A stretch of 38,965 nucleotides of DNA, from assembly GCA_002753395.1 (NCBI GenBank), contig PEAB01000028.1:1-38965 (forward strand), written 5' to 3'. The stretch is from Nitrospirae bacterium MYbinv3. GTDB taxonomy: Bacteria; Nitrospirota; Thermodesulfovibrionia; Thermodesulfovibrionales; Magnetobacteriaceae. Of this stretch, positions 1 to 38,965 are shown piece by piece. The first letter of the stretch is position 1. Every line of letters begins with the position of its first letter. The position numbers and the translations under genes were made by a program. The notes beneath the pieces are model-generated. The model was given only the letters and a program-made list of their open reading frames with translations, was not told the DNA's origin and ran no database searches.

Positions 1-152
1 TTGCAGGATATATATTCATAGCCTTGATACATTTTATTCGTTTTGTTACCTAAATCCTGTCAATCCCTTAATCCGTTAAATCATGGTTCAGACAGTTTTT
101 TCAAATGCGATTGCCCTGTCTTAATGGGTGCGTAAGAATCTCGTGGGTTTTT
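1..152. other. Intergenic stretch, no gene seen
   Basis: I see no credible reading frame here. Positions 120-152 resemble, in reverse orientation, the tail of the GC-rich hairpin repeat family found elsewhere in the window (for example 23055-23090), so this is probably the remnant of an intergenic repeat. The rest is AT-rich. Confidence 0.4.
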
Positions 153-256
153 TGGTAGTCCTGCACAAGTAGTGGTGACAGTAAACTTAACACCCTCCCC
201 TAACCCCTCCCATCAAGGGAGGGGGATTGAATATCGCTGCCTCTGCAGGACTACCA
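153..256 (+). repeat. 104-bp inverted-repeat element, copy 1
   Basis: The element begins TGGTAGTCCTGCA (153-165) and ends with its exact reverse complement TGCAGGACTACCA (244-256). The interior holds a CCCTCCCC/GGGAGGGGG hairpin. Near-identical 104-bp copies lie at 4470-4573 (opposite orientation) and 9867-9970. It has no coding capacity, so it resembles a MITE or a large REP-type palindrome. No clear target-site duplication is visible. Confidence 0.9.
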
Positions 257-391
257 TTTTATTTATTATGAGTTTTATTCTATAATGAAGGGTATAAAGA
301 GAAGTGACAGAAAAGATGATAATGTTTAATTGTGTGGAGTTAGTTTTTTAGTCAGAGAACAAGAAAGGAATGCTACAACGAGAGGAGAGTT

Positions 392-1156
392 ATGGAGAGA
401 GAGTTTAATGACGAGTTATTGAAGGAGTACGTCCTCTTATACGTTGAAGATGAGGATAACGTAAGGGAAAGCCTCCTGAGATTTCTCCAGAGGAGGTTTA
501 AGGCAGTCCACACCGGCAGAGATGGCCGGGAAGGACTCGAACAGTTCGAAACACACAGACCTGACATCGTTATAACCGACATACAGATGCCTATTATGGA
601 CGGGCTAGAGATGGCCAGCTCTATAAAAGAGATTGTGCCGTCAACACCAGTTATCATCACCACCGCTTTTAACGAGATACCTTATCTTATGAAGGCTATT
701 GAGTTACATGTGGATAGTTATATCAAAAAACCGATAATAAAGGAAGATCTTATCTCTGCAGTCCGTAAGAGCGCCCAATTCCTTATCCAGAAACAGGAGA
801 TAGAGATTAAAAACAAAATAATACAGACTTTTATAGATATTAACCCCCGATTTGCCTTCCTGGTAACAAAGGAAAACGTCTTGGTGATGAATAAGTTCTT
901 CCTTAATTTCTTTGGATATGACTCTTTTGAAGAGTTTGTTAGGAATAACACACAGGTTTTTGCCAATATACAAAGTGATCAGCAACCTACAACAGACGTA
1001 ATGGCATGGATCAACTCTCTCTATAAGAGCGCCAATAAGGAACACTTTGTGTATATCAAGAGCAAAGGGGCACAGAAAGCGCAGCCTTTCTCAGTAATGT
1101 GCAAGGATTTCACTCCGTTTAACATCTTATTATTTACATTTACGGAGGGACAATGA
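392..1156 (+). CDS. Response regulator with N-terminal receiver domain and C-terminal PAS-like region
   Basis: Residues ~13-130 form a CheY-like receiver domain. The acidic pair is E19/D20, the phospho-acceptor is D63 within TDIQMP, the switch region reads VIITTAF, and the conserved lysine is in SYIKKPI. A helical linker (~130-145) leads to a C-terminal segment (~145-254) that looks like a PAS-type sensory fold (NPRFAFLVTKENVLVMNKFF). No DNA-binding or enzymatic output domain is visible, so it likely acts through protein contacts, perhaps with a histidine kinase outside the window. The start is supported by an AGAGGAGAG ribosome site at 381-389. The receiver call is firm; the PAS call is moderate. 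Confidence 0.88.
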   Translation: MEREFNDELLKEYVLLYVEDEDNVRESLLRFLQRRFKAVHTGRDGREGLEQFETHRPDIVITDIQMPIMDGLEMASSIKEIVPSTPVIITTAFNEIPYLMKAIELHVDSYIKKPIIKEDLISAVRKSAQFLIQKQEIEIKNKIIQTFIDINPRFAFLVTKENVLVMNKFFLNFFGYDSFEEFVRNNTQVFANIQSDQQPTTDVMAWINSLYKSANKEHFVYIKSKGAQKAQPFSVMCKDFTPFNILLFTFTEGQ

Positions 1157-1190
1157 CAACATGCACTTGCCCCCGTGTATTACATAAATT

Positions 1191-1451
1191 ATGAAGGACG
1201 GTATAGAGAAGAGAGTGTTTATGGTTATTGGCAAGGGGCTTTTAACGGGATTTATAGGGGGGCTGGCCATATTTTTCCTTGTATTTCCAGTGGGGATCCT
1301 GCTGCATATTGTGGGGCTGCCAATCTTGTCAAAGATCGCTAAAGGGGGCATACACTCATTACGCGTTACCGTCGTCTCGCTTCAACTGTTTATAGCGCTG
1401 GCTGGCATCGGCTTTTTTGCATGGAAGGAGTTCTGGAAAAACCCCTCGTAA
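1191..1451 (+). CDS. Small membrane protein with two predicted helices
   Basis: This 86-residue protein of unknown family has two hydrophobic segments, about residues 16-46 (glycine-rich, GLLTGFIGGLAIFFLVFPVG) and 58-78, separated by a basic loop (KIAKGGIHSLR). That suggests an inner-membrane hairpin protein. It follows the response regulator by 34 bases in the same direction. The ATG at 1191 has no good ribosome site. The in-frame ATG at 1221 is preceded by a purine-rich GAGAAGAGAG, so the true start may be residue 11. No function can be assigned. Confidence 0.55.
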   Translation: MKDGIEKRVFMVIGKGLLTGFIGGLAIFFLVFPVGILLHIVGLPILSKIAKGGIHSLRVTVVSLQLFIALAGIGFFAWKEFWKNPS

Positions 1452-1609
1452 ACGTTAACACAGATAAGCTGTTTTGTGAGAGAAATGGCTGCTTTAAGTA
1501 CGTAGTCGTCTGCGGAAAGTGCAAACATGCCCGCAAATGTAGTGCATACATGCAATATATACAACCTACGCTATTTTATAGTGATGCTGCTCGTAAAGCA
1601 CGTCTCTAA
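1421..1609 (+). CDS. Small cysteine-containing protein, hypothetical
   Basis: This 62-residue frame overlaps the end of the membrane protein gene by 31 bases. Its middle part contains C-x2-C and further cysteines (VVVCGKCKHARKCSAYMQYI), which looks like a small metal-binding peptide rather than a random frame. The ATG at 1421 is the only ATG start in frame and lacks a ribosome site, so translation would depend on coupling to the upstream gene. It ends 17 bases before the PHP gene. It could be a chance frame; no function is assigned. Confidence 0.4.
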   Translation: MEGVLEKPLVNVNTDKLFCERNGCFKYVVVCGKCKHARKCSAYMQYIQPTLFYSDAARKARL

Positions 1610-1626
1610 GGGAGGAGAAGGATTTA

Positions 1627-2214
1627 ATGCTCAAACTCGACTGTCACCTACACACCTATCCGGCCTCTAGTTGCAGCACTATGACTGCGGAGGAGGCCAT
1701 TAACGCTGCCATCGCAAGCAAGTTAAACGGCGTTGTCTTAACCGAACACGACCAAGTCTGGGATAAACGCGACCTTGAAGCGCTAACGGCCAAGTACCAG
1801 GGAAGCATAAAGATATTTAACGGCATTGAGGTGTCATCGCGTCAGGGGCATTTTCTCGTCTTTGGCCTTAATGACCCATCCAAGATACGTTTTGATATAC
1901 CGGCTGAGGAGCTAATCGATCTGGCCCATAAGCAGGCAGCTGCCGTGGTTGTAGCTCATCCCTTTCGCTTCAGCATGGACTACGGCCAATACTGCTACAA
2001 GCTCGACATAGACGGTGTTGAGATCAGTAGCAGCAACACCTCACACACTGCACACCTGATGGCCAAAAAACTTGCCGAACAAAAACAACTGTTTCAGCTC
2101 ACCGCAAGCGACGGTCATACCGTAAAATCCATCGGGATGTACCACACTACCTTCCCCAAATCCATCGAAACAATAAACGATCTGGCCGCCTATATCATAA
2201 GCTGCAAGGAGTAG
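1627..2214 (+). CDS. PHP-domain metal-dependent phosphoesterase
   Basis: The 195-residue protein is a single PHP domain of the short stand-alone type. Metal-ligand motifs appear in order: HLH at residues 7-9, TEHD near 39-42, GIE near 66-68, VVAHPFRF near 112-119, and SDGH near 160-163. PHP proteins use a trinuclear metal site to hydrolyse phosphoesters (nucleotides, 3'-phosphoadenosine-phosphate or histidinol phosphate in various relatives); the substrate here cannot be read from sequence. A strong GGGAGGAGAAGG ribosome site at 1610-1621 fixes the start. The gene is convergent with the TPR gene, whose end is only 23 bases away. Confidence 0.85.
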   Translation: MLKLDCHLHTYPASSCSTMTAEEAINAAIASKLNGVVLTEHDQVWDKRDLEALTAKYQGSIKIFNGIEVSSRQGHFLVFGLNDPSKIRFDIPAEELIDLAHKQAAAVVVAHPFRFSMDYGQYCYKLDIDGVEISSSNTSHTAHLMAKKLAEQKQLFQLTASDGHTVKSIGMYHTTFPKSIETINDLAAYIISCKE

Positions 2215-2237
2215 TGAAGGAGGGGAGGGGGCAGCCT

Positions 2238-3788
2238 TTACCTCCGTATGTCGGCGATAGATTGGAGTGTGGTGTCCAGTTTATTTTTGATCTCTGCGTA
2301 TTTAGATGGTGATGAGTGTTGGGTGAAGATTGTCAGGGCTTCCTCGTAGGCCTTGACGGCCTTAAAGAGGTTTTCCTCTCTGTTTTGGATGCTGCCAAGG
2401 GCACAGTAGCAGTTAGCCAGGGAGTGTTGCGTGGTACCGTATTTGTAAGGATACTGGTGAGCAAATTCGATCTTCAGAGATTTCTCATAGTAGCGGATAG
2501 CCTTTATGAGGTTTTCTTCCTTGTCGCTACATGTGGCCAGTTCGCTGTAGGCAGCTCCGAGATTACACTGTGTCATTATATAGTCAAAGGGGGAGTGTTC
2601 TGGGGAGTAGACCTTCAAGGCCTCTTTATAGGAGAAGATAGCTAACTTGATATGTGCCTCCTTCTCTAATGACTGAGACAATATGAAATAGGCGTTTCCG
2701 AGATTGTTTTGGGTCATCCCGTAATCCGTAGGGTATTTATCAGGCGTATAGACCTTCAGGGATTCTCTAAAGGCATGTATTGCCTGTATAAGCCCGTTTT
2801 CTTTATCTCGAATCTCAGAAAGCAGACCATATGTACTTCCAAGGTTGTTTTGCCCCATTGCGTACTCCTTGGGGTGGTCGGTTGGCGTCCACACCCTTAA
2901 GGACTCCTTGTAGGCAATGACAGCCATCTGCAAGTTCTCCTCCTTGTCTCTTAACTCCGACAGGTCGCAGAGGGAGTTTCCAAGGTCGTTCTGTGTGCCT
3001 GCGTACTCTATGGGTGATAGCTCTATAGTGCGCACCTTGAGGGCGTCCGTGTAAGCCTGTACCGACTTGGCCAGACACTCTGCTCTGTCCTGAAACGAGG
3101 AAAGCTCCCAGTAAGCGTGACCTAGGCTAATCTTTATGTGTCCATATTCGATAACGTGGTCCAGGTGGTTTCTGACCTTCAATGCCTCCTCATATGCTGT
3201 TATAGCCTTTTTCAGGTTCTTTTCTCTCTCCCGGCATACTGAGATTGCCCTGTAGGCGTGCCCCAGGCTGGTCTGGATGTGTCCGTACTTTTCAGGGTTA
3301 TTCTCCTCAGTGTAAACCTTAAGGACCTTTTCGTATGCCTGGACTGTCTTTAAAATATTGTCTTCCTTGTTGCACATCTCTGAAAGCTCCCACCAGGTGT
3401 TGGCAAGGTTGCTTTGCGTTATACCGTAGTCAAGGGGGTAGTCCTTTAGGGTATAAACGGTTAGTGCGTCTTCATAAGCCTCTAATGCCTTTAGGATGTT
3501 ATCCTCTCTCTTAACGCCAACGGCTAACTTACGAAAACAGATACCCATGTTGTTTTTTATATGACCATAGAGGACTGGCATCTTTTTCTCAGACACCTTA
3601 TCCAGCACCTCGGAATATATGGTCAGGGCCTCCTCAAAGCTGCTTTCCTCAAGCAGCACGTCGGCCCTCTGTACTGCGTCAGTGATGGCGGTAATGGCCT
3701 GCCGCTTCATTCCCTTTGCATATAATAAGAACACGATGATGGCAACAGACAGCGCCCCTAAAAGGCCTAACAACATATGTTCAGTCAT
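2238..3788 (-). CDS. Membrane-anchored TPR-repeat protein
   Basis: The protein starts with a single transmembrane helix (LLGLLGALSVAIIVFLLYA) and continues as about nine near-regular ~50-residue repeats plus a partial one. The unit is of the type YG-x2-Q-x2-LG-x-AY...DKEENL-x2-AI-x-AYEEALKV, a tetratricopeptide arrangement. It probably forms a cytoplasmic superhelical protein-binding scaffold. The ATG at 3788 overlaps the stop of the upstream HEAT gene (TGATG), so the two are translationally coupled; a TTG one codon earlier is less likely. No enzymatic domain is present and the partner is unknown. Confidence 0.88.
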   Translation of the reverse strand: MTEHMLLGLLGALSVAIIVFLLYAKGMKRQAITAITDAVQRADVLLEESSFEEALTIYSEVLDKVSEKKMPVLYGHIKNNMGICFRKLAVGVKREDNILKALEAYEDALTVYTLKDYPLDYGITQSNLANTWWELSEMCNKEDNILKTVQAYEKVLKVYTEENNPEKYGHIQTSLGHAYRAISVCREREKNLKKAITAYEEALKVRNHLDHVIEYGHIKISLGHAYWELSSFQDRAECLAKSVQAYTDALKVRTIELSPIEYAGTQNDLGNSLCDLSELRDKEENLQMAVIAYKESLRVWTPTDHPKEYAMGQNNLGSTYGLLSEIRDKENGLIQAIHAFRESLKVYTPDKYPTDYGMTQNNLGNAYFILSQSLEKEAHIKLAIFSYKEALKVYSPEHSPFDYIMTQCNLGAAYSELATCSDKEENLIKAIRYYEKSLKIEFAHQYPYKYGTTQHSLANCYCALGSIQNREENLFKAVKAYEEALTIFTQHSSPSKYAEIKNKLDTTLQSIADIRR

Positions 3789-4195
3789 CAATCACCATTT
3801 GTCAGTATATAATCTATAGATTCTTTGGCTGTTTGTGCCACTTCAAGGTCTTTATCACCTAACAGTCCCTCTAAAGACGAAACATGCCTTCTTTGCCCGA
3901 TGATACCAAAGGCATAGGCGGTATCACCTCTGACGTTGGGGTCGTCGTGCACTAAAAGGGGTATAAGGCAGTCGGCTATGTCCTTTGTGATCTCAAGTCC
4001 TTGCTCTTTAAGGGTCTCAATGAGGGCAATGGCTCCTAAACGCACCCGAAGCCGCTCATCTCTTAATAGCCGCGCAACAACACCGTACATCCCGGGCTCA
4101 TACTTAAGCATGTCGATGATGTTATCAAGAAAGCCTTTTTCCATATAGTCGGCGATCATCGTTTCAAGCTCTTGTTGATCTTCAGCAGTATTCAT
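3788..4195 (-). CDS. HEAT-repeat protein
   Basis: This 135-residue all-helical protein has HEAT/PBS-lyase-like repeats. Two units are readable: RVRLGAIALIETLKEQG followed by LIPLLVHDDPNVRGDTAYAFGIIG, then SLEGLLGDKDLEVAQTAKESIDYIL. Such repeats mediate protein-protein contacts. It is the first gene of a two-gene operon with the TPR protein (one-base overlap), so both probably belong to one scaffold complex. The ribosome site upstream of 4195 is weak. Confidence 0.75.
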   Translation of the reverse strand: MNTAEDQQELETMIADYMEKGFLDNIIDMLKYEPGMYGVVARLLRDERLRVRLGAIALIETLKEQGLEITKDIADCLIPLLVHDDPNVRGDTAYAFGIIGQRRHVSSLEGLLGDKDLEVAQTAKESIDYILTNGD

Positions 4196-4469
4196 ATCTT
4201 TTACAAAATTGCACTTTTCTCATATCCAGACTATTTTACAGTATTATGTGAAAAAGTGCCAATACGCAAAAAAATAGGGGCGCATAAGAAAGTCATGAGT
4301 CGTCTTGCCATTGCCGTACAAGACAGGGCAATCCACAAGCTAGTAGATTCCTGCTTACGTACATATGCGTCAACTTAAGGGAGGTGACAAAGGTGTTCAT
4401 TGTTTAAGTGAGGGACATGCTTGTGGCAATGAAAAACATCGGAATGATAAGTACATGGACATAAATATA
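4196..4469. other. Intergenic region with repeat fragments
   Basis: No credible gene is seen. Positions 4276-4305 (GGGGCGCATAAGAAAGTCAT) match the inverted tail of the hairpin repeats ending near 32965. The 23-bp stretch 4448-4470 (TAAGTACATGGACATAAATA plus TAT) recurs in reverse at about 32384-32406. The region must contain the promoter of the HEAT/TPR operon, but I cannot pick a convincing one. Confidence 0.4.
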
Positions 4470-4573
4470 TGGTAGTCCTGCAGAGGTAGTGATATTCAAT
4501 CCCCCTCCCTTGATGGAAGGGGTTAGGGGAGGGTGTTAAGTTTACTGTCACCACTACTTGTGCAGGACTACCA
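4470..4573 (-). repeat. 104-bp inverted-repeat element, copy 2
   Basis: Reverse-oriented copy of the element at 153-256, with intact 13-bp ends TGGTAGTCCTGCA (4470-4482) and TGCAGGACTACCA (4561-4573). It sits 220 bases beyond the leader-distal end of the CRISPR array. Confidence 0.9.
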
Positions 4574-4596
4574 AAATGTTCATGGTTTCAAGGCTA

Positions 4597-4694
4597 TGGA
4601 TTCCCACTTTCGTGGGAATGACAGTAATGAGCGTTTTCCAAATATGTCATTCCATAGCCTGCCCCTGGCTTGAACAGGGGTAAGCAGGAATCCA
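4597..4694. repeat. Palindromic intergenic repeat with TGGATTCC/GGAATCCA ends
   Basis: The segment is bounded by TGGATTCC (4597-4604) and GGAATCCA (4687-4694). It contains two internal hairpins: TTCCCACTTTCGTGGGAA, and CCCCTGGCTTGAACAGGGG. It belongs to the same broad type as the internal hairpins of the 160-bp repeats at 21866 and 24882. Not coding. Confidence 0.6.
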
Positions 4695-4793
4695 GAAAGC
4701 GTAAAAGCATAGTTACCATGAAATATAAAAAAGATACGTCAGATACTTAATTCTTTCGTAGTCCTACTCGGTCAATAAGAAATTATGATGTAA

Positions 4794-5115
4794 GTCGCAA
4801 TCCCTTCTAACTGAGGTCTTAATTCATTCCAGAGAATCAGATAAAGGCTATACATGCAGTTCTTTCGTCGCAATCCCTTCTAACTGAGGTCTTAATTCAT
4901 TCTCCTGATGAGAAGATTACGGAAATTCATAGCAGCCGTCGCAATCCCTTCTAACTGAGGTCTTAATTCATTCAGAGAAACGACAAAAAGGGCGAAAGCT
5001 CTGGCCGTCGCAATCCCTTCTAACTGAGGTCTTAATTCATTCGACATTCAACTGTTGTAAATACAAAATGGAGGCACCCGTCGCAATCCCTTCTAACTGA
5101 GGTCTTAATTCATTC
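4794..5115 (-). CRISPR. Type III-A CRISPR array: 5 identical 36-nt repeats, 4 spacers
   Basis: Repeats lie at 4794-4829, 4867-4902, 4938-4973, 5007-5042 and 5080-5115. They read GTCGCAATCCCTTC...ATTCATTC on the plus strand and are identical. Spacers are 37, 35, 33 and 37 nt (4830-4866, 4903-4937, 4974-5006, 5043-5079). On the minus strand the repeat ends GGGATTGCGAC. This fits Cas6 cleavage leaving an 8-nt ATTGCGAC handle, as in type III crRNAs, so the crRNA sense is minus, the same as the cas operon. The leader is then at the right (5116-5252) and the newest spacer would be 5043-5079. No degenerate end repeat is seen. The repeat has little hairpin potential. Confidence 0.97.
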
Positions 5116-5170
5116 GCTCCCCATGAATATCTTTAGCAATAACCATGATTTAAAGACACGGTTGTACACA

Positions 5171-5199
5171 TTTATACCTTCTGCATAAGTTGCTGTTAA
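5171..5199 (-). promoter_or_regulatory. Candidate CRISPR leader promoter
   Basis: On the minus strand TTAACA (5199-5194) is separated by 17 bases from TATAAA (5176-5171). These match the sigma-70 -35 and -10 boxes at five of six positions each. Transcription would start near 5164, about 50 bases before the first repeat, in the crRNA direction. The leader between array and cas6 is AT-rich and has no gene. Confidence 0.6.
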
Positions 5200-5252
5200 A
5201 TCTGATCTACAAACTATCATCGTTTTCAAAGATTGATATAGCGTAACATTTC

Positions 5253-6197
5253 TTATAGCTGCCTTGCAACAGTATATTTTCCAAGGCCAAAACTTGTACC
5301 CTTTCCTACATGCAGTAGCTCGCCTGCTTTAATGATTGAGTAAAAAGGCTCTATGTCCCCTCTATATGTTATAGTGCCTATAAGACCGCCCATTTTCATT
5401 TGCGTTTTCTGCCTGTTTGAGTACCGCTGCCAATCCAGCCACTCTAACTTATTTTCCAATATTGCCACATCTGCCGCATTATCTATTATATCCCTGTGAT
5501 TCCACAATAATTCCCTGTCCTGACAGTGAAAATAATGGAGGAGATATATCCTTCTCATTAAGGCTCTGAGCAAGATGTGAAAGTCAAGCTTAACCACCAT
5601 ATCTCTGTTAAATAGAATCCGTGCAGGCGTTATAAATCTCAACTTAAGTTCTCCGTGAGGGGATTTATCGAACTCAAACGTCTCAGAAATATTTAACTCC
5701 TCTGACAAACCCGCATTTATCTGACCATCGTCAACATTATAAACTGTCCTTTTATCATCGCTTACGCTGATTAATCTGTACTTGCCTCTACCCCTGCCAA
5801 GGCCAATCTTGCCAAGCTCAATAAATGCTAAAATAAAGTATGGCAAGTATTGTCCTGCCCTGCCTATCAATATCAAATTAAAACAGAGCCTTTCAGATTG
5901 ATTAAACACCCTGCCAGCTTCCTCGGGCGGCTCTATGATAAATGGATGAGGGATTTGCTCGTACTTGTTCATATTCATAACATTGGTACCTTCCATGGGA
6001 GACGTCTCAAATATATAGGCATAGACACAACTCGACTTTAATACGCACTCTGTACATTGCTGCCTTTTAAGGGCACATACAATACGCTTGAGTGCATTGC
6101 CAAATCCCCCGCGCATAGTAGAACCCTTATAAGGCGGCAACGACAGGACATCTAATGCCTCTATCGTTAAACTATATCTGCGGTATTGGATCGTCAT
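5253..6197 (-). CDS. cas6: Cas6 pre-crRNA endoribonuclease
   Basis: This 314-residue RAMP protein processes the CRISPR transcript at the repeat 3' side. The C-terminus carries the glycine-rich loop GKGTSFGLGKY typical of Cas6, and a second glycine-rich patch GKIGLGRGRGKY lies mid-protein. An N-terminal cysteine group (C41, C48-x2-C51, C57) is typical of the larger Cas6 subgroup and may bind metal. The ATG at 6197 overlaps the cas2 stop as ATGA, so I prefer it to the upstream in-frame start at 6239. It is the last gene of the cas operon, next to the leader. The catalytic histidine cannot be assigned from sequence alone. Confidence 0.9.
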   Translation of the reverse strand: MTIQYRRYSLTIEALDVLSLPPYKGSTMRGGFGNALKRIVCALKRQQCTECVLKSSCVYAYIFETSPMEGTNVMNMNKYEQIPHPFIIEPPEEAGRVFNQSERLCFNLILIGRAGQYLPYFILAFIELGKIGLGRGRGKYRLISVSDDKRTVYNVDDGQINAGLSEELNISETFEFDKSPHGELKLRFITPARILFNRDMVVKLDFHILLRALMRRIYLLHYFHCQDRELLWNHRDIIDNAADVAILENKLEWLDWQRYSNRQKTQMKMGGLIGTITYRGDIEPFYSIIKAGELLHVGKGTSFGLGKYTVARQL

Positions 6198-6472
6198 TCC
6201 AGAAACATGTCCACACCCTCTGGTATCCTGTCCCCACAACCCATAATTATTGGTCTTGGGTCAGACGGTAACGGGTATATCCTTACATCGTCTTGAGCAG
6301 GGTCAATAATACGACCAAGCTCCTCCTTTACCTGTGTCAATTCATTCCATGTAAACCTGCAAAAAAACACCGAATACTGCAGATGAAGCCCTCTGCCTCT
6401 TATGTACTTATATACCTTTGCAAGCCTGCGAGGATTCCTTATATCATAGCACAACAGATAATTTGATTTCAT
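6194..6472 (-). CDS. cas2: Cas2 (copy A), adaptation protein
   Basis: 92 residues with the Cas2 ferredoxin-like fold. The N-terminal strand LLCYDIRNPRRL carries the conserved aspartate D10, and LQYSVFFCRF is the second conserved strand. Cas2 dimers scaffold the Cas1 integrase during spacer acquisition. It overlaps the downstream cas6 and upstream cas1 genes by ATGA junctions. It differs clearly from the second cas2 at 8232-8513, so this is not a recent duplication. Confidence 0.93.
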   Translation of the reverse strand: MKSNYLLCYDIRNPRRLAKVYKYIRGRGLHLQYSVFFCRFTWNELTQVKEELGRIIDPAQDDVRIYPLPSDPRPIIMGCGDRIPEGVDMFLE

Positions 6473-7290
6473 GCCCCCAACTCCCTCATCAAACTAAACA
6501 GGTCGTCAATAACCAGTTCGATCTTCTCTCCGAGGCGTTTTCGCCTGCCCTCATATCTGTCTACAATGTCTCTCATAGCGTCCTTGAGACCACAGCCACC
6601 ATGTATAGAGTTAATATCAATGCCATTGCCCTTGCATGACTCCAGAAACATAATACACTGTAAGTCTACCTCTGGACTTACTAAATAGGAAAGATCAAGA
6701 GCAAATCCAAAGTTCTGCCGCCTGTGAACAACACCCATGTGAGGGTCAAGCTTGGCCATAATAAGCCTTTCAACAATCAACCCTCTGAATAAGTTTGAAA
6801 CTATCTTTCTTACAGTCTTAACCTGTCTTTCATATGCCGTAAAATACTCAGCAATTCGCTGCCTATACTCAGACTCTTTAAGCCCTTCTTCAAGGAAGGT
6901 TTGATCCTGTGCTTTAGCTGTATTGGTGAGCGCTTCGATTTGAAATCTCTTTCTCCATGATACACACAACGCCTTAAAGCGTGAAACGTTGTCCTCGGTT
7001 TCAACGAATATCCTCTGCATGTCATAATATAGAGGTAGATGGTCATTGTATGGTAAGCAGATGCAGCCATTGTTCCCTGATATATTCATCATTATAACAG
7101 GTATCTGATTCTCAGCAAGGAGTGAAAACACCCCCGATTCTAACTTTATGTTGCCGGAGATAAATACCCTCCCCAGGAGGCGAACGGGAATACGTCTATT
7201 GGCCTTACCCATCTCTTTTACCAGAAGGGATGGACCATCGCGTACAATCTCTATCTCTTTTGCCTCATTCAGATAAAGCGTCCTGTCCAT
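6469..7290 (-). CDS. cas1: Cas1-like protein (copy B), divergent and possibly catalytically impaired
   Basis: 273 residues with a Cas1 fold: an N-terminal beta domain (RTLYLNEAKEIEIVRDG...RVFISGNIKLES) and a helical C-terminal domain. Compared with the neighbouring Cas1, H189 (LDPHMGVVH) and D199 (FALDL) are kept. The helix that should read LEG-x-A-A-x-YF reads YRQRIAEYF, so an ungapped match puts Tyr142 where the catalytic glutamate belongs; the nearest Glu (141) is one residue off. The second acidic position after D199 is Tyr202. It overlaps the upstream cas1 by 26 bases and the downstream cas2 by four. It may be a specialised non-catalytic subunit of a mixed integrase. Confidence 0.85.
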   Translation of the reverse strand: MDRTLYLNEAKEIEIVRDGPSLLVKEMGKANRRIPVRLLGRVFISGNIKLESGVFSLLAENQIPVIMMNISGNNGCICLPYNDHLPLYYDMQRIFVETEDNVSRFKALCVSWRKRFQIEALTNTAKAQDQTFLEEGLKESEYRQRIAEYFTAYERQVKTVRKIVSNLFRGLIVERLIMAKLDPHMGVVHRRQNFGFALDLSYLVSPEVDLQCIMFLESCKGNGIDINSIHGGCGLKDAMRDIVDRYEGRRKRLGEKIELVIDDLFSLMRELGA

Positions 7291-8221
7291 CCATTATCCT
7301 CCGTGTAAGCTCCCTTACGATGTCCACATATCTGCTCCTAATATCCTTGGCCCATTGTTCATACATTGGATAAAACCGCTTTCTGCCTTCCTTTTTTAGA
7401 TAACAGCCAGGTCTCTCGCCATCTTGAAAGAAGTCCCTGTCTGTGAATTCCCTCTTCCTGAACAAATGCCACACAAACCTATCCACATCCGCACGAAAAG
7501 GCTCCACAAGGTCGCACGCCAGGGACTCCCTGCCGTACTCAAACCTATGATAAAAACCGATAAACGGGTCAAGTCCTATTACCTCTATCTCCCTCACCAT
7601 CTCGTAGTGAAGCATAGTATAGCACAGAGACAGCATTGCGTTAACGGGGTCTTCCGGGGGTCTTCTGGTGCGCTTTACGAAACCCAGAGAATCGGCAAAA
7701 AGCGTTGTATATGCCTGAAAATATGAAGCTGCGGCGCCGCCCTCAAGTCCCATTAGGGTGTCTTGGTCAGGCAGTCCAGTGAGTTTTTCCGATATCTTTT
7801 CAAGTGTCTTTAATGCCGTAAACAGGGATAACCGTTTGTCAGGCCGCTCTTGGAGCGCTTCTTTTAACAGACCACTCTGTGAGTCAACCTTTTTCCTTAC
7901 TATCTCGACAGAAAACAGGATGCTGAAAGCAGATAGGGATTTCTCATACTGCCTTACTCTCAGTGCACCGTTGTTGTGTAGGCTGCCGTGGAATATACCT
8001 TTAAATCTTAAACTCCTTCCAGAGAGAAATACTACGGTGACGCCCTCTTCTGAGAGCTTGTGAAGCGCCGAAGTCTCAAGTGTCACAGAACCTACAATCA
8101 CAATCCTCTTAAGCGGCTTTATCGGGACGCTGCCCTCTTTCGTGCCATTTGCATAAAAGGCAAGGGTATTGCCATCATCTCTTATAAGAATATCTTTTCT
8201 ATCTATATACAAGGTTCCCAT
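7265..8221 (-). CDS. cas1: Cas1 (copy A), canonical integrase
   Basis: 318 residues. The N-terminal beta domain starts MGTLYIDRKDILIRDDGNTL. The catalytic helical domain contains GLEGGAAASYF with E160, GFYHRF with H225, and CDLVEPFR with D237 and E240, so the metal-binding triad is complete. This is the enzyme that inserts new spacers at the leader end of the array. It lies 10 bases after cas2 copy B and overlaps Cas1 copy B by 26 bases, so both Cas1 proteins are co-translated. The RAD-type leader and ACDLVEPFR motif are standard for Cas1 of type I/III systems. Confidence 0.95.
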   Translation of the reverse strand: MGTLYIDRKDILIRDDGNTLAFYANGTKEGSVPIKPLKRIVIVGSVTLETSALHKLSEEGVTVVFLSGRSLRFKGIFHGSLHNNGALRVRQYEKSLSAFSILFSVEIVRKKVDSQSGLLKEALQERPDKRLSLFTALKTLEKISEKLTGLPDQDTLMGLEGGAAASYFQAYTTLFADSLGFVKRTRRPPEDPVNAMLSLCYTMLHYEMVREIEVIGLDPFIGFYHRFEYGRESLACDLVEPFRADVDRFVWHLFRKREFTDRDFFQDGERPGCYLKKEGRKRFYPMYEQWAKDIRSRYVDIVRELTRRIMDGQDALSE

Positions 8222-8231
8222 CTAAATCCCC

Positions 8232-8513
8232 CTATCCTATATAAAAGTAATCTGGGTCGTGGGGCGGTAACGCTATGCCCAGCACGTGAGGTGTACTCCT
8301 GCCATCCATTTGAAAGATATGCACGCGGTCCTCTTTATCCTTTATAAGCCCCTTGAGCTGCCCGATTACGTATTTTAATTCGCCTTCGGTCAGAAAGCAC
8401 TCATATACCGATTTCTGACCGCCTGTGCTGTACCCCTTCAGGAGATACCGCACGTCGTGCAAGCGGCTATCCTCCGTAATGTCATAGGCTATGAGATACA
8501 AAATCCTTTTCAC
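8232..8513 (-). CDS. cas2: Cas2 (copy B), adaptation protein
   Basis: 93 residues. The N-terminal strand ILYLIAYDITEDSRL carries the conserved Asp (D11), and GGQKSVYECFLT matches the second Cas2 strand. The C-terminal tail (PPHDPDYFYIG) is the type that docks on Cas1. It lies 15 bases after the CARF/HEPN gene and 10 bases before the canonical cas1, with which it probably pairs. The other Cas2 (6194-6472) pairs by position with the divergent Cas1, giving the symmetric order cas2-cas1-cas1-cas2. Confidence 0.93.
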   Translation of the reverse strand: MKRILYLIAYDITEDSRLHDVRYLLKGYSTGGQKSVYECFLTEGELKYVIGQLKGLIKDKEDRVHIFQMDGRSTPHVLGIALPPHDPDYFYIG

Positions 8514-8528
8514 AGGCCGCAGCTAATC

Positions 8529-9773
8529 TTAATCGTCAAACTCCAACCTTGGAAAAACGGGGGCGTCTGACTCGTTAAAACTCTTTAGGTCGAGGATAAA
8601 CTTCTTTAGCTTATCATATGTTGATTCCTCTGAAAATTCAAAGCCATGAGCAAGGTAAGACAGATTTCTTTTATTTTGTAACTCTTTAAAACGCTGTTCT
8701 TGCTTCTCATAGCTCTTCCCAAAATCGTCCTCTAGTGCAAGAAGTAACTGTAGAGAGGCATCCTGGGACAGCTTTATCTTATCGTCCTTTTTGTGATTAC
8801 GAACAAAGCAATCCCTTACTGTATCTGGTAATTGATCCTCTTTTACATTAGAGGTGTTTATGTTGTACTTGTTCAGGAGCCTCTCCTGTGCAATCATCTC
8901 TACAAGCCTGTAGAGCCTGAGCACAGCGTCATCTGTCTTCCCCTCTTCAGATCTTCTGAGCGCATTTGCATACATGTCAAGGATATGTTTCAGGAAAATT
9001 TGTCCATTTGCCTCTGTTAACTCTTTAATGAAATCCAAATTCTTTTTTGTCGCCTCTGCAAAGGCCTTAATCCTTGCATCCTTGGACAATGCTAGTATAT
9101 CGTCTATCTTTCCTTTATAAAACGAATCTTGGGCCTGCTTGTGTCTAAACAAATCCCATTTATAGTAACCATCTACAAGACTCGCCAACGATCTAAAAAT
9201 TGGACTGCCTTCTACCCCTTTTTGCACTAGACCGTCTAACAAATCCTTTGCGGCCTTAAACTGATATTGATTAAAAAGGACTGAAATCTTTTTCTTCTCC
9301 TCTACTGCCAATAAATCCCACGGATTTACACTATCGTAGATCGTTTCGTGTCCGTCCTGGACAATACCAACACCGTCCTTAGTCCTCTGCGTTCCACCAA
9401 CGTATGAGTAACAAAAGCCATACGTAATCGAGGCAAGGGCAAGGGCGACAGACATGTTCTTTGTCCCCCCGGTGTAGTCAACGATAATCTCTTCCTTGCT
9501 GTAACCTTTATCCATTACCCTCTTGACGGATTCCTTTGCCTTGTCATGGCAGTGTCGTAAATCGTTTACATCGTCTGCACAGGTTAGTTCGCTCTTTATG
9601 TCCAGTCCATCGGTGTCCTTAACACTTCTTTTTATATCAGCGATCTTGTCGCACGTGTCCTGGGATGCAAAAAACGAGACAAACTCAGGCCTATAGTGTG
9701 AAATGGACTTTACAATAGGTTCCGGTGTTCCACCAACTGATATGATCATTGCCTTGTACTTCTTTTCTTCCAT
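8529..9773 (-). CDS. CARF-HEPN ribonuclease of the Csm6-like (TIGR02710) group
   Basis: 414 residues. The N-terminal CARF domain (~1-160) starts KAMIISVGGTPEPIV and has the ligand-loop motif DYTGGTKNMS at 99-108. The C-terminal helical domain includes DAVLRLYRLVEMIAQERL and an R-x6-H HEPN motif, R369 to H376 (RNLSYLAHG). In type III systems such proteins bind cyclic oligoadenylate made by Cas10 and become non-specific RNases. The ATG at 9773 is preceded by AAGGAGG at ideal spacing, so it is preferred to an in-frame ATG at 9800. The 104-bp element lies just upstream. It belongs to the TIGR02710 type rather than classical Csm6, with good confidence. Confidence 0.9.
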   Translation of the reverse strand: MEEKKYKAMIISVGGTPEPIVKSISHYRPEFVSFFASQDTCDKIADIKRSVKDTDGLDIKSELTCADDVNDLRHCHDKAKESVKRVMDKGYSKEEIIVDYTGGTKNMSVALALASITYGFCYSYVGGTQRTKDGVGIVQDGHETIYDSVNPWDLLAVEEKKKISVLFNQYQFKAAKDLLDGLVQKGVEGSPIFRSLASLVDGYYKWDLFRHKQAQDSFYKGKIDDILALSKDARIKAFAEATKKNLDFIKELTEANGQIFLKHILDMYANALRRSEEGKTDDAVLRLYRLVEMIAQERLLNKYNINTSNVKEDQLPDTVRDCFVRNHKKDDKIKLSQDASLQLLLALEDDFGKSYEKQEQRFKELQNKRNLSYLAHGFEFSEESTYDKLKKFILDLKSFNESDAPVFPRLEFDD

Positions 9774-9866
9774 GATTGCTTCCTCCTTATTGTTGATCAT
9801 TGTTTACAATGCATCCTCTTTATATTTCACGGTAACTATACTTTTACGCATCCTGGATTCCTGGTC

Positions 9867-9970
9867 AGGTAGTCCTGCACAAGTAGTGGTGACAGTAAAC
9901 TTAACACCCTCCCCTAACCCCTCTCATCAAGGAAGGGGGATTGAATATCACTACCTCTGCAGGACTACCA
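9867..9970 (+). repeat. 104-bp inverted-repeat element, copy 3, inside the cas operon
   Basis: Same element as 153-256. The left end has one mismatch (AGGTAGTCCTGCA, 9867-9879); the right end is intact (TGCAGGACTACCA, 9958-9970). It fills most of the 203-base gap between csm5 and the CARF/HEPN gene, the only real gap in the cas operon. Its stem-rich interior could attenuate or separate transcription of the effector and adaptation parts. Confidence 0.9.
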
Positions 9971-9976
9971 TAAATT

Positions 9977-11107
9977 TTACCCTGCTTTTTTAAGAGGATA
10001 ATTTACAATCTCCAATACTGCCCATCCAAAGGACTTGAGTCTGCTGTTGGCGTCTGGTTTAGACTCCTCGGATGCAAGCCATAGGGTAGTGGCGCAAGAC
10101 TCATAAGTATCAGGTTCACCTCTTTTATGCATAATCTTTATATTCCTATATCCCTCAATGGTTACGGCCTCTGCCCCGGAGTGCCTGCCTATCCTGAGCA
10201 AAAAGGCAGACTTCCCCCACTTGTCCTTGAACTGCGAAGGCATAACGGAGGGGCTTGCCTTGATTCTGGCTATGACCTTGTTATCCTCATCGTATACGCT
10301 GTTGTAGAAGCCATTGACGGCGTTTAACAAGATACCAGGTTTAACAGGATTGCTTATAACACCTGTCTTCAGCGGTTGATCAATATTTATGGTGCCGCTA
10401 AAGACCGTATTAACCCCTATCGTTTCTATTATTTGGTACGGCCCCTTAGCGGCCTGACCTTCGTCCTTCTTTCGGTTAACGGCGTAGAATATCTTGCATT
10501 TGCCATCCCCTTCCGGTATAAAATCTGATACCTTGAGCAGTCGCAAGGGGTCAGTGTCAAATTGTCCGCCAAGTAGCTGTCTTTCCAGGTATTTATTTCC
10601 GTCTTTTTTGTCTCCAGTATTTAAACGCTTGCTTTCCTTTGCCAGCTTATTCAGATAGGCCGTGCGCATTGCCCCCTTTATCGAGGAGCCTGGTATATAC
10701 GGCAGATTGTTATGTGGATTGTAGGCGGTTCTGGCAATGTGAAATTGATTGAGTTCCTTCTCCTCATTTTTTAAAGATATGCCCTTAACCTTCTTGTAAT
10801 GCTCCAGCAGAGTGCTGCTACACTCAACCCTGACAATGATCTTCTGCTTACTGGGTTGAAACTTTTCAGCAACAAACCTCATCATCTCGATAATAGATGC
10901 AATGCTGCCCTTGTCGCAAATGCCTAAAAACCCCCCCCTGTCTTGTTCCGATAAGGAATCTATGAAAACCATTGGATCAAAGGCTGCCAGATTCAATTCA
11001 TTGCTTTTATTTCTGAGTATCACAAATGATGTTGGATCATATATGTCATCGCAGCCTATATGCACCGGAGACATTATGTGAAGCCTGACCTGCAGCGGTT
11101 TTTCCAT
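9977..11107 (-). CDS. csm5: Csm5, type III-A RAMP subunit
   Basis: 376 residues. Csm5 caps the crRNA 3' side of the Csm effector complex and helps recruit nucleases that mature the crRNA. RAMP features are visible: the N-terminal LHIMSPVHIGCDD motif, the central YIPGSSIKGAMRTAYLNKL motif (~residues 137-156), and C-terminal LLRIGRHSGAEAVTIEG. The ATG at 11107 follows GGAGG inside the csm4 end, two bases past its stop, so I prefer it to an upstream in-frame start at 11194. The 3' end touches the inverted-repeat element. Confidence 0.93.
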   Translation of the reverse strand: MEKPLQVRLHIMSPVHIGCDDIYDPTSFVILRNKSNELNLAAFDPMVFIDSLSEQDRGGFLGICDKGSIASIIEMMRFVAEKFQPSKQKIIVRVECSSTLLEHYKKVKGISLKNEEKELNQFHIARTAYNPHNNLPYIPGSSIKGAMRTAYLNKLAKESKRLNTGDKKDGNKYLERQLLGGQFDTDPLRLLKVSDFIPEGDGKCKIFYAVNRKKDEGQAAKGPYQIIETIGVNTVFSGTINIDQPLKTGVISNPVKPGILLNAVNGFYNSVYDEDNKVIARIKASPSVMPSQFKDKWGKSAFLLRIGRHSGAEAVTIEGYRNIKIMHKRGEPDTYESCATTLWLASEESKPDANSRLKSFGWAVLEIVNYPLKKAG

Positions 11108-11108
11108 G

Positions 11109-12149
11109 TTAAACCTCCACGCTGATCGGTATATAGAGTGAATATCCCTGTGCCACGGTTTTCTTATGCACAAGCGATATACCAGTGACACCAACCCCTA
11201 TATACGGTTTCTTAGGTATATCTTTATTCTTTGGCATAAAGACGGCCCCCTCATCGGCCATGACGATTGGACATTTAAAGGGGTTGCCTGACCTGGCCAG
11301 TACATCGCCATGCCTGCCAAACCTCGTAAACGGCGTAAAAAACATATCAGCGTAGATATCCCTCTCAGGGACGCATGGGGCAAGGGTGTAACAGGCATTT
11401 GGATTATCGCTGCCTAACCCCATGAGGTCTATCTCCATCCACTCCCCAAGGCAAAACCTGCCCAGGCCGGTTGAGGCATCACGGCCAAAGCCCATATCCC
11501 CGATCCTGCCAATGGCCGTAATGACCTGCTCAATTGTCACAACATCATCGTCTATACCAACAAACAACGCCAGTTCAGTGTTAGGATAATACACCCCATG
11601 CTCCACTGAGAAGGGTGCAAATTGCGCATCACCTGTAGTGCCGGTATCCCTGTTTATGGTGTTGTGAGACTGAAGAAAGTCGGTGATAAAGCTGCCACCG
11701 CCCCTCTTGTGTATCTGCTGCCTTTCTTTGTCACTCAGCGCTGCCTTAAATTCATCAAACAACTCCTTGTCATTGCAGAATTTAAAATCCTTAAACGACG
11801 AGAATTTCTTGCCTTCCGGCACAAGCATCCACTTCTTTGACTTAACCTCCTTGCGCTTCTTTATGCGTTGCACTGTGTCCTGTGGGAGGTCAAACATGCA
11901 GTCAGGCGGCAGGCTTGGCGTAGGCAGGGCATATGTGTAAGTGCGGTTTACGTATAGCTTCGGAAAGGCCGATGAAAATACCACAAAGGGAGCCTCCAGA
12001 TAACGGGCAATCAGGGTACCGAACTGTTCACCGAGCAGCTCCTGTTCATCGTAGGCTAGCTGCCAGCAGAAGTGCCCAAAGATGGTGTCTCCCTTGAGAT
12101 GGGTTGCAAATCCGCTCAGCGGCTTTATGGTAATCTCATATGTCTTCAA
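11109..12149 (-). CDS. csm4: Csm4, type III-A RAMP subunit
   Basis: 346 residues. Csm4 binds the 5' handle of the crRNA and joins Cas10 to the Csm3 backbone. The N-terminal IKPLSGFATHLKGDTIFGHF motif is the Csm4 signature. The glycine-rich loop GDMGFGRDASTGLGRF lies near residues 217-232, and the C-terminus has GISLVHKKTVAQGYSLYIPI. It overlaps csm3 by four bases (ATGA) and csm5 follows after two bases. The length is slightly above the family norm (~300) because of the insert around 95-170. Confidence 0.95.
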   Translation of the reverse strand: MKTYEITIKPLSGFATHLKGDTIFGHFCWQLAYDEQELLGEQFGTLIARYLEAPFVVFSSAFPKLYVNRTYTYALPTPSLPPDCMFDLPQDTVQRIKKRKEVKSKKWMLVPEGKKFSSFKDFKFCNDKELFDEFKAALSDKERQQIHKRGGGSFITDFLQSHNTINRDTGTTGDAQFAPFSVEHGVYYPNTELALFVGIDDDVVTIEQVITAIGRIGDMGFGRDASTGLGRFCLGEWMEIDLMGLGSDNPNACYTLAPCVPERDIYADMFFTPFTRFGRHGDVLARSGNPFKCPIVMADEGAVFMPKNKDIPKKPYIGVGVTGISLVHKKTVAQGYSLYIPISVEV

Positions 12150-12877
12150 CTGCCGCCTCCACGATTAAAGGGGGCCAGACTCTCAAAATTGGCATTAATG
12201 CCAGGATCGTTAAACGCTATCTTTACCCTTCCATACCCCCTGCTTCCACTTCCGCCAAGGGTATCCATCTCAAGCAGTCTTAGCCCCTTAAGGAGTACCG
12301 ATTCAAAGAGTCCTTCATCCCCCTCAGCCAGCACCTTAAAGGTAATCAGGAAGTTGAATTCTGTCCCCTCAGGCACACGCTCGATAAATCTCGGATCCTT
12401 GGCTGTACCTTTGATCCTGTTTATGACGTTTTCCGACTTCTCCTCCGTGAGGGACCAACGATTTTCCTGTGCCTTTTTAAGCCAATCACTATCAAGATAG
12501 CAGTCGGCAAACGACGCCCTTGTCGGTCCAATTTCACCAGAGGCAGCATCGGCGCTCGCCCCAAAGACCTTGAGCAGGGCAATACATTTTTTTGTTAACG
12601 CTTCGTTGCCTTTTACCGTTTTATATTCCAGCGTCTTGCCTGATACAACGTTGCCGTCTGTGTAAGCCATCAATCCGCTTTCCATCTCAAGCAGGGAGCG
12701 TACCTTTCCCTTTAACGAAGACCCCGGTATATAGGGTTGAAGAGTATGGGGATGCTTGATCACAGGGCTGTCCGTGCCGCCGATATGCATCTCCGTATTG
12801 CCAGAGCCTATATGAAGGCCGCTCCTAAGTGTTATCGTGCCCTCAAGTCTCTTGATATCTTTGAGTCTTAATTCCAT
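12146..12877 (-). CDS. csm3: Csm3, backbone and target-RNA-cleaving RAMP subunit
   Basis: 243 residues. Csm3 polymerises along the crRNA and cleaves target RNA at 6-nt intervals. The N-terminus reads LRSGLHIGSGN, and GGTDSPVIKHP contains D36 at the position of the known catalytic aspartate, so RNase activity is probably intact. YIPGSSLKGKVRSLLE and the glycine-rich LGGSGSRGYGRVKI are the other RAMP hallmarks. It lies 21 bases after csm2 with an AGGAGG ribosome site and overlaps csm4 by four bases. Confidence 0.96.
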   Translation of the reverse strand: MELRLKDIKRLEGTITLRSGLHIGSGNTEMHIGGTDSPVIKHPHTLQPYIPGSSLKGKVRSLLEMESGLMAYTDGNVVSGKTLEYKTVKGNEALTKKCIALLKVFGASADAASGEIGPTRASFADCYLDSDWLKKAQENRWSLTEEKSENVINRIKGTAKDPRFIERVPEGTEFNFLITFKVLAEGDEGLFESVLLKGLRLLEMDTLGGSGSRGYGRVKIAFNDPGINANFESLAPFNRGGGS

Positions 12878-12898
12878 ATTTCACCTCCTTTTTGTGTT

Positions 12899-13339
12899 TT
12901 AGTTTTTTGGATTATAGTATTTATAATACCCCATGATGGCCTCAAAGAAACTTGCAAATACGTCAAGGTCTTTTGCTTCTGTAACTTGGGTTATATTTTT
13001 TTTGATAAACTCCTTAAAACCACTTGATATGAGTTCTCTACCTTCGGCATATGCCGCCTTTGCGTTTAACATCTGCAAGTAAGGCAGTATCTTTTCAAAC
13101 TCCGATGGATTGTCTTTTACTCTTCTGTTAAACATTATGACCTCATCATAAAACTTTCGTATCTGAGAGCTTTTATTGCTTTTATCACGGCTCTCTTTAC
13201 GATCAGAAGTTAATTTTTTGGCTATTTCGTCAGCCTTACCAGAAAAGAGATCAGGATTAATCAATGTTTTATCTTTATCCTTCCAGAAACTTACCTTAAT
13301 CTCGCTGCTTGTATCTTTGCCTCTGATGTTTCCTTCCAT
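12899..13339 (-). CDS. csm2: Csm2, small subunit of the Csm complex
   Basis: 146 residues, mostly helical. The core from ~55 on (QIRKFYDEVIMFNRRVKD...LPYLQMLNAKAAYAEGR) is the Csm2 family pattern, and the C-terminus reads FASFFEAIMGYYKYYNPKN. The first ~50 residues are charged and likely disordered, making it a little longer than average. Csm2 multimers line the target-RNA groove. It lies between cas10 and csm3, 12 bases after the cas10 stop, with an AGGAGG ribosome site. Confidence 0.92.
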   Translation of the reverse strand: MEGNIRGKDTSSEIKVSFWKDKDKTLINPDLFSGKADEIAKKLTSDRKESRDKSNKSSQIRKFYDEVIMFNRRVKDNPSEFEKILPYLQMLNAKAAYAEGRELISSGFKEFIKKNITQVTEAKDLDVFASFFEAIMGYYKYYNPKN

Positions 13340-13351
13340 TGCACTTCCTCC

Positions 13352-15901
13352 TTATCTGCGGTTATATATTACTTGCCACAGGGGTATCTTCAAAGATCCA
13401 CCGTGCTCCTCAAGCCATTGAACGCTCTGTTCCACTTCCTTTAGCGCCACGGCTCGTTCATCATCTTTAAGTCCCCTTCCCACGTTCCTGATAAGGGCGT
13501 ATCTGAGCATTGCCCTCCACTTCAGGCACTCTATATCGTCTACGCTAATACCCTGCCCCATCTCCAACAGCCTCTTGGTCTTCTTTGACATCTCAATAAA
13601 GGTGTTTAACCTAAATAGCATGGCGCTATTGATATAATCACTGTCTAACCACTTATAAATTTTGTCCCTGCAAGAGTTCAATGTCTCAAGCCCTTCCCAC
13701 TTAACCGTCTCTCCAAATATGGTTATAGCATTCTTGGCTTCAACTGCCTTGGATTTCTCAAGGGCACCCTCAGACCTTTTGGCCAGAGACAGCACCGGAT
13801 CGTTAGGCTTGCTGAGGCTTATACCGGCGGATATCGTAATATGCCTGTTGCCACACACATACTCCCTGAACCTATCTCTCATAAACCCGGCAAAGTCAAT
13901 AATACGGTTCCACGGCCCAATGACAAACAGGTCGTCTCCACCCGCAAACACGGTGTAGATATCACTAAACCTATCATCTGTGCTTAAAACGTGTGGCAGG
14001 TACACCGTAAAAAACAGGTTCAACTGCCTGCTCAATGTCGCCATCCGTGAGATACTTATGCGTTCCTTTCTGATCCCACAACCAAACACAGCTCCAAGGT
14101 TATCCACATCGGCCTTGAGCGCTGCCATGGCCTCAATCCCCATATCAACGCCGTCATCGCTTGACGCCTTATTTATGGCTGTCTTGGCGATATCGGAAAA
14201 CGATTTCGGTATGACATCACCCCCTTGTCCATCATCTTGAAATGGCACGTAGCCGTTGAGGAACCTGGCCGTCTTATCCGTGGTTATATCTCCATCCTTT
14301 GAGATAGATATATCCCAGTATTTGACGAGCTGCCCCTTGTCGGCAAGCTCATTGAGCTGCCCTGTTACATCCAAAGACACCTGATAGTCACCAAAGATGG
14401 GTTCCAAGAGCTTCTCATTGAGCTTCGCCTCTTTAGTGGTAACTGCTATAAGTGGTTTTTTGACAAGATTTGTACCTAAATATATGTGGTCCCTACAGAT
14501 ATTGCAGGCAGACTTCTCCTCTCCTAAGAGAGAATCGTTTTCAGCCTCTGGGCTTGACGGCCTCTTACCGCAGAAGGGACACAACGCCTTGGCCAGAGCA
14601 TTGTTAAACCTGTTGAGATAGCCCTTGACAGGGCCGCCGTATTTCTCAAGGTCGATCTTCTTATACTTGTGTCGCTGAGACTGCACATTAAACCTCTCCC
14701 AAAACTCAGAAAACCCCTTGGAGATAAGGTTGTTGCATGAGACATCACAGTACGATAGCCCAATAGATGACTCTCCGAGAAAGTTGTCCATAAACCATTC
14801 ATTGATCTGTGTCTCCGTCTCGCTAATCATTTTTACAGTGACAGGCGTGTTGGGGGCCATGATAGTAAAGTTACCCGCCGCGTTTAAGATAATCGAGGAC
14901 GGGGTTAGTCCTATATTCGTACATAGCAGGTGGGCAGCCAGTTCTGACAGGAGAGAGACAGCAAACGACCTCCCCCTTAGGAGCTTGGCGGAGGCCTTCA
15001 TGGTGCTGCCGCCCTCTGCAAAGATGAAGTCCTGGATGCCGTAAAAATCGCCTTTTACCAACAAGAACTTCTCGATCTCGTAGTCCTTAATCCTCTCTAT
15101 ATCCATACTGTCAGTCTGTTGGTGATACAAGTAAATGGCCGAGGCAATAGCAGAGGTGGTCTTGGAGTGGTCATAGAATGATATATCTGGTATTGTCTTC
15201 CCCACGGTGGCAGAGGGGATATTTGAGGCATAGATCATGAAGAGGCTGTCAAAGTGATCAAACCACAGGGGGATATTCTGCCTGTGTGAAATGTCGCCAA
15301 GTGAGTTTACAAAATCCTTGAACAACTTGGTATACTCCTTAGTCGCCGATTTACTGTCTAAAGATCGATATCCATCTCCATCTATCGGAAAAATATTTTT
15401 AGGCGAAAGCCTCTCTAAAGGGTATCTGAATCTGTAGGAATTGATATCGCCCTCTTTGTGTTTGTTATCTAGGCTGATTCCTTCAAATATGGAGAGCATC
15501 CGAGTTTTTTTGTAATCCCTGATTTTAACCTCGTTATTGTAGTCCTCGAACTCTTTTCTGTCCATTCCACTGCTTACCCTATCGGCAACAGCGATTATCC
15601 ACTGCATAGGGGTCTCTGGCTTGTGGTGCCCTGCGGCAAGATTGATAAACGGATCGCCTATTCCCCAATTGCCTTTATTAAACCACGGTGGCAGATACTT
15701 TTCGATGTGTTCAATAAATGCCGCCGTATAGACGGCATGGCTATGGGTGTAGCGGTTGTTGTAATACGGTTGATATAGAGGCGCATTATCGTTTTTGTAT
15801 TCTTGCCCTGGATGAAACCCCTCATCTCCTGCCCTTTCAGCAAACTTACCGATATCGTGTAAATACCCTGCGATAGCTATCTTATAGATTGTGTCATCCA
15901 T
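13352..15901 (-). CDS. cas10: Cas10/Csm1, large subunit with HD nuclease and cyclase palm
   Basis: 849 residues. The N-terminal HD domain has GYLHDIGKF (H15/D16), AAGHHKPE and ADRVSSGMDR, suggesting active ssDNA nuclease. A zinc-finger region has CPFCGKR and CNICRDH. The second palm domain holds the cyclase motif FAGGDDLFVIG, which in this family makes cyclic oligoadenylates from ATP on target-RNA binding. The intact GGDD matches the presence of a CARF/HEPN effector downstream. I prefer the ATG at 15901 (MDDTIYKIAI), directly after GAGGGGGAA; a TTG at 15925 and an ATG at 15913 are alternatives. First gene of the cas operon. Confidence 0.96.
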   Translation of the reverse strand: MDDTIYKIAIAGYLHDIGKFAERAGDEGFHPGQEYKNDNAPLYQPYYNNRYTHSHAVYTAAFIEHIEKYLPPWFNKGNWGIGDPFINLAAGHHKPETPMQWIIAVADRVSSGMDRKEFEDYNNEVKIRDYKKTRMLSIFEGISLDNKHKEGDINSYRFRYPLERLSPKNIFPIDGDGYRSLDSKSATKEYTKLFKDFVNSLGDISHRQNIPLWFDHFDSLFMIYASNIPSATVGKTIPDISFYDHSKTTSAIASAIYLYHQQTDSMDIERIKDYEIEKFLLVKGDFYGIQDFIFAEGGSTMKASAKLLRGRSFAVSLLSELAAHLLCTNIGLTPSSIILNAAGNFTIMAPNTPVTVKMISETETQINEWFMDNFLGESSIGLSYCDVSCNNLISKGFSEFWERFNVQSQRHKYKKIDLEKYGGPVKGYLNRFNNALAKALCPFCGKRPSSPEAENDSLLGEEKSACNICRDHIYLGTNLVKKPLIAVTTKEAKLNEKLLEPIFGDYQVSLDVTGQLNELADKGQLVKYWDISISKDGDITTDKTARFLNGYVPFQDDGQGGDVIPKSFSDIAKTAINKASSDDGVDMGIEAMAALKADVDNLGAVFGCGIRKERISISRMATLSRQLNLFFTVYLPHVLSTDDRFSDIYTVFAGGDDLFVIGPWNRIIDFAGFMRDRFREYVCGNRHITISAGISLSKPNDPVLSLAKRSEGALEKSKAVEAKNAITIFGETVKWEGLETLNSCRDKIYKWLDSDYINSAMLFRLNTFIEMSKKTKRLLEMGQGISVDDIECLKWRAMLRYALIRNVGRGLKDDERAVALKEVEQSVQWLEEHGGSLKIPLWQVIYNRR

Positions 15902-16444
15902 TTTCCCCCTCATTTGATAAATCAAGCATTTCGTGTTAGTGTTAACGTCTGGGAATTTCCCTGCCCCTCTAATCTTCGATATTCCTTATTATAAATAAAA
16001 GCATTTTAAATAAACCACATTCCTTATCTTTGTATTGTGCTCTATTTTGCTGAAGGAAGGATAATAGTTCACCCGTATGTGTTTAAAATGGAGGGCTTTG
16101 CCTAGTGATACTAAGTTGCATTCAAAGAGGTATCTTATGTTTCAGAATGTAAGATGTTGTATTATAATGGGGTTAAGGGGACTGGTCACCTTGCAGAGGG
16201 GTCTAAGGGGAGACAGAGTCTCCCCTTCTATCGTATACTGAACTATTACACGGATTTAAGGATTGTCAGGAGCATGTCATCTCTTTTTCCTGTAGATCCT
16301 TTCATCAGTGTAATCCTAGTTCAGACAATCTCGATGTTTACTTAAATCTGACATTGTCAAGGTGATTTCAGGGCAATTTTTCAGGTTATAGGCAACAATT
16401 CAAAACGATAGACCTCCCTTCTTTTTTTGGCTCTCAAATTTTGT
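15902..16444. other. Intergenic region upstream of cas10, with a hairpin repeat
   Basis: This holds the start region of the cas operon. On the minus strand a TATAAT is present at 15993-15988, about 90 bases before cas10, but the matching -35 (GGTTTA at 17 bases) is poor, so the promoter call is weak. 16169-16229 is a member of the GC-rich hairpin repeat family. TGACATTGTCAA at 16350-16361 equals an end of the small inverted-repeat element at 22036-22151. No gene is seen; the 63-codon frame at 16154-16345 merely crosses the hairpin repeat. Confidence 0.5.
16169..16229 (+). repeat. GC-rich double-hairpin intergenic repeat
   Basis: Contains GGTTAAGGGGACTGGTCACC and GGGGAGACAGAGTCTCCCC, two hairpins in fixed order. 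Relatives lie at 22897-22960, 22760-23090, 32275-32358 (reverse), 32873-32965, 35731-35790 and 37771-37890. Confidence 0.7.
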
Positions 16445-16473
16445 TTGACAAACGTCTTAAATATGTATATAAT
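16445..16473 (+). promoter_or_regulatory. Full-consensus promoter of tRNA-Asn
   Basis: TTGACA (16445-16450), a 17-base spacer, then TATAAT (16468-16473) give a perfect sigma-70 promoter. The tRNA begins 29 bases after the -10 box. Confidence 0.9.
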
Positions 16474-16502
16474 AATTAAGATATAGGGTTACATGTGGAT
16501 GT

Positions 16503-16578
16503 TCCTGGGTAGCTCAGCCGGCAGAGCGGGTGGCTGTTAACCACTTGGTCGGGGGTTCGAGTCCCTCCCCAGGAGCCA
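16503..16578 (+). tRNA. tRNA-Asn (GTT)
   Basis: The acceptor stem TCCTGGG (16503-16509) pairs with CCCAGGA (16568-16574). The D-arm AGCTCAGCCGGCAGAGC, anticodon loop CTGTTAA with anticodon GTT, and T-arm GGGGGTTCGAGTCCCTC are all present. The 3' CCA is encoded (16576-16578). Confidence 0.97.
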
Positions 16579-16706
16579 AAATAATATAAGCCAGTAGATT
16601 TAGCCATTAAATGCAAGATTAACCAAACAATCAGCCAACAACCTCAGCCAGGATAACTTGCAAGGGCGGAGCGGTTTGGTACGTTGAAAACGGATAAATA
16701 GCTATA

Positions 16707-17960
16707 ATGAAGTATATTGTGTTAATAGGCGACGGGATGGCCGACAGACCTAACGAGGCACTGGGCGGCCTAACGCCCTTGAAAAAGGCCGTAACTGTTA
16801 ACATGGACAGGCTGGCGTCACAGGGGACTGTAGGGATAGTGAGGACCGTGCCGCCAGGGTTTCCTCCAGGGTCAGATGTCGCAAATCTCTGTATATTGGG
16901 TTACAATCCTGCGCTATACTATTGCGGCAGGGCACCGCTTGAGGCTGCAAGCATGGGGATATCCCTTGGTACAACCGATGTGGCCTTCAGGTGCAACCTC
17001 GTATGCCTCAACTTTGATGATGAAGGCAAAGGGGTATGGTCAGCCAAAACGGTTATGGAGGACTATAGCTCAGGTCACATAAGCACCGCCGAGGCTGGAG
17101 CACTCATTGACAGCCTTAACGAACACCTGGCCGATAATCAGGTCAGTTTCTATCCCGGCGTAAGCTACAGACACCTCATGCTCTTAAAGACCCAAAGCAG
17201 TGAGGAAGCGGAAAGCTACGTCAGCCTAAAGTGCACCCCCCCGCACGACATAACTGGCAGGGCGGCCTCTGTATATCTGCCCGCTGGTCTTGGGGATAAA
17301 CTCGTATTAGACCTCATGTATAGATCCATAGACGTCCTAAAAGACCACCCCGTTAATGTAAAGAGAAAGAGTGAGGGCAAGCGCGCTGCCAACAGCATTT
17401 GGCTTTGGGGGCAGGGTAGAAGACCTGCAATGCCCACGTTTAAGGAGAGATATGGCATAGAAGGGGCGCTCATCAGCGCCGTAGACCTCACAAAGGGATT
17501 AGGCGTGTATGCCGGGTTTAAGATAATCAAGGTCCCTGGTGTTACTGGTTACCTGGATACAAATTACACCGGTAAGGCGGCTTATGGGATTGAGGCCTTA
17601 AAGGACGTTGATTTCATATACATACACGTAGAGGCCCCCGATGAGGCTGGACACTCTGGGAAGCTGGATGATAAGCTCAAGGCCATTGAAGACTTTGACA
17701 GCCTTGTGGTAGGAAACGTCGTTGAAGGATTAAAGGGTCTTAAGGATGACTACAGGATTCTGTTAATGCCAGACCATGCCACACCCCTAAGCCTCAAGAC
17801 CCATACGGATGAACCGGTGCCGTTTGTTATCTACGACAGCCGCCACCCTGTGGACAACGGCAAGATATCCTACGACGAGGACATTGCCAATATGAAGGAC
17901 GTTAAGGTCTTTGACGAAGGCTACAAGTTAATGGATTACTTCATAAACCCACAGCAGTGA
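16707..17960 (+). CDS. apgM: Cofactor-independent phosphoglycerate mutase, archaeal (ApgM) type
   Basis: 417 residues. Interconverts 3- and 2-phosphoglycerate in glycolysis/gluconeogenesis. It has the alkaline-phosphatase-superfamily layout: IGDGMADRP with metal Asp9 near the N-terminus, PPGSDVANL with the phosphorylated serine near residue 55, IHVEAPDEAGHSG (Asp/His ligands), and LLMPDHATPL (Asp-His) near the C-terminus. The length fits the archaeal branch (~400), which many deep-branching bacteria also use, not the ~510-residue bacterial iPGM. The upstream ribosome site is weak. A small secreted protein gene begins inside its stop codon (GTGA). Confidence 0.93.
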   Translation: MKYIVLIGDGMADRPNEALGGLTPLKKAVTVNMDRLASQGTVGIVRTVPPGFPPGSDVANLCILGYNPALYYCGRAPLEAASMGISLGTTDVAFRCNLVCLNFDDEGKGVWSAKTVMEDYSSGHISTAEAGALIDSLNEHLADNQVSFYPGVSYRHLMLLKTQSSEEAESYVSLKCTPPHDITGRAASVYLPAGLGDKLVLDLMYRSIDVLKDHPVNVKRKSEGKRAANSIWLWGQGRRPAMPTFKERYGIEGALISAVDLTKGLGVYAGFKIIKVPGVTGYLDTNYTGKAAYGIEALKDVDFIYIHVEAPDEAGHSGKLDDKLKAIEDFDSLVVGNVVEGLKGLKDDYRILLMPDHATPLSLKTHTDEPVPFVIYDSRHPVDNGKISYDEDIANMKDVKVFDEGYKLMDYFINPQQ

Positions 17961-18274
17961 AGGCTTTACTGCTTATGACGATGTACACTATTAGCATAGC
18001 AGCGGATGCCCTTGCATATAATCATACCTGCAAAGATATGTATAAAATATATGGGGTGTGTTATGAGATAGGGCAGGAGGAATCTATGGATACAGAGGAA
18101 TGTGAGGGTGCTGTTATACGCCTGCCGTTTTATCTTACCAGAGAAGAAGAGTTGCTATATAATCATATGGAGCAGAAGGCAGCATATGGTTTGTGCGAGG
18201 CCGGCTGTTTGGATGCGGTAGAAGAAGAAAAGTCAGAGTATCAGAGTTTTAGGGTAGAATTCTGCGATAATTAA
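17957..18274 (+). CDS. Small secreted cysteine-rich protein, hypothetical
   Basis: 105 residues. The N-terminus (MKALLLMTMYTISIAADALA) looks like a signal peptide, and the mature part holds six cysteines (C25, C35, C49, C80, C84, C103 approximately), suggesting disulfides in the periplasm. The GTG start overlaps the apgM stop as GTGA, implying translational coupling; lysC follows after 21 bases. I recognise no family. The position between apgM and lysC looks opportunistic and gives no functional clue. Confidence 0.65.
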   Translation: MKALLLMTMYTISIAADALAYNHTCKDMYKIYGVCYEIGQEESMDTEECEGAVIRLPFYLTREEELLYNHMEQKAAYGLCEAGCLDAVEEEKSEYQSFRVEFCDN

Positions 18275-18295
18275 TATAGAAGGGAAAGTAAACTG

Positions 18296-19516
18296 ATGCT
18301 GATAGTACAGAAATACGGTGGGACTTCAGTGGGCAGCCTGGAGAGGATGAGGGCTGTGGCTGAGCGTGCCGTGATGTGTAAGAGAGATGGCAACGATGTG
18401 GTGCTCATTGTCTCTGCCATGTCGGGGGAGACGGATAGGCTAATAAACCTTGCCAAATCCATAAACGAGACCCCTGCCGATAGGGAACTGGACATGCTCT
18501 TGTCAACTGGGGAGATGGTTAGCGCCTCTTTGGTGGCAATGACGATAGGCAGTCTTGGACACAGGGCGATCTCCTTAACAGGCAGTCAGGTTGGGATAAT
18601 GACCGATAGCGTACACACCAAGGCAAAGATAGAGAAGGTGGTAGCGGACAGGGTTGAAGACGCCGTTAAGGATGGCTATATAGCTGTGATTGCAGGATTT
18701 CAGGGTATAACCAGCGATACATCTGATGTTACGACGTTGGGCAGGGGCGGCTCTGATCTGACGGCTGTGGCTGTGGCCGCTGCCATAAACGCTGATCTGT
18801 GCGAGATATACACGGATGTGGACGGCGTTTATACCGCCGATCCCAATATAGTAGATAGCGCCAAAAAGCTGGATAAGATATCTTATGACGAGATGTTGGA
18901 GCTGGCCAGTCTGGGCGCCAAGGTGCTTCAGACGAGGTCTGTGGAGTATGCCAAGAAGTATGAAGTGCCGGTGGTGGTACGTTCGAGTTTTAATCTTTTA
19001 CCAGGTACACTTGTAGTTAAGGAGGATTTAGATATGGAAAACGTGGTTGTTTCGGGTGTTGCTCATGATAAGAATCAGGTAAAGATAACCATTCAGGGTG
19101 TGCCTGACAAGCCGGGGATTGCCGCCAAGATTTTTATAACCGTTGCAGATAAAGGGATAGTAGTAGATATGATCGTGCAAAACGTGAGCACTGATGGCAA
19201 GACTACAGATATGTCCTTTACGGTGCCAAAGTCGGACCAGAGGCAGGCCATAGAGATATCAAAAGAGCTGGCCAACACGCTGCAGGCTAAAGGCGTTGTG
19301 GTAAACGACGACATAGCAAAGGTATCTATAGTTGGTGTGGGTATGAGAACCCACTGCGGTGTGGCGGCAAAGATGTTTAAGGCGCTGTCTGACAACAACA
19401 TCAATATCATTATGATAAGCACCTCGGAGATAAAGCTATCATGCGTAATAGACGCCAAGTATACAGAGCTGGCAGTAAGAGAGCTTCATAAGACATTTGA
19501 ATTAGATAAAAGGTAG
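18296..19516 (+). CDS. lysC: Aspartate kinase
   Basis: 406 residues. Phosphorylates aspartate in the first step of Lys/Thr/Met/diaminopimelate synthesis. The kinase domain (~1-235) starts IVQKYGGTSVGSLERM and has STGEMVSASL, GRGGSDLTAVAVAAA and YTDVDGVYTADP. Two ACT domains follow (~260-330 VKITIQGVPDKPGIAAKIF and ~340-406 VSIVGVGMRTHCGVAAKMF), the usual feedback-binding region. Length and arrangement match monofunctional class II aspartokinase. An AGGGAAAG ribosome site lies at 18281-18288. An internal start for a separate beta subunit is possible at Met247 but unproven. No leader riboswitch is seen. Confidence 0.96.
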   Translation: MLIVQKYGGTSVGSLERMRAVAERAVMCKRDGNDVVLIVSAMSGETDRLINLAKSINETPADRELDMLLSTGEMVSASLVAMTIGSLGHRAISLTGSQVGIMTDSVHTKAKIEKVVADRVEDAVKDGYIAVIAGFQGITSDTSDVTTLGRGGSDLTAVAVAAAINADLCEIYTDVDGVYTADPNIVDSAKKLDKISYDEMLELASLGAKVLQTRSVEYAKKYEVPVVVRSSFNLLPGTLVVKEDLDMENVVVSGVAHDKNQVKITIQGVPDKPGIAAKIFITVADKGIVVDMIVQNVSTDGKTTDMSFTVPKSDQRQAIEISKELANTLQAKGVVVNDDIAKVSIVGVGMRTHCGVAAKMFKALSDNNINIIMISTSEIKLSCVIDAKYTELAVRELHKTFELDKR

Positions 19517-19525
19517 AGTTAGCGA

Positions 19526-20137
19526 GTGAAGAAGGCATTAGTTTTTACGTTGTGCATATTTGTCTTTGGCTGTACAAAGAAAACTATTGTAAGAGAAGTA
19601 ATCCCTGAGTCTATTAAACCCCAGGAGGCTATACCACATCTGGAGCTGGAGGAGTGGGTTAAGACCCCGTTTGACGTCCTTCAGGAAAACATACCTCAAG
19701 TGTCAACCTCGTTTCTAGGCGCTAAGTATAAATTTGGAGCAAACCCTGACGACAATCCCTCATACACCGATTGCTCTCATCTGATATGCGCTGTTCTTAG
19801 AAAAAGCCTTGTAGGGTCTGATTACGAATTTGAACCTTATTACTTCAACACGGATCAGATCTATGAAAACACATACAAGATAGAAAAAGACACAGTAAAG
19901 CCTGGCGATATCGTTTTCTTTAAGGACCAGAAGAGGAAGTTGAATCACCTAGGAATAGTTACCAAGACCACGGAGAACCATATAAACTTTATACACGCAT
20001 CAAGTCAAGCCGGTGTGATCGAACGAACCACTCGCTCAGAGAGCTGGGTGTATTACTGGCGATACAGGTTTGATTCCTTTAGACGATGGAAGGACGAGGT
20101 GTTTGTTAGAAAGAAGTATACGATGAATAAAGAATGA
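19526..20137 (+). CDS. NlpC/P60-family lipoprotein peptidase
   Basis: 203 residues. The N-terminus MKKALVFTLCIFVFGC is a lipoprotein signal with the lipobox cysteine at 16, so it is envelope-anchored. The NlpC/P60 fold follows from ~60: catalytic Cys in YTDCSHLICAVL, GDIVFFKDQ, His in LNHLGIVT, and polar FIHASS. It probably hydrolyses peptidoglycan peptide bonds. It uses a GTG start nine bases after the lysC stop, so it ends the apgM-lysC operon. Substrate specificity is unknown. Confidence 0.87.
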   Translation: MKKALVFTLCIFVFGCTKKTIVREVIPESIKPQEAIPHLELEEWVKTPFDVLQENIPQVSTSFLGAKYKFGANPDDNPSYTDCSHLICAVLRKSLVGSDYEFEPYYFNTDQIYENTYKIEKDTVKPGDIVFFKDQKRKLNHLGIVTKTTENHINFIHASSQAGVIERTTRSESWVYYWRYRFDSFRRWKDEVFVRKKYTMNKE

Positions 20138-20360
20138 CCACGTAATACAGACTCCTGCTTATTCACAACAGAGTTTATCTGCTTTTCTTGGAATGAGAAA
20201 AAGAAAACCTATGGTTAAAGTGACCTCCTTATGTATGGGGTTTGTTATTTATAACGCAAAAGGGTAAGTGGATAATTAAAAGCAGGTCTGCTAGACCAAT
20301 GGATGCGGCAACTAAATATTTAAAGGTAAATAGCCGAAATATACAGTTAAGGAGGCAGAT

Positions 20361-20570
20361 ATGGTAGAGACGACTAAAGAACATTATTTTTTGGTAGGCA
20401 ATGCTATCTATGCAGTTCAAGTTGTAAGAAGGGACAGTGGTACGGTGGCATCATATTGCAGGATACCCAATACGAAGAGATTGGTCAAGGAGTGTTCAAA
20501 CAAAGACGAGGCGACAAGTGCCCTCTTTAATCTGGTAAACGAGGGGCAGGTTAGGGTTTGTTCGTTGTAA
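20361..20570 (+). CDS. Small protein of unknown function
   Basis: 69 residues with mixed alpha/beta character (HYFLVGNAIYAVQVVRRDSG...KDEATSALFNLVNEGQVRVCSL). AAGGAGG about eight bases before the ATG strongly supports translation. No membrane segment or recognised motif. It stands alone between the lipoprotein and HDOD genes. Confidence 0.6.
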   Translation: MVETTKEHYFLVGNAIYAVQVVRRDSGTVASYCRIPNTKRLVKECSNKDEATSALFNLVNEGQVRVCSL

Positions 20571-20664
20571 AGAGGTTGTTTTAGTGTCTGAAGCGGCTGT
20601 ATGCTTATGGTCAAGCATTGATTGAGGGGGGAGTTATGATTATTTACCTGGGTGGTAATATATA

Positions 20665-21804
20665 GTGTCAACGCCGTTAAACTGCTGGGAAAAGAGAAGG
20701 TGTGGTAATTGCAGAGAGTGTCCTGCTTCAAAGTATGAACCTGCAACGGGGTTTTTGGGCGGTCAGTTTGCAGGCAGGGGGTGTTTGTTCATAAAGGGTA
20801 CCCAGTGTAGTGAAAACACGATGGGGAACATGAGAACAAAGATAAAGTACTGTACAGGATGTGACTTCTTTAAAAGATTAAGAAAAGAAAATGGCGAAGA
20901 AGCAGTGACCATTACAGCCTTTAACGAGTATGTCAAGAAAAAAACCGCTAATCGAAACTTAGATGCCGATAAACTCAGAAAAACAGAGGCAATCCTAAAA
21001 AGTATAGGTATACCTACACAACCCAAAATCGTTTTAGAGTTAAACAGAGAGGTCAATAACGTCAATGCTAGCATACAAAGCATTGCTAATCTTATAAGTA
21101 AAGATGTTTCGCTCTCAGCACAGATTATAAAAGTTGCAAACTCGCCTTTTTTTGCCGTCCGGAAGTGCGACTCCATAATTGGGGCTATAAACATCCTGGG
21201 ACTAGACAACTTTAAGAACATTGTACTCATATCGGCTATGAGAAACGCCATAAGGGTGGACAGTCCGATTTTAGAAAAGTTTTGGAATCACTCCATGCTA
21301 GTAGCAAGGATTGCAACGTTAATTGCCAAGAGAGTGGGAGATATCTCCGAGAACAATGCCTTTATGGCAGGGTTGTTTCACGACTGTGCCACTCCATTTC
21401 TGTTAAAGAAATATCCGGCCTATATGAAGGACTTTGAAAAGGCACTAAGTAACGACACCTCGATAATAGAGATTGAAGACAAAGAGTTCAACACTTCTCA
21501 CGCCATAGGCGGTTATATAGTATCTAAATCTATGGGGCTGGCAGATGATGTGTGCGACGTAGTAATGCACCACCATAACGCTGACGTCAGCATTCATACG
21601 GACTCAAACAACAGGAGGCTTGCAGCGTGCTTATTTATGGCAGACTGTATTAGCTTTTACCAGCATGTATCCAACTTCGAGCATACCTTTAGCCTTGAGA
21701 AACTACAGTCATATAAGCAAATGATGTTCGAGCTAGACCTGGATAAGGAGGACGTTGTAAATCTATGCGAAGACGTTGAGGAAATAGCGGGGCAATTGGT
21801 TTAA
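20665..21804 (+). CDS. HDOD-domain signalling protein with N-terminal cysteine cluster
   Basis: 379 residues. Residues ~7-68 hold about nine cysteines (CWEKRRCGNCRECPAS...CLFIKGTQC...CTGCDFF), probably a metal or Fe-S binding module. The HDOD domain spans ~110-320, with IGIPTQPKIVLELNREVNN, LISKDVSLSAQIIKVANSPFF, AINILGLDNFKNIVL and the HD-like GLFHDCATPFLL. HDOD proteins usually act in signalling, motility or stress control rather than as phosphodiesterases. It uses a GTG start; no in-frame ATG comes before the cysteine region. Confidence 0.87.
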   Translation: MSTPLNCWEKRRCGNCRECPASKYEPATGFLGGQFAGRGCLFIKGTQCSENTMGNMRTKIKYCTGCDFFKRLRKENGEEAVTITAFNEYVKKKTANRNLDADKLRKTEAILKSIGIPTQPKIVLELNREVNNVNASIQSIANLISKDVSLSAQIIKVANSPFFAVRKCDSIIGAINILGLDNFKNIVLISAMRNAIRVDSPILEKFWNHSMLVARIATLIAKRVGDISENNAFMAGLFHDCATPFLLKKYPAYMKDFEKALSNDTSIIEIEDKEFNTSHAIGGYIVSKSMGLADDVCDVVMHHHNADVSIHTDSNNRRLAACLFMADCISFYQHVSNFEHTFSLEKLQSYKQMMFELDLDKEDVVNLCEDVEEIAGQLV

Positions 21805-21865
21805 CTCTTAACCTCGTTTAAATGCGGACTTTTATGTAATAAGTACCTGCCTATAATTAATTATA

Positions 21866-22025
21866 CCAAGATAAGTCAGGCTTGCAAAAATCTTGTCATT
21901 CCCGTGTAAGCGGGAATCCACTCCGTAATCCCGTCAAGACGCATAGATTCCTGCTTTCGCAGGAATGACATTTTCATGTTATTGGATGTCAAGGTCAAAA
22001 TCTTTTTGCAAACTCCATTTAGTTT
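21866..22025 (+). repeat. 160-bp repeat with internal hairpins, copy 1
   Basis: Matches 24882-25041 over 160 bases with only about two differences. Both contain a TCATTCCCG...CGGGAA hairpin and a TTCCTGCTTTCGCAGGAA hairpin, nested between TTGCAAAAA and TTTTTGCAA. Not coding. It fills most of the gap after the HDOD gene. Confidence 0.9.
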
Positions 22026-22035
22026 AGTGTATATT

Positions 22036-22151
22036 TTGACAATGTCAGATTAGGATGTAAACCTATGAAATTAAAAGGTTTAGCATTGAGCACATAAAAA
22101 AGTTAAAAACCTTTAAAATCAGCACTCTATGTTGTAATATGACATTGTCAA
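22036..22151. repeat. 116-bp segment with 12-bp inverted ends
   Basis: TTGACAATGTCA (22036-22047) and TGACATTGTCAA (22140-22151) are exact reverse complements bounding an AT-rich, non-coding interior. A single TGACATTGTCAA also occurs at 16350-16361. Each end is itself a near palindrome, so these could also be operator sites. Confidence 0.5.
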
Positions 22152-22228
22152 GATAATTTCGTATAGATTTCAGATGAGGCAATTCGAGGGGTTGATTTAT
22201 CCACTGCATCCTGAATATAATAAAAATC

Positions 22229-22429
22229 ATGATAGAAGCTAAACCATTAACAAAAGAAGATTTAATAGAAGCTCTAAGACCTGTAATAGAAAGGCTTGAT
22301 TTGTTAGAGAATCATTTAAAACATCAGCCTTTTGTAGATGAGACGCTGTACATATTGAAAAACCCCGATTATTTGGAATGTGACTCAACGGAAGAAGCAA
22401 TGAACGCAATACGAAACTTTAAAGAATAG
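22229..22429 (+). CDS. Putative antitoxin of a YafQ/RelE-type pair
   Basis: 66 residues, acidic and helical (LTKEDLIEALRPVIERLDLLENHLKH...LECDSTEEAMNAIRNFKE). Small size, charge and position directly before a RelE/YafQ-like toxin frame identify it as the antitoxin. The family is otherwise not recognised, and no DNA-binding motif is obvious. The frame is intact although the toxin is interrupted. The ribosome site is weak. Confidence 0.65.
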   Translation: MIEAKPLTKEDLIEALRPVIERLDLLENHLKHQPFVDETLYILKNPDYLECDSTEEAMNAIRNFKE

Positions 22430-22430
22430 C

Positions 22431-22703
22431 TTGTTAAAACTTAAACTCGAGTAATCCTTTATAAGAAAAATCTCCAAAATAATTAAGCATTCTCCGTCAA
22501 TAGATGAAAAGTTATCGGGGGCGTTTAACCTCTTACAACAAGACCCATTTAACCCTTTTCTAAAAACACATCCTCTTGCAGGATTTCTCAAGGGACTGTA
22601 TTCATGCTCTTTAACCCATGATATTCGTATTGTTTTCAAACTAAGCGATGATGCTGTCCATCTTATCAATATTGGTACACATGATGAGGTCTATAAAAGA
22701 TGA
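22431..22703 (+). pseudogene. RelE/YafQ-like toxin with in-frame stop codon
   Basis: Starting from a TTG one base after the antitoxin stop, the frame reads LLKLKLE, then TAA at 22452-22454, then SFIRKISKIIKHSPSIDEKL and onward to HPLAGFLKGLYSCSLTHDIR and VHLINIGTHDEVYKR, ending at 22703. The C-terminal part is a clear RelE/ParE-superfamily mRNA-interferase core of the YafQ type. No ATG, GTG or TTG follows the stop early enough to rescue it, so the toxin looks inactivated. A sequencing error or rare ATT/ATC start remain possible. Confidence 0.75.
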
Positions 22704-22759
22704 ATAGGTCTTAAAAAGGGGTGCCTCCTGCATCCCCTTTGTCCCTTAATTCACTGAAT

Positions 22760-23090
22760 CTCTCTTGACGCAGGGGGGGCGCAACCCCCGTTCCAAGGAA
22801 AGCCCCTTGCGGATGGGTCTGAGGGGTAATGCTGTTGACTTAAGCATTATTGATGTATAGCAAGTAACATCTTTAGCAGCCACGCCTGACATTTACGGGG
22901 TCAAGGGGACTCGTCCCCTTGTGGGAGGGTCTAGGGAGGGCAAAGCCCTCTCTATTTTTTTGCATCTTTATATCCTTAAGTCAACAGCATTAGGTCTGAG
23001 GGGAGGGGTTGTGAACCCCCGCGACAGTGGGCAGAGCCTCCCCTTCTTTGACAAAACCCACGACTTTCTTATGTACCCTTATGCACCCCA
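22760..23090 (+). repeat. GC-rich hairpin repeat interrupted by a 166-bp element
   Basis: Left part 22760-22826 and right part 22993-23090 together form one member of the hairpin repeat family, including the CACGACTTTCTTATG tail seen at 32942-32957. It is split by the inverted-repeat element at 22827-22992. Nothing here is coding. Confidence 0.75.
22827..22992. mobile_element. 166-bp MITE with 18-bp perfect inverted ends and 11-bp target duplication
   Basis: The ends are TAATGCTGTTGACTTAAG (22827-22844) and its exact reverse complement (22975-22992). GGTCTGAGGGG occurs on both sides (22816-22826 and 22993-23003). The uninterrupted relative at ~32904-32920 has one copy of this 11-mer followed by AGG, showing the empty site. 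The interior holds a hairpin repeat copy like that at 35702-35790. There is no transposase, so it would be mobilised in trans. Confidence 0.88.
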
Positions 23091-23166
23091 GTTTTGACAC
23101 CAGTTGACACCAGTTGATACTTTATGATACCTTAGAGGTGTAGGTAGAGAGTGTAATTGTAGCGTT

Positions 23167-23250
23167 GCCGAAGTGGTGGAATTGGTAGACACGCAAGGTT
23201 CAGGGTCTTGTGGGGGTTACCTCGTGGGGGTTCGAGTCCCCCCTTCGGCA
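23167..23250 (+). tRNA. tRNA-Leu (CAG)
   Basis: The acceptor GCCGAAG (23167-23173) pairs with CTTCGGC (23243-23249). The type II D-arm is GTGGTGGAATTGGTAGAC, the anticodon loop is TTCAGGG with CAG, a variable arm is present (GTGGGGGTTACCTCGT region), and the T-arm is GGGGGTTCGAGTCCCCC. CCA is not encoded, unlike tRNA-Asn. Confidence 0.96.
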
Positions 23251-23324
23251 TTATTTCACTCTATCATCATCTCAAGATTTCTGAATTCTCCCCCACGCAG
23301 TCATGCCTCATGGGAGACTCTTAA

Positions 23325-24833
23325 CTATTTGTTTCTTCGTCTGATTTTAACCTTTTCTACTGCGCTTTGGGTTGTTTGAGTTACATTGCGGATTGTTGTT
23401 CCCTCGGCATGCCCCCAATTTGTGGTATTCCACATTATGCCGCGTTCTGCAAGTCTCTTCTGTAATGTCTGCACGGTGGCTATACATGAGGTATCGCTTT
23501 TGTATGTATCCACCTCAAAGTCAACGTTGCCATCAAGCGGTATAGCAATGTCAAAATCTCCTTTTCCCGATACATCGGGGGTTTGTCCTGAAATGCGCAT
23601 TGGCTCTGTGCGCGTCCCATACTCAAAAGAGGTGTCAAAGCCCATCTCCTGAAGGGCTTCTATCACTGCTTTGCCTATAGTACTGCGGTTTTCATCCGCA
23701 CCCTTATTGTCTACAGCAGAGCGTAACGCCTGAGTGATGCTATCTTTTGCCACGATTGCCATTTTGCCTGCATCCTCAAAGCGCTCTGACTTGATATCCT
23801 CTCTTGCGGAGGCGAGAGCGCTCCTTGCCTTTTGTATAGTGTCTGGGGTGTCGGCCCACTGATTGATAAGGGACTCATCTGTTTCGCTGAGGATGGCATC
23901 GAGGGCGATAACATGGGACTCAGCCTCGGTACGTCTCCGCTGGAACTCCCTTGTCGCCTCTACAACTTCCTTCTCAAGTCTCGCTGCCTCAGTATGGATA
24001 CGTTCTGCCTTTGCCCTTGCCTCGTCAAATCGTCCACCATTGAAAAGGCTCATAGCCGATTCCATCTCCTGCTGTATCTCTCCCATACCGCCAGGTCTGA
24101 ATCTATCATGGGGCATATCAATGATCCTGATGATGGCTGCCCGTGCCCCTTCAATGGCAATTACCGCTTCACGCTGCTTTTGCTCTGCAATCTTTTTAGC
24201 ATCCTCTTGGGCACGCAGCCTGGCCGTTGCCTCGTTCTTGGTGCTTTGTACCCGTGTCGAAATGTCCTGCATCGCAGATTTGGTTTCGCTAGCCAGTTGG
24301 AGGGCAGTCGTGGCCGCATCTTGCGCCTCCGTTCGCGCACGCGATGCCTCGTTAAGTTCTTTCGATGCGCTATTATAAAGCTCGGTTGCCCGTCGTGCCC
24401 ATTCCATTTCCGTATGCAGGTAATGATCCCCAGCGTTTCTCACTGCTGAAAGCGCCCGTTTGTATTCTGCTTCTGCCTCCTCAAAAATTCCTCTCGCCTT
24501 ATCCTCGCTTATTGAGGCATTGTTTACCGCTTCCCGTGCGCTTGAAAGTGATGCCCGTGCATCATCAAGGTTTCGTTGTGTTTTTGCTGCTGCATCTGTA
24601 ATCACTCCTACAGAGTCGGGGGCTATACGCCGCATGTCGGCAGTAATACTGCCAATCTCTGTCCTAACACTATTTGCCAATGTGTCTGCATCCCTCATAA
24701 GCCCCTCCACGTCCAGGATAAGCCGTGAAATGGCGGCATCCTCGGCACGTGAAATGATGGCCTCGCACTTTCTCTGAATGCCTCTTGAAATGTTTAACTG
24801 TGCTTCTACATCAGCCTTCTTTGGTCCGCTCAT
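23325..24833 (-). CDS. Long coiled-coil protein with C-terminal alpha/beta domain
   Basis: 502 residues. Residues ~5-375 are almost continuous Ala/Glu/Arg-rich heptads (for example AEAEYKRALSAVRNAGDHY), interrupted near 240 by a short MPHDRFRPGGMG segment. A compact C-terminal domain (~385-490; KAVIEALQEMGFDTSFEYGT...GDFDIAIPLDGNVDFEVD) looks globular and ends in a basic tail. The ATG at 24833 follows TAGGAGG at ideal distance; an upstream in-frame ATG at 24869 is less likely. It ends the Hsp70/AAA cassette but is separated from it by the 160-bp repeat. It is probably a filament or adaptor; the family is not recognised. Confidence 0.82.
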   Translation of the reverse strand: MSGPKKADVEAQLNISRGIQRKCEAIISRAEDAAISRLILDVEGLMRDADTLANSVRTEIGSITADMRRIAPDSVGVITDAAAKTQRNLDDARASLSSAREAVNNASISEDKARGIFEEAEAEYKRALSAVRNAGDHYLHTEMEWARRATELYNSASKELNEASRARTEAQDAATTALQLASETKSAMQDISTRVQSTKNEATARLRAQEDAKKIAEQKQREAVIAIEGARAAIIRIIDMPHDRFRPGGMGEIQQEMESAMSLFNGGRFDEARAKAERIHTEAARLEKEVVEATREFQRRRTEAESHVIALDAILSETDESLINQWADTPDTIQKARSALASAREDIKSERFEDAGKMAIVAKDSITQALRSAVDNKGADENRSTIGKAVIEALQEMGFDTSFEYGTRTEPMRISGQTPDVSGKGDFDIAIPLDGNVDFEVDTYKSDTSCIATVQTLQKRLAERGIMWNTTNWGHAEGTTIRNVTQTTQSAVEKVKIRRRNK

Positions 24834-24881
24834 AATATATCCTCCTATCGTATCCTCTTTAAAAAACATGGTAATTGTATC

Positions 24882-25041
24882 CCAAGATAAGTCAGGTTTG
24901 CAAAAATCTTGTCATTCCCGCGTAAGCGGGAATCCACTCCGTAATCCCGTCAAGACGCATAGATTCCTGCTTTCGCAGGAATGACATTTTCATGTTATTG
25001 GATGTCAAGGTCAAAATCTTTTTGCAAACTCCATTTAGTTT
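24882..25041 (+). repeat. 160-bp repeat with internal hairpins, copy 2
   Basis: Near-identical to 21866-22025 (about two differences). It lies between the coiled-coil gene and the FGE-fold gene, within a 364-base gap. The remainder of that gap (25042-25197) is AT-rich and contains a short direct repeat (ACGCTGC-TACGCTGCG, 25125-25150). No gene is seen. Confidence 0.9.
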
Positions 25042-25197
25042 GGTATATATACATGCGTTCCTCGATATATATGCCGTGCGTATGATTCTCACGCTTTTAC
25101 CATGCGTATGTACGCGGCCCGCCAAAAAAATCCGACGCTGCTACGCTGCGTAATAAGAAAAAATAAAAAATTTCCAAAAAGTAAAAACCTTAAAAGG

Positions 25198-26214
25198 TTA
25201 CCTTGATCTGACAAGGCGGAAACCGATGCCGTGGCGCCCGAAACCGGGCATGAAGAGGGCGCGGTAAGAGCACCGCACGAGCTGAGGGTCATCGTCCCAA
25301 CTACCGCCACGTAAAACACGATCAGCGCCTCCTTTTGTATATATAGGATTACGAACAGCGTGTTGCTTATACGCCTTTGCGCTATATATATCCTCCACCC
25401 ACTCCCACACGTTCCCGCTCATATCATATAACCCTAAACCATTTGGTTTTTTCTGTCCCACAGGCTGTGTCTCGTTATAGGAATTGTTGGCGTACCAGGC
25501 ATATTCACCAAGCTCGCTATCGTTGCTGGTTCCCGCGTATTTCTCGTTCTTACCTCCGCTTCTGCACGCATACTCCCACTCCGCCTCGGTGGGCAAACGA
25601 TACTTCATGGCTGTCTGCTGATTGAGCCTCGTTATATATGCCTGCACATCATTCCAACTTACCTGCTCAACAGGATACCTCTGCCCTTTCTTAAAATACG
25701 AAGGATTGTTCCCCATCACCTTTTCCCATTGCCCCTGTGTCACAAGATACTTACCCATATAGAAATCATCCACACATACCTTATGCACAGGCTTCTCATC
25801 ATCAGATCCATCACCAAACGTGTCGCCCATTTGATAATACCCGCCCTTCACCAGCACAAACTCCATGCCGGTAACTGGACAGGTGTATAATTCTTGTTTA
25901 TTTGCCTCTTCTGCCTCTTTTCTGAGACGTTCGCTTTCAATCCTATTTAGTCTATCAAGCTCCGCCTGCCTCTCCTGCTTCCTCAGTTGTTCTTCCTTCT
26001 GTTTTTGCCGCCCGTGGATATCAAGCTTCTCCATCACCTCGGCTATAATCTTGTCGCAATCCAGCGGATGGACACCAAATGTCTCGGCCTTCGCAGTCAG
26101 TTTGGATTGTATCTTCTGTGTAAGCTCTCCTGCTCCGTCCAATAAACCCTCTGCGTAATCAAGAAACCTCTCTTTCGCTTCAGGCGTTGATAGGTCAATT
26201 CGCATCCCTGCCAT
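25198..26214 (-). CDS. FGE-sulfatase (SUMF1-fold) protein with coiled-coil N-terminus; candidate DGR target
   Basis: 338 residues. Residues ~1-110 are helical and charged (KQKEEQLRKQERQAELDRLN). Residues ~113-338 are a formylglycine-generating-enzyme/C-type-lectin fold: FVLVKGGYYQMGD, VDDFYMGKYLVTQGQWEKV, YRLPTEAEWEYACRSGG, NVWEWVEDIY, RVLRGGSWDDD and IGFRLVRSR. The paired catalytic cysteines of true FGE are not evident, so it is probably a binding protein. The last ~30 residues have the layout of a diversity-generating-retroelement variable region (see findings). The start directly abuts the upstream coiled-coil stop (TAA-ATG). Confidence 0.9.
   Translation of the reverse strand: MAGMRIDLSTPEAKERFLDYAEGLLDGAGELTQKIQSKLTAKAETFGVHPLDCDKIIAEVMEKLDIHGRQKQKEEQLRKQERQAELDRLNRIESERLRKEAEEANKQELYTCPVTGMEFVLVKGGYYQMGDTFGDGSDDEKPVHKVCVDDFYMGKYLVTQGQWEKVMGNNPSYFKKGQRYPVEQVSWNDVQAYITRLNQQTAMKYRLPTEAEWEYACRSGGKNEKYAGTSNDSELGEYAWYANNSYNETQPVGQKKPNGLGLYDMSGNVWEWVEDIYSAKAYKQHAVRNPIYTKGGADRVLRGGSWDDDPQLVRCSYRALFMPGFGRHGIGFRLVRSR
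25210..25310 (-). other. Putative variable region of a diversity-generating retroelement
   Basis: Within the codons from 25296 to 25228, many positions are NNC or NNT encoding D, D, D, L, C, Y, A, L, F, F, R, H, G. Other members of this fold usually have Asn (AAC) there. Conserved RGGSW lies before and IGFR after, and the end is adenine-poor, as expected for the homology boundary. No reverse transcriptase or template repeat is in the window. Confidence 0.5.
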
Positions 26215-27255
26215 TTATTTACCCCCACATGCCTTGTCTGCCCTGTCTTTGGGTAAAAGGGCATATATCTCACGCACCTTGTTTTCAATGTCAGTCAACC
26301 CGGAAACTTTGGCCTCCTCCTGAAGCTCTTGAAGGCGGCTTTTTTCCGAGCCAAGTTTTTTCCGTATGTCTTTGTTTGTCTGCTCAACCTGTTCTACGTC
26401 TACATCGATCTGCTTTAACTCTGCAATAAGCCTTGCATGCTCTTGCCTTCCCTTTGCCTCCTCTTTACGTGCGTTATCGGCAAGGTTCTTCATTTCAGCA
26501 ATACCTTCCTGCAATTGCTTTTGGCGAGAGCTGGACGACTCGATGTCACTTGAAATCGCCCGAAACTCTGTTTCTAAGGCAACTACTTCTCGCCGCGCAC
26601 TGTCACGCTCACCAATGGTATCTGAAATCTTCTGCTCTAAAAAGGTTTTACGCTGCTCTAATGACTCCACTTCGCTCTTTAATCCTTCAAGGTATATTGT
26701 CCGATCAGCCTCATTATAGCGGGATAATATACGCTTTTTTGTCTCCGTCCTAATGATTTCACGTTCAATATCATGCACCCTGACATAACGTCCATCCAGA
26801 TCGTTTTCTGCGCTTCTGATCCTGGCAAGCTCGGTCTCAAGCCTGGCAAGCTCAGCAGTCAGGTCAAATTCATCTTTTAGCCGTTCGCTGGCCCCTTCTA
26901 CACGATGTGTAAGAGAAACAATGTTAGCCTTCATCTTCTGTATCCGCCGCTCATGCCGCTCGTTTGCAGGCACCGCGTCCTCAAGGATAAATTGTCTTAC
27001 CTGCTCGTCGCTAACCTCAAGGGCATACGAAGCGAGTATCAGAAGCAGCACATTGGCAAAGAGCCCTGCCTGATCATCACGAAGCAGGTTTATAAGATCG
27101 TACTGCTGTTCGCTTCCAAGATGATTAAATGTCTCAATCCAGCGTTCTGGGGCTTCAACGGCCAACACAGCCAGAGGAAGCCAGTCTTGCCACTGAAGCT
27201 GTCCTGTCCTTTTCAAATGACTGCTTACAATCCTTGTTAGCTCATCGTGTGCCAT
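26215..27255 (-). CDS. Coiled-coil protein of the Hsp70/AAA cassette
   Basis: 346 residues. The first ~105 form a helical globular domain with W/L-rich segments (WQDWLPLAVLAVEAPERWIETF, NVLLLILASYALEVS). The rest (~110-325) is a continuous coiled coil (LTAELARLETELARIRSAE, LKSEVESLEQRKTFLEQKI). The ATG at 27255 is preceded by GGGAGGAAGG and lies inside the hsp70 end (19-base overlap), which argues for coupled translation and a joint complex. A GrpE-like exchange role is conceivable, but I see no GrpE beta domain. Not assignable to a known family. Confidence 0.82.
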   Translation of the reverse strand: MAHDELTRIVSSHLKRTGQLQWQDWLPLAVLAVEAPERWIETFNHLGSEQQYDLINLLRDDQAGLFANVLLLILASYALEVSDEQVRQFILEDAVPANERHERRIQKMKANIVSLTHRVEGASERLKDEFDLTAELARLETELARIRSAENDLDGRYVRVHDIEREIIRTETKKRILSRYNEADRTIYLEGLKSEVESLEQRKTFLEQKISDTIGERDSARREVVALETEFRAISSDIESSSSRQKQLQEGIAEMKNLADNARKEEAKGRQEHARLIAELKQIDVDVEQVEQTNKDIRKKLGSEKSRLQELQEEAKVSGLTDIENKVREIYALLPKDRADKACGGK

Positions 27256-29012
27256 GCCTTCCTCCCAATACGCTCCCATGCTTCGCACAGCTTCTCAGGT
27301 GTCATCCTTGTGTATGGACTTGCCTTTTCCCCTGCGGTTCTACCAATAACGATTGAAGCCTTGCCCGTCTTCCGGCGCTCAAGTTTACCTTGTATCTTTA
27401 TCTCATGCCCTTTTGAAGAACGAAAGCGGAGATTAAGCGCACCATCTGAATCTGCTTCTGCAACCCATTCCACGGACTGTTCCTTCTTTGCTCCTGTATG
27501 AGATACTTCCCACGTCTGTATCCAGGGGGCACTGGAGTCATCATCTATGACTACCTGTATATTAATTACCTCACCAGGCAGCAGAGTCAAGGGAAGTCCA
27601 TAATCACTGCTTTTTGCAATGGCAGGCAGAGGACACCCGCTTTTAATCACAGGACTAAGCAATATCTTACCGGTATTCACAGGAAGGCCAAGTCCCTTTG
27701 CAAATCGCTCGTCAATATCGAATACTATACCAATATCGTGCAGTATGCGCTCCTGAACAGTAACGACACCGTTGGCAATCAATGCAGCGCCAAGGACAAT
27801 TGCATGTTCCATCTTTCCTTTATTGGGTTTAATCCGTGTCAGCACCTTTTGCATCTCCTCAGGTGAAAAGAGCGCCTCTATCACTGGCTTTACGATATTA
27901 TCACGCACACCGTAGATACGGCTTCCACCGCCTGCAAAGACTACGGCATAGGGACGCTTATCAGATGAGATCCTTCCCAAAAAGGTGCCAACCAGGTCGC
28001 TGCCATGCGCATAGAATGGTTCCAGGCAGGCTATAAACTCCTCAGCGTTCATCTTTACCTGAAGGTGGTTTCCATCTGGATCGTCAAACGATTCCGTTAC
28101 GGCCTTAACTTCCTCAGTAGGTTTGTTCCTGTTAATTGTCTGCTCAATACGTAACGTAAGCGTTTCCTTAAAATCATGCTTGCATGTCTCAAGCCATTTC
28201 CTGATCCACGCGATCTCTCCTGTAGTTACCTTATCGAGAATTTCATCGGCATCTGAAGGGTACCTGGTGTTGAATGCCTGATTGAACTTCGTGCAAATAC
28301 TGGCACAGAGCAGTGCATCTACATAGTCTCCGGCATAATTGTTATTTGCTGCGTCTATTACATCCAAAGGCTTATCGGTGTCACCAACAAGGACAAGGCT
28401 GAGGTCAAAGGTACCGCCTCCCACATCACATACAAGAAGGGTCTTTCCAATGAAATCAGCCGACTTAATATTCTTCTGAGTAACCCATAGCCAGTATGCA
28501 GCAGCAGCGACCGGTTCGCTTACCGTCAGATTCTGGACATTTACAGGTTTTCCGTTCAGTTTTGCCAAGGCCGCGGCTATACGGGTAGAGCGGCATTTCT
28601 CAGGATGTTCCCTTCTCCATCCATGAGGAACGGTGACAAGTATGGATTCAACCTGCAAACCATCGTAACCATCCGATATTTGCTTCACAACGTACTCGAC
28701 CATAAGCTTTGTCAGTTCCTCGGGTGTGATGATGTACTCATCGGATTTCTCTCCACCAGGCTTGAACTTTGTGATGATGTGGTCTTCACCCATTTTGAGC
28801 TTCCATCTGCGAAATATGTTGTCGTCATCATCCCCCGCCGCCCACATATCGAGAGCAGCCTTGCCTATAGACGTGTTGCCTCCTGTCTCTTCGATACATA
28901 TGACGGAGGGAATCATTGTATTACCCTCAATCTCAATAATTCTAGGCTCGCCATTGTCAAACGCCGCCACCAAAGTATTAGACGTTCCAAGATCAATACC
29001 TATCGCTATCAT
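27237..29012 (-). CDS. Hsp70-family chaperone, divergent
   Basis: 591 residues. The actin-like ATPase domain has phosphate loop IGIDLGTSNTLVAAF (4-18), VTVPHGWR, SEPVAAAAYW, second phosphate loop CDVGGGTFDLSLVLV (~191-205) and adenosine motif VVFAGGGSRIYGV (~350). The C-terminal part (~420-560) is a short beta-rich substrate domain ending in a helical tail (TPEKLCEAWERIGRKAWHTM). It lacks the long DnaK lid and EEVD-type tail, so it is a specialised Hsp70 and not the housekeeping DnaK. It lies between the AAA+ ATPase (16-base gap) and the coiled-coil gene (overlap). No J-protein is nearby. Confidence 0.92.
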   Translation of the reverse strand: MIAIGIDLGTSNTLVAAFDNGEPRIIEIEGNTMIPSVICIEETGGNTSIGKAALDMWAAGDDDDNIFRRWKLKMGEDHIITKFKPGGEKSDEYIITPEELTKLMVEYVVKQISDGYDGLQVESILVTVPHGWRREHPEKCRSTRIAAALAKLNGKPVNVQNLTVSEPVAAAAYWLWVTQKNIKSADFIGKTLLVCDVGGGTFDLSLVLVGDTDKPLDVIDAANNNYAGDYVDALLCASICTKFNQAFNTRYPSDADEILDKVTTGEIAWIRKWLETCKHDFKETLTLRIEQTINRNKPTEEVKAVTESFDDPDGNHLQVKMNAEEFIACLEPFYAHGSDLVGTFLGRISSDKRPYAVVFAGGGSRIYGVRDNIVKPVIEALFSPEEMQKVLTRIKPNKGKMEHAIVLGAALIANGVVTVQERILHDIGIVFDIDERFAKGLGLPVNTGKILLSPVIKSGCPLPAIAKSSDYGLPLTLLPGEVINIQVVIDDDSSAPWIQTWEVSHTGAKKEQSVEWVAEADSDGALNLRFRSSKGHEIKIQGKLERRKTGKASIVIGRTAGEKASPYTRMTPEKLCEAWERIGRKAWHTMS

Positions 29013-29028
29013 ATGGTTCTCCTCCTCC

Positions 29029-31578
29029 CTAAAGCTGTATAAGAACAGGCAAGTCCGCTAACATCACCTTGCGGCGATCCGGGTGGTCTGCTGGCATTTT
29101 GGATTCTATAATACGCGTCATCATTCTGCCAAGGATATCACCCATAAGGCTTTCTATCTCTCCTGCGTTGCCAAAACGCTCACCTTTTTGGGCGATTCTC
29201 TCAACGGCTATAGCCTTAATTCTATCGAGAACACCTTCTTCCCACGTATAATTGCCTTTATTCATAATGTTCATGGCAAGCAGGGCACAATTGTCAGACG
29301 AGAAATTCGGGAAATAAATCTCTTGGGGAAATCTGCGTTCCAGTCCGTCATTTGTAGTGATAAAACGGTCGATATCGTTCTTGTATCCTGCAATGATGAA
29401 AACCGTTCCCGCATTTTCTCTGTCTGTAATCTGGGAGACCAACTCAGTTGTTGCCTCTTTGCCAAACGTATCATGAACACCTCCGTCAAGCGAATATGCC
29501 TCATCGATGAACAGGACGCAGTCCCTTGCCTGATCCACAGCAGCCCGCACAGCCTTTGCCGAATGTCCCTGGTACGCACCAACAAGATCGCCACGTGTTG
29601 CCTTTATACACGCGGGCTTTTCAATACAACCTATGCCATAAAGCAGTTTTCCCATTAATTGGGCAACCGTAGTTTTACCTGTTCCAGGCGGCCCTACAAA
29701 TCGCATGTTTCCAGGATGCAGGCTTGCCATACTCTCCCGTCCAGCCTCTTCCTCTTCGATACGGTACTGAAGCTGCAAAAGAATATGTTTTAATTTTTCT
29801 TTGACCGGCTCAAGCCCAAGCAGCGAATTAAGCTGTGTAAATGCCTCATCAAATACCTTCTGGTTACGACGCACGATAGGCGGCAGGTCCTGAAGGGTAA
29901 TTACTTTGGAATCAGGAGCAACCGATGCTGTGTGGTTCTCAATTACTTCATTCATAATGTTTTCGACCCCGCCGGCATTTCCAAACCTGCCTCTACGACT
30001 CCTTTTCATAAGGATTGACATCAGGCGCTGCTCTGCTGAAGACTCGATAAGGTATCCCTGCCCACTGAACTTAGCGTTAAGTATCTGCCATAGTTCGTCA
30101 AAGGTATAGTCTCTGAACGTCATCCTTCCATGCTTAGGGAAACGCCGCTCCAACCCTTGATCCATATCAAAAACACTGTGTATTTTGTCCGCGTATCCTG
30201 CAAGGATGATCACCATCTCACTCCTCAAATTCCATGACAACGGGACAAGGGCATCAATAGCCTCCTTTGCACCAAGTGAGTCCTTGTCGCCAAACTGATG
30301 TGCCTCATCAATAAAGAGCACGCCTCCTCTGGCCTCTTCAATCCGCTTCTGCATGTTCTCCCGTGTTTCATTTACATTTGAGCTCATCACGGTAGATGCA
30401 ATTACATCCATCACCTGGCCGCTTCTAAGAAGGCCAAGGGCATAAAATAGGCGGCCAATAAGCCTGGCAACCGTTGTCTTTCCTGTTCCCGGCGGCCCCT
30501 GAAACACCAGGTGCATGGCTTCATCTTGCATAACAGATTCGCCTGAGTCGAGCTGTCTTCGGATCGCTCGCGCCTTTTTTTCAATCTTCACCACTTTTTC
30601 CTTAACATCTTCAAGACCTGTCAGATTACTGAGATCGTCTTTAATCGACTGTAACTCTGTTTCATTGATGGGCGGGAGTTCCAGTATTTTGTTTACACTT
30701 ATCTCCTTTTCTCCTGAATTAATAAGATTAATCACCCTGTGCACCGCCAAATCCAAAAGCTCGTTCTGACGCTCAAGTAATTCAGAGATGGCTTTGCTGT
30801 CTATTAACCTCACGTTCGTTCTTAGTGCAAGACGCTCTATAGCAGCGGCAATCTCGGCCTTACCATGCTTTTTAGTCTCTTTCCAGTCAATTTTAACATA
30901 TTCTTCTTGTGGAAATATTTCCTTCATGGTCTGCACGTTGTCGGTGATAAAGACAGCTACATTGCGTGTCTCGGATATCTTGAGATGCCAATCATGCCTG
31001 AATGTTTCGATGATGTCATGGATTAGTGGAGCATTGTTCGGATCCAACTTTTGCCTGTTGATAAATGAAGGAAAGTGTTCAAGTATTACGAGACAAGAGA
31101 TGTCATGTGAGGTAACAACCTGGGTTAATCTTGTGAGTGTGTTGAGACCCGTCTGGCCATCACCCCCTGCAGCTTGCTGAGCCTGTCCTGCAGCCTGTTG
31201 TGCTTGTTCCTGTGTTGTATCGCTTGCGTGGCGATTCCTATCGGATGTTGCATTTACCGTGGAAGCCGATGGTTGAGACGTCCTGTTTCCATATTTTGGG
31301 GGTCGTTGAGGCCTTGCTCCTTCAAAAAGGGTCTCTGCGGTACGGACATCTGAATTGCCGCTAAAATCGAGCACACCATGCCGGGTAAACGTAACCGTGA
31401 ACTCCATATGATTTTCAAATGCCCAAAGTTCAAGGGTACGGCGCAAGTCCACACAGCCATAGAGCAGATTGTGGTAATACCAGTCCTGCAGATGAGAACC
31501 GTGTATCACCCATATCCGTTTGCCGGTAAGATGGGAGTGTTCATTTCTTAGTAGACGATGATCATGAAACAGTGGCAA
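29029..31578 (-). CDS. Double AAA+ ATPase of CbxX/CfxQ (RuBisCO-activase-like) type
   Basis: 849 residues. AAA module 1 has Walker A GPPGTGKTTVARLIG near 360 and Walker B VLFIDEAHQFGD. Module 2 has GPPGTGKTTVAQLMG near 627 and CVLFIDEAYSLDGG. Both show the CbxX pattern, with an arginine-finger segment GLERRFP. The N-terminal ~300 residues are a non-AAA region with RIWVIHGSHLQDWYY, then a Gln/Ala-rich linker (~118-140) and a helical part. Such ATPases pull on protein C-termini to remodel complexes. The TTG start at 31578 is backed by AAAGGAGGG five bases away. No RuBisCO is in the window, so the client is different. Confidence 0.93.
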   Translation of the reverse strand: MPLFHDHRLLRNEHSHLTGKRIWVIHGSHLQDWYYHNLLYGCVDLRRTLELWAFENHMEFTVTFTRHGVLDFSGNSDVRTAETLFEGARPQRPPKYGNRTSQPSASTVNATSDRNRHASDTTQEQAQQAAGQAQQAAGGDGQTGLNTLTRLTQVVTSHDISCLVILEHFPSFINRQKLDPNNAPLIHDIIETFRHDWHLKISETRNVAVFITDNVQTMKEIFPQEEYVKIDWKETKKHGKAEIAAAIERLALRTNVRLIDSKAISELLERQNELLDLAVHRVINLINSGEKEISVNKILELPPINETELQSIKDDLSNLTGLEDVKEKVVKIEKKARAIRRQLDSGESVMQDEAMHLVFQGPPGTGKTTVARLIGRLFYALGLLRSGQVMDVIASTVMSSNVNETRENMQKRIEEARGGVLFIDEAHQFGDKDSLGAKEAIDALVPLSWNLRSEMVIILAGYADKIHSVFDMDQGLERRFPKHGRMTFRDYTFDELWQILNAKFSGQGYLIESSAEQRLMSILMKRSRRGRFGNAGGVENIMNEVIENHTASVAPDSKVITLQDLPPIVRRNQKVFDEAFTQLNSLLGLEPVKEKLKHILLQLQYRIEEEEAGRESMASLHPGNMRFVGPPGTGKTTVAQLMGKLLYGIGCIEKPACIKATRGDLVGAYQGHSAKAVRAAVDQARDCVLFIDEAYSLDGGVHDTFGKEATTELVSQITDRENAGTVFIIAGYKNDIDRFITTNDGLERRFPQEIYFPNFSSDNCALLAMNIMNKGNYTWEEGVLDRIKAIAVERIAQKGERFGNAGEIESLMGDILGRMMTRIIESKMPADHPDRRKVMLADLPVLIQL

Positions 31579-31599
31579 TATCCCTCCTTTATGGGTAAT

Positions 31600-32232
31600 T
31601 TATTCCCATAATTTTGTGTTTTTAACGTGAACTCCTCTGTTTTCTATAATCCTTGCGAATTGCCGGAAAAAGCCTGGTGGTGGCACACCGGCAATTGCCA
31701 TGCTTCCTGATACATCAAGGTTAATCTCCAACCTTGATGTGTTGCTGACTTTCAAAGCTTCTTTGGGGATCGCATCGGTTAGGCGGATGATTCGCTGGTT
31801 CAGGGAGCCACGGAAAAGGTATGTTCCCGCCTCCGATTGGTTAAAACGGCCATCGACAAGCACATCAGTAAGAGACAGCAGCTTGTCAATAACAGGGTCA
31901 TTCCTTTCCACAAGCTCCTCTATTGTGTATCCAGTATAAACCCATGTGTTTTTGCCGGCGTTTTTCATATAGGAGAGTAATTCGGCCACTGCCTCTGGCT
32001 GCTCAACCGGCTCTCCGCCACTGACGGTAATCCCTTCGATTCCAGGGTCCAATAACACCTGCATTGCCAATTTACACACGTCGACAATATCCCCGCATCC
32101 TTTATCCCAAGCTTCGGGTAATATACAACCTTGGCAGTGAAGAGAGCATCCCTGCACCCATATAACCGCTCGATTACCAGGACCAAGGGTATTGTGTACA
32201 TTAGATAACCAATAATGTAAATTGAGATCCAT
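31600..32232 (-). CDS. Radical SAM activase-like protein (NrdG/PflA-related)
   Basis: 210 residues. The 4Fe-4S motif is CSLHCQGC (C-x3-C-x2-C, residues 29-36), followed by ITVSGGEPVEQPEA (SAM-binding GGE) and TWVYTGYTIEEL. This is the architecture of short radical SAM activating enzymes such as NrdG. No glycyl-radical enzyme or class III reductase is in the window. It heads the Hsp70/AAA cassette and lies 21 bases before the AAA gene, so it likely serves that system. The C-terminal ~60 residues (INLDVSGSMAIAGVPPPGF) are not typical of NrdG. The upstream ribosome site is poor. Confidence 0.9.
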   Translation of the reverse strand: MDLNLHYWLSNVHNTLGPGNRAVIWVQGCSLHCQGCILPEAWDKGCGDIVDVCKLAMQVLLDPGIEGITVSGGEPVEQPEAVAELLSYMKNAGKNTWVYTGYTIEELVERNDPVIDKLLSLTDVLVDGRFNQSEAGTYLFRGSLNQRIIRLTDAIPKEALKVSNTSRLEINLDVSGSMAIAGVPPPGFFRQFARIIENRGVHVKNTKLWE

Positions 32233-32274
32233 AGGTGATTAATACCAAGTTGCGTTTATAGCAGTATTAGTATA

Positions 32275-32358
32275 GAAGGGGAGACCCTGTCTCCCCTCAG
32301 ACCCCTCTGCAAGGGGAGGGGTGAGGCACCCCTGCCACAAAGAAGTCCCTTGACCCCG
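32275..32358 (-). repeat. GC-rich double-hairpin repeat, reverse copy
   Basis: Reverse-oriented member of the family (AGGGGAGACCCTGTCTCCCC and AGTCCCTTGACCCCG). It sits directly upstream of the radical SAM gene. The rest of 32233-32457 has no gene; 32414-32437 resembles a tRNA T-arm. Confidence 0.7.
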
Positions 32359-32457
32359 TAATGCTCAATCCTAATCTATAAATATATTTATGTCCATGTA
32401 CTTAAAATGTTAGGTTGCGGTTCGAGTCCCCATTAGGTATTTAAAAATACAGGACAT

Positions 32458-32769
32458 TCATTCATACACAACCTCAACTTGATCAAGAAAATTAGTAAAC
32501 AATTGTACCTGTTTCAGGATCTCTTGTGCATCAGACGCCTTTGCGGCTTTCTCAATTGCCATACCAACCTCTGTGATATAATCAAACCCGTAACCCCCTC
32601 CTGACCCTTTCAGTTGGTGCCCCACTACACGTATCTTCTCCATATCATTTTCTGAAAGACCACTCTTTATGAGTTTAATGTCTACTCTCATCTTTGATAA
32701 GTAGTCAGGGACAATGTCCTTGAGTTCTTCGTCAACCTTAACAACAATGGCTTTAGTCTCCTTCTCCAT
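32458..32769 (-). CDS. Hpt-domain phosphotransfer protein
   Basis: 103 residues forming a single histidine phosphotransfer domain: LSKMRVDIKLIKSGLSENDMEKI, then GHQLKGSGGGYGF with the phospho-accepting His at ~51, then IEKAAKASDAQEILKQVQLF. It relays phosphate between receiver domains of two-component systems; no hybrid kinase is adjacent. AAGGAGG precedes the ATG. It lies between the radical SAM cassette and the divergent PP2C gene. Confidence 0.9.
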   Translation of the reverse strand: MEKETKAIVVKVDEELKDIVPDYLSKMRVDIKLIKSGLSENDMEKIRVVGHQLKGSGGGYGFDYITEVGMAIEKAAKASDAQEILKQVQLFTNFLDQVEVVYE

Positions 32770-32872
32770 CTATTTTCCTCCTTATGTTTGAATGTATAGG
32801 TTTTATGTGTATTATCCATTATATTATAAAGACATTCATCGGGTGCATATAAAATTCATGGGGAGTTTAATG

Positions 32873-32965
32873 GGGTCAAGGGGACTGGTCCCCTTGCGGA
32901 GGGGTCTGAGGGGAGGCAGAGCCTCCCCTTCTTTGAAAAACCCCACGACTTTCTTATGCGCCCCA
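32873..32965 (+). repeat. GC-rich double-hairpin repeat, intact copy with tail
   Basis: GGGGTCAAGGGGACTGGTCC, GGGGAGGCAGAGCCTCCCC and the tail CACGACTTTCTTATGCGCCC are all present. This serves as the uninterrupted reference for the split copy at 22760-23090. Confidence 0.75.
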
Positions 32966-33035
32966 TTCATCTTTAATAGCTGAAAAAATCTTAATCGATC
33001 TGCTAAAATAACATAAAATACGAAGGAGTAAGTTA

Positions 33036-33818
33036 ATGTCTCTGTGGGCTGGCAAAGGTAAAACGCTCAAGATTGAATACGGTATAAAGACACTAACGGG
33101 TGGCAGAAGTGAAAATCAAGACAATTGGAATGCTGTCATTGATGAGAAAAACGGCCGCTACTGCTTTGTCGTTGCCGACGGTCTGGGCGGACATAAAGGC
33201 GGACAGGTTGCCTCACAGATAGCTGTAAACACAATAACGGAGTTTTTTTCAAAGATTGACGAGGACAACGTACAGCAACAACTGGTCAACGCTATGTTGG
33301 CAGCCCATAACGCTATAAAGGAAAGAAGCAGCTCCGATCACCTCCTCAGAAATATGCAGTCTACCTGTGTGATGGTTGTAATCCTCGGAGAGAAGGTATT
33401 TTGGACATATGTAGGGGATTCTCGAATATACATATATAGAGGTGGAGAACCTTTATATAAAAGCAAGGATCACTCCGTGGTACAGTTACTTGTGGATATG
33501 GGTGAGATTACACCTGATGAGGTAAAGGATCACCCCGATAGAAACCGGGTGCTCAAGACACTGGGTATGCCTGAGGAGCTAAAGCCTGCCGTCTTTGCCA
33601 ATGGCCTCATCTTGCAGCCAGGAGACTACATCTTGCTTTGCACAGACGGCTTCTGGGAGTATATCATTGATAGCGATCTTCAAAACCTCTCCTTGCATTT
33701 TACAAATATTCCGGCACAGAAGATTATAGACATACTGGTTAAAGGTATCGTTAAAATAGCTCAACAGACTAAGGAGAGGTATGATAACATTACTGCACAG
33801 CTTATTATAGTTAGATGA
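33036..33818 (+). CDS. PP2C-family Ser/Thr phosphatase
   Basis: 260 residues. The metal-dependent phosphatase motifs appear in order: GGRSENQDNW, FVVADGLGGHKGG, YVGDSRIYIY, DHSVVQLLVDMGEI, LCTDGFWEYI and RYDNITAQLI, so all metal aspartates are kept. There is no membrane segment, so it is cytoplasmic. It overlaps the downstream kinase gene by four bases (ATGA), the usual phosphatase-kinase pairing in bacterial Ser/Thr signalling. A GAAGGAG ribosome site precedes the ATG. Confidence 0.94.
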   Translation: MSLWAGKGKTLKIEYGIKTLTGGRSENQDNWNAVIDEKNGRYCFVVADGLGGHKGGQVASQIAVNTITEFFSKIDEDNVQQQLVNAMLAAHNAIKERSSSDHLLRNMQSTCVMVVILGEKVFWTYVGDSRIYIYRGGEPLYKSKDHSVVQLLVDMGEITPDEVKDHPDRNRVLKTLGMPEELKPAVFANGLILQPGDYILLCTDGFWEYIIDSDLQNLSLHFTNIPAQKIIDILVKGIVKIAQQTKERYDNITAQLIIVR

Positions 33819-35692
33819 TGTACGAAAACATTTGCTGTAACTGTATGACAGACGCCAAGGGTAGTGCGCAGTGTCCACAGTGTGGCAGCGGGTTAAACAT
33901 CAAAAACGATATCATGGCGCTGCAACCTCGTGTCATTTTAAACAAGCAGTATCTGATCGGCAGATGCCTCGGCTCAGGGGGGTTTGGCATAACCTACCTC
34001 GGCCTCGATGTGGTGCTAAAGATGCGTGTCGTTATTAAGGAGTTTCTGCCTCGAAACATAGCCAGAAGACACACCGATAACCTTAGAGTTTTTCCAATAA
34101 GCGATGACTACGCAGAAGATTATAAGTATGGGCTTACAAAATTCATAGACGAGGCGCAAACGCTGGCTCAGTTCAATCATCCCAGTATTGTGCCAATCCT
34201 GTTTTTCTTCAAGGAAAACAGTACCGCTTACTTTGTCATGCGTTATATCCAAGGTAAGACCCTCGAGGAACACATAAAGACTCTCGCTAACGGCATTACC
34301 CAACAGGAACTCCTTAAACTTATGATGCCGATATTAGACGGGCTAAACGCAGTACATAACGCAGGCCTATTACACAGAGACATAAAACCTAAAAATATAT
34401 ACATCCCCGATGATGGCAACCCCATACTGCTGGATTTTGGCTCTGCTAGAGATGCAATTAGCACCAAACTCTCTATCTGTCTAACCCACGGTTATGCGCC
34501 ATTAGAGCAATACAGCTCGGATATGAAGCTGGGTAAACAAGGCCCCTGGACAGACATATATGCCTGTGCCGCTACCATGTATAGCTGTCTGAGAGGGTAC
34601 AACTACGAAAAAAACAGAATGGATTCACCGGTAAAGTCCCCTGACAGACAGAGCGGCGAAAAGCTCTCACACATCAAGGACATATCCAGACAAAGGCTCA
34701 CTGATGACTTCGCCAATGCCATAATGAAGGGACTGGAGATGGATATAAAACGACGTCCGGCCACCGTTGCAGAATTTCAGGGACTGTTTATGACTCAACC
34801 AGCCAGCTCAACGCCAAAGGATGACTCTACCACAGGGGAACCCTGCATGGAATTATTAATTATAGCCGGGGAGTTTGAAGGTGAGCGTCTACCTCTAACA
34901 AGGAACCCTATAATCATCGGCAGAGACCCCACAAAAGCCGCCCTCGTCCTGTCTGAAAACCGTATCTCAAGCGTTCATTGCGAGATAAGCACAAGTAAGG
35001 GGGCTGTTTATATTAAAGACCTGAAATCAACCTTTGGAACCTTCTTAAACGACAACAAAAGGCTTCCCTCCTTTGAACCCACTGTTATCTTACCAGGAGA
35101 CACCTTTTCCCTTGCTGGATGTGTCGTCTTTCAACTGCTTAGGAAGAGTGAGCAAACCGCTCCCGACAGACGTTTGTCCACCCAACCCGTTGAACAAAAT
35201 AAGACACACGCTGATACAGAAGACTCCAAAACAGAAATATACTTGCCAACTGAAAGGCTAACACCTAACACCCAACACATCCAGCATATCAAGACAGACC
35301 ATAAGCCAACACAACAACCAATTACCGCTCGCATCAAGAGATTGTATAACTACACTATAGATTTAATCGTAGTGTGCATCGCTGCCCTCCTGTTTCGTGC
35401 CATACTATATAAGACTGGCCTGTTTAACAATACAGACGGGTTTACCAAAGAGGCATTTCTGTTCGTAGGCCTCTATGCCCTGTATTATACAGCTTTTGAG
35501 TTTGCATCCGGTAAGAGCATCGCAAAGTTCATTACACATACAAGGGTCGTTAGGGCAGATGGCTCAAAGCCGGACATATCGCACATAATAATAAGATCAT
35601 TATTAAGAATTATCCCATTTGAACCATTGTCTTTCTTATTTAATAAGGACTGGCATGATTCTATGTCTAAGACAATAGTAGTGGATGACTAA
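33815..35692 (+). CDS. Ser/Thr protein kinase with zinc ribbon, FHA and RDD membrane domain
   Basis: 625 residues. Domain order: zinc ribbon (C7, C10, C20, C23); kinase ~46-310 with glycine loop LGSGGFGITYLG (52-63), Lys75 in VVIKEFLP, HRDIKPKN with catalytic Asp189 and DFG Asp207; FHA domain ~344-440 (IIIGRDPTKAALVLSENRISSVHCEIS); then an RDD-type membrane domain ~505-625 with about two to three hydrophobic helices. The FHA domain likely binds phosphothreonine on itself or partners, and the RDD domain anchors the C-terminus. All catalytic residues are present. It is coupled to PP2C. Confidence 0.93.
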   Translation: MMYENICCNCMTDAKGSAQCPQCGSGLNIKNDIMALQPRVILNKQYLIGRCLGSGGFGITYLGLDVVLKMRVVIKEFLPRNIARRHTDNLRVFPISDDYAEDYKYGLTKFIDEAQTLAQFNHPSIVPILFFFKENSTAYFVMRYIQGKTLEEHIKTLANGITQQELLKLMMPILDGLNAVHNAGLLHRDIKPKNIYIPDDGNPILLDFGSARDAISTKLSICLTHGYAPLEQYSSDMKLGKQGPWTDIYACAATMYSCLRGYNYEKNRMDSPVKSPDRQSGEKLSHIKDISRQRLTDDFANAIMKGLEMDIKRRPATVAEFQGLFMTQPASSTPKDDSTTGEPCMELLIIAGEFEGERLPLTRNPIIIGRDPTKAALVLSENRISSVHCEISTSKGAVYIKDLKSTFGTFLNDNKRLPSFEPTVILPGDTFSLAGCVVFQLLRKSEQTAPDRRLSTQPVEQNKTHADTEDSKTEIYLPTERLTPNTQHIQHIKTDHKPTQQPITARIKRLYNYTIDLIVVCIAALLFRAILYKTGLFNNTDGFTKEAFLFVGLYALYYTAFEFASGKSIAKFITHTRVVRADGSKPDISHIIIRSLLRIIPFEPLSFLFNKDWHDSMSKTIVVDD

Positions 35693-35701
35693 CCACTAGG
35701 T

Positions 35702-35790
35702 AACATCTTAAGCAGCCACGCCTGACATTTATGGGGTCAAGGGGACGAGTCCCCTTGTGGGTGGGTCTAGGGAGGGCAACGCCCGCCCTA
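35702..35790 (+). repeat. Hairpin repeat related to the interior of the 166-bp MITE
   Basis: AACATCTTAAGCAGCCACGC and the following GGGGTCAAGGGGACGAGTCC closely match 22867-22955, the interior of the element at 22827-22992, but without the 18-bp ends. The hairpins could terminate transcription between the kinase genes. No gene lies in 35693-35895. Confidence 0.7.
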
Positions 35791-35895
35791 TCTTTACATA
35801 TTCATAACATTCAGACGTGAAAATATCCATGCCCATATAGTAATATAGTAGGGCTAATGTTTTTAATAAAATACAAGATAGTTAGGTAGAATCTA

Positions 35896-37743
35896 ATGGA
35901 TGAGAGAGATAGGCTAAGGTTTTTGAAAATATGTATTAATTGCATGGAAGTCAGAGACAGTGGTTCTATTTGCAATCACTGCGGCTATGACGAGGATAAG
36001 CACACGGACCACCATCCACTGCTCTTAAAACCTCGGACGATCCTAAAGGATCAGTACCTGTTAGGCAGGGTGCTTGGGCAGGGCGGCTTTGGTATCACTT
36101 ATATAGGTATGGACGTAAACCTTGATAAAAAGGTGGCTATCAAGGAATTTCTCCCTACGAACCTGGCAAGCAGGGAGATGAGTAACTCCACCGTCGTACC
36201 TTTCAAGGGAAATCCTGAGGAGAACTTTCGAGAGGGCTTAAGGTTATTCATCGATGAGGCCAGGAAGGTTGCCAAGTTCGCAAATAACATAAATATCGTC
36301 CACGTTATCAATTTCTTTGAGGCCAATAACACCGGCTACATCGTCATGGACTACATAGAGGGAGACACCCTGTCAAACCTCATGAAAAAGCGAGGCGGGA
36401 GGCTGCCAGTTGACGAGTCTCTCAAGTTAATCCTTCCCGTGCTGCTGGCATTAAAAGAGGTGCATGCCCTGGCTCTCTATCACAGAGACATCTCTCCACA
36501 GAACATATACATCACAAAGAGCGGCACCCCAATACTTATCGACTTTGGTGCCGCACGCTACGTCTCAGCCGAACAGAGCCGTAGCCTTGATGTTGTGTTA
36601 AAGGCCGGATATGCCCCAATGGAACAGTACCAGGCCAGAGGGAAGATCGGTCCGTGGACGGATATATATGCCTGTGGAGCTACGTTATATCTTATGATTA
36701 CCGGTGTCCTTCCTCCACCTGCCCCAGACAGATTCTACGTCGACGAGTTAAAGCAGCCTTCAGAGATACAAGGACTGAAGATATCTCCTGAGCTAAGTAA
36801 TGCAATCTTACAGTCCCTTGCCGTTAGGATAGAGGATAGATTTAAGGAGATAGATGAATTCATAGCTGCTATCGAGAGAAATCCCGTTAAGGAATATCAG
36901 GCTATGCTCGAAAAATTCCTCTTGCACAAACGAATAACCCTCGATAAACGCATATCGCTTGATCACTTTATCAACGATAATAAAATTGCTAAAGCAGCTG
37001 CCTTAATGACAGAAAACGACCTGCGCAATAAACTACTCATGGGTAAATTGCAATGGGATAACGAGTACAAGGAGAACTACACACACCTTGCAAAGAGTTG
37101 TCCCTCCGGTATCCCCCCTGAGAAAATAAAACAACTGGAGGATACATACGTAGCAACAGGGCGCGTAACCCATAGATTGGTTATTAAAGAACAGTCTGTT
37201 GAAAATAAGGCAGAAAAACAGCCGCCAGAGAGTAAATCACCGATTGCTGTAGACAAGAAGCCTAAAGAAGAACCACCTGAAGAAAAGCCTAAGATAAAGC
37301 CAGCAGAGAATAAGATTCATCCTGCTTTAGGCAGCCGCATAGAGCCAGCCATAGAAAAAACCCAGCCTCCTCCGGGGGCTTCACCCAAGAAGCCGCTATA
37401 TGCCGCTGCCGCTGCGATCATAAGCGCGGTCATTGGAGTTGTGATCTTCTTGATGCCAGGCAGTAAGGACAATAAGCCGGTTAAACCGCTGCCAACACAA
37501 ACTCCCCAGGCTGTAACGGAGACTGCAAAGCCAGCCCCTACGACTGCTGCACCTGTTGAGGTTCGTTATGGCTATATCAACGTATGGAGTAGACCATCAG
37601 CAGAGGTGTTCATTAATGGTGCATCTGTTGGGCAGACGCCTCTGTATAACCTAAAGGTCCGAGCCGGTAAAGCTAACGTCAAGCTGGTAAATAAGACGTA
37701 CAACGTTAATCAGAGCTACATAGAAGAGATAACACCTCAATAG
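35896..37743 (+). CDS. Ser/Thr protein kinase with zinc ribbon, membrane helix and PEGA domain
   Basis: 615 residues. The N-terminal zinc ribbon has CINC and CNHCGY. The kinase domain (~48-320) has LGQGGFGITYIG, AIKEFLPTNL, YHRDISPQNIYI and IDFGAARY, so it is probably active. A Pro/Lys/Glu-rich linker (~435-495) precedes one transmembrane helix (AAAAAIISAVIGVVIFLM). The extracytoplasmic PEGA domain (~553-612; GYINVWSRPSAEVFINGASVGQTPLY) may sense envelope ligands. It is a paralogue of the kinase 203 bases upstream, sharing the unusual IKEFLP segment, but with a different sensory module. Confidence 0.93.
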   Translation: MDERDRLRFLKICINCMEVRDSGSICNHCGYDEDKHTDHHPLLLKPRTILKDQYLLGRVLGQGGFGITYIGMDVNLDKKVAIKEFLPTNLASREMSNSTVVPFKGNPEENFREGLRLFIDEARKVAKFANNINIVHVINFFEANNTGYIVMDYIEGDTLSNLMKKRGGRLPVDESLKLILPVLLALKEVHALALYHRDISPQNIYITKSGTPILIDFGAARYVSAEQSRSLDVVLKAGYAPMEQYQARGKIGPWTDIYACGATLYLMITGVLPPPAPDRFYVDELKQPSEIQGLKISPELSNAILQSLAVRIEDRFKEIDEFIAAIERNPVKEYQAMLEKFLLHKRITLDKRISLDHFINDNKIAKAAALMTENDLRNKLLMGKLQWDNEYKENYTHLAKSCPSGIPPEKIKQLEDTYVATGRVTHRLVIKEQSVENKAEKQPPESKSPIAVDKKPKEEPPEEKPKIKPAENKIHPALGSRIEPAIEKTQPPPGASPKKPLYAAAAAIISAVIGVVIFLMPGSKDNKPVKPLPTQTPQAVTETAKPAPTTAAPVEVRYGYINVWSRPSAEVFINGASVGQTPLYNLKVRAGKANVKLVNKTYNVNQSYIEEITPQ

Positions 37744-37770
37744 TTTCACAGAAATTAGGACTGAACATAA

Positions 37771-37894
37771 CGGGGTCAAGGGGACTGCCGCAGCGACCAT
37801 AAGGAGCGGGCTGATCAATGAGCGTAGCGCTTGTGGGAGGGTCTAAGGGAGGGGGTTGCAAACCCCTGCGTCAGTAGGCAAAGCCCTCACTTCT
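37771..37894 (+). repeat. GC-rich hairpin repeat, variant copy
   Basis: Starts CGGGGTCAAGGGGACTGCCG and contains GTGGGAGGGTCTAAGGGAGG and AGGCAAAGCCCTC, with an extra ~45-bp segment not seen in other copies. Lies after the PEGA kinase and before the rRNA promoters. Confidence 0.6.
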
Positions 37895-38040
37895 GTAAGA
37901 TTTCTAAGATTATTTCCACATACCCTGGGAGTTTATCATGCAGTAATTTCATATACCAGTAGGTCTGAGGTGCAGCAGAGCGGCATTATCTAATAATATG
38001 CTGTATTATCAGCAGCTTATGGAGGCTGGCAAAAAAACAC

Positions 38041-38069
38041 TTGACAAGTGGGTTTTTCTAGTGTAACAT
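38041..38069 (+). promoter_or_regulatory. rRNA promoter P1
   Basis: TTGACA (38041-38046), 17-base spacer, TAACAT (38064-38069). A boxA-like TGTTCTTTGA follows at 38083-38092. Confidence 0.75.
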
Positions 38070-38230
38070 TACAACATATAGTTGTTCTTTGATAGAGTCT
38101 AAAAGATGCGTAGTGCTCCTGTGAATAGCAAGAGTTAAACCTTAAAGTTAAGCATGCCGAACCTACCCTTATATGTGGATCGAGCGTTAAGTGAGATCCT
38201 GTAGAGGTTTAGGGGGTGGAAAAAAAGTGC

Positions 38231-38259
38231 TTGACAAACGCAAAACTTTGGTGTATCAT
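38231..38259 (+). promoter_or_regulatory. rRNA promoter P2
   Basis: TTGACA (38231-38236), 17-base spacer, TATCAT (38254-38259). A boxA-like TGTTCTTTGA follows at 38273-38282. Confidence 0.8.
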
Positions 38260-38418
38260 TAGAACATATAGTTGTTCTTTGATAGAGTCTAAAAGATGCG
38301 TAGTACTCCTGTGAATAGCAAGAGTTAAACCTTAAAGTTAAGCATTCCGAACCTATCTTATATGTGGATCGAGCGTTAAGTGAGATCCTGTAGAGGTTTA
38401 GGGGCTGAAAAAAAGTGC

Positions 38419-38447
38419 TTGACAAACGTAAAACTTTGATGTACTAT
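38419..38447 (+). promoter_or_regulatory. rRNA promoter P3
   Basis: TTGACA (38419-38424), 17-base spacer, TACTAT (38442-38447). A boxA-like TGTTCTTTGA follows at 38461-38470. This is the copy nearest the 16S gene, about 130 bases upstream. Confidence 0.8.
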
Positions 38448-38578
38448 AAGAGCATATAGTTGTTCTTTGATAGTCTAAAAGATGCGTAGTGCTCCTGTGA
38501 ATAACATGAGTAAAAACTAAGTTTAGTAAATTACGAGAATTAAGCAAGCGAGCTTAAGCCAGATATAGAATCAACTTT

Positions 38579-38965
<387 letters not shown>

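What the first reader, a model, noticed from the sequence alone, without database searches (positions are those of the whole stretch)
6194..8513. Doubled, symmetric adaptation module cas2-cas1-cas1-cas2 with one catalytically altered Cas1
Four overlapping or tightly spaced genes encode two different Cas1 and two different Cas2 proteins. Cas1 copy A has E160, H225, D237 and E240. Copy B keeps H189 and D199, but an ungapped match puts Tyr142 at the catalytic Glu position and Tyr202 at the second acidic position. In known Cas1-Cas2 structures only one Cas1 of each dimer performs catalysis, so a dedicated non-catalytic partner could make a hetero-oligomeric integrase with fixed asymmetry, perhaps setting spacer orientation or PAM reading. 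I do not know of a described example in type III-A.
Basis: partly seen in the sequence, partly recalled or inferred. Interest (0 to 1): 0.78.

Follow-up and report, generated by a model that had tools for sequence, protein, structure and literature searches.

The report
Paired active and inactive Cas1 module
Bacteria of the Nitrospirota carry a widely conserved four-gene version of the machine that records viral DNA in CRISPR memory, in which one copy of the cutting-and-pasting protein Cas1 stays active while a second, kept as its constant partner, has lost its active site, so the machine is probably built from different halves instead of identical ones.

Summary
The four genes (cas2ii-cas1ii-cas1i-cas2i, minus strand, 8513-6194) are not a local oddity. 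The same cassette, in the same order, was found in 46 of 52 loci that hold both Cas1s, across 15 families of the phylum (Nitrospirota judging by record titles). Cas1ii (318 aa) is a normal Cas1: E160, H225, D237 and E240 are invariant in 53 of 53. Cas1i (273 aa) has a full Cas1 fold, but no full-length member of 49 keeps the Glu/His/acid triad. Cas1i is not decaying: dN/dS is about 0.04-0.19, its tree mirrors that of Cas1ii, and of 47 phylum genomes with either Cas1, 45 have both. Tyr202 at the second acid is right. The best explanation is an obligate heteromeric integrase: Cas1ii catalyses, and Cas1i permanently fills the non-catalytic, Cas2-contacting place in each Cas1 dimer. That step is inferred. 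PADLOC already lists a 'diverged Cas1, second in the loci', so a second Cas1 has been noticed before. I found no published account of this four-gene module, but only open-licence papers could be searched.

The parts
8232..8513 (-). cas2ii: Cas2 paralogue with motif YSTGGQKSVYECxL and C-terminal YFYIG
   Evidence: PF09827 E 3.9e-15; motif near-invariant in 47 members
7265..8221 (-). cas1ii: canonical, presumably catalytic Cas1 (E160, H225, D237, E240)
   Evidence: PF01867 E 5.9e-79; residues invariant in 53/53; AF2 pLDDT 86.9, Z 34.2 to 4n06
6469..7290 (-). cas1i: diverged second Cas1; E135, H189, D199 kept, Y202 in place of the last active-site acid, RxRRPP loop deleted
   Evidence: PF01867 E 2.9e-11 over residues 13-139 only; AF2 pLDDT 81.3, Z 22.7 to T. 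maritima Cas1 4xtk; alignments
6194..6472 (-). cas2i: second Cas2 paralogue with motif QYSVF
   Evidence: PF09827 E 9.5e-19; distinct from cas2ii in every locus
5253..6197 (-). cas6 (ATG at 6197, overlapping the cas2i stop)
   Evidence: PF10040 E 8.2e-18; overlap read directly
4794..5116 (-). CRISPR array, 5 repeats of 36 nt, spacers 33-37 nt; repeat GAATGAATTAAGACCTCAGTTAGAAGGGATTGCGAC (strand inferred from the ATTGCGAC end)
   Evidence: same repeat family beside the cassette in other genomes
5117..5252 (-). putative leader between cas6 and the array
   Evidence: position only (inference)
8529..9800 (-). csm6-like CARF-HEPN ribonuclease (TIGR02710)
9977..15925 (-). type III-A effector genes csm5, csm4, csm3, csm2, cas10
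   Evidence: PADLOC Csm5, Csm4, Csm2, Csm3 and Cas10a

Best explanation
This is a conserved four-subunit CRISPR adaptation module. Cas1ii is the working integrase. Cas1i is a pseudo-enzyme Cas1 that keeps the fold and the dimerising N-terminal domain but not the active site. In known Cas1-Cas2 integrases each Cas1 dimer already has one catalytic and one non-catalytic monomer, and Cas2 touches only the non-catalytic one. Here, I propose, that division is fixed in two genes: each Cas1 dimer is a Cas1ii-Cas1i heterodimer, Cas1i binds Cas2 and the prespacer duplex, and Cas1ii takes the 3' ends and does both strand transfers. Cas2i and Cas2ii probably form the central Cas2 pair, as a heterodimer, which would make the two ends of the integrase different. 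Shown: two Cas1 and two Cas2 families, conserved order, active-site loss in Cas1i, purifying selection, co-inheritance, long arrays next to the module. Inferred: the hetero-complex, its stoichiometry, the Cas2 heterodimer, and any effect on the direction of integration.
For: 1) The cassette cas2ii-cas1ii-cas1i-cas2i is in order in 46 of 52 loci that have both Cas1s. Five of the six others have a contig break or edge near the missing gene (L089, L093, L091) or a cas2ii about 13 kb away on the same contig (G234, G335). 2) Near-obligate pairing: of 392-396 phylum genomes, 47 have Cas1i, 47 have Cas1ii, 45 have both; the two Cas1i-only cases are a deletion remnant and a contig edge. 3) Active site: canonical in 53/53 Cas1ii; in Cas1i the catalytic-Glu column is acidic in 11/49, the His is H in 33/53, the last acid is D/E in 3/53, and none has all three. 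E141, H208, D218 and D221 of E. coli Cas1 are each needed for activity (PMC4046053). 4) Cas1i is a whole Cas1 fold, Z 22.7 over 263 residues. 5) dN/dS of Cas1i 0.04-0.19 in all pairs but the most recent one, like Cas1ii. 6) Cas1i and Cas1ii each form one clade with mirrored branching (the most diverged Cas1i rows have unsure places); distance correlation 0.865, none of 1000 permutations above 0.30. 7) Conservation shifts: in Cas1i the N-terminal dimerisation domain is best kept (0.50), in Cas1ii the catalytic region (0.77). 8) Known Cas1 dimers have a catalytic and a non-catalytic monomer and join through N-domains (PMC6977970); Cas2 contacts only Cas1b, whereas the 3' ends enter Cas1a (PMC6395717). 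9) Arrays of up to about 103 repeats with one 36-nt repeat family lie beside the module.
Against: No complex was predicted or measured: only single chains could be folded. The window's own Cas1i keeps three of four active-site residues, so its inactivity rests on Y202, the lost loop and the family pattern. G200 has cas2-cas1-cas2 with no detectable second Cas1, and G093 has no cas2ii, so the four-part set is not absolutely required in the deepest lineage. Co-inheritance of adjacent genes also follows from linkage alone. Three loci carry broken or partly deleted cas1i (L088, L097, L108).
Confidence: 0.62

Rival explanations
1. Decaying duplicate: cas1i and the extra cas2 are leftovers of a tandem duplication and do nothing.
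For: Active-site residues are lost; three loci show truncated or broken cas1i (L088, L097, L108).
Against: Intact ORFs across 15 families at 20-64% identity to the window copy, dN/dS 0.04-0.19 in all but the most recent pair, conserved gene order and overlaps, near-obligate pairing.
Confidence: 0.02
2. One-ended integrase: a Cas1ii homodimer sits on one side of a Cas2i-Cas2ii heterodimer and a Cas1i homodimer on the other, so the complex joins only one prespacer end (for example the leader side) and the other end is completed otherwise.
For: Gene symmetry pairs each Cas1 gene with its own neighbouring Cas2 gene; two distinct Cas2 families.
Against: Known full-site integration needs two active Cas1s (established knowledge); long regular arrays argue for complete integration. 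The mirror-tree correlation is highest between the two Cas1s, though longer proteins are also less noisy.
Confidence: 0.12
3. Cas1i keeps some catalytic role with a rearranged active site (for example E135 or the frequently conserved E139, with H184 or H189 and D199), such as prespacer trimming or second-end joining.
For: D199 in 52/53, H184 in 47/53, E139 E/D in 40/53; the window copy keeps E135, H189 and D199.
Against: The last active-site acid is lost in at least 49/53, the His in 20/53 and the Glu column is unconserved; the RxRRPP loop is gone.
Confidence: 0.1
4. Cas1i (with Cas2i) is an accessory or regulatory DNA-binding subcomplex, for example prespacer capture or control of acquisition, not a subunit of the Cas1ii integrase.
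For: Cas1i is basic (median pI 9.5) and coupled to its own cas2.
Against: The best-kept part is the dimerising N-domain; Cas1ii almost never occurs without it.
Confidence: 0.12

Closest known systems
Canonical Cas1-Cas2 integrase (E. coli 5ds4/5dqz, A. fulgidus Cas1 4n06, type I-C 8d3l)
   Same: Same folds; functional split of each Cas1 dimer into catalytic and non-catalytic monomers (PMC6977970).
   Different: There one Cas1 gene and one Cas2 gene make a symmetric set; here two Cas1 and two Cas2 genes, with one Cas1 lacking the active site.
PADLOC PDLC01185 'Cas1, diverged variant, second in the loci'
   Same: Also a diverged Cas1 that is second in its locus; the best PADLOC match of the second Cas1 in the deep-branching G093 (8.4e-14).
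   Different: The window Cas1i matches it only at 30.5 bits, below general Cas1 profiles. The one-line description mentions no active-site loss, paired Cas2 or mechanism. Its source publication could not be read here.
Cas1-solo group 1 (stand-alone Cas1 without the full active site; PMC4046053)
   Same: Cas1 homologue lacking the full set of catalytic residues.
   Different: Those lie outside CRISPR loci, as stand-alone genes, and are not part of a cas operon with a catalytic Cas1 partner.
RT-Cas1 and Cas4-Cas1-like fusions in the same phylum
   Same: Other modified Cas1s (Cas1 matches inside frames of about 550-890 aa; the naming of the extra domains is inferred from length and family knowledge).
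   Different: They add a domain to an active Cas1; here the change is a second, inactive Cas1.

Membership tests
Cas1 (PF01867), for cas1i | Match to the family profile above the curated cut-off | tested here: met
   43.5 bits against 22.3, but only residues 13-139
Cas1 (PF01867), for cas1i | Two-domain Cas1 fold over the whole length | tested here: met
   AF2 pLDDT 81.3; Z 22.7, 263 residues aligned to 4xtk
Cas1 endonuclease/integrase, for cas1i | Four active-site residues (E141/H208/D218/D221 in E. coli) | tested here: not met
   E135, H189 and D199 present, Y202 instead of the last acid; no full-length member of 49 has the Glu/His/last-acid set
Canonical Cas1-Cas2 adaptation module | Active Cas1 and a Cas2 beside a CRISPR array | tested here: met
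   cas1ii residues invariant, cas2 profiles, 5-repeat array; activity itself not assayed
Canonical Cas1-Cas2 adaptation module | One Cas1 and one Cas2 gene forming a symmetric complex | tested here: not met
   Two Cas1 and two Cas2 genes in 46 of 52 loci with both Cas1s; the complex itself was not tested
PADLOC PDLC01185 diverged second Cas1 | Profile match and second position in the locus | tested here: inconclusive
   6.9e-8, 30.5 bits, not the best profile; no cut-off is given
Type III-A CRISPR-Cas | cas10/csm1, csm2, csm3, csm4, csm5 in one operon | tested here: met
Cas1-solo group 1 | Stand-alone Cas1 outside CRISPR loci | tested here: not met
   cas1i lies in a cas operon with cas2 and an array
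Heteromeric Cas1 integrase (proposed) | Physical Cas1ii-Cas1i-Cas2 complex | not testable with these tools
   only single chains could be folded; needs co-folding or biochemistry

The most novel reading that the evidence does not exclude
A built-in asymmetric CRISPR integrase: two Cas1ii-Cas1i heterodimers on a Cas2i-Cas2ii heterodimer, so that the two ends of the machine are chemically different and a new spacer is loaded and inserted in one direction. That would matter especially for type III immunity, where the crRNA must match the transcript strand.
Probability: 0.3. Interest if true: 0.87.

Novelty: new variant of a known kind. Interest (0 to 1): 0.72.

Why it matters
The Cas1-Cas2 integrases described so far (to my knowledge) are symmetric assemblies in which identical Cas1 copies take different jobs, and how such a machine reads direction is a recognised problem (stated in PMC12259127). 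A natural system in which those jobs are split between two genes lets each role be mutated, labelled and swapped separately. It gives a direct test of what the non-catalytic Cas1 does and of whether two different Cas2s give direction. It is also a clear case of a pseudo-enzyme subunit kept under selection in a core CRISPR protein family, in a phylum where about an eighth of the genomes sampled carry it.

Tried and rejected
Tyr142 as the catalytic-Glu replacement: rejected by four MAFFT modes and hhalign; the conserved Tyr142 is the structural tyrosine of canonical Cas1. A first hhalign with shallow alignments gave an unreliable register there and was set aside. Decaying duplicate: rejected. 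Missing cas2ii in three Nitrospira-type MAGs looked like loss; in two it is about 13 kb away on the same contig, the third contig ends. Comparing the Cas1i model with catalytic and non-catalytic chains of DNA-bound structures: the listed best chains are largely the same for Cas1ii, so no discrimination. Single-sequence scans of genome contigs and viral contigs gave no loci, the alignment scan of viral contigs none, plasmids one weak hit. 'diverged cas1' in PMC12669027 is only 'diverged Cas10'. The PNAS 2018 paper that I suspect (from memory) as the source of PDLC01185 is not held. Ten paper searches found no description of the module, in an open-licence library only. CRISPR repeat palindromy as a reason for asymmetry: only a weak hairpin, not pursued.
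Full report
CHECK OF THE OBSERVATION. The minus-strand operon runs cas10 (15925) - csm2 - csm3 - csm4 - csm5 - csm6 - cas2ii (8513-8232) - cas1ii (8221-7265) - cas1i (7290-6469) - cas2i (6472-6194) - cas6 (6197-5253) - CRISPR array (5116-4794). Both Cas2s match PF09827. Both Cas1s match PF01867: cas1ii over its whole length (E 5.9e-79), cas1i only over residues 13-139 (E 2.9e-11). Its ungapped placement of Tyr142 on the catalytic Glu is wrong. Four MAFFT modes with 49 Cas1i and 48 canonical Cas1s and hhalign against a broad Cas1 profile (probability 99.5-99.9%) all put Glu135 on E160, Tyr142 on the conserved Y167, His189 on H225, Asp199 on D237 and Tyr202 on E240. They also show that the segment holding the R-x-R-R-P-P loop is deleted in Cas1i.

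IS IT MORE THAN CHANCE? A search with cas1i found full-length relatives in 14 of 59 related genomes at 25-64% identity, and in all 14 the four genes stand in the same order. A profile search of 396 genomes of the phylum extended this to 47 genomes in 15 families. A pattern scan of a named collection gave 22 loci, most titled Nitrospirae or Thermodesulfovibrionales, again with the cassette in each (some are the same genomes as before). Over the non-redundant set, 52 loci hold both Cas1s and 46 have all four genes in order. The cas1ii/cas1i ORFs overlap by exactly 26 nt in 25 of 52, and cas1i/cas2i share a 4-nt overlap in 27 of 52. Of the six exceptions, L089 and L093 are cut by contig ends (G282 keeps the rest of cas2ii on another contig), L091 lies on a 10-kb contig, L095 and L096 have their cas2ii about 13 kb away on the same contig, and L098 (G093) shows no cas2ii. 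Two independent profile searches show 45 of 47 overlap between Cas1i and Cas1ii genomes. The two Cas1i-only genomes are a deletion remnant (G128) and a contig edge (G275). The two Cas1ii-only genomes are G215, which has a very diverged second Cas1 below threshold, and G200, which has cas2-cas1-cas2 and no second Cas1.

THE TWO CAS1s. E. coli Cas1 needs E141, H208, D218 and D221 (PMC4046053). In Cas1ii the equivalents are invariant in 53 of 53. In Cas1i the Glu column is E or D in 11 of 49 full-length members, the His column is H in 33 of 53, the first Asp is kept in 52 of 53 and the last acid is D/E in only 3 of 53. None has Glu, His and last acid together. The window copy is one of the milder ones: it keeps Glu135, His189 and Asp199. 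Cas1i is nevertheless a complete Cas1 fold: AF2 pLDDT 81.3 and pTM 0.82, with its best solved match T. maritima Cas1 at Z 22.7, rmsd 3.4, 263 residues; Cas1ii gives Z 34.2 to 4n06. The model merges the helix after the Glu position with the next one (residues 139-178), as expected from the deleted loop.

SELECTION AND HISTORY. Pairwise dN/dS of Cas1i is 0.04-0.19 in all pairs but the most recent one (0.375, dS 0.06), much like Cas1ii at 0.06-0.17 (0.27 in that pair). In a tree of 142 Cas1s the Cas1ii family forms one clade (SH-aLRT 100) and Cas1i one side of a branch (95), with matching internal groups; a few Cas1i rows have very long branches and unsure places. Cas1i is far from all canonical Cas1s, so whether it arose by duplication of Cas1ii cannot be read from this tree. 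Distances of Cas1i and Cas1ii correlate at 0.865, higher than any other pair among the four proteins, with no permutation of 1000 above 0.30. That is expected of linked genes too, so it supports co-inheritance rather than contact. The N-terminal domain is the best conserved part of Cas1i (mean identity 0.50), whereas the catalytic region is best in Cas1ii (0.77).

CONTEXT. The module goes with III-A effectors of at least two sorts and, in L068, with Cmr3 and other RAMP genes of III-B. One family of 36-nt repeats (GTCGCAATCCCTTYT...AGGTCT...) lies next to it in nearly all loci where an array was found, in arrays of up to about 103 repeats, which suggests that it acquires spacers.

MECHANISM. 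In structurally known integrases each Cas1 dimer, joined through N-terminal beta domains, has a catalytic monomer and a non-catalytic one (PMC6977970). In E. coli, Cas2 touches only the non-catalytic Cas1b, while the 3' ends enter Cas1a (PMC6395717). A Cas1 that keeps fold and N-domain, loses the active site and nearly always travels with an active Cas1 fits a permanently assigned Cas1b. I therefore propose Cas1ii as catalytic subunit, Cas1i as fixed non-catalytic subunit and Cas2i/Cas2ii as the central pair. If the Cas2 pair is a heterodimer, the complex has two different ends, which would address the orientation problem that a C2-symmetric integrase faces (PMC12259127). The hetero-complex, the Cas2 heterodimer and directionality are inference. 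A role of Cas1i in PAM reading through a C-terminal tail looks less likely, because Cas1i ends in its last helix and type III interference is not known to need a PAM (established knowledge).

COMPARISON AND NOVELTY. PADLOC's PDLC01185 'Cas1, diverged variant, second in the loci' shows that somebody catalogued a diverged second Cas1. It is the best PADLOC match for the deep-branching G093 protein, but only a weak match for the window protein. Neither that one-line note nor any open-licence paper found here describes the four-gene cassette, the family-wide loss of the active site in one Cas1, or the paired Cas2s. I rate it a new variant of a known kind: a Cas1-Cas2 integrase with a dedicated inactive Cas1 and two Cas2s.

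Noticed in passing
L099 (G200) 7446-9190: A deep-branching relative has cas2-cas1-cas2 with both Cas2 types but no detectable second Cas1; possibly an ancestral or reduced state of the module.
   Followed up: partly
L095, L096 (G335, G234): In two MAGs (family f29) cas2ii is about 13 kb from cas1ii; very large ORFs (over 2,000 aa) lie beside cas1ii in between. In L091, a similar locus, the corresponding ORF had no Pfam match.
   Followed up: partly
G000:C123 (L041, 5129-8180): The same genome has a second, ordinary cas1-cas2 pair with its own 25-repeat array of about 30-nt repeats, unrelated to this module.
   Followed up: no
window 16164-16231, 22892-22959, 32867-32934, 35728-35795: Four dispersed copies of a 68-nt sequence that folds into a strong hairpin pair; looks like a small dispersed repeat family.
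   Followed up: partly
window 38023-38578: Three tandem copies of about 190 bp, each with a TTGACA-like promoter motif, directly before the 16S rRNA gene at the window end.
   Followed up: no
window 154-276 and 9868-9990: A 123-nt repeat, 89% identical, present beside the csm5/csm6 junction and at the window start.
   Followed up: no
L107: A MAG titled Archaeoglobi archaeon JdFR-42 carries the bacterial cassette (52% identity); probably a binning error, not tested.
   Followed up: no
L034 10693-18165: An array of about 103 repeats beside the cassette, a good source for protospacer matching.
   Followed up: no
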